From NCBI GenBank assembly GCA_003223215.1, contig QHYH01000098.1, positions 62,001 through 126,000 of the forward strand: a stretch of DNA of 64,000 bases, read 5' to 3'. The position numbers and the translations under genes were made by a program. Every line of letters begins with the position of its first letter. The first letter of the stretch is position 1. Shown here in pieces: positions 1 to 64,000 of the stretch. The notes below the pieces were generated by a model. That model saw only the letters and a program-made list of their open reading frames with translations, had not been told where the DNA came from and did not search any database. The DNA is from Acidobacteriota bacterium. Lineage in GTDB: Bacteria > Acidobacteriota > Terriglobia > Acidiferrales > UBA7541.

Positions 1-345
1 TTTCAGTTTGCGCAAGAAGTGATTGTCAGGCTTGCCCTGCTTCGATAGGAAGATGAAGCGGTCATGTGGGTGCTTCTCGCGGCGTTCCTTCAGTTCGCGA
101 ATGAGGCTCGCGGGAAGTTCGATTGTGCGGGACTCATGACTCTTCGGCTTGAATCCGACATCTTCCTTTTTGCGGACGTGGTAAGTCCGTGCTTTGAAGT
201 CGATGTCTGACCACGCAGCAAAAGTCACTTCGCGGTCACGGCATCCTGAACCGAGAAAGAAGCGATAGCGGATTCGCTCTTCGTCGTCCATAGCACCGAA
301 GAGCCCGTCGCCACCACGGTTTCCAGTGGCGCTGTATCTCACTCT
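1..345 (-). pseudogene. tyrosine recombinase/integrase fragment (5'-truncated, runs off the left edge)
   Basis: The minus-strand frame open from 345 to the window edge encodes the N-terminal part of a phage-integrase catalytic domain. It shows a FGAMDDEERIRYRFFLGSGC stretch followed by RDREVTFAAWSDID, where the RDRE arginine is the expected first catalytic Arg of the family. A KKEDVGFKPKSHESR beta-strand segment (with the family's conserved Lys) and a DRFIFLSKQGKPDNHFLRKL stretch follow. The HxxR and Tyr boxes would lie left of position 1. The N-terminal SAM-like core-binding domain is missing: a stop lies at 346-348 and upstream sequence belongs to another gene. The only possible start is a GTG at 342. 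The gene looks decapitated by a rearrangement. The family call is firm; whether any product is made is unknown. Confidence 0.8.
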
Positions 346-1242
346 TCAGCTTCGCCTCAATTTCTAGCTCAGACTTGGTCGCAATGGCGAGACTTTCCGC
401 TGTAGCACACAGCAGGTCCCGCACGCGCTTGCGCTGATCTTCTGGGAACTCATCTTCGTCAAAGATCGTGTGCAGCACCAGCTTTAGCTCGTAGCGCCGC
501 ACGAACTCGGTTTCAAGACTCTTCTTGGACATACGGTTCCGCAAGTCAAGGAATGGAGGAAACTCGGCGTTGTAAAAGAGCCGGACCCTTCCCTGAAGCG
601 GGCGAATGGAAAACCCAACCCTCTGCGGATCGTGAGGCCAGCCGAGGGTAGCCCAGGCCGCATCCGTGGTCTTCACCGGAATCGGCGTCACGACCGGGAT
701 CTCCACCTCAGTGAAGTCCTTCTTCCGAACCTTAACCTTAATGACCTTCTTCGAGTCTTCGTCTTCCTGTTCAGTGGGCGTTTCCGGCTTTGGCTTGGGC
801 TTCGGTGCGGGTTTCGCCACCACCTCGACCGGCAGCATGGCGGTCATTGCCGACCCTGTGGCGAATTCCAGCTGTGCTTGGATAAAACCCTTGGTCGTGA
901 CAGACACCATCTCATCGGCTCCCGTATACCGAATCGCATGAGCCGTTACTTTGATCTTCGATAGTGAGGGCTCGGCCGGGTTCCAATACGACGGCGAGGC
1001 ATCTGTTTCGAAGACGAAGCTGTACCGCTGTCCAGGGTGCATCTTGACGACCGTGCCGGCAAAGCGCCACCGGATAAAGGTGGGGGCCCTACGGCCTCAA
1101 TCGGCGGCGGCTCCGGCTTCCCTTTCCCGGGGCTGTTCTTCTTCGACAATGTTCCATTTCTCGACCTTCCGGACCAGTTTCCTCTCCCGGTCTTGATTCC
1201 TCCCGTCGGGGCTAAGATGTCCTTGTCAACGGAACCCGTCAC
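236..1242 (-). pseudogene. unrecognised hypothetical protein, apparently frameshifted
   Basis: The minus-strand frame beginning at ATG 1042 (268 residues) has coding-like composition but starts mid-sequence: good coding text (FIRWRFAGTVVK) precedes the ATG up to an in-frame stop. A second frame starting with GTG 1242 (KGKPEPPPIEAVGPP) flows into it if one base is added in the C run at about 1084-1088. The joined protein would have a beta-rich N-terminal part, a KPKPKPE charged linker, and an alpha/beta C-terminal part. The 3' end overlaps the integrase fragment and is probably read-through into foreign sequence. I do not recognise the family. It is divergent from the jet operon. Confidence 0.45.
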
Positions 1243-1346
1243 AAAACTGACTCATCCACTTTCATTGCGCGACCTTCTCAAATTGTCGAAAAACGGGCAG
1301 AATCCATGGGTGCAGCTAAGCACGAGTAACGGCTAGACAATTCGGG

Positions 1347-2570
1347 ATGAGAATCAATCCGCAGAGCTTCTTTAATTTTTGCGCCAATCACGCGCCACTG
1401 TTGAGCACGCTGGCGGCGCGCGGCGGGGACTTTTCCGAGGCGGAAGCCATGCGGTTGATTCGCGCCAATCCTGGCATTGGCGAGGAGTTGCCCGAAACAG
1501 CGTGGCGGCGACTGCGCGAGCTGCAGATTCTCATTCCCACCGAACCCGGCAGTGAAGTCTTCTTCATGGCCGAACCAGTGGCGAGACTGCTTAACTATTT
1601 GTTCAATGAAGCGAACCCTGCTACGCCAGAAATAATTTGCGGTTACGTCGCGTCACTCGAAACCGTCAATAAGCAACTCGCCGGCGCATTGGATGACGAG
1701 GATGTACAACGCATCAGTTCAGCTTTCGAGGAAATCAGCCAGACATTGCGACGAATCCATGCCGACCTGAATGAGACGCAGAGTGCGATTCTAGCTGAGG
1801 TCACGCGTTACAAAACCGAACGCCCCCGTGTTTCGGTGCGGGAAAAGTATAGGCGCATCGTTTATTGGATGGGCCGTTATGTTGAGCCCATGATTGAAAT
1901 CGTCCGCGTCGACGGGCCGCTGCGCACCGCATTTGACGAAACCGAACGGCTGCTTCATCGCGCCCGCGAAGAGGCGTTGTTCAACGACCACCCAGCACTC
2001 GCACGCAACCTGCGCTTCCTCCGGTTGGTGGGCGCACACGCGCTCCGCGTCTTCACGCAATGCCGGAAGGAGATTCAGCCGCTGTACGAATCGCTTCGCC
2101 GTTCGAGCTTTATCGCCCAAGGCGCGGCTCGGGCGCTAGAACAGTTACAGGCGGTCGGCCTGTCCAGATGGGGCAACGAGCACCTCATCGGAGTCGCTGC
2201 GTGGCGCTATCAGAACGTGCCGAGCGACGCGGCGATTCTGGTGACCTTACGGCGTGTCATCGAATTTCCGCCCGAACTTCCGCCCGTGCTGGAATTGACG
2301 GCAGAAGAGGAAGCGCCGGATGGCCTGGTTCGTCTGCTGTGGCTGGAGTCACTGCCAACCCGTGTGAGTGAAAATCTACCTGTTCAAGATTTGGTGGACT
2401 GGCTCGCGGAGAATTGTTCAGGGCGGGGCATTTCAGATGTGCTCGCCGCTTTCAGCGTTTTGGTGTTTTACCCCGACTTCCACGCTACGTTCACTGATCG
2501 AGAGCCGCGCACTTACGACATCGCCGGTGGTGAAATTACGGCTTCGCCCGTGACCCTAACTTCCACATGA
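1347..2570 (+). CDS. jetA: JetA/MksF-like kleisin subunit of a Wadjet-type SMC complex
   Basis: 407 residues. The N-terminal ~90 residues look like winged helices (RINPQSFFNFCANHAPLLST, then LRELQILIPTEPGSEVFFMA). A long helical middle follows (about 100-260, including EKYRRIVYWMGRYVEPMIEI) and then a C-terminal alpha/beta part. This is the layout of MukF/MksF/JetA kleisins that bridge the two SMC heads. The call rests mainly on context: it is first of four genes, its stop overlaps the next start (ATGA at 2567-2570), and the third and fourth genes are unmistakably an SMC-like ATPase and a TOPRIM nuclease-like protein. The start is ATG 1347 with no clear Shine-Dalgarno. It is shorter and more divergent than type I JetA proteins, so the subtype is left open. 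Confidence 0.72.
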   Translation: MRINPQSFFNFCANHAPLLSTLAARGGDFSEAEAMRLIRANPGIGEELPETAWRRLRELQILIPTEPGSEVFFMAEPVARLLNYLFNEANPATPEIICGYVASLETVNKQLAGALDDEDVQRISSAFEEISQTLRRIHADLNETQSAILAEVTRYKTERPRVSVREKYRRIVYWMGRYVEPMIEIVRVDGPLRTAFDETERLLHRAREEALFNDHPALARNLRFLRLVGAHALRVFTQCRKEIQPLYESLRRSSFIAQGAARALEQLQAVGLSRWGNEHLIGVAAWRYQNVPSDAAILVTLRRVIEFPPELPPVLELTAEEEAPDGLVRLLWLESLPTRVSENLPVQDLVDWLAENCSGRGISDVLAAFSVLVFYPDFHATFTDREPRTYDIAGGEITASPVTLTST

Positions 2571-3145
2571 ATACGCTTCCGCATTTGACGACCATCTTCG
2601 ACCGCCTAAGGCGGGGCTACCATCTCGGCCCGGACGATGAGCCTGAGTTTTCCCGCTTGTGCGAGCGGTTTGACGAATATGCCGCCTACTTCGCGGCGCT
2701 CGGCATTACTCTGGTCCGCCACGAACGCGAGTTTTTCTATTTCAACGCGGAGAGCCCAGAAACCGTGCCGGATACACTGCCGCGTATCGCGGTCTTTTCC
2801 TACATTATGATTGACCATGCCGCTAACCAGGGCCGTCCGATTGATGACTTCATCTTCGGCCAAAACTTCCTCGTGACGGCGCTACCGCATTTCACGCTCG
2901 ACCGCTACACGGCGTTACTAAGACAGGTGGAAGTGCATGACATGAGCGATCTAGAAAACGTGCTAAATCACATGGAGCGAATCGGTTGGGTCAAATGGTT
3001 GTCCAATGACGAATTCCGGTTTCTCCGTCCGTTCCACCGCGTGTTTGGCAAGTGTATCGAACTGACGCAGACTGCCCACGCTCCATCGGCTGACGAATCT
3101 GATTCGGCAAGCACGACTGAGGAAAATCCCGTAAATCGTGAGTGA
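2567..3145 (+). CDS. jetB: JetB/MksE-like subunit (KITE-type winged-helix protein)
   Basis: 192 residues with a 4-base ATGA overlap with the gene before. Predicted helix-turn-helix/winged-helix composition (FSRLCERFDEYAAYFAALGI, then HEREFFYFNAESPE as the wing, then a second wHTH near NVLNHMERIGWVKWLSND) matches the small MukE/MksE/JetB subunit, which dimerises and binds the kleisin. The last ~25 residues are acidic and Ser/Thr-rich and probably disordered. It sits between the kleisin-like and SMC-like genes, the canonical place. The sequence alone would be weak evidence; the operon position makes the assignment good. Confidence 0.72.
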   Translation: MNTLPHLTTIFDRLRRGYHLGPDDEPEFSRLCERFDEYAAYFAALGITLVRHEREFFYFNAESPETVPDTLPRIAVFSYIMIDHAANQGRPIDDFIFGQNFLVTALPHFTLDRYTALLRQVEVHDMSDLENVLNHMERIGWVKWLSNDEFRFLRPFHRVFGKCIELTQTAHAPSADESDSASTTEENPVNRE

Positions 3146-3148
3146 TAG

Positions 3149-5860
3149 GTGCCCATGCCCACTGGTCCACAGCGACTCATCCTCATCCGCTCCGGTTGCT
3201 ACGAATACGCCGAGATCGAACTGACCGGCGCGCTTCAAATTGTTGGCCCGAATAATACCGGAAAAACCGCGCTGATCAATACGCTTCAATTTCTCTACCT
3301 GGACGACCGCCGCCACATGGATTTCGGTTCATACACTGCGGAGCAGACACGCGAGTTCTACTTCCTAAATCAATACAGCTATGTTCTATTCGAGTGTCTT
3401 GGGGCGACTGGTAAATGTGTTATCGGATGGCGCGGCCAGAGCAAGACGAGTGGTGGCGAGCCAGAACGATTCTTCCACGTCGGCCCCTTCGATCGCTCTG
3501 ATTTTCTTGACGGAAGGAATCAAGTCCGCGAGGCACGTGAGGTGAGCGCCAGGCTTGCGTTAAAGCAGTTTCGCGCCATCAAAAGTGCGCAAGAACACAG
3601 GGAATTGTTGTTGCCCGCCGCCAACGGCGACGGACAGGGCCTTGGCGTAGTGGCGTTGCATGATATTGATAAATATCATCACTTCCGCGAGACACTAAAA
3701 ACCTTGCTCGCCTTGAGCGCAATCTCGCAGGAGCAGATGCGCGATCGTCTACTAATGCTGGCCGACATCCCGCCCGACCGCACGGCATTCGACGCGCGCG
3801 AATTGTTCGGTGACGATTACGACCTCATCCGCAACCGGCGCGAGCAGTTACTGAAATTCAAGAAGAACCAGGAACTGGTGGAAAACCTCGTAGCCAGATT
3901 CGCCGAGCGGGAAACGGTTCGTGGCGAATTGGTGTGGCGCTGGACTGACTTGCGAACGAAGTGCCAGAGGTTCGAGAAAGACAATAAGGATACGCTCTTG
4001 AACCTTCGGGAAGCGCAGACCGAGCAGGAAACGAGAATGCAGGATCTCGAAGCGGAAGCGGCTGAGCGGCACAGGAACGTGACCACATTGTCGGAACAAA
4101 AAGGCCAATTACTTGCGCCACTCAAAAGCATCGAGGCCCAAGACACCGAATTCAAAGGGTTTCCGGAGGAATTGGAACGCGCCGCACTCAGCAATCTCAA
4201 GCAGGAGGTTCGGGAGCTCGAACTGCAGCTTGCCAGCGCGGAAGGTGAATCCCGTGAGAAAGCCAAGCGCAATTTCGACGCTCTCGCCGACCGAGTTAAA
4301 CAGAAGGAACACGCCATTGCTCGTTTTGACCATCTTGCGGTCACGGCCCTCCGCAAGCATTTTACGGATGAAGAACTGAACACCATTTTCCGGTTACTCA
4401 ATCGCGATCTGTTGGAGATACCGGTGGGAAAGGGTGGTGTCACGACTTCGCGGCAGGATGAATTGCTTGAGAGGTTGCGTAACTTGCTGGCATGGGTTCG
4501 GAACGGAGTCTATCGGGACGCCATCGTCTCTTTTCCTTTGCCCAAAGCCGGAGAGCCCCTGGCGGGACTGGAAAACCCGGACACTGCTCGCGATCAACTG
4601 GTTGAATACCAGGCCGACCTCAAAAGATGGGGGAAAATCCTCGCCGCTATTGAACAGCGTGAGAACCTTGGGTTTCAATTTAAAGCCAAGCTCGCGGAGG
4701 TCGAGGCGTGCGAAAAACGGCTCTTTCGATTCGAGGAATACCAGAAAGCTAAAGCAGGCGAAGCACGCCTGCGCGCCGAGCTCACGAAGGTTGAAGCCAA
4801 CATCACGGCGGCCAATGAAAGCATTGGCAAGCTTGCCTCACAACGCAAAATCGCCGAGCAAACTAAATCCGATGTGGAAGCCGCCATTAGGAAACACGAA
4901 GACGTTTTCGGCAACGTCATGGATAATTTCCGGCGATGCATCTTTCCTGAATTCTCGGCTAAGCCGCAGATAGCCGAGGGTATCCCTGATGATTTTAATG
5001 CTGCCATTGCGCTGTTCCTCAAGCAGCAGGAGAAGCAAGTCAAGCTGACCGACGAAGTTGCGAGCCTTCTCATGAAGACCGAGCTATGCTTCGGCGACGT
5101 GTTTCGCGGCAGTGACGAATACGAAACGACCGCCGCTTTGCAGGCGGAACTGGAAGCTCTGGCCGAAAAAGAAGAAGCTCTGGCGCGCGACTGGAACGCT
5201 CACATCCACGGGCTGAAAGCGACGTTTGACATTGTTCTGAGAAACCTCGAGGACGTCCGCAGCGCCGCCACAAAAATCAATCGCGCTTTCGCTAGGATTC
5301 AAGTCTCAAACCTCAAAGCCGTGAAGCTCGAAGTCGTCGAGGAGAGTGACTTGGTGAGCTGGATAAAACGTCTCGCCGCGTTCGAGCCGGGCGGGTTATT
5401 TGATGCCGACCCGCAGCAGGAGTCCGCCATTGCCAACTTCCGTCGCAAGATTCAGGACAATCCGGTGATTCGTTTCACGAACCTGTTCATACTTAGTTTC
5501 ACAGTGATAGGCGCGGACAACCAGCGGCACACTTATCACGATTTCCGGCAAATCGAGTCGCATGGCACGACTATCACCCTCAAAGTGCTGTTCAATCTGC
5601 TTCTGTTGAAAGACCAGTTGCGGCGCGATGACTGCGCCGTGCCGTTTTTCCTGGACGAAATTCAAACGCTCGATCCGGCCAATCGGCATGCAATTCTCCG
5701 CACCGCACGGCAGCTCGGTTTTATCGCCATCACCGCCGCTCCCGAAGCCGTCAGCGAGGTAGACACGCTCTACTTCGTACAACCGCAAAACGGTCGGATT
5801 GTCCTGCGCAACAAACATCGGGTGACTGTCAAGAGGGCTCTTGCCGCCGAAAACCGATGA
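3149..5860 (+). CDS. jetC: JetC/MksB-like SMC ATPase
   Basis: 903 residues. The Walker A motif is GPNNTGKT at residues 33-40. Long coiled-coil-like segments (charged heptads about 230-400 and 500-700) are separated by a central hinge-like region. The C-terminal head half has an ESHGTTITLKVLFNLL signature-like segment and Walker B FFLDEIQTLD near 833-842 with catalytic E837. The 'LDEIQTLD' and 'FIAITAAPEA' pattern is that of JetC/MksB/MukB-type ATPases, which extrude DNA loops and, with JetD, cleave plasmids. At 903 residues it is short for the class (MukB is 1486), so the arms are short. The start is GTG 3149 or ATG 3155, three bases after jetB, and it overlaps jetD by ATGA. Confidence 0.88.
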   Translation: MPMPTGPQRLILIRSGCYEYAEIELTGALQIVGPNNTGKTALINTLQFLYLDDRRHMDFGSYTAEQTREFYFLNQYSYVLFECLGATGKCVIGWRGQSKTSGGEPERFFHVGPFDRSDFLDGRNQVREAREVSARLALKQFRAIKSAQEHRELLLPAANGDGQGLGVVALHDIDKYHHFRETLKTLLALSAISQEQMRDRLLMLADIPPDRTAFDARELFGDDYDLIRNRREQLLKFKKNQELVENLVARFAERETVRGELVWRWTDLRTKCQRFEKDNKDTLLNLREAQTEQETRMQDLEAEAAERHRNVTTLSEQKGQLLAPLKSIEAQDTEFKGFPEELERAALSNLKQEVRELELQLASAEGESREKAKRNFDALADRVKQKEHAIARFDHLAVTALRKHFTDEELNTIFRLLNRDLLEIPVGKGGVTTSRQDELLERLRNLLAWVRNGVYRDAIVSFPLPKAGEPLAGLENPDTARDQLVEYQADLKRWGKILAAIEQRENLGFQFKAKLAEVEACEKRLFRFEEYQKAKAGEARLRAELTKVEANITAANESIGKLASQRKIAEQTKSDVEAAIRKHEDVFGNVMDNFRRCIFPEFSAKPQIAEGIPDDFNAAIALFLKQQEKQVKLTDEVASLLMKTELCFGDVFRGSDEYETTAALQAELEALAEKEEALARDWNAHIHGLKATFDIVLRNLEDVRSAATKINRAFARIQVSNLKAVKLEVVEESDLVSWIKRLAAFEPGGLFDADPQQESAIANFRRKIQDNPVIRFTNLFILSFTVIGADNQRHTYHDFRQIESHGTTITLKVLFNLLLLKDQLRRDDCAVPFFLDEIQTLDPANRHAILRTARQLGFIAITAAPEAVSEVDTLYFVQPQNGRIVLRNKHRVTVKRALAAENR

Positions 5861-6708
5861 AGCTTCAAGCCCAAACTCAAATCAAACTGCGTGACTTGGC
5901 TGAAATTGGATCGTTGCCGGAGAGTCAATGCGGTCGCGCGTTTCTGAAACTCCTTGTGCCGCTGCTCGACAGCGGAGTCGTGTGCTGGCAGCGATGTGGC
6001 GTGGGGCGCCGATTGGTCGTGAATGACGCCGATACGTTGAGAGACTTTTACCGGCAGCGCTTTCCCAACGCAGCCTTGCCGAGCGGCGCGGGAAGCCGCG
6101 TTGCCAGCGTGGGCCGTTTCCGCGACACAAAAGCACTAACAAACAGCGAAGGCGAAATTATTTCCCTTCGTGTCTGGCAGAACGAAGCCTTGTTGAAAAA
6201 TGGCAAACCCTTCGACGCAGCACCACTTACCGTCGCACACGGCGTTTTCTCATTTCTGTTCACGCGGAATTGCCCCTACGCATTGGTCGGCAGGTGCGCG
6301 TTGACAGAAAACCCAGCGGTGTTTGTGGCTGCCGAGCAACTCAATCTTGGCGTGGACGCGGTGATTTACGGGCACGGACGGATTTCCAGCCGCGCATTGG
6401 ATTGGCTGGCTTGTACAGCGGATTCCAAGTTCAGTCTGCTGCATCTGCCGGACTACGACCCCTCTGGCCTGTCCGAATTTCAGCGGCTGCACGCACGCCT
6501 GGGAAAACGAGTCGCCCTCTATTTGCCGAGCGACATGGAAGCGCGATTCGCTCGGTTCTCAAACCCAGAATTGGTCACAAGAGCCAACAGCCAAGCCATG
6601 CTTGCGCAACTGCGTTGCTCGGAATTGACGGCGATTCGCCCTGTCGTCGAACTGATTGACCGCTACAATGCCGGACTCGAACAGGAAGCCTTGTTGATTC
6701 CCTCCTGA
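5857..6708 (+). CDS. jetD: JetD-like TOPRIM nuclease subunit of a Wadjet system
   Basis: 283 residues overlapping jetC by ATGA. The N-terminal ~70 residues are helical/winged-helix-like. The C-terminal half carries a TOPRIM fold: the glutamate box LTENPAVF (E151), then GHGRISSRALDWLA, then the DxD box LPDYDPSGLSEF (D199, D201). These are the metal-binding residues that JetD uses to cut DNA after the SMC complex has compacted a circular plasmid. It is clearly smaller than usual JetD proteins (commonly near 380-400 residues), mostly through a reduced N-terminal arm. Topoisomerase VI A-type TOPRIM proteins are the alternative by motif, but the operon context excludes them. Confidence 0.82.
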   Translation: MKLQAQTQIKLRDLAEIGSLPESQCGRAFLKLLVPLLDSGVVCWQRCGVGRRLVVNDADTLRDFYRQRFPNAALPSGAGSRVASVGRFRDTKALTNSEGEIISLRVWQNEALLKNGKPFDAAPLTVAHGVFSFLFTRNCPYALVGRCALTENPAVFVAAEQLNLGVDAVIYGHGRISSRALDWLACTADSKFSLLHLPDYDPSGLSEFQRLHARLGKRVALYLPSDMEARFARFSNPELVTRANSQAMLAQLRCSELTAIRPVVELIDRYNAGLEQEALLIPS

Positions 6709-6811
6709 CTGTAACTCCGACCTAACATTCCCAAGCTGTCATCGGTTCGAGGCTCCATGGCGTCAGTCACACTCGGAAAATGGCAGGACTTTGTTGCGGA
6801 CACGGTGCCGC

Positions 6812-6840
6812 TTGTTTCCAGTATAAGCGCCTGATATAAA
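6812..6840 (+). promoter_or_regulatory. putative sigma-70-type promoter for the Fic gene, leaderless
   Basis: A TTGTTT -35 at 6812-6817 and a TATAAA -10 at 6835-6840 are separated by 17 bases. The ATG of the Fic gene begins only 8 bases after the -10, so transcription would start at or next to the start codon. No Shine-Dalgarno precedes the ATG, which agrees with a leaderless mRNA. Confidence 0.5.
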
Positions 6841-6848
6841 TTGTAGTT

Positions 6849-8093
6849 ATGGCGATGGTTGGAGAAGACAAAGTGCCGGACATTTCAGCGGACTTCGCGG
6901 TGGCAAAGGATCGCGGGGAATCCCCTGCCGAAATGGAGCCCTTGCTCATCGGGGAAACGTCCCGGTTTCGTGGCTCCTTGACCGATTTTGCGGTCGAACT
7001 GGCACAAAAGGCTGCAGGGATTCGTCGGAGTTTGCCTGAGAGTCTTCTGAAGTCTCTGGCTGATCTTGTTCGCTCGATGAACTGCTACTACAGCAATCTA
7101 ATCGAGGGACACTACACGCACCCTATTGACATCGAACGAGCCCTGAAGAACGACTACAGCAAGGACGCAAGCAAACGCGACTTGCAGCTCGAAGCGAAGG
7201 CCCACGTTGCTGTCCAAAAAAGGATTGATGAAGGCGGGCTGAAAGGACGCGCCGTCACAACCGAAGGCATTTGCGAGATTCATCGTCGGTTTTGCGCGGA
7301 GCTACCGGAAGCATTGCTCTGGGTGGAAGACCCCGAGAACATGGAACGAGTTCGCGTCGTCCCCGGAGAATTGCGTAAGCGGGACGTGAAAGTCGGCGGC
7401 CATGTCGCGATCAGCGCTGGTGCTGTGCCGCGATTCCTGAAACGCTTCGAGCACGTGTACAACCATCTCGGCAAAACGGACTCTATTCTGGCCGCTGCTC
7501 CCGCGCATCACCGGCTCTTGTGGATTCATCCTTTTTTGGACGGCAACGGCCGTGTCGCTCGGCTCATGTCGCATGCGTCCCTGCTTGAGACTCTGGACAC
7601 TGGTGCTGTTTGGTCAGTGGCACGCGGCCTAGCTCGCAACGTCGAGGAGTACAAGAGGCACCTTGCCGCTTGTGATGGACCTCGGCGTAACGACCTGGAT
7701 GGCCGCGGGAATCTGAGCGAGGAGGCGCTTGCGGCGTTCACGGAATTCTTTCTGAAGACTTGCATCGACCAGGTGAGCTTCATGGAGAGCCTGATGCAGC
7801 CGGATCGCCTCCGTGCGCGCATACTCCTCTGGGCAGAAGAAGAGATCAAGCTCAAGAATCTTCCTCGGCGCTCTGGGCGTGTGCTCGAAGCGTTGCTCTA
7901 CCGGGGAGAACTGCCGCGTGCCGACGTGTCCAGTGCCGCTGGCGTGGTTGAGCGCCATGCCCGACGCGTTGTGTCTGCGTTGATGGCTCGCGGCGTACTC
8001 GCTTCAGACGGCCCGCGTGCGCCCTTGCGCCTCGTCTTCCCTGCGGCACTTGCTTCTCGCTGGATGCCTGGGCTATTTCCTGAGCGTCCCTAA
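6849..8093 (+). CDS. Fic-domain protein (AMP-transferase family) with N-terminal inhibitory motif and C-terminal winged helix
   Basis: 414 residues. The Fic active-site motif HPFLDGNGRVAR is complete at 227-238 (catalytic H227; DGNGR binds the phosphates). An inhibitory-helix motif of the (S/T)xxxE(G/N) type, SNLIEG, lies at 82-87, so this is a class II Fic whose own N-terminal helix blocks ATP gamma-phosphate binding through E86. The C-terminal ~80 residues (SGRVLEALLYRGELPRADVS) resemble a winged helix, as in many Fic proteins fused to DNA-binding domains. Family proteins AMPylate protein targets; the target here is unknown. It lies 140 bases after jetD on the same strand but has its own promoter. 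ATG 6855 is an alternative start. Confidence 0.88.
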   Translation: MAMVGEDKVPDISADFAVAKDRGESPAEMEPLLIGETSRFRGSLTDFAVELAQKAAGIRRSLPESLLKSLADLVRSMNCYYSNLIEGHYTHPIDIERALKNDYSKDASKRDLQLEAKAHVAVQKRIDEGGLKGRAVTTEGICEIHRRFCAELPEALLWVEDPENMERVRVVPGELRKRDVKVGGHVAISAGAVPRFLKRFEHVYNHLGKTDSILAAAPAHHRLLWIHPFLDGNGRVARLMSHASLLETLDTGAVWSVARGLARNVEEYKRHLAACDGPRRNDLDGRGNLSEEALAAFTEFFLKTCIDQVSFMESLMQPDRLRARILLWAEEEIKLKNLPRRSGRVLEALLYRGELPRADVSSAAGVVERHARRVVSALMARGVLASDGPRAPLRLVFPAALASRWMPGLFPERP

Positions 8094-8251
8094 TTCGACC
8101 AGGAGAAAACGGCTGGGATGGCCGCCTGGTTCTCCAAGCGCTACCCATTCTGACCGCCTAGAACCAAAAGTGCGGCTGCGCAAACCCGAGGTCGCAAGCC
8201 GTGTGGGACAGCAACGCGAAAGAGCTGTACTCATACAGCTAGCGAGTGCAT

Positions 8252-8530
8252 TCAAGGAACTAGGCTGAACGCGCGGCTTTCGGTTCGCAGATGTCCATAG
8301 AGTTTGGCTTCGACCTCGTAGTCGGTCAAGGTGGCCTGGTAACCCGGCTTGGAGAGAGCTACTTCGTATCCAATCCCGTCCCGGTCAACTACGAGAAAAC
8401 AACGGGATTTGCCGAAGTACGCGAGCGCGCCTTGCATGAGCGGCCCGAAGCGCGAAAGCAGTTCAGGACGGTCTACTCTCTTGGAAGAACCGAAAATGTA
8501 CACCCATTCGGGTTGCGAATCGAGGCGCAT
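8252..8530 (-). CDS. small hypothetical protein, last gene of the SIR2 operon
   Basis: 92 residues, starting ATG 8530 just 6 bases after the probable stop (8537-8539) of the gene upstream. The composition is that of a real globular protein (WVYIFGSSKRVDRPELLSRF, FLVVDRDGIGYEVALSKPGY) with an alpha/beta pattern. I recognise no family. Tight spacing suggests co-translation with the nuclease-like gene. The end is followed by about 160 bases of gene-free sequence and then the convergent Fic gene. Confidence 0.5.
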   Translation of the reverse strand: MRLDSQPEWVYIFGSSKRVDRPELLSRFGPLMQGALAYFGKSRCFLVVDRDGIGYEVALSKPGYQATLTDYEVEAKLYGHLRTESRAFSLVP

Positions 8531-8536
8531 CGCTCA

Positions 8537-9485
8537 CTAGACAAAGCCCTGTGATTCGCTCCGCAGCTTCTCCGTCGTGTACTCAAAGGCGCGTCCCAAT
8601 TCAGCACGCTCGCGGAGTCTCAGGTTGGCAAGAACGCTCTGAATCCTGATGGTAATTCTGCTTTTGTTCGACGGGGTCGAACGCGGCCAGCAGGCCAGGG
8701 GGGAGTCCCGCAGCATAGTGGGGAAGCCGGGTCGCCAATTCGTTCGCAACATGCTCGAGTAGCCCACTGAAACGGTCAGACTCAAGTTTCCGCCGAAGCC
8801 TTTCCTCAAAGCGATTTTTCTGTGCGGCCACTGCAATCTTAGCGTCGGTAATTCCCAGGCAGCCAGCGAAGGAACCCTCGTTGAGAAGGTAGAAAGCAAA
8901 GAGCGACCGTTCTTCAGCGATCGTGCGAAGGTCGGCGACAGGCAAGGCGCGTCGGCGATCAATGTACTCAACAATTTCCGGCACTGTACGCAACTGGACA
9001 CAGAGATTAAGGAAATCGTTGAGCGAAAAATAGCTGATGGGAATGCCGTTGAATACCAACGGAAGCTCATCCGATTCTTGCCGCAGGGTGACCGGATCAA
9101 TGACCTCGATGAGGACGATGCCGTGTGCAACTGCTGGAAGACCGGTATAGAAGTCCACCCTCCCTCGCCGGCGATGCTCACACCACATCGGTCGGCTCGC
9201 ACCGGTGCGCAGTGCTCCTATTAGCTGTGAAGCCGCCTTCTTCGCCCGCTTACAGGCCCACGCCTGCAGCTTTCTTGCAGTACGGACAGTTGGGTCTTCC
9301 TGGCACTTTTGGGAAATCAAAATTCCGGGCGCGTCGCAGGTGACGAGAAAATCGGCCACTTCGCGCTGACTTCCATCCACCGTCTGTGGACTGCGGAAAA
9401 CGAACTCCGACACGAGCGGCAGCGAAAGGAATTCCTCGACTTGTCGCTCCGCCCAAAGTGTGCGCGATTGCAAATGTGCCGCCAT
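8537..9485 (-). CDS. hypothetical protein with restriction-endonuclease-like N-terminal pattern, probable frameshift near 8655
   Basis: From ATG 9485 the frame runs 294 residues and stops at 8601, but its last ~20 residues are poor. Removing one A near 8650-8660 continues instead into ITIRIQSVLANLRLRERAEL and a plausible C-terminus ending at 8537. The N-terminal ~110 residues (EFVFRSP, REVADFLV with E42 and D45, ILISQK with K60, then a helix ending in SQLIGALR) recall the strand-E/D-strand-K-helix order of PD-(D/E)XK enzymes, but the acidic residue next to the Lys is not obvious, so this is only a hint. It lies between the SIR2 gene and a small gene, all on the minus strand. Confidence 0.5.
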
Positions 9486-9598
9486 CCATCTGCTCCAGAA
9501 CCAGCATTGCTATTTTGCCACCACTGTGCCAATTCCGCTTGCATGGCGAAATAAGGACTCTGACCATGAAACAGTGCCCGCAACCTAGAAGCCCCGCC

Positions 9599-9940
9599 TC
9601 AAGTCTTGGATCGACTTTGCCCCGACCGTGTTCGGATCACGCGGCGCTTCTGCGGCCCATCCTTTTCCGGCCAAATGCGGTCGTGCCACTCAACGCAGTA
9701 AGCGACATCCTCGTAATGAAGATGAAGATTAGCCCAGTCGAGCTTAGGATGGACCGCTTCAGCAGGCGAGAGCTGACGCCTTGTCCGAATCCGATTGAGA
9801 CTTCGCTTCAGTTGACTCAGGTCGCGCGGGCGGAACGCTCTTAGGTCCCAGATTCTCGCACAGAGAGTGCGAGTCTTATCCTCAAAGGCCACAATGGAGT
9901 GCAGGTTGTAGCGGCTGTCGTCCTTTAGGACCAGTTCCAC
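9599..9940 (-). CDS. hypothetical ORF, possibly the displaced C-terminal part of the SIR2 protein
   Basis: 113 residues from GTG 9940, overlapping the 3' end of the SIR2 frame by about 60 bases. The coding text begins upstream of the GTG (GDPIPPFCVELVLKDDSRYN) and lines up with WLKAMCKG of the SIR2 frame if one G is removed from the GGGG run near 9963-9966. The simplest reading is a single protein of about 510 residues interrupted by a +1 frameshift, with this ORF as its C-terminal domain. A separately translated gene with overlapping start is the alternative. The sequence (YRNLHSIVAF-like, CARIWDLRAF, YEDVAYCVEWHDRIW) matches no family I know. Confidence 0.45.
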   Translation of the reverse strand: MELVLKDDSRYNLHSIVAFEDKTRTLCARIWDLRAFRPRDLSQLKRSLNRIRTRRQLSPAEAVHPKLDWANLHLHYEDVAYCVEWHDRIWPEKDGPQKRRVIRTRSGQSRSKT

Positions 9941-11129
9941 GCAGAACGGAGGGATAGGGTCGCCCCTTGCACATTGCTTTCAACCAACCAAGAACCCAGT
10001 TCGTGCCCGCCGTTGGACTCTTTTCTGGCGCGTTTCCGCCGAAGTCCTGCGGCTGGAGACATGGGTTGCCAGTGAATCTGCCTTTATTTTCCTCGGCAAG
10101 CAGCGGCGCAATCCACGCATGCAACTGTGCCAACGACTTGAACCTGGGGACCGGGTTTTCTTGCCACGGGTCATTTTGGAGAGTAGCCATAGCCAGCGCC
10201 TCGCAACTGCGCCGCGGGTGCCGAAGGAGCCAAGTTGTTCCCAGGTTTGCAGTCGTGCCGTAATGCGTTCGGCACAGGAAACGCTCCCATGTTTTTCTCA
10301 ACTCTTCCTCAGGTTTGATATCGACGATATTGACCTGGGCCAGCTCGAAAGTTGGGTTATCGCCCCATCCGCGCAATAGCAGGTCAACTGCCTCCACATC
10401 CGTTGCTGGGGCAGCATACCCGAAGATCGTGAGCATGTATCCCTGTTGAAGGGATGCCTCCAATTCCTTCCACTCGGCAAATATGAATGGGTCAGATTTG
10501 TAATTTTTCCGGCGCACGGGGTACAGCAAATTGGTGGGCTGGAGAGGCGCTCCACAATTTGAGCAAGTGTCTCCGCTGAATCCCTTGACGCGATCCTTAA
10601 TACAGACGGCTATCGCAACATTTCCATGTAAAAAAAGGATTTTGGGAAGCGGCGCAAATTCCCTATTGCGAAGAAATGCCTTGGCAAGGAACGGATCCCA
10701 ATTGAATGTGGCGATGCAGTCCTTCGGCCGCATCGACAACAAAAGACAGTCATAGAGCGTCGGGGCGTCAGGCAACTGCAACCGGTCGAAGTAAGACCAC
10801 ACTTTGGCTTCGATTTCTTCCCGGAGTGACCTGTGCATTCCAGTTGTGGCAAGTTCATCGTAAAGCGCTTCAAAGTCGACAGTTTTCTGGAATCCCGCGG
10901 CTTGGAAGGCCTGACCGAGTCCAAGGCAACCGACCAAATCAACCATGAGGGGAAGGCGCGATCCGTTTGCATCGCCGTTCGGGAATGCTGCCCTACTGGC
11001 ACCAGCGCCGAGAATCACAACGTGCGGCGACTCATTAACGTTCGTGAGTGGATTAAATGCAGGGAGCTGTGGCATTTCGGACCTCGGCGGCCCGGTCGGG
11101 CCGCGTGGTACCTGTACATTATCCGCCAT
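9882..11129 (-). CDS. SIR2-like domain protein (candidate NAD-hydrolysing defence effector)
   Basis: 415 residues. The sirtuin-type NAD-binding loop ILGAGAS is at 39-45. TFNWDPFL at 141-148 matches the conserved T-x-N-(W/Y)-D of SIR2 domains, and FLHGN at 166-170 supplies the catalytic-type His. A CSNC pair (189-192) suggests a zinc knuckle. FGYAAPATD (236-244) resembles the second nucleotide-binding GxG loop. Bacterial proteins of this sort usually degrade NAD+ in abortive anti-phage systems (Thoeris ThsA, DSR, pAgo-SIR2, SIR2-HerA) rather than deacetylate. It heads a minus-strand operon adjacent to the Jet and Fic genes. The C-terminus after residue ~385 is suspect because of a likely frameshift. 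Confidence 0.75.
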   Translation of the reverse strand: MADNVQVPRGPTGPPRSEMPQLPAFNPLTNVNESPHVVILGAGASRAAFPNGDANGSRLPLMVDLVGCLGLGQAFQAAGFQKTVDFEALYDELATTGMHRSLREEIEAKVWSYFDRLQLPDAPTLYDCLLLSMRPKDCIATFNWDPFLAKAFLRNREFAPLPKILFLHGNVAIAVCIKDRVKGFSGDTCSNCGAPLQPTNLLYPVRRKNYKSDPFIFAEWKELEASLQQGYMLTIFGYAAPATDVEAVDLLLRGWGDNPTFELAQVNIVDIKPEEELRKTWERFLCRTHYGTTANLGTTWLLRHPRRSCEALAMATLQNDPWQENPVPRFKSLAQLHAWIAPLLAEENKGRFTGNPCLQPQDFGGNAPEKSPTAGTNWVLGWLKAMCKGRPYPSVLRGTGPKGRQPLQPALHCGL

Positions 11130-11260
11130 GCCGACGCGAGAATAAGCCGCCGTAGCGGTCCCTTCCGCAAGCGGGGTTGGGGATTCTCATCCGGCGTTGA
11201 CAGTCGCACTTGCGCGAGGAATCTTTCGGCAGTTTTGCGCAGGCGGAATTGCGCTTAGCT

Positions 11261-11334
11261 GCGCCCAAATCCGAGCAACTTTTGGGTGCCGATCCCATCA
11301 CCCAAGATTTTGGGCGATGGGTAAATTTGGGCGC
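11261..11334. repeat. nested inverted repeats upstream of the SIR2 operon
   Basis: Outer arms GCGCCCAAAT (11261-11270) and ATTTGGGCGC (11325-11334) are perfect reverse complements. Between them lies a second hairpin: CCCATC (11294-11299), CCCAA (11301-11305), loop GATT, TTGGG (11310-11314), GATGGG (11316-11321). Extra TTTGGG and TTGGGCGC copies flank it. It sits between the SIR2 operon start and the 244-bp repeat. It could be a transcription-control site, a recombination site or a remnant of a mobile element end. Confidence 0.55.
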
Positions 11335-11350
11335 AACTTGGGCGCAAAAT

Positions 11351-11594
11351 CATTTTCCATTTTTTCCAAAACCACTCAAATCCGTGCCTTTTTTTCGAGA
11401 AACGTCGGTCGCGCCTTTCCGGTCGAATCTCGTAAGCGATGCAAACAAGCGAGTTACGCAGATCCTTCGAAGCTTCGATCCCGGGTCGTCGTCAAGATCG
11501 GAAGCCCGCGAGGCTTCAGATGTTGGATTCGATCATTGAATACCTCTTGCATTGCACCAGGAGGTCGCCGATTCAAGTCCACGCTTCGTACTGA
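11351..11594. repeat. 244-bp imperfect direct repeat, copy R1
   Basis: It begins CATTTTCCATTTTTTCC and ends near CACGCTTCGTACTGA. It matches copy R2 at 27038-27280 over its whole length with scattered substitutions and a few indels. Inside are tRNA-3'-end-like pieces (CTTCGATCCCGGGTCG; GAGGTCGCCGATTCAAGTCC), suggesting a degenerate attachment-site region. The TTTTCCATTTT motif is also present just before the tRNA-Gly 3' fragments at 23.3 and 33.1 kb. Confidence 0.7.
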
Positions 11595-12248
11595 AGCGGC
11601 CGGCAGCGGGCAGTCGGGATAGTTGCCCGACGACCTACTAGGCGGTTCCAAGCCCCGCTTTGATATTATGCTCTTCTGCGCTTTTCTGGTGTCCGTTTAG
11701 TGCCCACAATTCTTGCACGCCACCGTCTGAACTGTTCCACGAGCCGTCAGACCTCCCGACACTCGTGTTGGGGGGCCAATAGGCCGGTTATCCAAATCCA
11801 TTCGCCCGGAGCGCCGCAGAATCACTGGCTCGTGCGAGAGAAAGTCGTCGAAAACCTCTTGGCGGAAAACCACGAGGTCAGGAGTCACCTCTTGGCATCG
11901 CCCTGGTGGTTTCCAACAGCCCAGGTTCGCATTCGCTGATAGGTCAGATGTATAGGTTCGGCGAGGCAAGGATGCGGCTGCGCTCTGTGCGAGCCTTTCG
12001 TGTTTCCGCATGCTGATCGAGATCGCGATCCGCCATAAATCGCGGGCTGGCAAAGGTGGCCGTATCGTCGTAAGCGCAGTAAGCGCAGCCTAATTTTCTC
12101 CGCCATTCCGTGGATGGCAGCACCGATCCCGCGAAGGCCGGGCCTTGCGGTGAGAACTGATCCGCCCCAGTCCGCACAGCGCAGGCCTTGAGGGGTAGTT
12201 CGGACGCGGGTTATAATTGACGCGGACCTTGGCTGGCACGGTGCGGCC
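11595..12248. other. gene-poor stretch, no convincing gene
   Basis: Several open frames exist on both strands but none has convincing composition. One minus-strand frame ends with VQTVACKNCGH (stop about 11697-11699), which resembles the zinc-ribbon end of a small protein, but its upstream part is unconvincing. I see no RNA gene here. It may be decayed sequence at an island border. Confidence 0.4.
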
Positions 12249-12636
12249 ATGAACTATTACGAAGTGCTGTGTGTTCCCGATAATTCGGACGACGGAACGA
12301 TTCGGTCTGCCTTCCGCAGACTTGCCCGCCGCTATCATCCTGATGTAGGCACCGGATCATCGCCCGAAAAGTTTCGCGAGCTTGCTGAAGCCTACGAAAC
12401 CTTAATCGATCGCGCTTCGCAGGGCCAAGTACGACCGAACTCTCACGAATTTCAGCAGGCCAGTACCCAGTCGGATCGGGCCACTCCGCGCAGCTCCAGT
12501 GACTTACTCCACGAGAAACTATGCGACGAGCCGCGGGCCATTCTGGCGCTCTCCATTGGAAACCTTCCAGTTCATCGAAGAAATGTTGCGAGCGCTGGAA
12601 GATGATTTCTTCTTCGGTTGGCCGCGTAGCCGCTAG
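12249..12636 (+). CDS. small J-domain (DnaJ-like) co-chaperone, probable frameshift in the linker
   Basis: Residues 1-~65 form a J-domain: MNYYEVLCVPDNSDDGTIRS, then AFRRLARRYHPDVG with the essential HPD, then FRELAEAYETLID. J-domains stimulate the ATPase of DnaK. The frame from ATG 12249 ends at 12605 with a weak tail. The +1 frame instead reads YSTRNYATSRGPFWRSPLET followed by FQFIEEMLRALEDDFFFGWP and stops at 12634-12636, which looks genuinely coding. A one-base insertion between about 12440 and 12500 would explain this. No DnaJ Gly/Phe or zinc-finger region is present. It heads a chaperone block (Hsp20, HtrA, GroESL). No Shine-Dalgarno is visible. Confidence 0.75.
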
Positions 12637-12705
12637 CGCCGAGACAGTTTGCGGCAGCAACAGATAATTGCGAAGAATCGTATGCGTTCCTCGTACAACT
12701 TCGGT

Positions 12706-12733
12706 TTGCAAGTTACCAAACTCATGCTATAAT
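12706..12733 (+). promoter_or_regulatory. promoter of the hsp20 transcript
   Basis: TTGCAA at 12706-12711 and a perfect TATAAT at 12728-12733 are separated by 16 bases. A start near 12740 would give a leader of about 140 bases before hsp20. A TTGACA at 12762-12767 further down lacks a clear -10 partner. Confidence 0.6.
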
Positions 12734-12766
12734 GCTGATAATAGGACGCTTAAAGAGCAGCTTGAC

Positions 12767-12883
12767 AGGAGGAATAAAACCTGCTATGAAGCAACTCAGG
12801 TTGCTCGGGAGGCGTCAAAGCAGACCGAGCCATAACATGCTCCCTCCTCCGAGGGGCTAGAAATTTGGATTAGGAGGTATGTC
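12767..12883 (+). promoter_or_regulatory. hsp20 5' leader: possible RNA thermometer with short leader ORF
   Basis: The leader contains a CCTCCT run (12843-12848) complementary to the AGGAGG Shine-Dalgarno (12871-12876) of hsp20, with about 22 bases between. This is the arrangement needed to hide the ribosome site at low temperature. A first AGGAGG (12767-12772) precedes a 24-codon frame (12786-12860, MKQLRLLGRRQSRP...) that ends before the hsp20 ribosome site. This is inference from complementarity; no fold was computed. Confidence 0.35.
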
Positions 12884-13375
12884 ATGACCAACCTTGTTCC
12901 TCGCGATAGTTTCTTTCAGGATCTGTTCGATTTCCGGCGGGATTTTGATCAGATCTTTAATCGCATGATGAGCGGATGGCCGTTCGGTGGCGAACGAACC
13001 GCGAACACGTCGACCACATTCGCTCCTGCAGTCGAGTCGTTCGTTGATAATGACGGTAAGAAGTATCACTGTCGTGTCGCGCTTCCTGGCATCGACCCCA
13101 AGGAAGTGCAAATCCAGGCGCTGGGGAACACGCTCACAATTAGCGGCGAGCGCAAAGTGAGCCATAGCTCGAAGGAGGTGGATTTCTTGCACGAGGAGAT
13201 TTCGTACGGGAAGTTCGAGCGCACCTTCACGTTGCCCGAAGGCGTGGACACCGACAAGCTCACTGCCGAGTATCAAAACGGCGTGCTGGAAATCACCGCG
13301 CCCGTTGCCGCTGCAGCATTGCCGCGGCGAATTGAAATTCGAACCACACCGCTGTCGAAGCAAATCGCTGCATAA
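12884..13375 (+). CDS. Hsp20/alpha-crystallin small heat-shock protein
   Basis: 163 residues. A variable N-terminal arm with the DLFDFRRDFDQIFNRMMSGW start precedes the alpha-crystallin domain (about 48-145; FVDNDGKKYHCRVALPGID, LTISGERKV, YGKFERTFTLPEGVD). The family's C-terminal anchor GVLEITAP and an R-I-E-I tail are present. It is an ATP-independent holdase that oligomerises and binds unfolding proteins in the cytoplasm. An AGGAGG eight bases upstream supports the ATG. It has its own strong promoter and possibly a thermometer leader; a strong hairpin follows. Confidence 0.95.
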   Translation: MTNLVPRDSFFQDLFDFRRDFDQIFNRMMSGWPFGGERTANTSTTFAPAVESFVDNDGKKYHCRVALPGIDPKEVQIQALGNTLTISGERKVSHSSKEVDFLHEEISYGKFERTFTLPEGVDTDKLTAEYQNGVLEITAPVAAAALPRRIEIRTTPLSKQIAA

Positions 13376-13422
13376 GCGAATAAGAGCGAATGAGTGCGAC
13401 AGTAAGGATGGGTTCGCAACGA

Positions 13423-13466
13423 GGGCCGGCCCGGAGCCAAGCTGGCTCATGGCTCCGGGCCGGCCC
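13423..13466 (+). terminator. strong GC-rich hairpin after hsp20
   Basis: A perfect 17-base-pair stem: GGGCCGGCCCGGAGCCA (13423-13439) pairs with 13450-13466 around a 10-base loop. It starts 48 bases after the hsp20 stop. No T-run follows, so termination may be weak or the hairpin may protect the mRNA 3' end. Confidence 0.6.
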
Positions 13467-13656
13467 AAACGGCTTGAGTGGCGGTATTTGTTATCTTAAA
13501 GCGCGTGTCGTTTGACCGCGATCCAAACCTAAATAACGCTGGCTGTCGCTGAGCCATGCTGCGGAGCGTCTGCGATCATTGACGCGACGCACGCGGGCGG
13601 CTTGTGAGCTACCGGAGGACTCTTGGAGAAGAACGCTTGGGCGGAGGTTAAAAGCC

Positions 13657-15198
13657 ATGAGAATCGATCTTCGAGAATTCAGTGGAGTCGCGCGGCGGAA
13701 TCGATGGGAATTTGCTGTTTTGCTGTCAGTGACGCTTCTCTGTGGCCTGCTTATCGGGACTGTGCTTCCCGGGCGCGGAGCGGTCGCAGCCAAAATCGAC
13801 AAAGATTCGGCCACACCGCTGGCTATTCCTGATCCCATTCATCTTTCGAGTGCCTTTGCGTCCATCGTACAAAGCGTGGAACCCGCCGTTGTGAATATTT
13901 CTACGACGCAAGTTCACAAAACGAGCCGCAGGCCACGACGGCCGCGTGGCTTTGACGATTCGTTTGACGATTTCTGGAATCGTTTTTTTGATTTTCCCGA
14001 GAGCGGACCCACCGCTGAGCGAAGCTTGGGATCAGGGGTTGTCGTTGACAAAAAGGGCTACATTCTGACGAACAATCACGTCGTGGACGGAGCCACGAAG
14101 ATTCAAGTCCAGCTCAATGGAGACACGGCGCACTATACCGCCAAGGTTGTTGGCACCGATGAAGAAACCGACCTAGCCGTACTCAAGATCGATGCGAATC
14201 GGGATCTTTCCGTGGCGAAACTCGGGAATTCAGACGGTGTCAAAGTCGGTGACTGGGTTCTCGCGATTGGTAGCCCATTCGGGCTGAAGGCGACGGTGAC
14301 TGCCGGTATCGTCAGCGCCAAGGACCGTGGCGGCGTCGGCGGACAGTTCCAACACTTCCTGCAAACGGACGCCGCCATCAATCCCGGTAATTCGGGCGGG
14401 CCGCTGGTGGACATGGCCGGGCAAGTCATCGGAATCAATACGGCCATTGTGACGCAAAGCACGGGATATCAAGGCGTTGGGTTTGCCCTGCCATCGAACA
14501 CGGCCGTGAATGTGTACAACGATTTAATTGAACATGGCAAAGTGACGCGTGGCTCAATCGGCGTGAGCTTCCAGGAGGAACAGAGTACAAATCCGATCGT
14601 GTTAAAGCAATTGGGTGCTCCCTACGGAATTGTCATCGAAGGAGTGGAACCGGGAAGTCCGGCGTCGAGAGCGGGGCTGAAGCCGGGCGACGTGATTACA
14701 GAAGTGGACGGGAATCCCGTGAGAACGGGGAACGACCTGGTGGACCGAATTACACACGCGAAGGTTGGAAGCATGGTGCGAATCAATTACATGCGGGACC
14801 GCAAGGAAATGGGGACCAATGTCATGGTCGAACCGCGCGATCGTGTTTTTTCAGGAACTGCGAACGAAAAGGAAGAGCCCTCCGATGAGAACTCTCCCGC
14901 GAAGTTTGGCCTCCATGCGGAAACTTTGAGTTCGGAACGAGCGCAGCATCTCGGAATGCAGGGTCAGCGCGGCGTACTTGTCTCGGAGGTGGAGCCCGGC
15001 AGTTTCGCTGAGGATATCGGCTTCGCGGCCGGCGACGTCATCGTGGAGGTCAATCACAACAGCGTGGACACGTTCAACGGGTTGCATCGGGCCTTGGCCG
15101 ATCTTCGCAAGGGGCAAGAGGTGGTGTTCAAGGTTCTTCGGCAGGATGAGAATCGGGGCCTGCTCACGGTGTTCCTTGCGGGCAAGGTGCCAGCCTAG
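13657..15198 (+). CDS. DegP/HtrA-family periplasmic serine protease with two PDZ domains
   Basis: 513 residues from ATG 13657, chosen because GGAGG (13643-13647) lies 9 bases upstream; a longer frame to 13579 has no ribosome site. A single N-terminal membrane anchor (WEFAVLLSVTLLCGLLIGTV) leads into a trypsin-like domain with His in LTNNHVVDG, Asp in TDLAVLKID and nucleophile Ser in NPGNSGGPL, so the triad is intact. Two PDZ domains follow (GVEPGSPASRAGLKPGDVI and VEPGSFAEDIGFAAGDVI). It degrades or refolds misfolded envelope proteins. A Phe/Asp-rich loop (DSFDDFWNRFFDFP) matches the LA loop that controls oligomerisation. It sits in a heat-shock block. Confidence 0.93.
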   Translation: MRIDLREFSGVARRNRWEFAVLLSVTLLCGLLIGTVLPGRGAVAAKIDKDSATPLAIPDPIHLSSAFASIVQSVEPAVVNISTTQVHKTSRRPRRPRGFDDSFDDFWNRFFDFPESGPTAERSLGSGVVVDKKGYILTNNHVVDGATKIQVQLNGDTAHYTAKVVGTDEETDLAVLKIDANRDLSVAKLGNSDGVKVGDWVLAIGSPFGLKATVTAGIVSAKDRGGVGGQFQHFLQTDAAINPGNSGGPLVDMAGQVIGINTAIVTQSTGYQGVGFALPSNTAVNVYNDLIEHGKVTRGSIGVSFQEEQSTNPIVLKQLGAPYGIVIEGVEPGSPASRAGLKPGDVITEVDGNPVRTGNDLVDRITHAKVGSMVRINYMRDRKEMGTNVMVEPRDRVFSGTANEKEEPSDENSPAKFGLHAETLSSERAQHLGMQGQRGVLVSEVEPGSFAEDIGFAAGDVIVEVNHNSVDTFNGLHRALADLRKGQEVVFKVLRQDENRGLLTVFLAGKVPA

Positions 15199-15261
15199 GC
15201 GGACGATGGATCGAGCTGCGAGGAGGAGAAGCGAAAGGCGAACGAGGAGGTCATGTGCGCC

Positions 15262-15693
15262 ATGAAAGGGAGCGGTGCTTGGAAATGGATGCTCGGGCTG
15301 GCCGCGGCGGTTCTCGCGGCCAAAACAAGCGTTATTGAGGCCGTGTTCTCGGTCCTTCTGTTGCTTGCGCTGGCATCTGCGATTCTGTTTTCGTTAGCGC
15401 TTTTTTCCATGGATTTCGTGGAGGCAACGGCCTGGGGGCTGGAATTCCTCGAAGGCCGCGTTCGCCACGCCGCTGATCGCACCCGCAACATTCTCTCCCA
15501 TTGTCTTCATCATGTGTCGGCCTGCGCGGATCCGCGGCAAGGTCTTTTCCTTCTGCTGTCGATGATGGCGAGGCCGATAGGAAGCGGTATCCACAGGTTG
15601 CTGCAGCCTCACGGGAAGCGTCGCACGAAGTTCGTTCAAGGTGCAAGGAAAGGGGAGCGCCAAGAATTCCGTGTTTCGAGAGAATGCAGATGA
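15262..15693 (+). CDS. hypothetical membrane protein
   Basis: 143 residues from ATG 15262; an upstream ATG at 15253 is only two bases from the GAGGAGG and is less likely. Two closely spaced hydrophobic segments (WKWMLGLAAAVLAAKTSVIE and VFSVLLLLALASAILFSLAL) suggest an inner-membrane hairpin, followed by a basic cytoplasmic tail. It starts 63 bases after the HtrA gene and its end overlaps the start of the hydrolase gene, so it is probably in one transcript. I recognise no family. The basic C-terminal half is of lower coding quality. Confidence 0.45.
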   Translation: MKGSGAWKWMLGLAAAVLAAKTSVIEAVFSVLLLLALASAILFSLALFSMDFVEATAWGLEFLEGRVRHAADRTRNILSHCLHHVSACADPRQGLFLLLSMMARPIGSGIHRLLQPHGKRRTKFVQGARKGERQEFRVSRECR

Positions 15694-16733
15694 GCGCGAT
15701 CCCCGCTAATCTGGATTCTGGAGGCCTGGCCTACAAGCGTACAGCGCGGTTTCGAGCACGGCCATTTGATCCGCACCCGCTGCTCCGGAATCCTCATCTT
15801 GCGACCGTCGCGGCGGCCTACTGGCCGCGCGATTTCGCAAGCTTGCCGCCGGCCACGAACCGTCTGTTTGAGGTCGAGCCGGGAACGCGACTTCTCGCGA
15901 AATGCCACTGGCAAGAGAGGCGGCGCGGCCATGGCACCTTGGTGCTCGTGCACGGCCTGGAGGGTTCGAGCGAGTCGCCGTACATGCTGGGAATTGCCGA
16001 GCGGGCGTACCAGGCCGGATTCAACGTTCTGCGGATGAATCAGAGAAATTGCGGCGGGACGGAACATCTGACGCCAACGCTCTGCCATTCGGGCCTTTCG
16101 GGAGACTTCCGGGCGGTCCTTAACGAACTGATCGAACGCGACAACCTGCCCGAAATCTTCTTTTCGGGTTATTCCACGGGCGGCAATCTCGTCCTCAAAA
16201 TGGCGGGCGAACTTGCGGAGCGGGCGCCGCGAGAGCTGCGCGGAATCTGTGCGGTCTGTCCTTGTCTCGACCTTGCGTCCTGCGCGGACGGCAGCGGCCA
16301 GCCGCGAAACCTTGTCTATGAATCGTACTTCCTTCGCAGCATGAGGAACACGATGCAGCGGAAAGCAGAGTTGTTTCCAGAACGATACCGCACGGATCGG
16401 TTCTTCCGGCCGCGGACCTTGCGGGAATGGGACGACGCGATAACGGCACCGGAATGGGGTTACCGCGACGCCTCCGATTATTATCATCGAGGGAGTGCGT
16501 TACCCGTGACAGGGCAAATCCACGTGCCGACGCTGATCCTCGCGGCCCAGGACGATCCGCTCGTGCCCATTGCTTCGTTCCGCAATTCGGGAATTGAGGA
16601 GAATCCTTTTATTGCGCTGGTCGCACCCAAGTATGGCGGGCACTGCGCCTTCATTTCGAGCGAAGGCGGGAATGAGCGTTTCTGGGCCGAGGAGTGCGTG
16701 GTTGAGTTTTGCACGAGCCAGTCGTTGTCGTAG
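15684..16733 (+). CDS. alpha/beta-fold hydrolase of the YheT type
   Basis: 349 residues from ATG 15684 (ATG 15690 also possible). It has the YheT/COG0429 hallmark start PFDPHPLLRNPHLATV, the oxyanion loop HGLEGSSESPYM, the nucleophile elbow GYSTGGN, the acid in AQDDPLVP and the base His in GGHCAFIS, so the Ser-Asp-His triad is complete. Proteins of this group are cytoplasmic carboxylesterases or lipases of poorly defined substrate. The start overlaps the membrane-protein gene by about 10 bases, which suggests translational coupling. Confidence 0.85.
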   Translation: MQMSAIPANLDSGGLAYKRTARFRARPFDPHPLLRNPHLATVAAAYWPRDFASLPPATNRLFEVEPGTRLLAKCHWQERRRGHGTLVLVHGLEGSSESPYMLGIAERAYQAGFNVLRMNQRNCGGTEHLTPTLCHSGLSGDFRAVLNELIERDNLPEIFFSGYSTGGNLVLKMAGELAERAPRELRGICAVCPCLDLASCADGSGQPRNLVYESYFLRSMRNTMQRKAELFPERYRTDRFFRPRTLREWDDAITAPEWGYRDASDYYHRGSALPVTGQIHVPTLILAAQDDPLVPIASFRNSGIEENPFIALVAPKYGGHCAFISSEGGNERFWAEECVVEFCTSQSLS

Positions 16734-16766
16734 TCTGCGAAGGCCGTCAGGAAAACGGCGATACGT

Positions 16767-17639
16767 ATGTTGAGAGACGACGAAAGAGAAGCTTGGCGTG
16801 GTTTTCTCGCCGCCGCTCCTGAATTTGTGGGCGACGCCATCGGCAGTGCGGTCGATGGACCTGATCCGCCTGACATATTGTGCGTGACCAGGTCAGGCAA
16901 GAAGATCGGCGTGGAACTCACGAAATGGGTGGAGCATGGGCAGGTCGCCTCCGGCAAAGCGCGAGAGTCGTTTGAAGACAGCTATCTTGACATCATCGCG
17001 AGCGCCAATCATGCAAGGCCCGGTCGAATCGGATGGGTCTGGCTGCATCCGAAGTCACGGCGAGTGAAACCCGAAGATGTGCCGCAGTTTCGCGAGGAGT
17101 TGTACGAGTTCCTCGCGCGGGAGAACGGCTTAAGCGATCCCGAATGGGAACATCCGCAGGGAGCGCCAGTTCAGGACTTCATCGGATTTCCGGTCCTCGC
17201 TTCCTATCTGGAGAGCCTGTGGCTTTTTCCGCGCCGCAGATTGGAATTCCTGCTGGTGGGAGAGAACTGGATTGGGTTCGAAGGTGCCAGCGGAGCCTAC
17301 ACTCCATCGTGGATGGTACAAGCGGCGGTGGACCGGATCTTGGCAAAGGTGGAGCGTTACGAAGACCAGAATCTGCACGTGCTGCATGCGCTCGACGAAC
17401 TCCATCTCGTTTGTCACTACTGCGACGAAGCACTCTTGTACAACACGCCTGCGCGAACTCCGGGATTTGAGTTCGCTGCCGTCGCATCGAGAGTGGCCGA
17501 CGTGCTTGCCGATGACCACGGAGTCTTCAATCGCATATTCCTTTTCAATCCGTACGACGCTCGAAAGGTTCTGCAGGTCTATCCGGTTCGAGTTGGGAAA
17601 CAGGCTTCACTGCAAAAGCGGGGCACTGGAGTCAGCTGA
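16767..17639 (+). CDS. hypothetical protein with a weak PD-(D/E)XK-like motif
   Basis: 290 residues from ATG 16767. Residues 30-55 read DGPDPPDILC...GKKIGVELTKW: a PD pair at 35-36, a strand, then E50 and K53. This resembles restriction-endonuclease-fold proteins, though the ExxK spacing is not canonical. A CHYCDEALLYN segment near 212-222 could bind metal. No family is recognised and no partner methylase is nearby. It stands alone between the hydrolase and the groESL promoter on the same strand. Confidence 0.5.
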   Translation: MLRDDEREAWRGFLAAAPEFVGDAIGSAVDGPDPPDILCVTRSGKKIGVELTKWVEHGQVASGKARESFEDSYLDIIASANHARPGRIGWVWLHPKSRRVKPEDVPQFREELYEFLARENGLSDPEWEHPQGAPVQDFIGFPVLASYLESLWLFPRRRLEFLLVGENWIGFEGASGAYTPSWMVQAAVDRILAKVERYEDQNLHVLHALDELHLVCHYCDEALLYNTPARTPGFEFAAVASRVADVLADDHGVFNRIFLFNPYDARKVLQVYPVRVGKQASLQKRGTGVS

Positions 17640-17805
17640 TGCAAAAAGAGAAGTTGTCTGCGAATTGCTGCGTCCGCAAGAACTCTCTCTTCCGCTGGCG
17701 GTATTGCTGAATACTCGAATTTGCATCGCAAATTTGGGGCCTTTTGCAAGCAATCTAAGGCACTTATATTCAATAGTTTACGATGGCCCTCCAAACGTCA
17801 AAGAC

Positions 17806-17833
17806 TTGACAAGAAAAGCGTTTTGGGTAGAAT
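17806..17833 (+). promoter_or_regulatory. groESL promoter
   Basis: A perfect -35 TTGACA (17806-17811), 16-base spacer and TAGAAT -10 (17828-17833). The CIRCE element begins at the last base of the -10, the usual geometry for HrcA repression. Confidence 0.75.
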
Positions 17834-17859
17834 TGGCACTCGCTAAGGGAGAGTGCTAA
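17833..17859 (+). promoter_or_regulatory. CIRCE operator (HrcA binding site)
   Basis: TTGGCACTC, nine bases, GAGTGCTAA. This matches the CIRCE consensus TTAGCACTC-N9-GAGTGCTAA with a single substitution in the left arm. HrcA repressor bound here would be released on heat shock when GroEL is titrated by unfolded proteins. No hrcA gene lies in the window. Confidence 0.93.
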
Positions 17860-18218
17860 CCGTAGCCTTAGCGCCCTCCTTTGGCAATTCAACAATCTTC
17901 TTTGATGCAGAGGTTAAGAGCGATGTTTACAAGAAATCGTCCTTTCCGCATTCGTTTGGTCGCCAATGCAAACAACAGATGTGCATTTCGGCGGAGTGCG
18001 CGGAGGCGCATGGGTCAGGGGATGCCCCTGACGCATCAAGCCGAACGTGCGAACGTCGAATCTCACGCATTCGGAAATGCGTCGCCACGTGAGAACAATG
18101 CTCTCGCTGTTTTCGCGGGCAGATTATACGCCGCAGTGGCAACGTGAACTTGCGTTTGCATGAGGCGGACAGTCTTGATCCTAATCAAGGATATAGAACA
18201 AAAGGAGGTTCGAGAGAA
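17860..18218 (+). other. long groES leader without a clear gene
   Basis: About 360 bases separate CIRCE from the groES start, longer than usual. Short open frames (for example from ATG 17905, Arg-rich) lack ribosome sites and show no family resemblance. The stretch could hold an additional control element; nothing definite is seen. Confidence 0.4.
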
Positions 18219-18539
18219 ATGGCAATTGCACTGAAACCGCTCCACGATCGACTCGTGGTCAAGCGTATCGAGGAGAAGGAGACCGTGAAGGGTGGCATCA
18301 TCGTGCCCGATACGGCTAAAGAAAAACCGCAGGAGGGGGAGGTCGTAGCCGTTGGCGCAGGCAAACTGCAGGAAGGCAAGCGAATTCCCATGGATGTGGA
18401 AGTCGGTGATCGCATCCTCTTCGGGAAGTTCAGCGGCACCGAAATCAAGATTGAAGATGAAGAGTACTTGATTCTTCGCGAAGATGAGGTTCTCGGAAAG
18501 ATGCAGCGGGCCGCCAAAGCGGCTTCCGGGAAACGATAA
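18219..18539 (+). CDS. groS: co-chaperonin GroES
   Basis: 106 residues. Starts at ATG 18219, 10 bases after AGGAGG (18203-18208), with the typical [16 protein letters not shown] start. The mobile loop ([20 protein letters not shown]) binds GroEL, and the [15 protein letters not shown] and [13 protein letters not shown] segments complete the fold. It caps the GroEL folding chamber in the cytoplasm. It has a short Lys/Ala-rich C-terminal extension ([11 protein letters not shown]). First gene of the CIRCE-controlled operon; 81 bases before groEL. Confidence 0.98.
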
Positions 18540-18605
18540 CTCTTTCCTCTCTCTGGCGAGCGAAAGCCGCCGGGGGAGTCTGAAAAAATACTAGAAAAAT
18601 CATGA

Positions 18606-20249
<1,644 letters not shown>

Positions 20250-20398
20250 CGAGATGTCTCGGCATGAAGGGGCGTCGTGATCGATCGGCGTCCCCTCTTG
20301 CTCGCGATATTCCAGCCAAACGAAACCAAAAACGCTGTTACGGGCTGCTTAGAATGCTCGAACGCTTGAGGTGTCAGCCCGCGAATGTGGAGGGTACG

Positions 20399-21157
20399 AT
20401 GAAACGCGCGATGTTTGTTTGTCTGCTGTTCGGGATTCTTGCGTGTCCCGGATTTTCTCAATCGTCTGGTGACAGCAAGAGCGAGAACCTGCGTAATTCC
20501 TTTGCGGGCCTTGGGGCCTGCGACCTCTCAGCATTGAGAAGCGCTCAGGCCAAGCAAATTGCCGATATGCGCCACAATCAAAACCTGTGGAAGTGTCTGG
20601 ACGGATACGGCGAATGCGATCATAACGCGCTCAGGGAGTCAGAGGCTAAGGAGATAGCGTCCGCGCAGCATCGGCGGAACCTTCTGGCCTGCGAAACGAC
20701 TATCGGGATTTGCGATAAGTCCCAGTTGACCGCGTCCGAGGCAGAGAGAGTTGCAAGAATTGACCACGAGCGAAACCTCCTGAATTGCATGACCGGGTTT
20801 GGCGAGTGCGATCACTCTTTGTTAAACCCCTCGGAGGTAACAGAAGTTGCCGAATTCGAGCGCCAGCGCAATCTGCTGTCCTGCCAGACGGGTCATGGTC
20901 TCTGTAATCGCCAATTGCTGAGTTCCTCTGAAGCGGGAGAGGTCAGTGATGCGGAGCACCACAGAAACATCCTGGCCTGCAAAACAGGAAATGGGTATTG
21001 TGACGGTTCTCTGCTGAGTCCATCAGAGGCAAAGGAGGTTGCTGATGCTAAACATCAGCGCAATCTGCTGGCCCGTGAGACGGGATATGGCTTGTGCGAT
21101 CGCACACTATTAAGTGTTGAAGAAGCCAAACAGATCGGGCTCGGCCCGTCCTCGTAA
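20399..21157 (+). CDS. secreted protein made of seven ~32-residue Cys-containing repeats
   Basis: 252 residues from ATG 20399 (GGAGG just upstream). A signal peptide (MKRAMFVCLLFGILACPGFS) is followed by about seven tandem units with the pattern x-T-G-x-G-x-C-D-x-S-x-L-x-x-S-E-A-x-x-V-A-x-x-x-H-x-R-N-L-L-x-C. Each full unit is 32 residues with one Cys near position 7 and one at 32; the last unit is partial and unit 6 ends in Arg instead of Cys. Helical prediction (SEAKEVA...HQRNLL) suggests a helical solenoid braced by disulfides, superficially like Sel1/TPR arrays but with no match I know. It lies 150 bases after groEL; exported location is inferred. Confidence 0.75.
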   Translation: MKRAMFVCLLFGILACPGFSQSSGDSKSENLRNSFAGLGACDLSALRSAQAKQIADMRHNQNLWKCLDGYGECDHNALRESEAKEIASAQHRRNLLACETTIGICDKSQLTASEAERVARIDHERNLLNCMTGFGECDHSLLNPSEVTEVAEFERQRNLLSCQTGHGLCNRQLLSSSEAGEVSDAEHHRNILACKTGNGYCDGSLLSPSEAKEVADAKHQRNLLARETGYGLCDRTLLSVEEAKQIGLGPSS

Positions 21158-21202
21158 TTCCTACGTCTATCACCTCGGGACGATCAGCGGTGGAGGTTCA
21201 AA

Positions 21203-21589
21203 ATGCCCAAGGTGAAATTGCTGACTGTCACTTGCGAGAATCGGCCAGGAACTCTTTCCTACGTCGCCAGAGTGTTAGGCGATGCAAAGATCAACATCGT
21301 TGCCTTCCATTGCGGAACCATCGGGCAAAACGGTTTTGTGCATGTCGTGGTAGACAATGTACGCAAGGGCAAGAAGGCTCTGAGTGCGGCCGGACTGGGC
21401 TATACGGAAGCGGATGTGTTGCTGGAAGAATTGCCGAATGTCGCTGGGGCTTTGGGCTACTTCACGGGCAGGCTGGCTCGCAAGGGAATTAACATCAATT
21501 CGAGTTGGGGAACGGCCCTCCAAGGTGCCAAGAAGGCCTCCGTTGTTCTCGCCGTTTCGGACCTAAAGGGCGCAACTCACCTCCGTTAG
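21203..21589 (+). CDS. tandem ACT-domain protein
   Basis: 128 residues, preceded by GGAGG. Two ACT-like units: residues 4-70 (KLLTVTCENRPGTLSYVARV, then DAKINIVAFHCGTIGQNGFV) and 75-128 (LLEELPNVAGALGYFTGRLA, then GININSSWGTALQGAKKASV). The ENRPGTL and ELPNVAGAL loops are the ligand-binding ACT signatures. Stand-alone ACT proteins bind amino acids or other small ligands and act as regulators; the ligand is unknown. Same strand as the repeat protein, 45 bases downstream. Confidence 0.85.
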   Translation: MPKVKLLTVTCENRPGTLSYVARVLGDAKINIVAFHCGTIGQNGFVHVVVDNVRKGKKALSAAGLGYTEADVLLEELPNVAGALGYFTGRLARKGININSSWGTALQGAKKASVVLAVSDLKGATHLR

Positions 21590-21758
21590 GTTAGCCAACG
21601 GCCCGCCGGTCTTTGACCTGCGATGGACAACGTCACCAAAAATGTGCATCGTATTGGGTGGTAGCTACTGCCATTAAATCTTTGGCGCGCTACGGCCGTG
21701 AGACAGTTCCTCTGCCTCACGGAACGTTCAAAAAACTTGAAGCTGGAGGTTGCTTGAT

Positions 21759-22304
21759 ATGCGTAAGCTTGCGTATCTCGCTTTGATGTCCCTTCTCCTG
21801 TGTCTGAGCAGTTCGGCACAGGAACGAACAACCACGGATGTATCCTTAGGCTACTCGTACATCCGCGCCAATCCTGCGACATCCAATTCACCTGATTTCA
21901 ACATTCATGGAGGCACTGCATCCGTGGTCCTCAATCCCAAGAGTTGGTTCGGGATTATCGGAGACTTCAGCGGGTACCACATGGACAGATTTGATTCCAG
22001 TCTCGGAACCTACCTGTTCGGCCCGCGAGTCTACTTGCCGAGCTACCGACGTGTTACGCCGTTCGCGGAGGGTCTCTTCGGCGTGGCCCACGCGACGGGC
22101 GGGACCGGTTTCAGCGTCCCCGGATCGCGGAATTCTTTCGCGATGGCGACAGGAGGAGGCCTCGATATAGCTGCCACTAAACACATGAGCCTGAGGCTCG
22201 GCGAAGTGGACTATCTGCTTACGGACTTTCGTGAGGTTCCGACGGCAGGTCGTAAAGTGCAGGACAATCTGCGCGTTTCGACGGGCTTCCGCTTTCGCTT
22301 TTAA
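21759..22304 (+). CDS. outer-membrane beta-barrel protein
   Basis: 181 residues from ATG 21759, 9 bases after GGAGG. The signal peptide (MRKLAYLALMSLLLCLSSSA) is followed by alternating hydrophobic strands (DVSLGYSYIRANPA, FGIIGDFSGYHMD, VTPFAEGLFGVAHATGG, FAMATGGGLDIAATKHMSLR) and a final strand ending VSTGFRFRF with the C-terminal Phe used by the BAM machinery. It resembles the 8-stranded OmpA/OmpW-like small barrels common in Acidobacteriota. Function is unknown. A hairpin follows. Confidence 0.82.
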   Translation: MRKLAYLALMSLLLCLSSSAQERTTTDVSLGYSYIRANPATSNSPDFNIHGGTASVVLNPKSWFGIIGDFSGYHMDRFDSSLGTYLFGPRVYLPSYRRVTPFAEGLFGVAHATGGTGFSVPGSRNSFAMATGGGLDIAATKHMSLRLGEVDYLLTDFREVPTAGRKVQDNLRVSTGFRFRF

Positions 22305-22325
22305 CTAGGAATCAAACCACACGAT

Positions 22326-22348
22326 GAGCCGGGCGGAAAGCCCGGCTC
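22326..22348 (+). terminator. hairpin after the beta-barrel gene
   Basis: GAGCCGGGC (22326-22334), loop GGAAA, GCCCGGCTC (22340-22348): a perfect 9-base-pair stem 21 bases after the stop. No strong T-run follows. Confidence 0.65.
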
Positions 22349-22418
22349 TCTAGGTGGTTCTGCAATACCTAAGTGATCCTGATCCTCGTTTATCATTCAA
22401 GCTGAGCCGGCGTCATTG

Positions 22419-22994
22419 TCATCCGCTTTCACCGAGGATGTCCTTGACTCGCTGGTAGTACTCGCGTTGGAACTCTTCTAAATCTTGCTTCACGAAATTG
22501 AGTCCGACCACGCAGGTTTCGAAATTCTCTGACAGACTCCTAAAGAGCGGCGCCTCATCCCGATACTCGAATTGATCGAACGAAGACACAATTGCATAGG
22601 ACTCCTTGCCGGCTTGCACGAAGTCGACGAAGGCATCGAGGCGAGGTCGCTTCGTTTGGTGGGATTTTGCGACGCTCTCCGGGAACAGACCGGTCATAAA
22701 CAGAGTGTAGTCCCCCACATGTTTGCGCACGGCGCGTTCCCGGTCGAAAGATGGGGCTTCGAGCATGGGGTTCGATTCGATGAGCATTTCCCCCACGTCC
22801 TCAAGCCTCTTTCCCTGAGCATTTTGAAGGCGATAGAGATTGCCGACGTCGACGAAATCGACAAGCATTTTGGAGACGTATTGGGTAACGCCCGGCTCTT
22901 CCAGCCGCACATCGTCAAAAAAATGTTTCCACACGAGGTCATCAAGAAAGCGGCGCAATGAATGTTTGCCGCCGGAACTCAATTCAGCAGACAT
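22419..22994 (-). CDS. hypothetical protein
   Basis: 191 residues from ATG 22994, with GGAGGAGCG upstream on the minus strand. Mostly alpha-helical with regular charged/hydrophobic spacing (SLRRFLDDLVWKHFFDDVRL, ERAVRKHVGDYTLFMTGLFP, LDAFVDFVQAGKESYAIVSS). No signal peptide or membrane segment. The family is not recognised. It lies opposite in direction to the chaperone block and next to the first tRNA-Gly fragment. Confidence 0.7.
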   Translation of the reverse strand: MSAELSSGGKHSLRRFLDDLVWKHFFDDVRLEEPGVTQYVSKMLVDFVDVGNLYRLQNAQGKRLEDVGEMLIESNPMLEAPSFDRERAVRKHVGDYTLFMTGLFPESVAKSHQTKRPRLDAFVDFVQAGKESYAIVSSFDQFEYRDEAPLFRSLSENFETCVVGLNFVKQDLEEFQREYYQRVKDILGESG

Positions 22995-23262
22995 AACAGC
23001 AGTAACGCTCCTCCTACAAAATTCTATGAATGAGCCGGACCAGAGTCAATTTGGCTCGGTCGTATCTGTGAAGAACTTTGGGGACTGTTCGTAGATACCG
23101 GCTGCTCGGGATCACGCCGAATCAGTTCAAATCGAAATGGAAGGATCAGCAAGTTCGGATCGTTGAAGGCCCCCGCAACTATGGGCGTTTGGTCCGGCCC
23201 GAGTGCGCCCGCGAAAGCCTGGAGACCGCCGCTTTCCGAGACGTTTGTCCCCACCGCGAGGT

Positions 23263-23407
23263 GGCCGTTTTCCATTTTCCGTTTTCCACTATTTTCCAAT
23301 TAAGACGTTCCGAAAATCGCAAAAATGCCGCCATTCCAGCGTCTTTTGAGTTAAATTGCAAGCTTCCCAAGCTTCGGACGTGGGTTCGATTCCCATCGCC
23401 CGCTCCA
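23263..23407 (+). repeat. attachment-site-like repeat copy A containing the 3' half of tRNA-Gly(CCC)
   Basis: Positions ~23358-23407 are the 3' half of a glycine tRNA: anticodon loop TTCCCAA (anticodon CCC), T-arm GTGGG-TTCGATT-CCCAT, acceptor 3' strand CGCCCGC and TCCA. The 5' half of a tRNA is absent. The preceding ~95 bases (TTTTCCATTTTCC..., CGTTCCGAAAATCGCAAAAA) are nearly identical to copy B at 33112-33249, apart from a 7-base insertion. This is the structure left when an integrase recombines at a tRNA 3' end. Confidence 0.8.
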
Positions 23408-23668
23408 GTTACCTTGTTTTCCACCAATAACTTAGCGATGTGTCGAGGCGGCAAAAGGCGGCAATAAGAAAGAATAGAGCCTCAAGGGTGGCACCAAAAG
23501 CTCTTATCTTTCAGAAATTCGGTGTTTTGCGGTTTGTAGATTTCTCTACCCGGGAAGAAACGGGATTACTTCTTGTTAGCGTCTTCGTTCTTGCCGACAA
23601 TCCGTCCGGAGTGCGCGGGAGCGGTCCGCAGGATGCGGGCGGGACGTGAAAATGGTCCCAGCGAATTA

Positions 23669-25396
23669 CTAAGGGAGTCCGATACACCTTCTGAGCGGTT
23701 GGAATCTGGGGTCGGCTCGCAAAGCCTTGAAGCCGGGGTCGGCAAGTTCGGTGAGTCTCGAAGTTCTCTGTTCGTAGGCTTTCTCAAGCCATTTGAAGGC
23801 CTCGTCATTGTTGCCAACAGCCGCGTGGATGACGGCGAAGTCGTAAGGGCTGACATACTTTTGACCCGACAATTCCATCAAGTCACTAAGAGCTTGTTCC
23901 GCCTTGGCCCTATCGCCATTCCTTGCGTGTGCGTATCCAAGATGTGCCACGTAGGGTAGGCTACCCCCCGAAACAGTGGCAGCGTTCTCCGATTCGACAA
24001 GGGCCTCGTGAAATTGATCGCAGGCGTCAAAGGCGCGCGCAAGCATCCAGTGCCCGAAAGGATTGGGGGGGTCGAGCTCAATCGCTTTGCGGCACGCATC
24101 AATTGCCTCACTACAGTGTCGCGATTTCATGTGTATGAATCCGACAAAGGCATTAATCGGGAGCGAGAGAGGGTCTATCTCACGGGCTCTCTGGACTTCC
24201 GCGAGCGCCTCTTCGTGCCGTCCCAGAACTGCCAATAGATATGCATACCACTGGTGGACTACGGAATAGTTGGGATTCAGCTCGATCGCCTTCTGGAATT
24301 CCTGCTCTGCACCTGTCCAGTCCCAGTCGTACTGCAATCGGATCATGGCCAGAGCGGCGTGTGGCTCAGCAAGATTTCTATCAAGCTCCAATGCTCGCTC
24401 AACGGCTATTCGTGCTTGAGGGTAAACATCATGCGGAGGGTACAAGGCAAAAACCCCCATCATGATGTAGGAATCGGCCAAGCCGCAGTAGGCTAACGAG
24501 TATGTTGATTCCAAGCTGACTGCCTGCTTGAAATACTCGGCACTCTTAATCAGGTCCGCCTCCGTTCGCTTGTTCCAAAAGAACCGACCTTTCAAGTAGG
24601 CTTCATAGGCGGTGGCCGAAACCAGATGGCCTCCGGGCGAAGGCGCCCTGCCTTTCGGAATCAGCCGTGACCGCACATGGTGGGCGATGTCCTGCGCGAC
24701 GCGCACATGCAATCTAGGTGCGTCACTCAGCTCACAATCGTAACTTTCCGCCCACAGGTGCGAATCGCTGGCAGCATGGATGAGTTGGACTCTGATCCGA
24801 GCCCGCTGGCCGGAGATCATGACAGATCCTTCGATGAGGGCATCAACGCTCAACTGTCGCGCGATGTCCGGCAAAGGTTCACGTCTGCGCTTAAAGCCCA
24901 TGATGGAGGTTCGTGAAATGACCTTGAGTCCAGTGATTTTCGCGAGATGATTTATCAGTTCATCGCTCATGCCGTCAGCCCAATACTCTAAGTTCGCGTC
25001 CCCGGAAAGGTTATCGAGCGGAAGGACAGCGATGGAACGAATGCTCGCTTCGACTTGGGCAATGAAACGGTAGCCCCGCCGAGGTAGTGTTTCGATGAAG
25101 GCTGGATTTTCAGCCGAGTCCCCCAAGGCTTCGCGGAGCCTGTTAATCGCTTTGTTCAGGCCTCGCTCGAAATCGACAAAAGTATCTGAAGCCCAGACCT
25201 TCTGCTGGAGTTCGTCGCGCGTCACCAACTCGCCCGGGCGCTCCAGTAAGGCCGCCAGAACTTGGAATGGTTGGTCCTGAAGCTTTATCTTCTCGCCGTG
25301 CTTGCGGAGCTCTCCACTTGCGAGATCGGCTTCGAAGATTCCGAAACGAATCGGCGATGACGCCCGCCTGGCCTTTTCCACTCCATCCCCTTTCAT
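23669..25396 (-). CDS. winged-helix (CadC/OmpR-type) DNA-binding protein with TPR repeats
   Basis: About 575 residues from ATG 25396 (the frame stays open to 25453). N-terminal ~100 residues: OmpR/PhoB-type winged helix (FGIFEADLASGELRKHGEKI, LQDQPFQVLAALLERPGELV, NPAFIETLPRRGYRFIA). The middle (about 120-260) holds an adenylate-cyclase-associated-type segment (SIAVLPLDNLSGDANLEYWA). The C-terminal ~300 residues are TPR units (YSLAYCGLADSYIMMG, AEPHAALAMIRLQYDWDWTG). The architecture is very common in Acidobacteriota; no transmembrane segment is seen, unlike CadC. Ligand and targets are unknown. It diverges from the amidohydrolase gene. A TATATT sits 6 bases before the ATG, so the transcript may be leaderless. 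Confidence 0.85.
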   Translation of the reverse strand: MKGDGVEKARRASSPIRFGIFEADLASGELRKHGEKIKLQDQPFQVLAALLERPGELVTRDELQQKVWASDTFVDFERGLNKAINRLREALGDSAENPAFIETLPRRGYRFIAQVEASIRSIAVLPLDNLSGDANLEYWADGMSDELINHLAKITGLKVISRTSIMGFKRRREPLPDIARQLSVDALIEGSVMISGQRARIRVQLIHAASDSHLWAESYDCELSDAPRLHVRVAQDIAHHVRSRLIPKGRAPSPGGHLVSATAYEAYLKGRFFWNKRTEADLIKSAEYFKQAVSLESTYSLAYCGLADSYIMMGVFALYPPHDVYPQARIAVERALELDRNLAEPHAALAMIRLQYDWDWTGAEQEFQKAIELNPNYSVVHQWYAYLLAVLGRHEEALAEVQRAREIDPLSLPINAFVGFIHMKSRHCSEAIDACRKAIELDPPNPFGHWMLARAFDACDQFHEALVESENAATVSGGSLPYVAHLGYAHARNGDRAKAEQALSDLMELSGQKYVSPYDFAVIHAAVGNNDEAFKWLEKAYEQRTSRLTELADPGFKALRADPRFQPLRRCIGLP

Positions 25397-25586
25397 ACAC
25401 GCAATATAGCACTCGTTATTTTCACCAGCCAGCTTGCGGTATTTAGATACCAAGAAAATCGTCGTCGTTGCGCACTAGGGGATAAACTCGCCACACACAA
25501 GGAAGCCCTAGGGGCATTGCGTTTCTTCTGCCCGAACAGAATACTTCGCCACTAAATCAGAACCTCTCGAGTTGAAGGAGGAGGAC

Positions 25587-26672
25587 ATGTCCGTTAATCG
25601 AAGAGATTTTCTCCGAATTGGGACAGGCGGCGCGGTGGCTGCATCTTTGGCCCTGGAATCATTACCGGCCCAAGTCCCTGAGAGCTCCGTCAGCACAGAA
25701 ACACGCAGGATCGATTTCCATAGTCACGCCTTTCCCGCCGAGCTTTTGCGTTCACTAGGAAAGTACTACCCAGAAATAATTCACTACAAAGAGGATCCGG
25801 TACGCGGGCCGTATGCAATTCACGCTGGTACGCCCCTCCCCGCGTGGGATGATTCCCTGAGGATCAAGGACATACAAGCGGCTGGGGTAGATGTTGAGGT
25901 CCTTTCCTGTCCGCCACTCTACACTGCCCTCGATGACCATCTCCCCGAACTTTGCCGGCTGGTGAACGATAGGCTTGCGGGTTCCTGCCTTCGCTACCCA
26001 AGGCGGTTCAAAGCGTTCGCTCACCTTCCCTTCAACGATATGGATGCATTGCTGAAAGAGATGTCGCGCTGCCTGGACCAGTTGGGCTTCGTCGGCGTGT
26101 TCATCACCTCGAACATCGGCGGTCACTACCTGGATGCTCCGCAGTTCGAGGAATTCTGGCACGAGGCTGACAAGCGCCGCGTGCCAGTGTTCCTTCATCC
26201 GCTGCTTTCCCCCTGTTACCAGGATTCAGAGCAGCCGCCGATTTTCTCGTTTCCTTACGAGTCGACACTGGCAGTTACGCGGCTCATTACGAGGGGACTC
26301 TACGAGCGGTTTCCCAATGTTGTGCTTGTCGTTGCGCATTTAGGAGGGACGCTGCCCTATTTGGCCCATCGCATTGACTTGGGGCATGAAATCCCCGCGT
26401 TGCGTACGCCGGAATGGAAAATTTCTCGTCCGCCAAGCGAGTACATGAAAAAGCTATATTTCGATACCGCAATGGGCTGGAGTCGCGGCGCTTTCAATTG
26501 CGCTCGTGACTTAGTCGGGATCGAGCACTTGGTTTTGGGTACCGACTATTTCATCCGGGAAAGCGGGTGGATGGGACGGACCACGGGTTTTCTCAGCTCG
26601 CTAGACATCAAGCCAGCTGAACGAGAGCTGATCTCTTACCAGAATGCGTCGAGAATTCTGAAGCTTAGTTAA
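25587..26672 (+). CDS. TAT-exported amidohydrolase-2 family metal-dependent hydrolase/decarboxylase
   Basis: 361 residues from ATG 25587, four bases after AAGGAGGAGG. The twin-arginine leader NRRDFLRIGTGGAVAASLAL marks Tat export. The catalytic domain starts with RIDFHSHAFP (the HxH metal site), continues with the HP and HLGG histidine positions (VPVFLHPLLSP, VVAHLGGTLPYL), and ends with the FDTAMG and LGTDYF Asp positions. These are features of the ACMSD/gamma-resorcylate-decarboxylase branch that acts on aromatic or muconate acids. The substrate is not predictable. It lies between two tRNA-Gly fragments and diverges from the wHTH-TPR gene. Confidence 0.85.
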   Translation: MSVNRRDFLRIGTGGAVAASLALESLPAQVPESSVSTETRRIDFHSHAFPAELLRSLGKYYPEIIHYKEDPVRGPYAIHAGTPLPAWDDSLRIKDIQAAGVDVEVLSCPPLYTALDDHLPELCRLVNDRLAGSCLRYPRRFKAFAHLPFNDMDALLKEMSRCLDQLGFVGVFITSNIGGHYLDAPQFEEFWHEADKRRVPVFLHPLLSPCYQDSEQPPIFSFPYESTLAVTRLITRGLYERFPNVVLVVAHLGGTLPYLAHRIDLGHEIPALRTPEWKISRPPSEYMKKLYFDTAMGWSRGAFNCARDLVGIEHLVLGTDYFIRESGWMGRTTGFLSSLDIKPAERELISYQNASRILKLS

Positions 26673-26987
26673 GCACCTGCCACAGCCCTGACTCCGAGGC
26701 TATCGATTGTGGCCGGGCTATTCGGAAGTAATTCCATTTTGAGCGAAGAACGCGCGAGCTTGGGAAGGAGACGATGCCCTGTACAAACTTAGGTCGAGGT
26801 TATGGGATTGTATCCCACGTCCCAACGAAACCAATCCATTGAAATGTAAGCACTTGCGGGGATCACGAGGCGGCAGAAAGCGGCAGTTTGTGTTCCAAAC
26901 CTTCCTAAGTCATTTGTGATCAGCATAAGAAGCGTTTTTGAATTGGCTCGACCTACTGAAATCATTCAGAATTCGGTGGGTGTTCTG

Positions 26988-27010
26988 TTCGATTCCCATC
27001 GCCCGCTCCA
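26988..27010 (+). repeat. tRNA-Gly 3' fragment copy C (23 bases)
   Basis: The last 23 bases of the tRNA-Gly gene (T-loop TTCGATT, CCCAT, CGCCCGC, TCCA) are identical to the ends of copies A and B; sequence upstream of the T-loop does not match a tRNA. R2 begins 27 bases downstream. It is a likely attachment-site remnant. Confidence 0.7.
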
Positions 27011-27037
27011 GAAAACAAAGCGCTTAGGCCGCTGCCT

Positions 27038-27280
27038 CATTTTCCATTTTTTCCAAATCTCCGCAAATCCCTGCTTTTTTTTCAAGAAATGTCGGTCACG
27101 CTTTTCCGGTCGAATCTCGCAAGCATTGCAAACAAGCGAGTTAAACAGATTCTTCGAAGATTCGATCCCCGGTCGTCGTCAAGATCGGAAGCCCGCAAGG
27201 CTTCAGATGCAGGATTCGACATCGGATATCTCCTGCACTGCACCGGGAGGTCGACGATTCAAATCCACGCTTCGTGCTGA
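27038..27280. repeat. 244-bp imperfect direct repeat, copy R2
   Basis: Partner of R1 (11351-11594), in the same orientation. Both contain CGTCGTCAAGATCGGAAGCC exactly, with diverged flanks. The pair brackets the chaperone and first accessory segments, a span of about 15.7 kb. Confidence 0.7.
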
Positions 27281-27481
27281 CCGCTGTTTCTCCCGTACAA
27301 CGGTCTTGAAAAACGCTGTTTGGATCGATGCCAAGCACGAAAATCAATTCCTACAAGCCGACTGGACGGTACCGATCCCCCTGTCGCAACCTGGATTACT
27401 TCCGGGTAGACCATACGCCCGGAACCCTCGGCTGCATGCGGTACTTGGGCCTGACTGTGGGCTCAGATCCGAAAATCGAGA

Positions 27482-28384
27482 CTATGCGATTCTCCACCGC
27501 TGTTCTTGAGCTGCGGTAATTGGTTGCGCTCCAAGGGCTTTTATAAACTCTTCCGATGCTGAAACCCAGCCGAATCGCTGTTGGATAAGGAAGAGGGATG
27601 CTTCGTGATTGCTTCTTGGCAAATCGGATCCGACCACCTCGCCTGTACAGTCTGCTAGCAACACACACACGTAGTCTCTGAACATGGCGTCTCTGATGGT
27701 CGATTCCACGCATACGCTTGTAGTACACCCAGTAACGATAAGGTATTTGACCCCCAGTTGTTTGAGAATCCCATCCAAATCGGTTTGATAGAAGCCGCTG
27801 AATCGATGCTTGTAGATGACAACATCGTCGTTCCGCGGCTTGAGTTCCGGAACAATGTCCGTGTTCCAGGTGTCTCGGATCAGAATTCGGCTTTCCGTTC
27901 CGTTAGGAGCATGAACGGTCTTTCCGACACCCGCTAGCAGGTGCCGCATCCGGTTCGGAGATCCTTTAGAACCTAGGTCCGAGAGATCGGCATGAAAACC
28001 CATCTTGAGATAAATAATCTTGAGGCCCGCGTGGCGAGCCGAGGCCAGGACAGTTGCAGTGGGGCCGATGGCTTTTTGAATTATGGAAATATCAAATCCA
28101 GCATGGTCGAACAAGCCGCCCTTGGTGCCGAAGTCATTCTGCATGTCGACGACAATTACCGCAGTCCTTGCGCTATCAATCGCAATCGGTTCGGGCTTAG
28201 CATCGAGCTTGACAATCCGGCTTCTCATGTTTTGAGTAGGCGCACTCGTCTGCTGCGCTGAGGCAGATTGTTCACCTGCACCTCCAACAAGCGAAGCGGC
28301 TGCTGTTGCCCCAATGAGGCCGAGTACCTCCCGTCGGCTAAGATTACGGGTTTCGGGGGTTTCGTTTTCCGTATCTCGTTTCAT
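27482..28384 (-). CDS. TAT-exported isochorismatase-family cysteine hydrolase
   Basis: 300 residues from ATG 28384, just after GGAGGAAGG on the minus strand; an upstream extension to 28534 lacks a ribosome site. The twin-arginine leader is LSRREVLGLIGATAAASLVG. The isochorismatase fold shows VVDMQNDFG (catalytic Asp), KHRFSGFYQTDLD (Lys region) and VTGCTTSVCVESTIRDA, where the second Cys is the nucleophile and the cis-peptide loop precedes it. The family includes nicotinamidases, N-carbamoylsarcosine amidases and biuret hydrolases; the substrate is unknown. Export is unusual for this family but recurs here next to another TAT hydrolase. Confidence 0.85.
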   Translation of the reverse strand: MKRDTENETPETRNLSRREVLGLIGATAAASLVGGAGEQSASAQQTSAPTQNMRSRIVKLDAKPEPIAIDSARTAVIVVDMQNDFGTKGGLFDHAGFDISIIQKAIGPTATVLASARHAGLKIIYLKMGFHADLSDLGSKGSPNRMRHLLAGVGKTVHAPNGTESRILIRDTWNTDIVPELKPRNDDVVIYKHRFSGFYQTDLDGILKQLGVKYLIVTGCTTSVCVESTIRDAMFRDYVCVLLADCTGEVVGSDLPRSNHEASLFLIQQRFGWVSASEEFIKALGAQPITAAQEQRWRIA

Positions 28385-28767
28385 GGCACCTTCCTCCGCA
28401 TTATTCGTTCGCACCGTTGTTGCCTCACAATTACAAATGGGTCTGTCGTATATTTCTGCCGAAGACAAAGTCGTCGGCCGCGAACCCGGCGATAACCGTG
28501 TTGATTGTAACCCCCGCATCTTCAAGTCGAACAAACGTCTTTCCGTTCTAGTTGGCTGACCAAAAATGCGGTCCGCCTTGCCACTTTGAGGATGGCGCCC
28601 GAGTGCTACTCTGAGGTAACGCGATTAGGTAAGAGTAGTCGACCACTCGCCTGGAATCATCCATGAGGGTTTCTGGACCGAGAGGGCGCAGGATAGATTC
28701 CGACCACCGGCGAATATCAGTCAACTTGTGCCCGATTCGGTTCCCCGTACAACTGCTGGGACAACAA

Positions 28768-29595
28768 TCAAGTGCTCACTCGACGGCCCCAAGCTGCCCA
28801 CATCATGGATGAGGGCATCATGAAGCTGGAATCATCCAGGCGGGAAAGGTCATCCTGGAATTCTCGTTCCGTAACGTAGCCGGAGTCGACCAGGGCTCCA
28901 CGAAGCTGTTCATAATTGGCGCGCAGGAGAGCGGCGCCGGCGGAACCAGATTGCATCATGAACATCCGGGCTTCGGCGCCGACCTCCGTCAAGCCTAGGG
29001 CGCGAAAACGTCCGAACAGAAGCCGCCCATAATATCGATCAAAGCCGCGATCCCTCATTAATTGCGCCATGGCCTCGTGGGTCTTTAGAAAAACCTCGCC
29101 AGGACTCGTGGAAGGTTCCGGTGGAACAGATTCGGAATCAAATTCCTCATCCAGCAACCAACCTCCAGGCTTGAGGACCGAGATCAACCGCTGCAGCACT
29201 TTTTGCCACTGCGGGAGGTGCACCAGCACCAAACGCGCGTGGATCAAATCAAAGGTTTCTTCCGGCAGTGGATCGCTAACGATATCGTGGCGACGTACTT
29301 CGAGATTGGGCACCTTCAGAGTCTCGAGAAAACGCGGATCAATGTCGGTGGCGAGCACGCGGCCGGCTAGACCCACGCGCCGAGCGAGCCAAGTGGCGAT
29401 TGATCCGCCGCCACCACCTACTTCCCAGCATTGCCAGCCTCGAGCGACGCCTCGCTCTTCCAAATGGCGGATCGTACCTGTGTCAAACATCGCGGAGAGT
29501 GCACCGAATCGTGCTGGCGCTTCTCTGCCGGCATTGTCGAGGAGATAGGGCGGAACTGTGGTATCAACTGGTGCGCCAGTGCTTTTAATTTTCAT
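28768..29595 (-). CDS. class I SAM-dependent methyltransferase
   Basis: 275 residues. Motif I is EVGGGGGSIATWLA, the acidic residue of motif II is LATDIDPRF, and the post-motif FDLIHARLVLVHLP and VLKPGGWLLDEE complete a Rossmann methyltransferase core. The C-terminal ~100 residues form the substrate cap. The N-terminal SAMFDTGTIRHLEERGV resembles small-molecule O/C-methyltransferases. GGAGG precedes the ATG on the minus strand. It lies 56 bases downstream of the MFS transporter and may be co-transcribed with it. Confidence 0.85.
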   Translation of the reverse strand: MKIKSTGAPVDTTVPPYLLDNAGREAPARFGALSAMFDTGTIRHLEERGVARGWQCWEVGGGGGSIATWLARRVGLAGRVLATDIDPRFLETLKVPNLEVRRHDIVSDPLPEETFDLIHARLVLVHLPQWQKVLQRLISVLKPGGWLLDEEFDSESVPPEPSTSPGEVFLKTHEAMAQLMRDRGFDRYYGRLLFGRFRALGLTEVGAEARMFMMQSGSAGAALLRANYEQLRGALVDSGYVTEREFQDDLSRLDDSSFMMPSSMMWAAWGRRVST

Positions 29596-29651
29596 GAATC
29601 CTCCTTAGGAATTACGGCACCTGAAATTAGCCGCGACGATCCAATGTTGAG

Positions 29652-31049
29652 TTACTCCGGCAACCGATCACCTTGGGGCTCCGGCAATAAAAAACTGCCG
29701 ACAAGAAGAACGGCGAGCGCGCAGATCGCAACGGTTCCTGCAGAATGAGCCAATCGCGCAGCAGAACTGCCACCGGGCAAAACGTTCGAAAGCGTTGTTG
29801 TTAGGAGAGCCGCGGATATACCGATGGCCCTGCCGCCAATGCTGTACCCAAAACTCTCGCCCGTTCCTCGCACATGGGTCGGATAAATCCTGGGCAAGTA
29901 GGTTCCCCAAAAGCTCATTACGCCATTGAAAAGTGCCTGCGCACAGAAAATGGAAGGTATCAGCAGGGTCAAGCTGTGCGTTGCAGCATAGAAGAAGACA
30001 CCAGAAAAGACGATGGTCGCCGGGGTGACGAAAACCCGCAAGAGCTTTCTCTGCTTGACAAAATAGACAACGACAAAAGCAAACGCCAAGCGGCCCGCGA
30101 GCGACCCCAGTTCCTGAACCATGTACACACGGCTCACTGTTTGCTCCACCTGCCGAGGCGCGAGCTTCTGAGCGGACACCAGGCCCGGAATAATCCGGGG
30201 CGTGTGCTGAAGTGCACCAAACGGCAAGGCGAAGCTGCACGCCATCATTAGCGTGACCCACAGCGTCGTCTTGCGTAATGCCGGCCGGAACAATTCCTTG
30301 ACGCTGGTCCTTTTCAAGGTCCCTCTGGCCTTCTTTTCCCCCCAGATCGGAGATTCCGGCAAAAACGGCCGAACGAGTACCAATGGGATCGCGGGAATCA
30401 ACCCGGATAGCAAGGTGTAGCGCCATGGCTCGTGAGCGCCGTAGATTGCAGGAAAGTGCTCGCCGTATGTTACGGCCAGGTAGTAGGCGGCGGTAACCAT
30501 CATGCCTCCGAAGCCAAAGGCAACCTGCGTGTAGCCAAGCACGGACTGGCGCTGCTTAGGATTCGCAAAGAGTTCAGCAAGCCACGCGATTGCCGCCACC
30601 TGTTCGACACAGGTACCAATCCATGTGGTGCAACGCAGGAATAGCAGCAGCGGCAATGATGTGGCGAAACCGGCGGCGCATGCCGAGAACGCGTACAGCA
30701 AGATGCTCCAGACCAACACGCGGCGCCTTCCGAGCAGATCGGTCAGATATCCGCCCAGCAGACCAAAGATGCCGCCGGCCACACCGGGCAGGAAGAAAAA
30801 CAGGCCGACCCATAAATTGAATTCAGGAGTGCCGCTTCTCAAATTTCCCAAAGTCGAGAGAACGGGCCGCACAATCAGCGCGGTCATCAGTGTCTCGTAC
30901 AGATCGAACGCAAAACCGAGGCACGCAATTCCGCAGATCAGCCATTGAACCGGTGTGAGTCGCGCCGCGAGAGCGGACTGGTCGTCGCGCTGGAGGGCAG
31001 CGGCAGCCATATCCGGTTTGCATGTTACATCGCTGAAAAGGTTTCCCAT
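29652..31049 (-). CDS. MFS transporter
   Basis: 465 residues with about 12 hydrophobic segments. The family loop-2 motif appears as GGYLTDLLGRRRVLV, and a second copy pattern occurs in the C-half (GSLAGRLAFAFVVVYFVKQR). PESPIWGEKKARG marks the central cytoplasmic loop of metabolite:H+ symporters of the sugar/aromatic-acid type. It likely imports an organic acid handled by the neighbouring hydrolases. It diverges from the LysR gene across 93 bases, a classic regulator-target arrangement. An alternative start is about 13 codons in. Confidence 0.85.
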   Translation of the reverse strand: MGNLFSDVTCKPDMAAAALQRDDQSALAARLTPVQWLICGIACLGFAFDLYETLMTALIVRPVLSTLGNLRSGTPEFNLWVGLFFFLPGVAGGIFGLLGGYLTDLLGRRRVLVWSILLYAFSACAAGFATSLPLLLFLRCTTWIGTCVEQVAAIAWLAELFANPKQRQSVLGYTQVAFGFGGMMVTAAYYLAVTYGEHFPAIYGAHEPWRYTLLSGLIPAIPLVLVRPFLPESPIWGEKKARGTLKRTSVKELFRPALRKTTLWVTLMMACSFALPFGALQHTPRIIPGLVSAQKLAPRQVEQTVSRVYMVQELGSLAGRLAFAFVVVYFVKQRKLLRVFVTPATIVFSGVFFYAATHSLTLLIPSIFCAQALFNGVMSFWGTYLPRIYPTHVRGTGESFGYSIGGRAIGISAALLTTTLSNVLPGGSSAARLAHSAGTVAICALAVLLVGSFLLPEPQGDRLPE

Positions 31050-31109
31050 CTCGGAGCTCCCGTCACATTGTGGCTATTTAATTCCAGGGCGCTTTGTGAT
31101 ACAAGTTCA

Positions 31110-31124
31110 AATAATTCAATTATT
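31110..31124. promoter_or_regulatory. candidate LysR-type operator
   Basis: AATAAT-TCA-ATTATT is a perfect 6-base inverted repeat centred in the AT-rich 93-base space between the divergent MFS and LysR genes. LTTR sites commonly carry T-N11-A within such dyads. It lies about 18 bases before the LysR ATG, so autoregulation is likely. Confidence 0.45.
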
Positions 31125-31142
31125 GATGAGTCTTGGTTAATA

Positions 31143-32054
31143 ATGGACTTTACCTCGCGACAGCTCCGGGCTTTTCTTCTGGTGGCACAGCACCGGAACT
31201 TCTCGCGGGCCGCCGGGGCCCTGTTCATCACCCCATCTGGTCTCAGCGTCCTGATACGAGAGTTGGAAACGCAGCTCGGGTTCCGCCTATTCGACCGGAC
31301 CACGCGCCATGTTGCGCCGACCGCGTACGGCACCGAGTTTCTTGGTGTTGCCCGGAGATGTTTGGCCGATCTGGACGCAGCGACTGCGCGCATCGGACGT
31401 TCAGCGACCCACGCCGGCCAGTCATTAACTTTGGGTGCGCCGCCGTTGATCTCCGCGAATATCGTTACTCAAGCCATTAAAGAATTCCGCGCTCAGCAGC
31501 CCAATCTACGGATCCAATTGTTTGACGCCAGCCTGACCACCGTCCGGCAAATGGTAGAAGCGGGAAAGCTCGATATGGGTCTTGGTACGTTTGCACGCGG
31601 CCCGGGCATTCGGCTTACACCCTTTCTGCGTTCTCCCCTGATTGTGATTCACCCCGATAAAGATCCTGCGTTTCGTCGCGCATCAATCACGTGGTCCGCT
31701 CTGAAAGGCGAGAAGTTAATCTCGCTGTATCCTCACAGCCCCATACAAAAGATTATTAACAAGCATCTGGCGGAAGCGGGGATTGCCCCGACGCAGACTG
31801 TATTTATCAATTTGCTCGATACCCAGATCGCGATGGTGGAAGCCGATGAAGGCATAGCTATTATTCCGTCCTTCGGAATGGCAGCGTGCCGCAACCGAAA
31901 AATCGTGATGAGCCGATTGATCAATCCTGTAGTCGAAATGAATCTTCATTTGATTAGCAATCGCGGAAAGAGACTCCCGCCTGGCGCGGATGAATTTGCA
32001 GCTTTTCTTAAGAGCTTTATCGCCAGATGGGCCGGACGTGCAGGCCTGCTGTAG
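31143..32054 (+). CDS. LysR-family transcriptional regulator
   Basis: 303 residues from ATG 31143. N-terminal winged HTH: FTSRQLRAFLLVAQHRNFSR, AAGALFITPSGLSVLIRELE, QLGFRLFDRTTRHVAPT. The C-terminal periplasmic-binding-like effector domain starts at SLTLGAPPLISANIVTQAIK and contains LDTQIAMVEADEGIAIIPSF. The effector is probably a small acid related to the adjacent transporter substrate. The frame remains open upstream to 30945, but that part is antisense to the transporter gene. Confidence 0.92.
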   Translation: MDFTSRQLRAFLLVAQHRNFSRAAGALFITPSGLSVLIRELETQLGFRLFDRTTRHVAPTAYGTEFLGVARRCLADLDAATARIGRSATHAGQSLTLGAPPLISANIVTQAIKEFRAQQPNLRIQLFDASLTTVRQMVEAGKLDMGLGTFARGPGIRLTPFLRSPLIVIHPDKDPAFRRASITWSALKGEKLISLYPHSPIQKIINKHLAEAGIAPTQTVFINLLDTQIAMVEADEGIAIIPSFGMAACRNRKIVMSRLINPVVEMNLHLISNRGKRLPPGADEFAAFLKSFIARWAGRAGLL

Positions 32055-32237
32055 GGCCGATACCCCACCAACGCTGCCAACGCCGATTCTGATCGGATCA
32101 CGGGGAACTCTGACGTAAGGCATTAGGCAAGGATTGCACAATCCACCCGGAGCGCAGCATGGTCGCCCCCCGTATTTGCGTGCGTGGACCTTGCGAAACG
32201 ACCGTTGCGGGCGCACAATTCCAATTTGGCTTACCCA

Positions 32238-32900
32238 ATGAAAACGCACGCGGCATGTTGCGCAATCGCAGTGATGCTGCTCTCACTAGTGAGGGCGAAT
32301 ATGGTATCTGCGCAACTGGCATCTACCTGCGTTGAGAACTCACCTGAGCGGCGAGGTGAGCTTGGTTGCAGCATCATTGAAAACAAATTGCTGCCAGGTG
32401 GCCTGAAGGAGCCGCTGTTCTGGCATATCGATCGCTTTGATTCTGCGGAGCGCGCCCGCAAAGCAGTTAGCCCTGCAAGCATCGCCTTCGAGGCTGAAGG
32501 CGCATCCTGGCTCATGACCATTGAGTCGCAGGCCTCGGACCACCACGGTGGCCGGCATGTAACAGAGGTGGGACCACTGCCGCTGCCACACGCCCAGAAA
32601 TATGCAATGCAGGTCTTGTCAGCGGCGTTCACGCCCGGAATGTACTCTTTGCCTCATCATCATTCCGGGGTCGAAGCGATCTATGTGATTAAAGGCGAGG
32701 CGTGCTACGAAACGCCGACGCGTGCCGTCAAGCTCCGGAAAGGCGAGACGCTCGCTCTTCCTGGCGGTACTCCGATGCGGGCGGTGGTCACCGGATCGAC
32801 GCTTCGCTACGTCTTGTCGGTCATCGTCTACGACGCGGCGCAACCTGCCACAATGCGGATGGAGGAAGGAACGGGGCCAAAGCTCGTCGCATGCAGGTAG
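32238..32900 (+). CDS. exported cupin-domain protein
   Basis: 220 residues from ATG 32238. A signal peptide (MKTHAACCAIAVMLLSLVRA) is followed by a cupin fold: motif 1 PHHHSGVEAIYVIKGE with the metal-binding histidines and Glu, and motif 2 GETLALPGGTPMRAVV, in which the usual His is missing. A single domain near 125-200 follows a long N-terminal extension. It could be a sensor or small-molecule isomerase/oxygenase in the envelope; function is unknown. It lies 184 bases after the LysR gene on the same strand and is the last gene before attachment-like copy B. Confidence 0.75.
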   Translation: MKTHAACCAIAVMLLSLVRANMVSAQLASTCVENSPERRGELGCSIIENKLLPGGLKEPLFWHIDRFDSAERARKAVSPASIAFEAEGASWLMTIESQASDHHGGRHVTEVGPLPLPHAQKYAMQVLSAAFTPGMYSLPHHHSGVEAIYVIKGEACYETPTRAVKLRKGETLALPGGTPMRAVVTGSTLRYVLSVIVYDAAQPATMRMEEGTGPKLVACR

Positions 32901-33111
32901 CAAGTCCGGATTCTAGTAGGGTGACCGGGAAACCGGAAATTGACCGCCAGATAGGTAACGACAAACGCGCTTGTGTCCAGTAAATGGAAAAGAAGCGGGA
33001 AATCTGGATGTATGTGACTCGCGGTTGGACAAAGCCGGAAAAGCGGAAATGCGTTCTTGGAGAGCGCCCGGTCGTCGAACGGATTGCAGAAGTTTGCGCT
33101 CACCACGAGCG

Positions 33112-33249
33112 GGCCGTTTTCCATTTTCCATTATTTTCCAATTAGGGCGTTCCGAAAATCGCAAAAATGCCGCCAATCCAGCGTTTTTTGAGTTAAATTG
33201 TAAGCTTCCCAAGCTTCGGACGTGGGTTCGATTCCCATCGCCCGCTCCA
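33112..33249 (+). repeat. attachment-site-like repeat copy B containing the 3' half of tRNA-Gly(CCC)
   Basis: Same structure as copy A: TTTTCCATTTTCCATTATTT, then CGTTCCGAAAATCGCAAAAA, then the tRNA-Gly 3' half from the anticodon stem (33200) to TCCA (33249). The T-arm and acceptor 3' strand are intact, and the 5' tRNA half is missing. A truncated core gene begins about 125 bases downstream, consistent with an island end here. Confidence 0.8.
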
Positions 33250-33375
33250 TAACTCTTGATCATCCGATTGGCCTTACACGGCCAGGCACTTGAATTTGGA
33301 CTCATCAAACCCTCGTTTTGGTCCTAAGATGATCCTAGCGCAAGCCAATTGGTCCTAAAGCCAGCTGATCTGTCC

Positions 33376-33520
33376 TGCCCGACAGCGCACCGCCAAGCTC
33401 GTCAAAGGCGCTCGTCTGCACGTCGTGAAAGGCGGTCCACGCTGCATCACCTGGACCCACGCAGAGGAAGTCAATGCCGAACTGTTGAGCTTCCTTGGCG
33501 AGAGAGCTGCCCGGGCGTAG
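33376..33520 (+). pseudogene. C-terminal fragment of an alpha/beta hydrolase (non-heme chloroperoxidase-like)
   Basis: The frame reads RTAKLVKGARLHVVKGG, PRCITWTHAEEVNAELLSFL and stops at TAG 33518-33520. This is the characteristic C-terminus of bromo/chloroperoxidase-type alpha/beta hydrolases, in which the conserved GG-P-H-G-I-T-W-T-H stretch carries the catalytic His; here that H-G is changed to R-C. All upstream parts (nucleophile Ser, Asp) are absent. The gene was probably cut by the insertion/deletion event that left repeat B. Confidence 0.7.
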
Positions 33521-33548
33521 CCAACGATTGGTGCCCGGCATCTAAGAG

Positions 33549-35756
33549 TTGAACACTCAGAGTGATGACGGTGGCGTCTTGAGCAGCGACTCGGAACTCA
33601 TTACAACGCCGGATCTTGCCACGCGCTACGAAGCGCTCATGCGCGTGTCACGAGCGATCGGGGCCAACCGCCATCCTCAAGACCTTTTTGGCGTTCTGGT
33701 CGACGAACTGCGCAGGGTAGTGCAGTTTGACTTCGTTGGCGTGTCTCTTCGTGACCAAAACTCTGGAACGTGTCAGGACTATTTCATTGACGCGGCGAGC
33801 CGATCGGCGATCGCGCCCGAAGGAAAGATTTTCATTGACGTGGCGAGTCGATTGGCGATCGTTCCCGAAGACGAGCTAACGCCAGAAGAATCCGTTACAT
33901 CTTGGGTTTACGAACACCAACAGCCCTTACTGAGGTCGACGGACGAACTGGAGTCACGCTTTGGCCGGCTGCAAGCAACGTTGAAGAGGCTTCAGATTCA
34001 GTCCACTTGTGCGCTCCCGTTAACGACAGCGCATCGCAAACTGGGCGTGATCGCTTTTTGCAGCAAGCAGGTTGGCACCTACGCGCAGGAAGAAGTCAAG
34101 TTCATTTCTCAAGTAGCGGACCAGATCGCGCTGGCCTTTGATGACGCGTTGAATTTCACGGCATTGCGAAGAGCTTCGGAGGAGTTGCAGACCAAGAACG
34201 AACGTCTGCAATTGCTTCTCGACATCACTAATCAGGTTGTCTCCAATCTCGAGCTGCGCGAAGTGTTGCGCGCCATCTCAAGGCATCTTCGGCGCGTGAT
34301 GCAGTGCGATTACGCTGGCTTGTCGCTTCCGGATTCCCAAGACAAAGAAAGGCTGCGGCTTTACGTACTGGACTTCCCCGAGGGCAAAGGGTTCCTCCGA
34401 GAAGAAATGAGTTATTCGATAGAGAGATCACCCTCTGGCGAAACGTTTCGGACCATGAAGCCGTTGACAATCCGGAGTCCCTTCACCGGTTGGGTCAATG
34501 ACCCAGTCGCGCCGATCGTGCAGATCGCGGTTCGTGAGGGTCTGAAGGCGTTCTGCTTTTTGCCATTGGTCAGGCAAAATCGCGCGATTGGCGTCCTAGT
34601 TCTGGGCCGGCTGCGCGATGACGCCTTCACCGAGGACGATATCCATTTTCTGGGCCAGATTGCCAATCAGATTGCCCTGGCCGTGGAAAATGCGCTTGCG
34701 TTCCGCGAAATTCGCGAGTTAAAGGATCAGCTCTCCAGGGAAAAACTCTATTTGGAAGACGAAATTCGCGCGGAATTGAATTTTGCGCAGATCATCGGGA
34801 GCAGTCCTGCTTTGCGCAGAGTCCTAAAACAAGTAGGGACGGTGGCGCCGACTGATTCCACCGTGCTCATCTATGGCGAAACAGGCACGGGCAAAGAGCT
34901 GATTGCCCGGGCCATTCATGATTTGAGCCCGCGACGCTCGAAGCCCTTCGTAAAGCTGAATTGCGCGGCGATCCCGACTGGCTTGCTCGAAAGCGAGCTC
35001 TTTGGGCATGAGAAAGGCGCATTCACAGGAGCGATCGCGCAGCGCATCGGACGTTTCGAAGTGGCCGATAGCGGAACGATTTTTCTGGACGAAATTGGGG
35101 AAATTCCTCTCGAATTGCAGACGAAACTTCTTCGCGTGCTGCAGGAGCGCGAGTTCGAAAGGCTGGGAAGCTCGAAGACTCTCCGCACAAATGCGCGTCT
35201 GATTGCTGCTACCAACCGCAACTTGGAAGCCATGGTGGCGGAGCAGAAGTTTCGGTCCGATCTGTTTTTTCGCATCAACGTCTTTCCCGTACACATCCCA
35301 CCCTTGCGGGAGCGTCAGGAGGATATTCCGCTGCTCGTCCGCCACTTTACGCAGCAATTCTGCAGGCGCATGAACAAGGTGATTGACACGGTTCCATCCG
35401 CGACGATGGACGCGTTGCGCCGATACCAGTGGCCCGGGAACATACGCGAACTCCAGAATATGATCGAACGAGCTGTCATTATTTCGACAGGGCCTGTGCT
35501 TAACCTCGATGTTGCCGATTTGAAATTGCAGCCGGCTGGTTTTCCGGAGAAGAAGGCCGCCGCTCCGAATTCCGAAAACAATGCCGCTCTTCGCGACGTT
35601 CTGGAGAAGACGGAACGCCTGCGGATCCTCGAAGCCTTGGAGCGGTCCAACTGGGTTGTGGCCGGCCCGAGAGGCGCTGCAGGGCAGCTTGGAATGAAAC
35701 GATCCACTCTGCAACATCGAATTCGTAAGCTCGGAATCAAGCGCGGAACCGCCTAA
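33549..35756 (+). CDS. sigma-54-dependent response activator with two GAF domains
   Basis: 735 residues from TTG 33549. GAF domain 1 about 25-200 and GAF domain 2 about 215-385 form the sensory part. The AAA+ domain has Walker A GETGTGKE (443-450), the sigma-54 contact loop GAFTGA (490-495), Walker [10 protein letters not shown] (D514, E515) and the R-finger region [12 protein letters not shown]. The C-terminal Fis-type HTH is [18 protein letters not shown]. The layout is that of FhlA/NorR-like activators. GAF1 contains a tandem 16-residue duplication (79-94 and 95-110). It heads a series of signalling genes on the same strand. No promoter of the -24/-12 type was identified by eye. Confidence 0.92.
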
Positions 35757-35819
35757 CCTGACCGGGCTGCATTTTCAATCTCCCCCGCTTCGAAGCGCTC
35801 TCCCTGCACGTTCTATCGC

Positions 35820-36512
35820 GTGCCAAAAAACGGGCACATTACCACAAATGCGGCAGAGCCGCGTTGGCAGCGGGACGCATGGCGTGCTCGCTTAGCCCGC
35901 GATCCTTCAAAAGATCAACAACTTCGCTTGCTTCTGATTCTCACCAACGTTTGGCACTCGCCGTGCGTTTCTCCCTGGCGTGAGGCGATTGCCATGGTTC
36001 CAGCACAGATCGCTAGCAGGCCAGCAGATTTTCATGCGGAGTTTGCCGGCCGACGCACAGGTTCGTTGCTGGAAATCGATGCTTGGATACGAAGCGAGGT
36101 CAACGCGATCTCGCCGCTGGCGGAACGGCTGATGCGGCTCATCGAAGGGTCGCATTGCATCACGGGCGAAGAACATGCCGTGGAACTGGCGCTCCGGGAA
36201 CCTCTGAGCAACGCGGTTGTTCATGGCAACCGGCTGGATACTCACAAATTAGTTCACGTTCGCTGCCGCTGCAAGATCGGGAAGGGGATTTCGTTGATCG
36301 TCTCAGACCAGGGTCAAGGCTTTGATGTGCGCACCGTTCCTGAGTTCCTGACAGTCGAAAATCTCGAAGCGGAGCACGGACGAGGCATCCACCTCATGAG
36401 GTTGCTGATGGACCAGGTCTCGTTCGAACAGCGAGGCACCGAGGTTCACATGTGCAAGAGGCTGGCTCGCAATCCAGGAGCCGATGTGCGAAGCGACTCA
36501 CGCCGTGCGTAG
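35820..36512 (+). CDS. RsbW/SpoIIAB-like HATPase (anti-sigma factor/serine kinase)
   Basis: 230 residues from GTG 35820, or 172 from ATG 35994, which would remove an unconvincing N-terminal stretch. GHKL motifs: N-box LREPLSNAVVHGN, G1 box VSDQGQGFDVRTVP, G2 box HGRGIHLMRLLMD. Compact single-domain HATPases of this type bind sigma factors and phosphorylate STAS anti-anti-sigma partners. A STAS protein is encoded two genes downstream and an ECF-type sigma factor four genes downstream, so a partner switch is plausible. It ends within the ribosome site of the next gene. Confidence 0.82.
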   Translation: MPKNGHITTNAAEPRWQRDAWRARLARDPSKDQQLRLLLILTNVWHSPCVSPWREAIAMVPAQIASRPADFHAEFAGRRTGSLLEIDAWIRSEVNAISPLAERLMRLIEGSHCITGEEHAVELALREPLSNAVVHGNRLDTHKLVHVRCRCKIGKGISLIVSDQGQGFDVRTVPEFLTVENLEAEHGRGIHLMRLLMDQVSFEQRGTEVHMCKRLARNPGADVRSDSRRA

Positions 36513-36521
36513 GAGGGAGTG

Positions 36522-37388
36522 ATGGCCACTCATCGGATTTCGATTTTTGGTCCTATGCAAAATGCACCCGCAAGAAAGGCTGCAGGATTGGTCCGTCTTG
36601 CGCCGACAGTGAAGAACGATGTTTTTCTGAATGCTTTGCTGGAGATGCCGACAACCCAACAAGCGCACAGGAGTCCTCTGGAGTGGGCCGGGGCAATGGC
36701 ATTGCATATAGTAATTGTTGCGGCCCTGATCATCGTGCCGCTCTACACCACGGGAACTATTCGCCTGAGCGAATACCACGAAATCCCCCTGGTAGCTCCA
36801 CCGCCGCCCTTGGCACCGCCCCCGGCGCCTGCGGGAGGTCCTGTCGCCCCACAGATCACGCGCCCAAAGGCGAAGTTGAACTACACGTTGCAGAAACTGA
36901 CGGCCCCAGCCGCGATTCCGAAGAGTGTTTCCTCGGGCTCGGAGGGCGCTGCCGATGCGGCTCCTGAATTGGGAGGAGTCCTGGGTGGTGTTCCGGGGGG
37001 AGTGGTTGGCGGGCAGATTGGCGGAGTAGTTGGCGGTGTTTTGGGGGGAACAGGAACGGCGGTGCCGACCCCTCCTCCACAACCCAGGCCGGTGCAGAAA
37101 ATCGTGCGTGTTGGTTCGAATCTGAAAGCCCCGCGCCTGACGTATTCCGTGGATCCGGCGTATCCGCCGCTCGCGCGAGAGGCGCACATTTGGGGCACAG
37201 TGGTTGTTGAGGCGGTGATCGATGAACACGGGAATGTCGTCCAAGCACGCGTGGTGAGCGGACATCCGCTGCTCATGGATGCGGCGTTGAAGGCCGTGTT
37301 GCAGTGGAAGTATGAGCCGACCACCTTGAACGGCCAGCCGGTTTCGGTTGAGTTGCAAGTGCAGGTGCACTTCAACCTGAATTCGTAA
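36522..37388 (+). CDS. TonB-family protein with a glycine-rich linker
   Basis: 288 residues from ATG 36522, five bases after AGGAGG (GTG 36519 is an alternative). A single transmembrane segment (WAGAMALHIVIVAALIIVPL) and a proline-rich spacer (APPPPLAPPPAPAGGP) precede a run of GG-hydrophobic-hydrophobic repeats (GGVLGGVPGGVVGG, GGVVGGVLGG; about residues 150-178). The TonB C-terminal domain (YPPLAREAHIWGTVVVEAVI and the AVLQWKYEPTTLNGQPV end) completes it. It would couple inner-membrane energy to outer-membrane receptors, possibly the receptor at the right end of the window. ExbB/ExbD are not in the window. Confidence 0.88.
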   Translation: MATHRISIFGPMQNAPARKAAGLVRLAPTVKNDVFLNALLEMPTTQQAHRSPLEWAGAMALHIVIVAALIIVPLYTTGTIRLSEYHEIPLVAPPPPLAPPPAPAGGPVAPQITRPKAKLNYTLQKLTAPAAIPKSVSSGSEGAADAAPELGGVLGGVPGGVVGGQIGGVVGGVLGGTGTAVPTPPPQPRPVQKIVRVGSNLKAPRLTYSVDPAYPPLAREAHIWGTVVVEAVIDEHGNVVQARVVSGHPLLMDAALKAVLQWKYEPTTLNGQPVSVELQVQVHFNLNS

Positions 37389-37412
37389 AGAGCAAAGCAT
37401 AAGAGGCCGAAC

Positions 37413-37961
37413 GTGTTAAAGATCACCGTCACAGAAACGCAGACCGAGAGCCGCTGGATTCTGCAAGGTCAGTTGGTTGGGCCATGGGTTCGCGAGCTTA
37501 GAAAGTATTGGAAAGAAAAGCACGCAACCGAGAGCCTGAAAAGCTGCGTTGTTGATTTGAATGAGGTGACTTTTATCGATAAGAGCGGAGAAAGATTGTT
37601 GCGCGCTATGTACGAAAAAGGCGCGGATCTCACCGGCGACGGCATGTACACGAAACACTTGCTTGAGGAGCTGAAGACCCGCAAGAGCAATTTGCCGAGG
37701 TTGCTGCTCTGCCTGTGGGTGGGGTTCGTGACGACTGCCGTCAACTTTCCTATCTCCTCCTACGTCAACGCGGATCTGGGCCAGCTGAATACCCGGCGGG
37801 ATTTTGGGACACGACAGCATTTTCGATCTCGCCGAGAGCACTCCATCAACTCCCGGACACGAACCGCGAACGATAGTCGCCAACGTGATTGTTTGCTTGC
37901 GATTTCCCAGCTTCGAGCGGCGGTTGAGCGGAACCGCGATGAGAAAGAGGAGCGGCTATGA
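37413..37961 (+). CDS. STAS-like (anti-anti-sigma) protein
   Basis: 182 residues from GTG 37413. The first ~90 residues show the STAS pattern: VTETQTESRWILQGQLVGPW, then CVVDLNEVTFIDKSGERLLR. D-K-S-G carries the serine that anti-sigma kinases phosphorylate, followed by the helix RAMYEKGADL. Residues after ~105 (Arg/Ser/Thr-rich) are less protein-like, so a frameshift or a non-domain tail is possible. The stop overlaps the universal stress gene (ATGA, 37958-37961). Paired with the RsbW-like gene it may form a partner switch. Confidence 0.7.
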   Translation: MLKITVTETQTESRWILQGQLVGPWVRELRKYWKEKHATESLKSCVVDLNEVTFIDKSGERLLRAMYEKGADLTGDGMYTKHLLEELKTRKSNLPRLLLCLWVGFVTTAVNFPISSYVNADLGQLNTRRDFGTRQHFRSRREHSINSRTRTANDSRQRDCLLAISQLRAAVERNRDEKEERL

Positions 37962-38863
37962 CCAGCAACAAGTCAACTTCGTCGCCGCAGCCTGGACAAG
38001 CGCCCTTGACGATTGGAAAGGGCGCCGAACTCGGCGAAATCATCGTTTTCATTGATGGGCACACCGAGGCACCAAGCATCTTGGAGTTTGCCGGCCTACT
38101 CGCTGAAGAGCACGGAGCGCACCTCATCGGCGTGTTCATGCAGCCGGCGCCAAAAGTTACTACGGCTCAGACGTTCGCGCGCGGCAAGGGCATACGAGAA
38201 GTGATGCAAGTACAGGAACAGGAAATTGGGGGGATCGAGGCGCACCACCGGGCCCTATTCGAGGATACCCTGCGTCGTCATGCGGTTCAGTCGGGGTCGG
38301 AGTGGAGATCATTGCCCTACTTGAGCAGCGACGTGGGCGTGCATGCATACTACGCAGACCTGGTGATGATCTCTCGCCCAGAGCCGGCGGGCGACACCGC
38401 AGGACCTCCAGGCCTTGCGGAGTCCCTCGTACTCAGTTCCGCCCGGCCAATCCTTCTGATTCCGCCGCATGGAACGGTTTCTCGAGTGTGCCGCGCCGTC
38501 GTGGCGTGGAACGCAACGCGTGAATCCATCCGCGCCGTCGCGGACGCTCTGCCATTGCTTGTGAAGGCCGAAGCTGTCGAGGTCTTGGTCGTCGATCCTC
38601 AACGCCAGCGAGCTCACGGGCCAGAACCTGGCGCGGACATCGCTCGCCACTTGGCACGGCATGGGGCGCAAGTGGAAGCGCGGCGTCTCTCCTCCGGCGG
38701 AGAAGATGTTGGCCGCTTGCTGTTGTCAGCGTCCGCCACTTTTGGCGCCGACCTTTTGGTCATGGGCGCTTATGGCCACTCGCACCTGAGTGAGTGGCTG
38801 TTTGGTGGCGTCACGCGGACGGTCCTGTACGAGGCGGGTCTCCCGGTTCTGATGTCCCGATGA
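37958..38863 (+). CDS. universal stress protein (two Usp domains)
   Basis: 301 residues. N-terminal domain about 20-165 (GEIIVFIDGHTEAPSILEFA, ADLVMISRPE, SARPILLIPP) and C-terminal domain about 170-301 (VCRAVVAWNATRESIRAVAD, FGADLLVMGAYGHSHLSEWL, FGGVTRTVLYEAGLPVLMSR). The second has the G-x2-G-x9-G-(S/T)-like ATP loop (GAYGHSHLSEWLFGGVT). It is a cytoplasmic stress-response protein. Its start overlaps the STAS-like gene by four bases, and its own stop region overlaps a possible upstream start of the sigma factor. Confidence 0.85.
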   Translation: MTSNKSTSSPQPGQAPLTIGKGAELGEIIVFIDGHTEAPSILEFAGLLAEEHGAHLIGVFMQPAPKVTTAQTFARGKGIREVMQVQEQEIGGIEAHHRALFEDTLRRHAVQSGSEWRSLPYLSSDVGVHAYYADLVMISRPEPAGDTAGPPGLAESLVLSSARPILLIPPHGTVSRVCRAVVAWNATRESIRAVADALPLLVKAEAVEVLVVDPQRQRAHGPEPGADIARHLARHGAQVEARRLSSGGEDVGRLLLSASATFGADLLVMGAYGHSHLSEWLFGGVTRTVLYEAGLPVLMSR

Positions 38864-38961
38864 GTGCTGATTCGGGTCCTCCGGTCAAAGTCGACTTGAG
38901 GGAACGCCAGCAATTGTTCGAATGGAGGGGGCGTGAAAGAGAGAGCGAAAGGAGTGCGGCA

Positions 38962-39681
38962 ATGACATCCACACTCGAAGACGAGATGGACAGAGAAGTA
39001 GCGCAGAATGCCATCTCCTTTGATCCGGGAACGGAGGACGCAGCGCTTGTTGCTGCAGCGAAAAACGGGGATGCCCAAGCGTTTGAAGCCCTTGTCGAAC
39101 GGCACCAGTCCAGGATTCGCGCCATTGCCTCGCGTTTCACGCGCGTCTCCGAAGATGCCGAAGATATCGCGCAAAAAAGCTTTCAAAAAGCGTTCATCCA
39201 CTTGCGGCAGTTTGAGGGAAATTCTGCGTTTTCCACGTGGCTGACGCGGATTGCCATCAACGAGGCTCTCATGTGGTTACGACGAAAGCGTGCCTCACGT
39301 GAAGTGTCAATCGAGGAGTCGACCGCGGAGAATGGAACCACCCTCCCGCTAGATTCTCCGGATCCGAGTCCAAGCCCGGAAGACAGCTATTTGCAGCGAG
39401 AGTGGAAGGAAATTCTATCCCGGGCTTTGAATGAGCTAACCCCCGCAATGCGAACAGCAATTAAGTTACGGCACATTAGCGAGCTGTCCACCGTCGAGAC
39501 CGCAGGCGTCATGAGAGTCTCGGCCGCTGCAGTGAAGGCCCGAATATTTCATGGGCGAAGAAAATTGCGGGCCATGCTCAAACATTACGTCAAGTCCTCG
39601 CGGTCGCGCGGAAGCAAGGCACTCGCAACGAACGGAAAGGCGAAGGGAACTCCCGTGCCGTCGGCTTGTGCATGTGCTTAG
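38962..39681 (+). CDS. ECF-type RNA polymerase sigma factor
   Basis: 239 residues from ATG 38962, preceded by AAGGAG at suitable spacing; an ATG at 38860 overlapping the usp stop is the alternative. Region 2: DAQAFEALVERHQSRIRAIA, SEDAEDIAQKSFQKAFIHLR, FSTWLTRIAINEALMWLRRK. A Ser/Asp/Pro-rich linker (about 130-150) is followed by region 4: LNELTPAMRTAIKLRHISEL, STVETAGVMRVSAAAVKARI. A basic tail of ~30 residues ends in CACA. It directs RNA polymerase to an unknown regulon, probably envelope or stress. No adjacent zinc anti-sigma gene; the RsbW-like protein in the same series is a candidate. Confidence 0.92.
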   Translation: MTSTLEDEMDREVAQNAISFDPGTEDAALVAAAKNGDAQAFEALVERHQSRIRAIASRFTRVSEDAEDIAQKSFQKAFIHLRQFEGNSAFSTWLTRIAINEALMWLRRKRASREVSIEESTAENGTTLPLDSPDPSPSPEDSYLQREWKEILSRALNELTPAMRTAIKLRHISELSTVETAGVMRVSAAAVKARIFHGRRKLRAMLKHYVKSSRSRGSKALATNGKAKGTPVPSACACA

Positions 39682-39687
39682 AACGGG

Positions 39688-39709
39688 GAGAGACCTTAAT
39701 CGGTCTCTC
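39688..39709 (+). terminator. hairpin ending the signalling series
   Basis: GAGAGACC (39688-39695), loop TTAATC, GGTCTCTC (39702-39709), beginning six bases after the sigma factor stop. Confidence 0.6.
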
Positions 39710-39960
39710 GACGATTGGGTTGCATCCCGAGAGCGGGTTGCCGCTAGAAATGGTTTTTTCGAGACTAGGATAGTCGGAGGCCGCCTCGTGGGCTTTCCTC
39801 CAAATGAGCCAGCAATGCACCGGGTCTCAAGACCTTTTCGCCGTAGCTCTCTGATGCTGAGCCTTTTCCGATTAGTTGTCCATCCAATGTATCTTTATCA
39901 ATATACTGCGCATCAATGTATTAGAGACGCCGGACCCGATACGGCACCGGTCACTAGGAG

Positions 39961-40224
39961 ATGAGCATGAAAATCACTTCTACAATCGCACGGTACTTGC
40001 TCGGTTTGATCTTTGTGACGTTCGGGCTAAACGGGTTCCTTCACTTTATTCCCATGCCGCCGCCTACGGGCGTTGCAGCGCAGTTCTTCGGGGCCCTCTT
40101 CGTGTCCCGGTTTTACGTGGTGATTTTTCTGTTGCAGATAATGCCCGCGGTCCTGTTGCTTGCGAGTCTGGGAAAAACTGCGCGACACCAAAGACATCTT
40201 CTCCGGCGTGTTGGCCTGGGGTAG
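39961..40224 (+). pseudogene. DoxX-family membrane protein, 3'-truncated by fusion to a permease remnant
   Basis: The first ~72 codons from ATG 39961 encode a DoxX-like start: IARYLLGLIFVTFGLNGFLH, then FIPMPPPTGVAAQFFGALFV and FLLQIMPAVLLLASLGK. From about 40177 the codons become nonsense, because the sequence switches to the interior of a permease gene in another frame. DoxX proteins have four membrane helices; only about two and a half remain. The junction falls in CTGGGAAAAACTGCG, which may have served as microhomology. Confidence 0.75.
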
Positions 40225-42411
40225 CAATAATTTCGGTCTTAGTACCGGCGGTGAGGGTCGGCTCGCGCAGGGGCTTTTCGTCAGTGGTGATTTCTTCCGC
40301 GTACTAGGCGTGCAGCCCTTAATGGGACGCGTATTCACCGCTGCGGATGACCGCCGTGGCTGCGGCTTGGCGGGCGCCGTGGTCAGTTACGCGTTCTGGC
40401 AGCGCGAACTCGGCGGGGATCCTTCAGCTGTCAGCCGGAAGCTCGCCCTTAACTATCATTCGATCGAAATCATCGGCGTCACACCGCCCGGTTTTTTTGG
40501 GCTTGAGGTGGGCCGATCCTACGATGTTGCGGTGCCTATTTGCTCACAAGCCATTCTCTGGAGTGAAGGCACTTGGCTCGATGAAGGCACGGTCTGGTGG
40601 CTGAATGTAATGGGACGGTTGAAATCCAGCTCGACATTGGCAGAAGCAAACGCGCGGCTGGCCGTGATTTCACCCGGAATCTTTAACGCTACCCTTCCGT
40701 CGAATTACCCGGCCGAGAACGTAAAGGACTACCTCAACTTTAAACTAGGTGCAGTTCCCGCGGCCGGCGGACTCTCTTGGTTGCGTACGGAATATTCCGA
40801 TTCGCTGTCGCTTTTGCTGGGCACCGCTGGCCTGGTTTTGTTGATCGCCTGTGCGAATCTCGCGAATCTGATGCTGGCCCGCGCCACTGCGCGCGAACAC
40901 GAATTCGCAGTGCGGCTTGCCATCGGCGCTCCCCGCGGCCGCCTAATCCAGCAATTGCTGACCGAAAGCCTGCTGCTTGCGCTGCTCGGTGGCGCACTCG
41001 CCCTCTTCCTTGCCAGAACACTCAGCCAGTTTCTCGTCGCCTCGCTTGGCACTCAGGGCGACCCCTTGTTTCTCGACCTTAAACCAGATTGGCGACTGCT
41101 CACCTTCACATTGGGACTTGCGAGTCTTACGTGCGTCTTGTTTGGATTGGCCCCTGGCGTCCGGGCATCACGTCTTTCTCCATCCGCGGCATTCAGGACC
41201 ACCGTCCGCGGTGTCATGACAAGTCACAGACGATTTGGACTGCGCCAGGCACTGGTGGTATCGCAAGTTGCCCTGTCACTAGTTCTGGTAGTCGGTGCCC
41301 TACTTTTTTCCACCAGTCTGCACAATCTTCTTGCCGTTGACGCCGGGTTCCTGCAAAAGGGGATTCTTATAACCAATCTCGATCTCTTCCGCTTTCTTAA
41401 CGTTCCTTACGCAGGACGCGTCGCGTTCAAGCGGGATTTACTGGAGAAGGTTCGCGCTCTTCCCGGCATGGTCTCGGCCGGGGAGGTTGGCACCCTTCCC
41501 CTGAGCGGAGGCGGCACAGAGAACCGGGTTTGGATCGAAGGGGCCAGTCGAGCCAGTGGGTTGGATACTTGGTTTAATTCGATCAGCGATGGTTACTTCA
41601 AAGCGATGGGCATTGCTCTGCTTGCCGGCCGGGATTTCAATGTTCATGACACGCTTTCGTCTCCCAGAGTCGCGATCGTGAACCGATCCTTTGCGCGCGA
41701 CCTTGGCTTAGGCGTGTATCCCATTGGTAGGACGTTTCGGCGCGAGGCGACTCCCGACGGACCGGAACAATCATTCGAGATTGTGGGCCTGGTCGAGAAC
41801 ACCAAGTATTCCAGCCTGCGTGAGAAATCTGGCCCCATCGCATTTCTTTGTGCCGCTCAGGACTCCCAACCCGGCCCATACGCTCAATTGGTGGTTCGTT
41901 CGGCGATGCCCATGAGCGAAACGGTCTCAAATATCAGAACCTTGTCGCGCAGGTCAGCCCTCTGATCACCCTTGATTTTGTACCCTTTGAAAACACCATC
42001 CGCGAAGGCTTGATACGCGATCGCTTGATGGCCAAACTCTCCGGTTTTTTCGGCTTGCTAGCCGCCCTGATTGCCGCCGTCGGTCTGTATGGCGTCATGT
42101 CTTACCTGGTCGCCCGGCGGACGAATGAAATCGGGATCCGCATGGCGCTTGGTACACGGAGGCGAGACGTCCTTTCACTGGTGCTCCGCAAGGCCGCTTT
42201 GCTCCTTGCATCGGGGCTGATTCTCGGTGCCATTCTGAGCGTGGCCGTTGCTCAGGCCGCCAGAGCAATGCTCTTTGGCCTGAAACCAACCGACCCGGTG
42301 GTGCTGGTCGCTGCAATTGCCGGATTGGGATTCCTTGCCCTCCTGGCGTGTTTCTTGCCCGCGCGGCGCGCGACGCGCGTCGATCCGCTGGTGGCCTTGC
42401 GTTACGAGTGA
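40169..42411 (+). pseudogene. MacB/FtsX-type double permease remnant (5'-truncated, frameshifted)
   Basis: The coding text starts inside the first periplasmic domain (WEKLRDTKDIFSGVLAWGSN) and runs through an FtsX module (LLIACANLANLMLARATARE, EFAVRLAIGAPRGRLIQQLL) and a second periplasmic domain. It breaks at 41940-41965, where one missing A moves the frame to 41848-42411. That frame holds the final FtsX module (LSGFFGLLAALIAAVGLYGV, RMALGTRRRDVLSLVLRKAA) ending PLVALRYE. Intact Acidobacteriota permeases of this kind are about 800-900 residues with an N-terminal cytoplasmic extension, which is missing. It should be non-functional. Confidence 0.82.
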
Positions 42412-42417
42412 AGACTC

Positions 42418-43485
42418 ATGTCGCTCCGAAACATGGCTAGCGGGCTTCAATCACTGTTCCGAAAGGTATCACACGGATTACGGTCGCTGTTCGGAAAGGA
42501 ACGGGCGGCGTCCGAGTTGGACGAAGAACTGCGCGGCTTCCTAGAGGTGGCAACGGAAGAAAAGATGAAGCAGGGGGTGAGCCGCAAGGACGCTCTTCGC
42601 GCGGTGCGACTGGAGGAGGGGACGGTGGATATTGCGAAGGAAATCGTCCGCTCCGGCGGGTGGGAATCTGTTGTGGAGACCTGCTGCCAGGATTTGCGCT
42701 ACTCCGCGCGCATGTTGCGCAAATCTCCCGGTTTTATCGCCGTTGCCGTCCTCACCCTCGCCCTCGGCATCGGCGCGAACACTGCAATGTTCAGCATCGT
42801 AGATGCGTGGCTCCTTCGGCCCCTCCCGCTAAAAAATCCGGAGGAACTTGCGGCCGTCTGGAGAACGCGGTCCCAAGCTACTCGCCAGCCGGCTTTCTTA
42901 GCGGTTTACGCCGCCTTTTTTCAAGGTGCGAACGTTTCTTCGCCCGAGGCCTTCGATGCGCAAACCCTATTCTTATACGTGCAAGGACATCCCCCCTTCT
43001 CTCCATCTGTGGTCGCCTCTGCGGTTCATGACCTTGATCCGGACTTGCCGCTTGGCAGGCTGCGGACGACCAGTGAAGTCGTAAGCGCGTTGCGATCGCA
43101 GCCGCGTGTACGCGCCACTCTGTTGGGCAGTTTTGGATTGCTGACATTGTTTCTCGCGGCCATTGGCGTAGGCGGAGTAATGGGCCAGATGGTGGAACAA
43201 CGCCGACGAGACATCGGAATCCGCATCGCCGTTGGGGCGCGGCCCTCAGATATTCAGCGCTTGGTGCTCAGCCATGCCTTCCGCGTGACCTTGGCGGGGG
43301 GCATCGTTGGTTCACTGGCGGCAGGAGCCGTAGCGCGGCTGTTGCGTAGTTTCCTTTTCGGGATTTCCGCCCTCGATCCTCTGACGTTCGCCGCCGTGAT
43401 AGCCCTTGTGGCCCACCTGGCCGCTTACGTTCCTGCGCGTCGCGCGGCGACCGTTGATCCGATTGTCGCACTGCATCACGAGTGA
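42418..43485 (+). pseudogene. second double permease with large in-frame internal deletion
   Basis: 355 residues from ATG 42418. The N-terminus is complete ([30 protein letters not shown], then [20 protein letters not shown]), including the first membrane helix. The C-terminus is complete ([20 protein letters not shown] to DPIVALHHE). Between about residues 155 and 190 the periplasmic domain, the first FtsX module and the second periplasmic domain are missing: roughly 450-500 residues fewer than a full copy. The frame is kept, so a mini-permease could be made, but the substrate-coupling parts are gone. Confidence 0.78.
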
Positions 43486-43491
43486 TGGAAT

Positions 43492-43560
43492 ATGTCGTTG
43501 CTGCGCAACATATCAAGCGGACTCCGATCGTTGTTCCGACTCGAGGGTCTCAGGGCCGCT
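43492..43560 (+). pseudogene. 5' stub of a third double permease gene
   Basis: ATG 43492 begins MSLLRNISSGLRSLFR, nearly the same start as the preceding permease ([14 protein letters not shown]). The next codons lose similarity and no membrane segment follows before the convergent lipoprotein gene. It is a decayed third tandem copy. Confidence 0.6.
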
Positions 43561-43600
43561 AGGGACAGTCGGCGTAAGCTTCGGCTTGAGCCGCAGCTGC

Positions 43601-43645
43601 GGAGGAGTTTCTCCAGAGCGAGTTCCTCTCTCGAGAAACTCCTCC
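43601..43645 (-). terminator. hairpin after the lipoprotein gene
   Basis: GGAGGAGTTTCTC (43601-43613) pairs perfectly with GAGAAACTCCTCC (43633-43645), loop 19 bases. It lies just past the minus-strand stop at 43654; a further palindrome CCGCAGCTGCGG (43591-43602) abuts it. Confidence 0.55.
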
Positions 43646-43653
43646 TCTTCGCG

Positions 43654-44244
43654 TTAAGCTTTCGCCGGGATAGTGGCTGGTTTGGCTAGCTTAAACGTCA
43701 ACCGCGTCCTGGCTGAGAGTGTGGAATTGTCTTTCTTGTGCTTTCGAGCGTTGCTTCTCTCGCTCTTGTGCTTCGGTTGGACTTTGTCGGAAGGGCGACG
43801 CGTGTTCGTAGCCAAGTCGCAGTATATTCCATGGACGACGACAGACGAGAGAACCACCTTCAATTCGTGGTTCTTCGCCTCCGTGATGCGGCCGGTGACC
43901 TCAGCGCCTCGAGGAAGCACGGTCTTTCCGTCCACCTTGACGGGCCTGGCGATGCTGGCCGCGAAAGAATCACCCCAGTGATTCTTATCGCTGGCGAGGG
44001 TTTGGCCGACGGTCGCGGTGATCTCGGTGCCTTTCGGCAAGGTGACGAGGTGGAGTGGTTGCGTCGCATCGGCGAAGTCGCCAGCAGGGTTGTCTGTCGC
44101 GGCTCCGGAGGCAGCGCCGCCAGCAGCATGCACAGACTGGCGGCTGGCTACCATGCCGGGTTGGTTCGAGCACGCGGCCACGGTCAAGAAGCCGAGAACC
44201 GCGGCCGTAAGCGATAGTTTGCGATAGAGCTGAGAGTCAAACAT
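43654..44244 (-). CDS. putative lipoprotein with a SH3/TrbI-like beta domain
   Basis: 196 residues from ATG 44244, with AGGAGG seven bases upstream on the minus strand; the frame extends to 44496 without a ribosome site. A lipoprotein signal (LTAAVLGFLTVAACS) has the lipobox Cys at about residue 25. After a Ala/Gly-rich spacer comes a beta-rich segment (LPKGTEITATVGQTLASDKN, GDSFAASIARPVKVDGKTVL, PRGAEVTGRITEA). This recalls the domain of conjugation TrbI/VirB10-type and other proteins with 'LPKGT...LPRGAxVxGxV' pairs. A Lys/Arg-rich insertion precedes the last strand (TRLTFKLAKP). Role unknown; convergent with the permease remnants. Confidence 0.7.
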   Translation of the reverse strand: MFDSQLYRKLSLTAAVLGFLTVAACSNQPGMVASRQSVHAAGGAASGAATDNPAGDFADATQPLHLVTLPKGTEITATVGQTLASDKNHWGDSFAASIARPVKVDGKTVLPRGAEVTGRITEAKNHELKVVLSSVVVHGIYCDLATNTRRPSDKVQPKHKSERSNARKHKKDNSTLSARTRLTFKLAKPATIPAKA

Positions 44245-44948
44245 TGCACACCTCCTAGTACATACGTGAAGAAATGGGAGGAGGTGGCTGGGCAAACCCC
44301 TTCGCCGAATCAAACTGGGAAGTAATCTCAGGACTAGTGCGTATCCCAATGGACTCCCGTGTCTGTGGAAGATGTTCCGTCTCGGATGAGAGAAGTGATT
44401 CTTGCAGGACCCTGCCCAACAATATTGAGAAGCTTCCCACATTTTCGGAGCATCCCCGGGAACCTGGAACAGGGCTGGGTAGGATATCCGGTCCAATAAA
44501 TGTAGTCATTTGGAGGTGACAAGTCAATATCTGTTCTCTTTGTTGTTTCTTTGTTGTCCTTGTTCGTCTTAGCTTCCGTAGTGATTCGACGCGTGTGCGG
44601 AGGGGGGCGCGTATTTCGGCCGAGCACATCCATTTGAGTCGCGGGAGCGGGACCGGGGATAACAGGACATATCGGACCTGAGTTAGTCTCGAGAACTGCG
44701 GATGCGGTTCAAAGACAGACGCATTTCCATTTCGTATCTGACTGCATCAGAAGGCCTATACCTAATATTCCTTCCAACATTACATCGCAGCGCCCCGCAA
44801 GCAGCCTATCGATCTTCGGCCGACGTAACACCGCTCTGTCTCCGAGGAATGCGGTGCACGTCAAAAATGTTGGGACGCCGCTAAAACCAATGATTTTCAG
44901 AGACGACCACCCAGCGATGATTGCTGTCTGGCCGCATCCCTCGCGGGC
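44245..44948. other. intergenic region without recognisable gene
   Basis: About 700 bases between the lipoprotein and the kinase-like gene, both on the minus strand. Open frames on either strand are short and without ribosome sites or family features. A pyrimidine/TTGT-rich stretch (44525-44565) is notable but unexplained. Confidence 0.5.
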
Positions 44949-45764
44949 CTATTTTCTCTTCATTGGCGACGGCCGCTGCGGCACGTGCCGCAACTTGGAC
45001 GGGAGCGCTTTGAGACAATCCGCGATTTGCGCGGTGGTCCAGCGCAGCCCGGGATCTCGAAGCAAAGAATGCCGCGCGATGTCGAAGAAGGGCTGAGGAA
45101 TCGTGGGGGGAACGGTCGGATCGGTTTGCCTGTCCCGGTATGAAACGGGGGTCTGTTGCGTAAGTATTTCGACCAGCGTCACACCCAGAGACCAAACGTC
45201 ACTCGAAGGGGCAACCGGCGCGGAGCCTGCCTCGGGCGCGTCGTAAGCGTCAAGGGGGCGGTAGGCAGGGCGCGTCTCTCCGAGAGGCACAGCCGTGTCG
45301 CTTGAGAGCTTGAGTTGATCGCCGATGGCCATAATGTTTGAAGGTTTGATGTGAGAGTGGGCAAAGCCTTTGCTGTGGATGTGGCTGAGTGCGTCGAGGA
45401 GCGGTCCGAGCATTTCGTGAGCTTCTCTTTTGCTGAGTGGACGGTTGGGGAGAACTTGTCCGAGGTCCTGGTCAACGTATTCCATCACCCCGAAAACGAA
45501 ATCCACGCCGGCAAGCCGGCAGCGGCCGCCGGGTAGCAGGCGGAGGAGATTTGGATGACGAAGCTTCGCAGCGCGGTGCAACAGGGAGGTCTGAGAATCT
45601 GCGTTCCGGGAAGAACTAATGAATTTGATGGCGATAGTTTTTGGCTGCGGCGGGGGGGATTGCGTTAAGAAGACCGCACTATGGCTCGTGCTGCCCAAAA
45701 GCCTTTGCAGCGGGAACTTGTCGTGGAAAACTTGGCCCTCGAATTGTTTCCAGTCACCTGTCAT
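44949..45764 (-). CDS. Hanks-type kinase-fold protein, probable pseudokinase
   Basis: 271 residues. The N-lobe has the ATP-binding Lys (TIAIKFI, K47), and the hinge is FGVMEYVDQDLGQVL. The catalytic loop reads FAHSHIKPSNIM (135-145): the HRD Asp is replaced by His138, while the Lys and Asn of KPSN remain. The DFG position reads SSD (154-156). VWSLGVTLVEILTQ is the alpha-F helix with its usual Asp just before (SSDVW). Loss of both catalytic Asp residues indicates a pseudokinase with a scaffold or sensor role. The P-loop (LLGSTSHSAVF) also lacks the full GxGxxG. It ends soon after the fold, without a sensor domain. Confidence 0.8.
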   Translation of the reverse strand: MTGDWKQFEGQVFHDKFPLQRLLGSTSHSAVFLTQSPPPQPKTIAIKFISSSRNADSQTSLLHRAAKLRHPNLLRLLPGGRCRLAGVDFVFGVMEYVDQDLGQVLPNRPLSKREAHEMLGPLLDALSHIHSKGFAHSHIKPSNIMAIGDQLKLSSDTAVPLGETRPAYRPLDAYDAPEAGSAPVAPSSDVWSLGVTLVEILTQQTPVSYRDRQTDPTVPPTIPQPFFDIARHSLLRDPGLRWTTAQIADCLKALPSKLRHVPQRPSPMKRK

Positions 45765-46132
45765 GACTCATCCCCTAGACGCGCGTGACGCGAGCGCTCG
45801 ATTATTGATGGATCCCACTTTCGAAGGCTCCGCCCTCTGATCACGTGCAGTGGGTTGTGCAGCCAAGCTACAGCGAAAAGTTCGCGTGAATCGCTTGTTC
45901 CAGGTGCCGGGCACTGGCTTGACCAATTCTGCAAGAAAAGGCAGCGCGAGCACAAGGCTGGCGGCGCTATTTAGTCAAGGTCGGAACATCTCTCATAAGA
46001 TGAGCCAGCATTTTCTGGTGCGCGCAGTCGTCGAGCAACTCATAACAACTCAAGTGCTATCGTTTCCCGCCGAAGCAGTACAATGTGAGTTGGATCAGAG
46101 CAAGTGGATGTTTCGGCTGGCCTGAGGCGGCG
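45765..46132. other. intergenic region without recognisable gene
   Basis: Divergent space between the kinase-like gene (minus) and the broken cyclopropane synthase gene (plus). No convincing frame, RNA or repeat was seen. Confidence 0.4.
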
Positions 46133-46503
46133 ATGGGCCACCGTCGTAAAGCAAGAGATCATTTCCCGAGCGAAAGTGCCTTACCAAGGTCTCTCGACAA
46201 CCGCAAAGAGCAGGTGCAGAAGATCCTGTCCCTTGCCGAGATAAGGATCGGCGGAGGGCGTGAGTGGGACATTACGGTCAACAACAATGGGTTTTATTCC
46301 CGAGTTCTGCGGCACGGATCACTGGGCCTGGGCGAGTCCTATGTGGATGGCTGGTGGGATTGCCCGCGCTGGATCAGCTTTTTTCGAGAATCCTCAGCGC
46401 CAAGCTGGACCAAAACGCGCCCTGGGATTGGCGGCTGGCCCTGCAATGGGAGGGATTCGCTGGATTGCATCCCGGGGATTTTGCTGCAACTCTAGATGTA
46501 TGA
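46133..46503 (+). pseudogene. cfa: N-terminal fragment of cyclopropane-fatty-acyl-phospholipid synthase, frameshifted
   Basis: From ATG 46133 the text reads VQKILSLAEIRIGGGREWDI, TVNNNGFYSRVLRHGSLGLG, ESYVDGWWDC, the hallmark N-terminal domain of Cfa. After D-C at about 46362 the frame is wrong; adding one C moves to the frame PALDQLFSRILSAKLDQNAP and WDWRLALQWEGF, ending at 46501-46503. The whole SAM-binding methyltransferase domain (~270 residues) is absent. The fragment cannot be an active enzyme. Cfa methylenates unsaturated membrane lipids under stress. Confidence 0.8.
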
Positions 46504-47408
46504 GGTCCACAAGGCCATCTTCGGCAGGCAAGTGGGGCATGGTCCTCCTCGTAATCGCCGGCCAGAGCAATTGCGCTCCCGTCTCCGCCCCGGTCTCGCA
46601 TCTGCCGGCGAGGCTGCAACTGGACGCTACTCGACTGGCTCGTGAGGTATTCGGGAACGAAGTCCAGGCGCAAATCCACGATCAATCTCTGTGGTGTTAC
46701 CGCCAGTTGAAAGAAGACGCAGCCAAAGAAAAGCTCTTCGCCGTATGTGAGACAAACGACGGAGAAATTGACCGGCTCCTGGGAGTGAACGGCCAGGAAT
46801 TGAATCCCGAGCAGCGGCAAGCCGAGGATCAGCGCATTCAGAAAATGCTGGATGATCCGGACCAGATGCGGCAACAGAGGAAAAAGTCGGAGGAAGACGC
46901 CAAGCTGGAACGAGACCTATTGAAAATGTTCCCGGACGCCTGCCGATTTCAGTACGTCGGCATGCAGGGCAATCTCATCAAGCTGAAATTCACTCCCAAT
47001 CCTAATTTCCGTCCCTCGACTCGTGTCACGCAGGTCTTTCACCATATGGAGGGAAGCCTGCTGGTAGACGGTGAGCAGAAGCGCCTGGCGGAAATCGAAG
47101 GACAACTGACCAGCCCGGTGAAGTTCGGATGGGGATTGTTGGGGCACTTGGACAAGGGCGGCACGTTCCATGTCAAGCAGCAAGACATGGGATCGGGACA
47201 CTGGGAGTTGACGATGCTGGATGTCGAGATGAGTGGAAAAGAGCTGCTCTTCAAGACCATCGGCGTGCGAGAGAAGGAGATCGATACGGATTTTCGACGG
47301 GTACCAGAGGGCATCAGCCCCCACCAGGCCTTTGAGCTGCTCCGCCAGGAACGGCCGCTCGGGATGTGCGCCGAAGCTGACTGCAGCAAGGCCCAGGGCA
47401 CGCGTTGA
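46500..47408 (+). CDS. putative secreted or lipid-anchored protein of unknown function
   Basis: 302 residues from ATG 46500 (or ATG 46539). A short hydrophobic stretch MVLLVIAGQSNCAPVS could be a lipoprotein signal with its Cys about 12 residues after the second Met. The mature part is soluble: AREVFGNEVQAQ, then EDAAKEKLFAVCETNDGEID, then a beta-rich half (FRPSTRVTQVFHHMEGSLLV, GWGLLGHLDKGGTFHVKQQD) ending in DCSKAQGTR. I do not recognise the family, though the text is clearly coding. The start overlaps the cfa fragment, so promoter and upstream context may be disturbed. Confidence 0.65.
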   Translation: MRSTRPSSAGKWGMVLLVIAGQSNCAPVSAPVSHLPARLQLDATRLAREVFGNEVQAQIHDQSLWCYRQLKEDAAKEKLFAVCETNDGEIDRLLGVNGQELNPEQRQAEDQRIQKMLDDPDQMRQQRKKSEEDAKLERDLLKMFPDACRFQYVGMQGNLIKLKFTPNPNFRPSTRVTQVFHHMEGSLLVDGEQKRLAEIEGQLTSPVKFGWGLLGHLDKGGTFHVKQQDMGSGHWELTMLDVEMSGKELLFKTIGVREKEIDTDFRRVPEGISPHQAFELLRQERPLGMCAEADCSKAQGTR

Positions 47409-47620
47409 TCAAATGAACTTGCAGATGGCTCGGTCAGCTCGAAGTCGGGTTCAAGATCGATTTTCTGCGCTCAGAAAGCGTTCTTGGTACGTGAGCGCAA
47501 ACTGCATCAGCGCGCTGACGCATATCCGGAGAATTCCAACGGTTCAGCGATAAATAAGTTCGCGCGGTACACTAGCATTTCCATTCGCACGAAGAAACTG
47601 CGTGCCAAGGGAGATGCGAA

Positions 47621-47764
47621 ATGATCAAGTCGAAGTGGACTCGCCGCGAACTTCTTAAGACAGGGCTAGCTGCTTCCGCCTGCGGAAGCCGGGGACGATT
47701 CATGTACAAGCGAATTCGCCAGGGCTTGCGAGTGCAAGCATTGCAATTGCGGCGAACCCAGTGA
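47621..47764 (+). pseudogene. twin-arginine leader remnant
   Basis: A ribosome-site-like GGGAG 7 bases before ATG 47621 leads into MIKSKWTRRELLKTGLAASA, a textbook Tat signal start, but the frame stops after 47 codons with no mature domain. It probably is the 5' end of a deleted TAT-exported enzyme gene. Confidence 0.5.
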
Positions 47765-47807
47765 AACGGCGGCCTGCTATTTAGGGCTCTTGGCCGGTGA
47801 CATGAGA

Positions 47808-47834
47808 CAGGGGCGCAGCGGTGCTGCGCCCCTG
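47808..47834 (-). terminator. hairpin after the beta-propeller gene
   Basis: CAGGGGCGCAGC (47808-47819), GGT, GCTGCGCCCCTG (47823-47834): a perfect 12-base-pair stem 19 bases past the minus-strand stop at 47853. Confidence 0.65.
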
Positions 47835-47852
47835 CCAAGTTTGTCCGAGGGC

Positions 47853-48986
47853 CTACTTGCGGGCGTACTTTTTCACGTCCATGGTGAATTCCGCGCCGTA
47901 CATGTTGCCGCCAGCGTCGGCGGTAATGCCTTCCGGTCCTGTGGAATCGGCAGCAGCAGGGTAGGGTGCGGCGTCGGGCACGAAATACTTTACCGAACCG
48001 TCTTTGGCGCTGCCAATGCGAATGCCGCGGCGGCAGCCAGGATTGTACCCATAACCGGGCTCGCCATTGCGAGACTCGGAATCGGCCACGTAGATCACAT
48101 CGTTCTTATCGATGTAAATGCCGCTGGGCCGGCCGAACTGCTTCCATTCGGCGATGAAATGCCCATCCTGATCAAAGATCTGGATGCGGTTGTTCTGGCG
48201 ATCGCCGACGAATAAGCGGCCCTGCGAATCGAAGGCCAGCGTGTGCGGGCAATCGAATTCGCTGATGCCCGTTCCTTTTTTGCCCCAGGCCTTGAGGAAC
48301 TTGCCGTGCGCGTCGAATTTCATGATGCGGGCATTGTCGGCAGGTTTCTCGCCGTGGCCGTCAGCCACGAAAATATCGCCGTTGGGAGCAACCGCGACTT
48401 CGGTTGGCTGGTCAAAAGTATCCAAACCGGGTCCCGACACTCCGGCTTTGCCAAGAGTCAGAAGGATTTTGCCGCTCTGGTCGAATTTGAAGACTTGCTG
48501 GCCCCTGCCGTCTTTGATTCCGTTGTCGGCCACCCAGAGATTGCCGTGGTGGTCTACGGTAATCTTGTGGGGACTCACAAACAGTCCTTTGCCAAAGCCC
48601 TTCAGGAACTTGCCGGAGGGATCGAATTCAAGAATGGGATCGAGTGGAGAGTCGGCGCAATTGGTGCCGCGCGAACCGTGAGCGCCGCAGCGATCGATGG
48701 CCCAGATGTTGCCGTCCGGCCCGACGGCGATGCCGGCCGTAGAGCCCCATTTTCTCCCGTCTGGGAGTTGGCCCCAGCTGACCCCGAGAAGATAGGGGTT
48801 TGGGAGATTGTTCGGAGCGCCAAGAGGCGACGCCGCCGGCGGTGGCTCCGTCGGAATCGCCGCGTTCTTCGAAGAGCCGGGGGATTGCGGGCGGGCAAAC
48901 CCCGCCGAGCCGACAAAGGCTCCAATCGCCAGGAACAGGGAAGCCAAGCCAATCACAGATGTATTCGCGAGGCGAGAAGGGTCCAT
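47853..48986 (-). CDS. exported NHL-repeat six-bladed beta-propeller protein
   Basis: 377 residues from ATG 48986 (AGGAG upstream on the minus strand). N-terminal membrane/signal segment (VIGLASLFLAIGAFVGSAGF) and a Pro/Ala linker, then NHL-type units: GIAVGPDGNIWAIDRCG, KITVDHHGNLWVADNG, EVAVAPNGDIFVADGHG, TLAFDSQGRLFVGDRQNNRI, GIYIDKNDVIYVADSESRN, GITADAGGNMYGAEF. Each unit is a four-stranded blade. The fold resembles peptidyl-alpha-hydroxyglycine lyase-like and SMP-30-like propellers widely used as extracellular binding or lyase modules; the ligand is unknown. Divergent from the acyl-CoA dehydrogenase gene. Confidence 0.85.
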   Translation of the reverse strand: MDPSRLANTSVIGLASLFLAIGAFVGSAGFARPQSPGSSKNAAIPTEPPPAASPLGAPNNLPNPYLLGVSWGQLPDGRKWGSTAGIAVGPDGNIWAIDRCGAHGSRGTNCADSPLDPILEFDPSGKFLKGFGKGLFVSPHKITVDHHGNLWVADNGIKDGRGQQVFKFDQSGKILLTLGKAGVSGPGLDTFDQPTEVAVAPNGDIFVADGHGEKPADNARIMKFDAHGKFLKAWGKKGTGISEFDCPHTLAFDSQGRLFVGDRQNNRIQIFDQDGHFIAEWKQFGRPSGIYIDKNDVIYVADSESRNGEPGYGYNPGCRRGIRIGSAKDGSVKYFVPDAAPYPAAADSTGPEGITADAGGNMYGAEFTMDVKKYARK

Positions 48987-49211
48987 TGCATTTTCTCCTC
49001 TGAAAGAAAACAACAAATTTTGCCTCCGACAATAGAATCAACTCTTGGATATAGCAAGCCCTCCTAGCGTGGATACGCGTCTGAACGGCGCGCCCGGTAG
49101 CGGTCGCCGAAGTTCCGTTCGCACTGAACGAAGGCACGTCAAGTGATACCTTCCTCTTGAAGCGTCGGGCGTGCCGCAATTCCCATGAATCTCAAAGGGT
49201 ACCGGTGTGTC

Positions 49212-49240
49212 GTGACTCGCCAGCGGCGGTTGTATATAAT
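49212..49240 (+). promoter_or_regulatory. putative promoter of the acyl-CoA dehydrogenase-MaoC pair
   Basis: A perfect TATAAT at 49235-49240 with a weak GTGACT -35 (49212-49217) at 17-base spacing. Confidence 0.5.
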
Positions 49241-49346
49241 CGCGCGAAAAATGGCTCTCTAGGGCAACGGTGCAACCGTGAGCCGCAAACCAGGGATGAG
49301 CAAAAGGGCCGTAGGTCCAAGCCCGGGTGAGTTTGAGGCATACCCG

Positions 49347-50573
49347 ATGGACTTTGCATTCAGCGAAAAGACGAAGGAATTCGAACGCCGCTTGCTGGCG
49401 TTCATGGACGAGCACATTTATCCAAATGAGCCCCGCTATTACGAGCAGACAGAGCGCAACCGGTGGCAGCCAACGAGGATCATCGAAGAATTGAAACCGA
49501 AGGCGCGCACGGCGGGATTGTGGAACCTCTTCCTGCCGGATGACGAAAATGGCGCGGGGTTGACGAACCTGGAATACGCGCCGTTGTGCGAGGTCATGGG
49601 CCGAAGCCCGGTGGCACCGGAAGTTTTCAATTGTTCTGCACCCGATACCGGGAACATGGAGGTGCTGGCGCGTTACGGCACACCGGAGCAGAAGGAACGG
49701 TGGTTGAAGCCGCTGCTTGCAGGAGAGATTCGTTCGTGTTTCGCGATGACGGAGCCGGGCGTGGCGTCTTCGGATGCGACCAATATCAGTGCGAGGATCG
49801 CGCGCGAGGGGAACGAATATGTGATCAACGGGCGAAAGTGGTGGGCTTCCGGCGGCGGCGATCCGCGCTGCAAGATTGCCATCTTCATGGGGAAGACGGA
49901 CTCGACCGCTGCCGCGTACAAACAACAATCGATGATTCTGGTGCCTATGGATTTGCCCGGCGTGAAAATAATTCGATTGTTGAAAGTGTTCGGGTACGAC
50001 CACGCGCCGCACGGCCATGCCGAGATTACCTTTGAAAATGTCCGCGTGCCGGCATCGCATCTGTTGCTTGGCGAAGGACGCGGATTTGAAATCGCACAGG
50101 GACGATTAGGGCCGGGACGGATTCATCATTGCATGCGATGCGTCGGCGTGGCGGAGCGCGCGCTTGAACTGATGTGCAAACGCGTGCAGTCGCGCGTGGC
50201 GTTTGGCAAGACCCTCGCGGAACAGGGAACGATTCGCGCGGGCATCGCGAAATCGCGGATGGAGATCGACCAGGCGCGGCTGCTGACATTGAAGGCCGCG
50301 CACATGATGGACACGGTGGGAAACAAGACCGCGCGCACGGAAATTGCAATGATCAAGGTGGTTGCGCCGAACGTTACGCTGCGCGTGCTGGATCGCGCGA
50401 TCCAGGCGCACGGCGGAGCGGGTGTTTCCGAGGATACGTTTCTCGCGAGCGCCTGGGCCAACGTGCGCACGCTGCGGCTGGCAGACGGACCCGATGAAGT
50501 GCACACCGAATCGATCGCGAAATGGGAGCTTGGGAAATGGGGCAAGCCCCAGCCGCAATCGACCACGCAATAG
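49347..50573 (+). CDS. acyl-CoA dehydrogenase (ACAD10/11-like)
   Basis: 408 residues from ATG 49347, with a GAGG 8 bases upstream; GTG 49278 is an alternative. FAD/acyl-CoA dehydrogenase hallmarks: [97 protein letters not shown]. The [11 protein letters not shown] and WWASGG patterns fit the ACAD10/11-like branch. It oxidises acyl-CoA to enoyl-CoA, passing electrons to ETF. First of a two-gene unit with the MaoC hydratase; a phosphotransferase of the ACAD10 type is encoded convergently next door. Confidence 0.92.
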
Positions 50574-50619
50574 TTGCCGGCCCATTTCAAGCGCAGAACA
50601 TGTCTTCGATGGAGGTGCG

Positions 50620-51084
50620 ATGGCGGTGCTCGGAGTTGAGACGCTCGAGGCATTAAAGCAGTACGTCGGAAAAGAAATCGGCGTCAGCGAATGGCTGGCC
50701 GTTACCCAGGAACGAATAAACCAGTTTGCGGAGGCGACCGAGGACCGGCAGTGGATTCACGTAGATCCCGAACGTGCCACGCGCGAATCACCTTACCATG
50801 CGACCATCGCTCATGGATTCCTGACCCTTTCGCTCATCAGTCGTCTCATGAAGGATGCGATTCGAATTGGCAGCGGCATTCGGCTGGCAGTCAATTACGG
50901 ACTGAATCGGGTGCGCTTTCCTTGTCCCGTGCACGCAGGCTCAAGAATTCGTGGCCGTTTCAGCTTGCTTGCCATGCGGGATTGCGTAGACGCCCGGGAA
51001 GTTGTGCTTTCCTGCTCCGTGGAATGCGAAGGCAGTGAAAAGCCGTGCTGCGTAGCGGAGTGGATTGTACGGTATTACAAATGA
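50620..51084 (+). CDS. MaoC-like (R)-specific enoyl-CoA hydratase
   Basis: 154 residues from ATG 50620, with GGAGGT 3 bases upstream (a short spacing). Hot-dog fold with the hydratase-2 motif: TQERINQFAEATEDRQWIHV, DPERA, PYHATIAHGFLTLSLISRLM. The catalytic D-x5-H is preserved as the Asp of AEATEDRQWIH and the following His. It hydrates trans-2-enoyl-CoA. It follows the dehydrogenase after 46 bases and is probably co-transcribed. The stop lies 61 bases from the convergent phosphotransferase gene. Confidence 0.88.
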   Translation: MAVLGVETLEALKQYVGKEIGVSEWLAVTQERINQFAEATEDRQWIHVDPERATRESPYHATIAHGFLTLSLISRLMKDAIRIGSGIRLAVNYGLNRVRFPCPVHAGSRIRGRFSLLAMRDCVDAREVVLSCSVECEGSEKPCCVAEWIVRYYK

Positions 51085-51145
51085 GCAGCGGCCGAGGGGA
51101 GATTCGAGTTGCGGATTCGTCCGGCGAAAACAGCGAACTTGGCGG

Positions 51146-52213
51146 CTAGATCTTCCCTGATTGTGCGCTTTGCCAGGAATGCCGCAAAAGAGTGCGAACA
51201 ACTTCCGGCATGACGGCAAAGCGGGAATCTCTCGTCAGTCCAACGTGGAAGCGGTAATAAATCTGCTGCACGATGACCGCGACCTTGAAGCGCGCAAAGA
51301 CTACGTAGAAGACCATATTCGAAACATCGCGGCCCGCGGTTTGCGCGTAGCGCTCCACCAGCTCGTTCCGCGTCATGCAGCCGCGATAGGCGGTCGGCCC
51401 CCAGCGCAATTTCTGCAAGTCCTCCGAGTCGCCCGCCTCCACCCAATAGGCCAAAGTAGTTCCCAGGTCGCTGAGCGGGTCGCCGAGCGTGCACATCTCC
51501 CAATCCAAGACGCCAATGATTTTGGTGAGGTCCTCCGGATGGAGAATGACATTGTCAAATTTGTAGTCGTTGTGAATGAGCGTGGCGTAACTCGAAGAAG
51601 GCATGTTCTGCTGCATCCAAGACGAGACTCGATCGACCTCGGGGAGATCGTGAGTTTTCGATCCGTGGTAGCGTTCTATCCAGCCGCGAACTTGACGCTC
51701 GAGATAGCCCTGGGGCTTGCCGAGATCGGCGAGGCCGACCGCAGCGTAATCGATGCTGTGGAGATGCGCAAGATTGTCGATAAATGACCCGCAGAGTCTG
51801 TGAGCAGTGTCCGGGGTGAAGGGAAGGCCGGAGGGAGGATCTTTGCGAAGAATAATTCCACTGATGGGTTCCATTAGGTAAAACGGAGCGCCGAGGACCG
51901 AGGAATCGTCGCAGTAAAGGAGAACCTTGGGCGCGGGCCGATAGGCATGGTGAAGTTTTGAGAGGACGTGGAACTCGCGCTCCATGTCATGAGCCGACTT
52001 GACTTTGCTGCCGAAAGGAGGTCGGCGCAGGACCATTCTTCGACGACCAAGCTCGACGCAATAGGTGAGATTCGAATGACCGCTGGGAAATTGCGAGACG
52101 CTCGGATGTTCTGCCTCACCGGGAAAATGCGAACGCAGAAAAGACTCAAGCTTACTGACGTCGAGCTCCTCCCCGGCCCGGAGGGAAGTGGGTCTGTCGC
52201 GGAAGTCGGTCAT
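51146..52213 (-). CDS. APH-family phosphotransferase (ACAD10 N-terminal-like)
   Basis: 355 residues from ATG 52213 (frame open to 52231). Kinase-like fold: FPSGHSNLTYCVEL (nucleotide loop), RRMVLRRPPFG (Lys/Arg position), ATLIHNDYKFDNVILHP with the HxDxxxxN catalytic loop, and GVLDWEMCTLGDPLSDLG with the metal-binding Asp. This branch is fused to acyl-CoA dehydrogenase in mammalian ACAD10 and phosphorylates 4-hydroxyacyl-CoA in the known beta-oxidation side route. Here it is last of a seven-gene minus-strand series for acyl-CoA metabolism. Confidence 0.88.
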   Translation of the reverse strand: MTDFRDRPTSLRAGEELDVSKLESFLRSHFPGEAEHPSVSQFPSGHSNLTYCVELGRRRMVLRRPPFGSKVKSAHDMEREFHVLSKLHHAYRPAPKVLLYCDDSSVLGAPFYLMEPISGIILRKDPPSGLPFTPDTAHRLCGSFIDNLAHLHSIDYAAVGLADLGKPQGYLERQVRGWIERYHGSKTHDLPEVDRVSSWMQQNMPSSSYATLIHNDYKFDNVILHPEDLTKIIGVLDWEMCTLGDPLSDLGTTLAYWVEAGDSEDLQKLRWGPTAYRGCMTRNELVERYAQTAGRDVSNMVFYVVFARFKVAVIVQQIYYRFHVGLTRDSRFAVMPEVVRTLLRHSWQSAQSGKI

Positions 52214-52231
52214 TTTCGTCTGTACTCGCAC

Positions 52232-52951
52232 CTACCTGTAAGTGAGCAGGGATTCATCGTCCAGATGAGGAAATACGTTAAAGGAGCTGAGCGTAAACCG
52301 ATCGGCCGAAAATAAGAATTCGCTGAACGAACAGTTTCGAGACATCCAGGCGACACGCAGAGTGTCTTCGGCGGAAAGATGCAGAGCGCGCTTGACGGCC
52401 ACACTGATGGGGCCACCGGAGGTGAAGATGGCGTCGCTTTCCCCTTTGCAGGATTTGACAAGAAACGCCGATAGGGCCCGATTCACACGGGCGCAAAAGT
52501 CCCGCCAGGACTCCGCAGTGGGTGGCCTAATCCCACCGCCGACCCACATCGAGATTACCGCCTCGAACAAGCGCTGGAAACTAGCACGTTTGGCTACATC
52601 GTCGCTTGCGCATTGCAGGGCGCTATGCAACTCTCGAATCTTGGGATTATTTGCAAGCAGTTCAGGAAGACTCTCGGAAAGCACTGCTTCTCCCTGGAAT
52701 TCATCGAATTCACTAGCGATCGTCGGGGGAGGGAAGTCGCGGCCGGCTTTCCGATAAGCCTCGCTGACGAGTTGTGCGGTGTGCCGATGGCGGATCGCCG
52801 GTCCACTGCAGACGCGGTCAAAAAAGACGTTGCGGTGAGCCCAGTATTCTCCGAGCAGGCGAGCCTGCTTTTCTCCTAGTGCGGAGAGCTGGTCGTAGTT
52901 TTGCGATAGAAACGCGGCCTGCGCATGACGAACTAAATATAAACGCCCCAT
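52232..52951 (-). CDS. histidine phosphatase family protein
   Basis: 239 residues from ATG 52951 (an upstream start at 52966 is possible). The active-site RHG-type motif is RLYLVRHAQAAF with the phospho-accepting His; partner residues are in RVCSGPAIRHRHTA (Arg) and FDEFQGE (Glu), with the second His region replaced by FTSGGPISVAVKRAL. The canonical second His (usually ...VSHG...) reads TSGG here, so activity may be altered. Nearly abutting the phosphotransferase gene downstream, which suggests co-translation. Confidence 0.82.
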   Translation of the reverse strand: MGRLYLVRHAQAAFLSQNYDQLSALGEKQARLLGEYWAHRNVFFDRVCSGPAIRHRHTAQLVSEAYRKAGRDFPPPTIASEFDEFQGEAVLSESLPELLANNPKIRELHSALQCASDDVAKRASFQRLFEAVISMWVGGGIRPPTAESWRDFCARVNRALSAFLVKSCKGESDAIFTSGGPISVAVKRALHLSAEDTLRVAWMSRNCSFSEFLFSADRFTLSSFNVFPHLDDESLLTYR

Positions 52952-53004
52952 CCGCCACCCGAACAAAGAGTGTGCTTGAAGCAGAAAACATTGTCACGGC
53001 CTCT

Positions 53005-55143
53005 TCAAAACAAACCCGCCATTTGAAAGTTACGTTGCTCCTTGCTGTAGACGGCGAAAGTCTTTCCCTGTGCGGCCAGCTGGTTGAGCAAAGGCGCGGG
53101 CTCCCAGAGTTCCCCGTGCAGCTTGTGAAATTCAAGAACGCGGCTGTAGACATTCTTGAGGTCAACGGTATCCGCGTACCACATTGGTCCGCCGCGATGA
53201 GCGGGGAAGCCATAGCCGTTGATGTAGATGATGTCGATGTCCCCGGAGCGCAGTGCGTAGCCTTCTTCGAGGATGCGCGCGCCTTCGTTTACCAAGGCGT
53301 AGAGGCAGCGGTCCACAATTTCTTCGCGGGAAATCTGCCGCTGAGGAATTTTCGCTTCCGCCGCCCATTTTCTTACCAGAGCGGTTACTTCCGGATCGGG
53401 GACGGCGCGCCGATTTTCGTCGTATTTGTACCACCCCGCTCCGTTTTTTTGGCCGAATCGCCCCATTTCGCAAAGGCGGTCTCCCGCGAAGGGCTGGCGA
53501 ATGCCGGGTTTCTCAAGATGTCGGTGCTCCTTGCGAATTCGCCAGCCAACATCGAGTCCCGCGAGGTCTCCCACGGCCAGCGGTCCCATGGCCAAGCCGA
53601 AATCGTAGAGCGCGCTGTCGACTTCCTCAACGGTCGCTCCTTCTTCCAACAGAAATACCGACTCCCGCATGTAAGGATGGAACATGCGGTTGCCCACGAA
53701 GCCGCGACAGTTGCCGACCAGCACGCCGACCTTGCCGAGCTTCTTGGAAAGCTGCATACAAGTGGCGATGACTTCCTTGCTGGTTGCTTTGCCTCGAACG
53801 ATTTCCAGCAAGCGCATGACGTTCGCGGGACTGAAGAAATGCGTCCCGATGACAAACGGCGGCCGACTGGTCGCGGATGCAATCTCGTCGATATTCAAGG
53901 TGGACGTGTTGCTGGCGAGAATGGCACCGGGCTTGCAGATCTTGTCGAGCTGCGCAAAGACCTCTTTCTTGAGCGCCATGCCTTCGAAAACCGCTTCGAT
54001 GACCAGATCCACACTCGCAAATCCGTCCAGGCTTAGGGTTGGCTGGATTAGCTTGAGTCGCTCCTCCACAAATTGCTCCGTGAAGCGGCCGCGTTTGACG
54101 GAGTTGGCGTAATTCTTTTGGATATTCGCCATGCCCCGGTCGAGAGTGGCCTGATCTGCTTCTTTGACCAGCACCGGAATGCCGGCGTTAGCGAGCACCA
54201 TGGAAATCCCGCCGCCCATCGTGCCGGCGCCAACCACGCCGGCGGTCTTGATTGGAATCAGCGACGCGTCTTTCGGTATGTCGGGGATTTTTGCAACCTC
54301 GCGCTCGGCGAAGAAAACGTGCATGAGAGCCTTGGCTTGCAAAGAGACGAGGCAGTCGGCGAAAAGCTTCTGTTCGACTTGACAACCAACCTCGAACGGC
54401 ATTCGTGTTGCGGCTTCCACGGCGTCAATGGCGGCGAGCGGGGCTATCAGCCCGCGGTATTTCCTGCGGGCATTTTCACGAGCCGCGGCGAAGATGGGAG
54501 CATTTTGCTCCGGCGCGCCAAGCTTGTTATTGCGTTCGCGTGTTTTTGGAAGGGGCTTCGCTACGATCTCGTGAGCAAAAGCCAGTGCGCCGGTCAACAG
54601 ATCGCCCTCGATGAGTTTGTCAATGATGCCTAATTCGAATGCTTCTGGTGCGGCCATGGGATTGCCGTCGGAGCACATCTCGACCGCCTTGGCGATGCCC
54701 GCGAGCCGCGGCAGGCGTTGGGTTCCCGCAGCGCCGGGGATGATACCGAGCTTGACTTCGGGTTGACCGACCTTCGCGCTTCGAACGGCAACGCGGTAAT
54801 GACAGGCCATGGCAATTTCCATCCCGCCGCCCAATGCCGTTCCGTGAATGGCAGCGACGACGGGCTTGCTGCAATCTTCGATTTTCGAAAGCAGAGCAAG
54901 CAGACCGGCCCCGCGTGGCTTTCCCAAAGCCATCTTGGCAAGTTCCTTGATGTCCGCGCCGGCAATAAAAGTACTGCCGCCTCCGATCAGAACGGCAGCT
55001 TTCAGCCCGTCGTCTTTGTGCAGCTGGTCGATGGACTCAGAAATCCCTTCCGGGACTCCAGGACTCAACGCGTTTACCGGCGGATTGTTGATGGTGATGA
55101 CGCCGATGTTCCCGGACTTCGTAAATTGAACAAGATCTCCCAT
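53005..55143 (-). CDS. bifunctional enoyl-CoA hydratase/3-hydroxyacyl-CoA dehydrogenase (FadJ/FadB-type)
   Basis: 712 residues. Crotonase domain 1-~270: [11 protein letters not shown] and [20 protein letters not shown] (oxyanion hole), [19 protein letters not shown] with the catalytic Glu pair region. NAD-binding domain from ~295: [20 protein letters not shown]. The catalytic His is in [11 protein letters not shown] and the C-terminal dimerisation domain in [19 protein letters not shown]. It performs the second and third steps of beta-oxidation in the cytoplasm. A GGAGATC-like region precedes the ATG. No thiolase gene is in the window. Confidence 0.95.
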
Positions 55144-55191
55144 GACCGCCTCTCGACTTGTCTCAATTAGATCCGTCTTGATTAAACTACT

Positions 55192-56295
55192 CTAAGCCCT
55201 CTGTGCCGAAAGCGCCTCGACGTCAATAGTCAGCCGCGCGAGCCGCTCGCGATGAAAAGTTGCATCACCAAACATGGTCTCGGAAGCTTTCGCGCGCCGG
55301 TAATACAGGTGAAGGTCGTTTTCCCAGGTGAAGCCCATGCCTCCGTGAACTTGGATTCCGCGATTGCTCACCGTGCGGCTCGCGTCGCTCGCGTAAAGCT
55401 TGGCGATGGAAACAGCAGCGGCGGCATCCGGAGCGTGGTGCTCGAGAGCCCAGGCCGCGTAGTAAACCGCGGAACGGGCGCTCTCCGTTTCGAGGTACAT
55501 GTCGGCGCACTGGTGCTGCACGGCCTGAAAAATGCCAATGGGTTTGCCGAACTGTTTGCGCGTTTTCGCGTATTCCACGGTGATATCGAGCGTGCGGTGC
55601 ATTCCGCCTACCATTTCGGCGGCAAGGGCGGCCGTGGCGATAGCACGGGGCCTCGACAAGGCGGTGGTTTCACCAAGCTTTTCTGCCGGTGTGTTGTCGA
55701 ATTGTAAGGAATAAAGTTTGCGAGTGAGGTCCATGCCGTGCATCGGCTCGACTCGGATGCCCGGTGCTTTCGAATCGACGAGGAAAACACCGTTTCGAGC
55801 GACAACCAAAATCCAATCGGCAACGGCGGCGTCCGGGACAAACAACTTTTCGCCTTGCAACCTGTCGTCGATGGCTGTTAGGCGCACGTCGGCAAGGTCC
55901 CAGCTCCCTTCAGCCTCAAGAAATGCGACTGTCGAGCGCCGCTCTCCACGGCAGATAGGCGCGAGGTGCTTCTTTTTTTGATCTTTTGTGGCGAGGGCGT
56001 CCACGAGAGCTCCCGCCATGACTACGCTGGAGAAAAAAGGGCCCGGAAGCAGCGCGCGGCCGGCTTCTTCCATCAACAAGATCAGCTCGACAATGCCAAG
56101 GCCGACACCGCCCAATTCTTCCGGGAAAATAATACCGGTGTAACCCTGTTCGGCAAGCTTGGCCCACAATTTCGCATCAAATGCGGTGTCGGTCTCCATA
56201 AGACGACGGACTTCCGCGATGGGGCACTCGCCCGCGAAGAATTTACGGGCGCTGTCGCGAAGGAATTCCTGGTTTTCATTCAATCCAAATTGCAT
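55192..56295 (-). CDS. acyl-CoA dehydrogenase
   Basis: 367 residues from ATG 56295, ten bases after the stop of the dehydrogenase gene upstream. Family features: FGLNENQEFLRDSARKFFAG, the ALLPGPFFSSVVMAG segment, FVPDAAVADWILVVARNGVF, YAKTRKQFGKPIGIFQAVQH, and IQVHGGMGFTWENDLHLYYR near the C-terminus. Together with the adjacent dehydrogenase it resembles the paired FadE subunits (heteromeric alpha2beta2 dehydrogenases) used on steroid side chains or other bulky acyl-CoAs. The conserved active-site Glu is not obvious in this subunit, which fits a non-catalytic or partner-dependent chain. Confidence 0.9.
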   Translation of the reverse strand: MQFGLNENQEFLRDSARKFFAGECPIAEVRRLMETDTAFDAKLWAKLAEQGYTGIIFPEELGGVGLGIVELILLMEEAGRALLPGPFFSSVVMAGALVDALATKDQKKKHLAPICRGERRSTVAFLEAEGSWDLADVRLTAIDDRLQGEKLFVPDAAVADWILVVARNGVFLVDSKAPGIRVEPMHGMDLTRKLYSLQFDNTPAEKLGETTALSRPRAIATAALAAEMVGGMHRTLDITVEYAKTRKQFGKPIGIFQAVQHQCADMYLETESARSAVYYAAWALEHHAPDAAAAVSIAKLYASDASRTVSNRGIQVHGGMGFTWENDLHLYYRRAKASETMFGDATFHRERLARLTIDVEALSAQRA

Positions 56296-56305
56296 GGCAA
56301 GATCC

Positions 56306-57493
56306 TCAATAACTTCGTGGCAGACCGAGGACGAAGTGCCCGATGATGTTGCGCTGGACTTCGGAAGTACCGGCTTCGATGGTATTTCCGCGCGAACGGA
56401 GATAACCGTAGGACCAGATGCCTTTGTCAATGGCGCGGGCGTCGCCGCCGGCCAGTTGGCCATAGGGTCCCAGCAGTTCCTGGGCGAGCTGTTGCAGGCG
56501 CTGGTTGAGTTCGCTCCAGAACAGTTTTTGAATGGAGCCCTCCGGACCAGGTGCGCCCGCAGCTGTGATGCGGCTGAAGGCGCGCAACTGGTTCAAGCGC
56601 ATGATTTCGACTTCGGCATAGCATTGAGCGAGTTTTTGCCGAAGGACGGGATCCTGCGACGCCGGCCGGCCATTGTGCTCGGTGACCCGCGAGAGTTCGA
56701 TCAAGCGGTTGATATTGCGCTTGAAAATCAGGATGAGACGCGCGCCGTAAGCTCCGCGCTCGTGCATGAGGGTGCTAACAGCTACGTTCCAGCCATCGTT
56801 CACCTTGCCGAGAACGTTCTCCGCTGGAACATGCACATCGCGGAGGAAAATCTCGTTGAATTCGCTCTCGCCGGTCATCTGTCGCAAAGGGCGAACCGCG
56901 ACGCCGGGTGATTTCATATCGACAAGAAGAACTGTGAGACCTTTGTGTTTGGGAGCCGTTGGGTCCGTGCGCACGACGAGCTCACACCAATCTCCCACCC
57001 AGCCGTAGCTGGTCCATACTTTCTGACCATTGACGATATAGTGTCCATCCTCAAGCCGGGCTTCGGTTTGCAGCGCGGCAAGGTCAGATCCCGCATTCGG
57101 TTCGGAAAAACCCTGGCACCAAATCTCTTCCGCGCTGAGAATCTTCGGAATGAAGCGCTTTTTCTGAGCGCCGGTTCCGTAAGCGATGATCGTTGGGCCG
57201 ATCAGGCCCAGACCGAGAGCATTGGCCATCGGCGGGGCTTCAAGACGCGCCATTTCTTCCCAGAACATCGCTTGCTGCATCAATGTGGCGCCGCGGCCAC
57301 CATATTCTTTGGGCCAGGAAACTGCCGCCCAACCGCCTTCATGAAGTTTTCGCTGCCAGGCCCTCAAGTACGGGAAGGATTCCTCCAGCGGCTTTTCGCG
57401 CCATTCGGCCCGGTCCTTGGGAACGTTGGCCTGCAACCAGGCGCGGAACTCGTCGCGAAAGGCGAGGTCTTCCGGAGTGAGGTTCAAATCCAT
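56306..57493 (-). CDS. acyl-CoA dehydrogenase
   Basis: 395 residues from ATG 57493. Features: LTPEDLAFRDEFRAWLQANV, YGGRGATLMQQAMFWEEMAR, the FAD/acyl segment WCQGFSEPNAGSDLAALQTE, VNGQKVWTSYGWVGDWCELV, and the C-terminal RSRGNTIEAGTSEVQRNIIG. It is the FadE-type partner of the dehydrogenase encoded immediately downstream (10-base gap), consistent with a heteromeric enzyme. It follows the ligase gene after 39 bases in the same operon. Electrons would go to ETF, whose genes are not in the window. Confidence 0.93.
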   Translation of the reverse strand: MDLNLTPEDLAFRDEFRAWLQANVPKDRAEWREKPLEESFPYLRAWQRKLHEGGWAAVSWPKEYGGRGATLMQQAMFWEEMARLEAPPMANALGLGLIGPTIIAYGTGAQKKRFIPKILSAEEIWCQGFSEPNAGSDLAALQTEARLEDGHYIVNGQKVWTSYGWVGDWCELVVRTDPTAPKHKGLTVLLVDMKSPGVAVRPLRQMTGESEFNEIFLRDVHVPAENVLGKVNDGWNVAVSTLMHERGAYGARLILIFKRNINRLIELSRVTEHNGRPASQDPVLRQKLAQCYAEVEIMRLNQLRAFSRITAAGAPGPEGSIQKLFWSELNQRLQQLAQELLGPYGQLAGGDARAIDKGIWSYGYLRSRGNTIEAGTSEVQRNIIGHFVLGLPRSY

Positions 57494-57532
57494 TTTTTCC
57501 TGCGCTCCTTTGTTTTCACCGCGCAACGCGGG

Positions 57533-59212
57533 CTAGTCGTTTCGCGCAGCTTGCTTCGCCGCAGTCTCAGGAGAACTACTCCGCGGCTCTGACGACGCGT
57601 CGCTTGTTCCCGGCGAGGAAAACTCCGGGCGAATCGTATCTCTGCCGTGCCAATATTTCTTTCGCAAATCTCTTTTCAAGATTTTTCCAGTGCCTGTTCT
57701 TGGCAAGCTCTCCAGGTACTCGACCGAGCGCGGGCACTTGTAATGGGCGAGCCGCGCACGGCAATGATCGATGAGCTCGCTCTCATTGGCGCGGGCGCCC
57801 GGCTTTAGCACTACCAGCGCCTTCGGCACTTCTCCCCAGGTCGCGTCCGGCACAGGCAAAACCGCGGCTTCCAGAACCGCCGGGTGCGAAAGAAGAACTT
57901 TCTCCACTTCGAGTGACGAAACGTTCTCGCCGCCGCTGACAATGATGTCCTTTTTGCGATCGACAATGAGGATGTAGCCTTCCTTGTTCCAGGTGGCCAT
58001 GTCGCCGGTGTGAAACCACCCGCCACGGAGCACTTCCGTCGTTGCTTCGGGCTGCCTCCAATAACCTTCGAGGACGCCATCGGTACGGGCAATGATTTCA
58101 CCCATCGAATGTCCGTCGCGCGGCACATCCTGGTCGTTCGCGTCAACGACGCGTAGTTCGACGCCGGGAATGGCGTAACCGGTCATCGACTGCCCGACAT
58201 ATCGCTGCTCGCCTTCCCAGTGAACTTCCGGCTTCATGGGAGAGATGGTCAACACCGGCGCGGTTTCCGTCAGGCCGTATCCTGAAAAACAGGCGCAGCC
58301 CAGGTTTTCTTCCACTTCGCGGATTAAAGTGGGTGACGACGCGGCGCCGCCGAGGGTAACTCGCTTCAAGCTACTCAAGTCATACTTCGAACGCTCCGGA
58401 CAATTCACCAGGGCGGTGGCCATGGCCGGGACCAGGCTGCAATGGTGGACACGCTCGGCTTCGATGAGCCGAAAAACTTCGAGCGGGTCGAATTTCTGAA
58501 TCATGACGTGCCTGCCGCCAAGCAGCGTCAGAAAGTGGGCGACGCCCCAGCCGTTGGCATGAAAGAGCGGAATGGTGTGCAGTTCTACGGATTCATTGTC
58601 GGTGTGCAGAGCCAAAGTAGCGTTGAGGGCGTGCAAGTAGATGTTTCGGTGCGTCAGCATCACCCCCTTGGGCTCGGCGCTGGTACCGCTGGTGTAAAAG
58701 AGCTCGGCAAGAGAGTTTTCATCGACCTGCATGATGTCAGCGCGATACGCGGGAGCGCTGGAAAGGAGCGCCTCGAAGTTAGGCGCGGAGGTCCAACCGG
58801 CTTGAGGGACGCTGTCGAGAGAGTAGAAGGTTTTGACAGTTGTAAGTTTGGAGCGAAAAGATTCGACCAATTCGAGGAAATGGCACTGCAGGAAGAGCAC
58901 GCACGCGCCGGAGTCATTCAGGATATAAGCAAGCTCTTGCGGAGCAAGCCGAATGTTCAGCGGCAACAGAACGGCTCCCGCTTCGACGACACCGTAATAA
59001 GCTTCGAGCAGGCGATGGCAGTTGGTGCTCAGAAAGGCCACGCGGTCGCCAGGCCGAACGCCGGATTCACGCAAGGCGCCTGCAAGCCGGCCTACGCGCG
59101 CGGCAAATTGCGTGTAGGTAAACCGCTCTTTTCCACACACCACTGCGGTTCGTTGCGGATACTGCTGCTCGGCGTAGCGGAGAAAGCGAATCGGTGTCAG
59201 CGGAACGTTCAT
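57533..59212 (-). CDS. AMP-binding acyl-CoA synthetase (medium/long-chain fatty acid type)
   Basis: 559 residues. Adenylation motifs: A3 P-loop LFYTSGTSAEPKGVMLTHRN, IPLFHANGWG (A4 region), A5 GYGLTETAP, A7 WFHTGDMATWNKEGYILIVD, A8 RKKDIIVSGGENVSSLEVEK, A10 RTGTGKILKRDLR with the catalytic Lys. It converts a free acid and CoA to acyl-CoA with ATP, feeding the dehydrogenases encoded downstream. A ~25-residue Ser/Pro-rich C-terminal tail is unusual. Between the SDR (18 bases upstream) and dehydrogenase genes. Confidence 0.95.
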   Translation of the reverse strand: MNVPLTPIRFLRYAEQQYPQRTAVVCGKERFTYTQFAARVGRLAGALRESGVRPGDRVAFLSTNCHRLLEAYYGVVEAGAVLLPLNIRLAPQELAYILNDSGACVLFLQCHFLELVESFRSKLTTVKTFYSLDSVPQAGWTSAPNFEALLSSAPAYRADIMQVDENSLAELFYTSGTSAEPKGVMLTHRNIYLHALNATLALHTDNESVELHTIPLFHANGWGVAHFLTLLGGRHVMIQKFDPLEVFRLIEAERVHHCSLVPAMATALVNCPERSKYDLSSLKRVTLGGAASSPTLIREVEENLGCACFSGYGLTETAPVLTISPMKPEVHWEGEQRYVGQSMTGYAIPGVELRVVDANDQDVPRDGHSMGEIIARTDGVLEGYWRQPEATTEVLRGGWFHTGDMATWNKEGYILIVDRKKDIIVSGGENVSSLEVEKVLLSHPAVLEAAVLPVPDATWGEVPKALVVLKPGARANESELIDHCRARLAHYKCPRSVEYLESLPRTGTGKILKRDLRKKYWHGRDTIRPEFSSPGTSDASSEPRSSSPETAAKQAARND

Positions 59213-59230
59213 CGCCGGTGGCGCCTGGGG

Positions 59231-60037
59231 TCAGGCGGTTTGCCCTCCGTCAACCACTAATACATGCCCGGTGACAAAATTGGAAGCATCCGAGGCAAGA
59301 AAAACGGCGGCGCCCTTCAAGTCATGGTCGCTGCCAAAGCGGCCAAGAGGAATTTTCTTCAGAAAGGCGTCCCGATTCCTTTCGATCATCACCTCGGACA
59401 TACGCGTGGGAAACCACCCAGGGGCGATGGCGTTCACCTGGATGTTGTGAATGCCCCACTTACAGGCCAGATCCTTGGTAAAGGCGATGACACCGCCTTT
59501 GCTGGCGTGATACCCAATGGCCTGAAACTCCGCCGGCGCACCTCGCATGCCCGCTACCGAGGCCATGTTAATAATCTTCCCGCGGCGTTGCCGCACCATG
59601 AATCTTCCGACGGCCTGAGAAAACAGGAATGTGCCGGTCAGATTCGTCTCGATGACTTTGTTCCAATGCTCCAAGCGCATTTCCTCAACGGGGGCGCCCC
59701 AGGCGGTACCGGCATTGTTGATCAACACGTCGATGCGGCCGAACTCGGAAGCAGCTTGCTGCACAACATCGCGAATTTGGTCCAGATCCTTGACGTCGCA
59801 GGCAAGTGCCAGCGTTTTGACGCCGAGTTGTTTTAACTCTTCAGCGGCTTGCTCGCAGCGTTCTTTCTTGCGCGCGCAAAGCACCAGGTTTGCCCCCATT
59901 TCTGCCAGGCCCTCGGCCATTTGGCGTCCGAGGCCGATCGAGCCTCCGGTGATGATGGCGACGCGCCCAGACAGATCGAAAAGCTTCTTGGTATTCACCC
60001 GGATGCCTTGACTTGAAGCGGTCTTCTTCGCAAGCAC
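59231..60037 (-). CDS. short-chain dehydrogenase/reductase
   Basis: 268 residues from GTG 60037; a second GTG at 59998 would begin directly at the domain (VNTKKLFDLSGRVAI). Rossmann motif TGGSIGLG, NNAG, the catalytic Ser in NMASVAGMRG and YHASK (Tyr/Lys), and the C-terminal GHVLVVDGGQTA typical of FabG-like enzymes. It probably reduces or oxidises a 3-hydroxyacyl or steroid-like intermediate of the acyl-CoA pathway. First gene of the seven-gene minus-strand series, 88 bases after the TonB-dependent receptor gene. Confidence 0.92.
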   Translation of the reverse strand: MLAKKTASSQGIRVNTKKLFDLSGRVAIITGGSIGLGRQMAEGLAEMGANLVLCARKKERCEQAAEELKQLGVKTLALACDVKDLDQIRDVVQQAASEFGRIDVLINNAGTAWGAPVEEMRLEHWNKVIETNLTGTFLFSQAVGRFMVRQRRGKIINMASVAGMRGAPAEFQAIGYHASKGGVIAFTKDLACKWGIHNIQVNAIAPGWFPTRMSEVMIERNRDAFLKKIPLGRFGSDHDLKGAAVFLASDASNFVTGHVLVVDGGQTA

Positions 60038-60125
60038 TCTGCAATTTTCATGTCAATGGCAATCCTGGCGACGCAGCGTTCTCATCCGCTGTCCGTGCCT
60101 GCGGCTAAGCCGCTCGGTTGCTCGT

Positions 60126-63100
60126 TCAGAAAGTAAGCCGCAGACCCAGCTGAATTTCTCGTTTTGGAAATGCCGACGTAAAGCCGAGCGGTTGGCTCGG
60201 CGATAAGAACCTGCTTCCATGTACGTTGAAAGTGGTGAAGCCCGGCGCAAAGCCGAAAAGGGGCCCCACTTCGTTGTTTACGCTGGCAAAATTCGTGTGG
60301 TTCGCGATGTTGAACCCTTCCGCGGTGAGCAATAGTGTGGCCTTTTCCTGGATTTTGTGATGCCAGCTCAGGCGCATGTCGAAGGCGGTGTAGCTCGGCC
60401 CGAGGCCGGTGTCGCGGCCAGCGCCAATAGGCCGCTGGTTGGTGGTGTGATTATTTCCGTTGACCTCGCCGCCCGCAAGCAGGTTGAAGGGGTGCCCGCT
60501 GTTGTAAGAGAAGATCGGAGCGAGCTGGAAGCCCGAGATGACCGGGCTCTTCCACGGGCTATCAAACACGCCGGCGATGACCACTTTATGGCGCTCATCG
60601 AACGCCGAGAGGCCGCGGTCCAGGCCCAGATTGGTCGGGTCCTGCGGTCCGTAGTCACTGTTGAAATCCGTGGAGGTGTCGAAACCTTTGCTGTAGGTGT
60701 AATTCCCCAAAAGCGTGAAGGAATTGCTGAAGCGCTTCTTAACTTCCAGGATTCCCCCCTCGTAAAGCGCCGACGCTGCAGCCGTGTACTGGTTGTTCTG
60801 CACAATCAACGGGTTCACAAAACAGGCGAAAGGATTTGCGCACGGGTAGCCGGCGGTAAGGACACTCTTGCCTGCGTTGGGGCCGCTGACAATTACCTCT
60901 TGGCCACCGAGCGGGTCGGCCGGCGCTGCGCAGGTCTGCTGCCCCGAGGGAGGCACACACCCATTCCAGTTGCGGTACTGGATGATCTTTCCATTCGCGA
61001 GCGGCGCAGCTGTGAACGGTGCTTGCAGGAGGTTAGTGTCAATCGCGACTGGGAGCCGGAGCGTGTGCGAGTATATACCGCTCAGAGAGATGGAGAAGCC
61101 GGCAGCGATTTCACGTTCAATGCCCAACGAAGCTTGCTGCGAGTAGGGCGGCTTATAGTTCGGCGGATTGCTGAATAGCACGGTCAGCGGCGAAAGCGGG
61201 CCGCTGTTCGCGACAAAGATACCGAACTTCGCTACGTCCGCGGGCGTGATGCAAGCGGCGTTGCCGGGCGCGGGAGTGGTGCATTGAATCAGCCCCTGAG
61301 CGAAGAGCCCCTGGAACACTTGCGGGGCGGTTTGCAGCGTCGGGGCAAAGGGCGTTGGAGAGATCGGATCCACATAAATGGAAATAAACCGCAGGCAAGG
61401 GCTCGTGCCCGTCCCGGGAACGACCGCCACCGGTCCAAAACTTATACCGCATGTCCCCACGACGTTATTCACTTGATCGGGAACTTGGGATTTGTTGTTC
61501 TGGTTCTCCACAGTACTGTAGTTTTTGTTCAGAACTCCCAAGCTCAGGTCCACCTGGGGAATCTGCGTATCGATGGGCCCGAAGAAAATCCCGTACCCGC
61601 CACGGATCACCGTCTTGTGGTTTTTGAACGGGTCCCAGGCAAAGGAAACGCGAGGCCCAACATCTTTGTAGTACGTGTTGAGAGGCAGATACCCGGAATC
61701 GACTTCGTAGCGAAGTCCGTAGTTGAGAGTAAAATTTGCGGCCATACGCCACGAATCCTGCAGGTAGACGGCAGTGTATGGCCGCGTATAAGCGGGGTAG
61801 TCGGCGTTCCCAAAACCCTGCTGGAAGACCTGAGGCGCGCCGAAATTGGCGGACTGCAGAGAATTGAGCAGCGCGGAATTCACGGAAGAAGGAAGCTGAC
61901 AGGCGACCGGCGTGGTCAGGCAAGGACTCAGCAGGTTTCCCGGCAAAGAGCCGAACACAAAACGGCCGGGGAAGAAAGTATGAGACTCGCTGTGATTCCC
62001 GCGGAGCAACTCGGAACCGCCAAATCTCAAGGAGTGCGTCCCGCGGGCCAACGTAAAGTTGTCGGCAATCTCGGTGCGCCGGGTGATGGTGAAGTTTGGC
62101 AAGAAGATGTTGGTCCCCAGATTGTTGATGAATCCGAAGATTTGCAGTCCTACTTGTCCCGGCTCGTTGGGAATCACATTGAAGCTGTCGTAATTCCACT
62201 GGATCCGGAACTCGTTCTGCGTCTTCGCACTAAACGTGTGGTACCACCCGAGCTGAATGTTGTTGTCGTAATTGTGGATCGAGCTGCCCGCCGAAAAGCC
62301 TGTCAGGGATTGCACATCCGGGTTTTCCTCGAGATCGTGGCCATACCGATAGCTCAGATAGAGCTGGTTGTTTTCGCTAAAATGATGGTCCACGCGCCCC
62401 GAGGCAAGGTACTGGCGGGTGTTGTAGTTGAACACGCCTCCGTTGTTTTCAAACTGGTTTACCAGGAAGGCGCTCAAAGGAGAAGTAGCGGGATTGAGGG
62501 TCAAAGTTCCACCAAGAATCGCGGCGCAAGTGCCGGCGGGCACATTGGTGGTCGGATTAGGGGCGGGTAAGCCGAGTTTTGCCGCGACGGCAGCACCAAC
62601 GGGGCCGCTCAGGCAAGGGACGCTGGGGTTGCCCGACTGAGTCGCCAGGGCCTCGAGCCCGCCAATAACCGGCTGTTGCGTGGCATCGGGACGAAGAGTG
62701 CTCGTGCTCGTCAGCAACGGCACGGCGTTTTGCGAGTTTTGCAGCAGGCCCTCGAACGAGCCGAATAAGAAGGTCTTGTCTTTCTTGATGGGAAATCCGA
62801 GCGTACCGCCGTATTGGTACCGGCTTAGGGAGTTTTTGATCGGGCTGCCGGTCGTGTCGGCCGCCAAAGGGTCGAACACTTGGCCGGGTTGCAGCGCCTG
62901 GCTGAAGGCAAAGGGATCGCGCGCGTCCATTGCGTCGTTACGGAAATAGCTGTAGAGACCTCCATGCACTTCGTTGGTGCCTGATTTCGAGATAATGTTA
63001 ATCGAGGCGCCGCTCGCACCGCCCAGGTCCGCGCCGTAGTTGCTGCGATTGACCTGGAACTCCTGGACAGCGTCTTGGCCGACGGTGAGGCGAACGCCAC

Positions 63101-63734
63101 CCGAATCCCCATTGGCCTCGCCTCCGTCGACGGTGACGCTGTTGCCGCGGCCGTTACTGCCGTAAAAGGAGAGACCGCTTTGCGGCGTTTGCTTGACGCG
63201 AAAATCCTGATCGTCGGCTAGCCGCGTGGAATTGGAAACGCCCGGCATCAGCAATGTGAAGGTAAGGTAGTCGCGGCGGTCGATCGGCAGGTCGGCGATG
63301 TACGTCTGCGTAAGGGTATTCGCTTGGCTTCCTCTCTCGGTCTCGACGACGGGAGACTCGGCACTCACTTCCACCTGCGACGACATTCCCGACAATTTGA
63401 GACGAAGGTCGAAGACCAGCGTTTGCCCCACGGTCAAGACCACGCCGGCAGCTATCTCGGTTTGAAAACCCGCGTGTTCCACACTGACCTTGTAGCTTGA
63501 GGGGGGCAGGCCGGACACGCGGTAGAAACCATGTTCGTCGGTCATCGCGCTGCGTTCCACGCCCTTCCCAGGATCCGTCGCCGTTACTTTCGCCTTCGGC
63601 ACTCCGGCGCCGGTCGGATCGGTGACCGTTCCGGTCAGGTCCGCCGAGGCCCCCACACCCTGTGCAGGCGTTGCATGGCTACCGGGAAGCAAGTACGCCG
63701 CAAGGACCGCAACTGCTAACAAAGTCGACTTCAT
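60126..63734 (-). CDS. Oar-like TonB-dependent outer-membrane receptor with carboxypeptidase-regulatory N-domain
   Basis: 1202 residues, with AGGAGGAGCT right before ATG 63734. Signal peptide (STLLAVAVLAAYLLPGSHAT), then the CarboxypepD_reg-like beta-sandwich (ADLTGTVTDPTGAGVPKAKV, MTDEHGFYRVSGLPPSSYKV; about 30-115). A plug-like region follows (YIADLPIDRRDYLTFTLLMP, FQVNRSNYGADLGGASGASI; about 145-265) and then a long beta-barrel with Asn/Tyr-rich loops. It ends REIQLGLRLTF with terminal Phe. This large receptor family is greatly expanded in Acidobacteriota and takes up polymers or other large substrates. It precedes the acyl-CoA operon and may or may not be co-expressed. Confidence 0.93.
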   Translation of the reverse strand: MKSTLLAVAVLAAYLLPGSHATPAQGVGASADLTGTVTDPTGAGVPKAKVTATDPGKGVERSAMTDEHGFYRVSGLPPSSYKVSVEHAGFQTEIAAGVVLTVGQTLVFDLRLKLSGMSSQVEVSAESPVVETERGSQANTLTQTYIADLPIDRRDYLTFTLLMPGVSNSTRLADDQDFRVKQTPQSGLSFYGSNGRGNSVTVDGGEANGDSGGVRLTVGQDAVQEFQVNRSNYGADLGGASGASINIISKSGTNEVHGGLYSYFRNDAMDARDPFAFSQALQPGQVFDPLAADTTGSPIKNSLSRYQYGGTLGFPIKKDKTFLFGSFEGLLQNSQNAVPLLTSTSTLRPDATQQPVIGGLEALATQSGNPSVPCLSGPVGAAVAAKLGLPAPNPTTNVPAGTCAAILGGTLTLNPATSPLSAFLVNQFENNGGVFNYNTRQYLASGRVDHHFSENNQLYLSYRYGHDLEENPDVQSLTGFSAGSSIHNYDNNIQLGWYHTFSAKTQNEFRIQWNYDSFNVIPNEPGQVGLQIFGFINNLGTNIFLPNFTITRRTEIADNFTLARGTHSLRFGGSELLRGNHSESHTFFPGRFVFGSLPGNLLSPCLTTPVACQLPSSVNSALLNSLQSANFGAPQVFQQGFGNADYPAYTRPYTAVYLQDSWRMAANFTLNYGLRYEVDSGYLPLNTYYKDVGPRVSFAWDPFKNHKTVIRGGYGIFFGPIDTQIPQVDLSLGVLNKNYSTVENQNNKSQVPDQVNNVVGTCGISFGPVAVVPGTGTSPCLRFISIYVDPISPTPFAPTLQTAPQVFQGLFAQGLIQCTTPAPGNAACITPADVAKFGIFVANSGPLSPLTVLFSNPPNYKPPYSQQASLGIEREIAAGFSISLSGIYSHTLRLPVAIDTNLLQAPFTAAPLANGKIIQYRNWNGCVPPSGQQTCAAPADPLGGQEVIVSGPNAGKSVLTAGYPCANPFACFVNPLIVQNNQYTAAASALYEGGILEVKKRFSNSFTLLGNYTYSKGFDTSTDFNSDYGPQDPTNLGLDRGLSAFDERHKVVIAGVFDSPWKSPVISGFQLAPIFSYNSGHPFNLLAGGEVNGNNHTTNQRPIGAGRDTGLGPSYTAFDMRLSWHHKIQEKATLLLTAEGFNIANHTNFASVNNEVGPLFGFAPGFTTFNVHGSRFLSPSQPLGFTSAFPKREIQLGLRLTF

Positions 63735-64000
63735 AGCTCCTCCTGGTTCATGAGGCGGCGAGACGCTGGTTTGTCGGGAATCCAGGCGTATCGTCCCCTA
63801 TCCATTACCCTGCACCAACGGCGGGCTCGAACTCTGCCGCCATGTCCTCGACTAGAATGGAAGCCCAACAACGAGCGGGGATCGGAGCGTCGCGAAGATT
63901 TCGATCCCGCGTTCCCGGGAAGAAGCATCCAAGATTGTGATAGTCGGTATCACATTTTACGAACTAACGTCAATACGAAATTTAGAAACGGCGGAATTGC
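63735..64000. other. upstream region of the receptor gene with a candidate operator
   Basis: No gene is supported in the last 266 bases. A 7-base inverted repeat TGTGATA-GTCGG-TATCACA at 63936-63954 lies about 200 bases upstream of the receptor start and could be an operator. An AT-rich minus-strand TTGACG near its upstream side is a possible -35. Confidence 0.4.

What the first reader, a model, noticed from the sequence alone, without database searches (positions are those of the whole stretch)
1347..6708. Compact, divergent Wadjet-like anti-plasmid operon (jetABCD)
Four overlapping genes (ATGA, 3-base gap, ATGA) encode a kleisin-like, a KITE-like, an SMC-like and a TOPRIM protein in canonical Wadjet order. 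JetC is only 903 residues and JetD 283, with JetA at 407, all shorter than usual. The catalytic residues remain (JetC GPNNTGKT and LDEIQ; JetD E151, D199, D201). Known biology: Wadjet complexes extrude loops on circular DNA and JetD cuts it, limiting plasmids. Inference: shorter SMC arms could change the plasmid size threshold. It may be a minimal or new subtype.
Basis: partly seen in the sequence, partly recalled or inferred. Interest (0 to 1): 0.75.

Follow-up and report, generated by a model that had tools for sequence, protein, structure and literature searches.

The report
Compact Wadjet-like SMC nuclease operon
Four genes in a soil bacterium encode a small DNA-loop-extruding machine with an attached DNA cutter, probably a defence against plasmids, belonging to a scattered branch that the standard Wadjet detection models recognise poorly or not at all.

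Summary
The operon is real and described almost exactly: kleisin (407 aa), KITE (192), SMC (903) and TOPRIM nuclease (283), all under purifying selection (dN/dS 0.16-0.25 against its nearest relative). It is not peculiar to this genome: the same A-B-C-D block, with an SMC of 898-966 aa and a nuclease of 273-336 aa, occurs in several phyla and on six plasmids. PADLOC's Wadjet type I-III models recognise the SMCs of my seven reference operons at E 1e-227 to 0, but give no JetC match for the window SMC at E<=1. Window SMC and kleisin match NCBI's Mks condensin profiles instead (E 8e-41 and 2e-16, far below the equivalog cut-offs), whose lengths (926/412) are the same, so 'shorter than usual' holds only against Wadjet I-III. 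The nuclease keeps the JetD/topo VI-A TOPRIM fold and acids, but its N-terminal part is one winged helix, 66-136 residues shorter than in the references. Best reading: an anti-plasmid, Wadjet-like, nuclease-armed Mks branch outside types I-III. A 2025 survey may already list such operons unnamed. Function is untested. Published data suggest that arm length affects obstacle bypass rather than a plasmid-size threshold.

The parts
1347..2570 (+). jetA/mksF-like kleisin, 407 aa
   Evidence: NCBIfam NF040857 (a 412-position Mks model that NCBI calls MksB) E 2.2e-16, below its cut-off; 13 of 16 aligned kleisins match it at E<=1e-3; no PADLOC hit at E<=1
2567..3145 (+). jetB/mksE-like KITE, 192 aa
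   Evidence: Pfam PF21980 MksE 106.9 bits against cut-off 27, E 1.8e-30; NF040858 E 3.8e-26, below its cut-off; PADLOC JetB1 only E 0.012
3149..5860 (+). jetC/mksB-like SMC ATPase, 903 aa; model: heads about 1-220 and 720-895, coiled coil 222-394 and 477-715, hinge region about 395-476
   Evidence: NF040859 (926 positions, NCBI 'MksF') E 8e-41, below its cut-off; model mean pLDDT 80.8, pTM 0.49; best solved matches MukB heads Z 24.9; type I JetC Z 19.0-21.9; type II JetC Z 20.6
5857..6708 (+). jetD/mksG-like nuclease, 283 aa: winged helix 2-68, low-confidence linker 77-97, TOPRIM/topo VI-A-like domain about 99-283
   Evidence: Pfam DUF2399 25.9 bits against cut-off 23.4; JetD_C 18.8 against 22; PADLOC JetD2 E 5.5e-6 over residues 149-279 only; model mean pLDDT 86.3; C. 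glutamicum MksG Z 12.8, P. aeruginosa JetD Z 10.8, topo VI-A Z 13.1
6849..8093 (+). Fic-family protein, 414 aa, 140 bases downstream on the same strand; possible passenger or accessory
   Evidence: Pfam Fic E 1.2e-15; PADLOC SoFic E 2.3e-27; shared with the closest relative L009 only, not found in the stretches held for the other 15 of 16 loci scanned

Best explanation
This is a nuclease-armed Mks/Wadjet-type SMC complex. Shown here: four genes arranged so that they can be co-transcribed, intact ATPase motifs, an intact TOPRIM acid set, recurrence as one block, purifying selection. Inferred from characterised relatives: the SMC dimer, closed by the kleisin and bound by the KITE, loads on DNA and extrudes a loop. 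On a small circular DNA the two motors of the dimer-of-dimers meet when extrusion is complete and activate the TOPRIM dimer, which cuts, so that plasmids are lost. Also inferred: because the nuclease has one small winged helix instead of the longer CAP region of JetD, its autoinhibition and docking must differ in detail; and because the arms are short, it should bypass large obstacles on DNA poorly while still extruding loops.
For: Gene order and all four homologies. The TOPRIM domain aligns with MksG (Z 12.8), JetD (Z 10.8) and topo VI-A (Z 13.1). The E, DxD and ExE residues are invariant in 18 nucleases; in C. glutamicum MksG, E236 and D279 are needed for cutting and the paired glutamates E349/E351 are conserved (PMC10123090, passages). 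Walker A, signature and Walker B residues are the same in all 20 compact SMCs. Loci that an SMC search finds carry the nuclease downstream in 17 of 17 cases that could be checked: 6 plasmids, 3 Acidobacteriota including this genome, 3 from the phylum of G299, 3 from the phylum of G303, 2 from that of G304; 2 further loci end at a contig edge. Of the 17, 8 were seen first through the SMC; the other 9 were known from the nuclease before. SMC and nuclease trees share most of their smaller groups. Plasmid restriction by homologous JetABCD/MksBEFG: PMC10586767 and PMC10123090 (passages).
Against: No functional evidence for any member of this branch. The window SMC and kleisin get no PADLOC Jet match at E<=1. 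The profile search of solved structures with the SMC alignment lists MukB (E 1.1e-9) and no JetC at E<=0.01, and MukB is a condensin without nuclease. The Mks condensin of P. aeruginosa works in chromosome organisation (PMC7485682, abstract and passages). The complex itself was not modelled. One locus (L075) shows no recognisable nuclease in the 567 bases left before its contig ends, and in another (L074) the nuclease begins about 680 bases after C. ExE is not complete in L066.
Confidence: 0.75

Rival explanations
1. An ordinary but fast-evolving type I Wadjet, with no separate lineage: it only looks apart because detection models are narrow.
For: 8 of 17 compact SMCs have weak matches to one JetC1 model, best E 6.6e-8. 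Of four compact relatives' nucleases scanned, two match PADLOC (L020, L035), both JetD1 best (E 1.2e-9 and 2.6e-7), and two match nothing at E<=0.01. Profile comparison with type I is clear for C (E 1.8e-17) and D (E 1.2e-11).
Against: All five type I references match JetC1 at E 2e-280 or better. NF040859 is matched by 17 of 17 compact SMCs and by neither of the two type I references scanned. Both trees separate them. Lengths do not overlap: Walker A to signature 765-799 residues in 20 of 20 compact against 940-956 in 5 type I; nuclease part before the catalytic Glu 143-177 in 20 against 247-269 in 5.
Confidence: 0.08
2. A chromosome or replicon condensin that has kept a nuclease for another purpose, such as resolving tangled or replicating DNA, and not a plasmid defence.
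For: Best sequence profiles are the Mks condensin ones; heads resemble MukB most; carried by two plasmids of 904 and 972 kb, where a resident SMC could serve the replicon itself.
Against: Sporadic occurrence (compact SMC in 13 of 1,035 genomes drawn from four phyla) and a block of shared DNA that ends with the operon plus Fic gene suit a mobile defence cassette better than a core condensin. In C. glutamicum the nuclease-bearing MksBEFG is reported not to be involved in chromosome organisation (PMC7083940, passages).
Confidence: 0.1
3. An anti-phage rather than anti-plasmid system, with loop extrusion sensing phage DNA of a given shape.
For: Sits beside a Fic-domain gene with a PADLOC SoFic match; one plasmid carrier has a DUF262 protein nearby, a domain I recall from other defence genes.
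Against: Studied Wadjet complexes cut circular DNA, and linear DNA escapes (PMC10586767, passages). That phages and viral contigs gave no relative says little about what is targeted.
Confidence: 0.05

Closest known systems
Wadjet type I (JetABCD; MksBEFG of C. glutamicum; JetABCD of P. aeruginosa PA14 and E. coli GF4-3)
   Same: Gene order A-B-C-D, same four protein kinds, same TOPRIM fold and catalytic acids, SMC ATPase motifs
   Different: Window SMC 175-191 residues shorter between Walker A and signature, window nuclease 96-118 residues shorter before the catalytic Glu, than five type I references; no DUF3322 match; not recognised by JetC1 models at the level of type I references
Wadjet type II and type III
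   Same: TOPRIM nuclease beside a kleisin-KITE-SMC set
   Different: SMCs 1400 and 1480 aa and nucleases 424 and 369 aa in my one reference each; profile comparisons with the compact SMC are weak (E 0.002 and 2e-4). In the SMC tree the type III row falls on the compact side of the deepest branch (100/97), on a long branch
Mks condensin family of NCBIfam (NF040857/8/9; that P. aeruginosa MksBEF is the example behind it is from memory)
   Same: Kleisin and SMC lengths and best sequence profile matches
   Different: Scores far below the equivalog cut-offs (139.8 against 1900 bits for the SMC); a nuclease gene is present, whereas the P. aeruginosa complex is described as having probably lost JetD (PMC10586767)
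MukBEF
   Same: Heads most alike in structure (Z 24.9) and best hit of the SMC profile among solved structures
   Different: MukB is 1482 aa; no nuclease (PMC7617805, passages)
Topoisomerase VI-A / Spo11
   Same: TOPRIM domain Z 13.1 and 11.6
   Different: No tyrosine in the N-terminal domain is invariant or 90% conserved in 18 sequences

Membership tests
Wadjet (JetABCD) in the broad sense / MksBEFG | Operon of kleisin, KITE, SMC and TOPRIM nuclease genes | tested here: met
   same block in relatives
Wadjet (JetABCD) in the broad sense / MksBEFG | Catalytic residues of SMC ATPase and TOPRIM nuclease | tested here: met
Wadjet (JetABCD) in the broad sense / MksBEFG | Restriction of circular plasmid DNA, ATP-dependent | not testable with these tools
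   Needs an experiment
Wadjet (JetABCD) in the broad sense / MksBEFG | Nuclease with long N-terminal CAP region before TOPRIM (DUF3322 in MksG) | tested here: not met
   143-177 residues before the catalytic Glu in 20 of 20 compact nucleases against 217-287 in 7 type I-III references; no DUF3322 match at E<=1e-3 in 18
Wadjet types I, II, III as modelled in PADLOC-DB 2.0.0 | Strong match of SMC to JetC1, JetC2 or JetC3 models | tested here: not met
   Window SMC: none at E<=1. Compact set: at most 8 of 17 match any one JetC model at E<=1e-3, best E 6.6e-8. Controls: type I five of five at E 2e-280 or better, type II E 0, type III E 7e-227
Mks condensin (NCBIfam equivalogs NF040857/8/9) | Score above curated cut-off | tested here: not met
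   59.6 of 750, 92 of 400, 139.8 of 1900 bits
Mks condensin (NCBIfam equivalogs NF040857/8/9) | SMC matches the Mks SMC profile, and other Wadjet-group SMCs do not | tested here: met
   17 of 17 compact SMCs match NF040859, best E 2.3e-98; 0 of 6 other Wadjet-group SMCs (two type I, one II, one III, two other) at E<=1e-3
Mks condensin without nuclease (P. aeruginosa MksBEF) | No nuclease gene | tested here: not met
   D is present
Topoisomerase VI-A | Catalytic tyrosine in the CAP domain | tested here: not met
   No N-terminal tyrosine among invariant or >=90% columns of 18

The most novel reading that the evidence does not exclude
A fourth Wadjet class: a nuclease-armed relative of the P. aeruginosa-type Mks condensin, with the shortest SMC arms among the Wadjet-group SMCs I compared and a nuclease reduced to one winged helix plus TOPRIM. 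It would be the living form of the proposed intermediate from which nuclease-free MksBEF arose by losing its cutter, and would extrude and cut circles with a different, simpler nuclease switch and little obstacle bypass.
Probability: 0.35. Interest if true: 0.7.

Novelty: new variant of a known kind. Interest (0 to 1): 0.5.

Why it matters
[quoted passage not shown] A branch with Mks-condensin-like SMC and kleisin that still carries a JetD-like nuclease is the kind of form that idea predicts, and makes it testable by phylogeny and by experiment. The short arms give a natural test of the report that hinge and distal coiled coil are dispensable for loop extrusion. The reduced nuclease shows which part of JetD may be enough for cutting. 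Practically, searches that rest on PADLOC 2.0.0 models would probably miss such operons (I ran the models, not PADLOC's system rules); in the five annotated plasmid records the genes are labelled 'hypothetical protein'.

Tried and rejected
Minimal system private to this genome: rejected, the block recurs. Missing nuclease in one locus (L065): at first no D open reading frame was listed because of my non-overlap filter; tblastn then found it over 4156-4962, in an open frame that I read from an ATG at 4132 to the stop at 4974. Phage carriage: no match in phage records with the SMC; in viral contigs the nuclease alignment gave one pattern stretch, not confirmed. Rfam and tRNA scans of the window: nothing. 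Promoter and terminator scan: about as many as in shuffled sequence. Base composition of 1-24000: no island boundary seen. Sequence searches of solved structures with the nuclease found nothing relevant; the fold search did. Rows dropped before counts: L005/L008 (weak hit in a 631-aa ORF that I take as unrelated); L011, L019, L022 (contig edges); L033 (no hit); L067-L069 and L071 (other short-nuclease operons) and L077-L079 (partial, weaker matches) are kept out of the compact counts. L074-L076 are in the nuclease count but not in the trees or length figures.

What I read of the literature does not name such a branch: searches 'Wadjet/JetC/JetD/type II', 'MksBEF/MksG/Wadjet', 'Wadjet/subtype/phylogen/JetABCD/MksBEF', 'pMPPla107/Wadjet', 'MksBEF/Pseudomonas aeruginosa/subfamil/coiled-coil/plasmid', 'MksBEF', 'Wadjet/type IV', 'MksB/MukB/Wadjet/phylogenetic tree/JetC'; of the papers listed I saw passages of PMC10586767 (and its section 7), PMC10123090, PMC10512200, PMC7485682, PMC12647877, PMC12287153, PMC7083940 and PMC7617805, the rest as listings only.

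Limits: the trees hold one type II and one type III reference and five type I (two nearly identical), and no P. aeruginosa MksBEF sequence, which I did not obtain. The tree program warned of long branches and of odd letter make-up in several rows. The hinge type (with or without channel) was not determined.
Full report
What is there. One search confirms four tightly packed genes at 1347-6708, and one search shows the junctions as described. One search gives a MksE match for B well above the Pfam cut-off and a DUF2399 match for D just above it (25.9 against 23.4 bits); JetD_C reaches 18.8 against 22 bits. One search gives E 2.2e-16, 3.8e-26 and 8e-41 for A, B and C against NCBI's Mks condensin models, whose lengths are 412, 232 and 926 positions. 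All three scores are far below the equivalog cut-offs. (NCBI calls the 412-position model MksB and the 926-position model MksF, the reverse of the usage in the papers I read in part.) One search gives PADLOC Jet matches only for D (JetD2, E 5.5e-6, C-terminal half) and, very weakly, B (E 0.012).

The host. The window lies in an 8.8 Mb genome. Its nearest operon relative is titled Acidobacteria gp2 (86% identity in D), and two genomes that labels 'same phylum' have contigs of the same length and match as records titled Acidobacteria, so I take the host as Acidobacteriota.

Relatives. The nuclease alignment found 14 loci in the genome collection. Adding the SMC search of plasmids and of a sample of four phyla, I assembled 20 SMCs of 898-966 aa and 20 nucleases of 273-336 aa, largely from the same loci. 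Carriers named are Acidobacteriota, Verrucomicrobiota, Elusimicrobiota, Candidatus Fermentibacterota, a Candidatus Aegiribacteria, Thermodesulfobacteriota and Chloroflexota; plasmid carriers are Salinibacter (76 kb), Halioglobus (156 kb), Neptuniibacter (172 kb), Polaromonas (190 kb) and two Pseudomonas (904 and 972 kb). The branch is rare: compact SMCs in 3 of 297 genomes (by the NF040859 profile), 4 of 240 (where 7 matched in all), 4 of 247 (6 in all) and 2 of 251, the last three by the SMC alignment; this genome and the centres G299, G303, G304, as well as G305, G109 and G115, were known carriers and are counted. The window SMC finds 6 of 72,556 plasmid records; two further queries found the same six or five of them plus one partial match.

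The nuclease goes with the SMC. Loci found through the nuclease cannot be used to ask this. SMC searches returned 19 compact loci, of which 17 have enough downstream sequence; 17 of 17 carry the nuclease. Only 8 of these 17 were seen first through the SMC (four plasmids, G420, G434, G937, G838); the other 9 had already been found by the nuclease or are the window itself. In L074 (G937) the nuclease begins about 680 bases after C. The two uncheckable loci end 136 bases (L045) and 567 bases (L075) after C; in the latter no nuclease was recognised.

Not type I, II or III as modelled. Controls are operons fetched here. The SMCs of five type I operons match JetC1 at E 2.3e-280 or better, that of one type II operon JetC2 at E 0, and that of one type III operon JetC3 at E 6.9e-227. 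Their nucleases, where scanned (L064, L034, L063, L070; L031; L062), match JetD1, JetD2 and JetD3 at E 1e-86 or better. Of 17 compact SMCs at most 8 match any one JetC model at E<=1e-3, best E 6.6e-8, and 17 match NF040859, best E 2.3e-98; none of six other Wadjet-group SMCs does at E<=1e-3. In the SMC tree the 20 compact rows form a clade (98/97); the type III row lies on their side of the deepest branch and types I and II on the other. In the nuclease tree 24 short nucleases, including those of two other operon kinds described under 'noticed', separate from 7 type I-III rows (95/91).

Anatomy. From the Walker A lysine to the signature serine the compact SMCs have 765-799 residues (20 of 20), type I 940-956 (5), type II 1204 and type III 1292. 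The model of the window SMC (mean pLDDT 80.8, pTM 0.49) shows heads, two coiled-coil stretches and a hinge region of about 80 residues; the heads resemble MukB (Z 24.9) somewhat more than type I JetC (Z 19.0-21.9) or type II JetC (Z 20.6), and the sequence profile finds MukB (E 1.1e-9) and no JetC among solved structures. Before the catalytic glutamate the compact nucleases have 143-177 residues (20 of 20), type I 247-269, type II 287 and type III 217. The model of the window nuclease (mean pLDDT 86.3, pTM 0.65) is one winged helix (2-68), a low-confidence linker (77-97) and a TOPRIM domain that matches topo VI-A (Z 13.1, 175 residues, 3.4 A), C. glutamicum MksG (Z 12.8, 154 residues, 3.0 A; its residues 216-377) and P. 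aeruginosa JetD (Z 10.8, 161 residues, 3.6 A; its residues 206-371). So about 95 residues stand where those two nucleases have about 205-215. The acids E151, D199, D201 and E277 are present in all 20 compact nucleases, E275 in 19.

Mechanism. In characterised systems JetABC is thought to extrude loops and JetD to cut when a circle has been fully extruded; linear DNA and circles above about 100 kb escape (PMC10586767, passages and section 7). All catalytic parts for this are present here. That the window operon does it is inference. The review reports that JetD contacts an IFDR motif near the N terminus of JetB; the window B has IFDR at residues 10-13, but only 4 of 17 aligned B proteins do, so I give it little weight. 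On arm length, PMC12647877 (passages) reports that hinge and coiled coil up to the elbow are dispensable for extrusion but essential for obstacle bypass, and that channel-less Wadjet II, most Wadjet III and MukB tend to have longer arms. The compact SMC is therefore predicted to extrude but to bypass obstacles poorly unless its hinge has a channel, which I could not determine. Megaplasmid carriers would be too large to be cut themselves; that is inference, and an operon of this size is in any case likelier on a large plasmid.

Mobility and selection. Window and L009 share 87.5% DNA identity from 1251 to 6720 and 86.5% from 6877 to 8175; against the whole window and 10 kb upstream there is otherwise one 25-base match. 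So the operon plus the Fic gene behaves as one block. dN/dS between them is 0.20, 0.24, 0.16 and 0.25 for A-D and 0.08 for Fic. Upstream, outside the window, lie three adjacent tyrosine recombinase genes and a fourth integrase-like one (L032).

Novelty. PMC7617805 (passages) surveyed the Wadjet group in over 250,000 genomes with filters (MksB above 890 aa, MksF 400-1200, MksE 150-800, optional MksG) that the window operon's lengths would pass, and notes that several members lack the nuclease. Its operon list was out of reach, so these operons may be listed there without a name. I therefore call it a new variant of a known kind, not a new kind.

Noticed in passing
L031 (G000:C118), JetC-like 4097-8299, JetD-like ending 9570: The same genome carries a second, ordinary Wadjet of type II on another contig: SMC 1400 aa (JetC2, E 0) and nuclease (JetD2, E 5e-130).
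   Followed up: partly
L067, L068, L069 (genomes of the phylum of G299): A second short-nuclease operon kind: SMC 1202-1226 aa with a nuclease of 285-299 aa; the one SMC scanned (L068) has a best JetC match of E 1.2e-4; of five groups compared it is nearest to the compact branch by profile.
   Followed up: partly
L071, 4500-11018 (plasmid pBASL58, record about 711.5-718.0 kb): A third arrangement on a plasmid that also carries the compact operon: genes of 1265, 213, 412 and 285 aa, read by size as order C-B-A-D, with a short TOPRIM nuclease; no JetC model match for the SMC.
   Followed up: partly
window 6849-8093: Fic-domain protein (PADLOC SoFic) directly downstream, co-conserved with the operon in the closest relative only.
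   Followed up: partly
L032 6393-9677 (contig C85, upstream of the window): Three adjacent, same-strand tyrosine recombinase genes (336, 326, 435 aa), like the 'recombinase in trio' elements known to me from memory.
   Followed up: no
window 5857-6708, residue Y171 of D: A tyrosine 20 residues after the catalytic Glu (Tyr in 12 of 18 aligned, Phe in 3); C. glutamicum MksG has its proposed catalytic Y258 22 residues after E236 (PMC10123090, passages). Not compared in structure.
   Followed up: no
window 9882-11129: 415-aa protein with a GAGAS motif near its start, no Pfam match at E<=0.01; possibly another defence gene.
   Followed up: no
NCBIfam NF040857 and NF040859: The model names put MksB on the 412-position model that matches the kleisin and MksF on the 926-position model that matches the SMC, opposite to the papers read here.
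   Followed up: no
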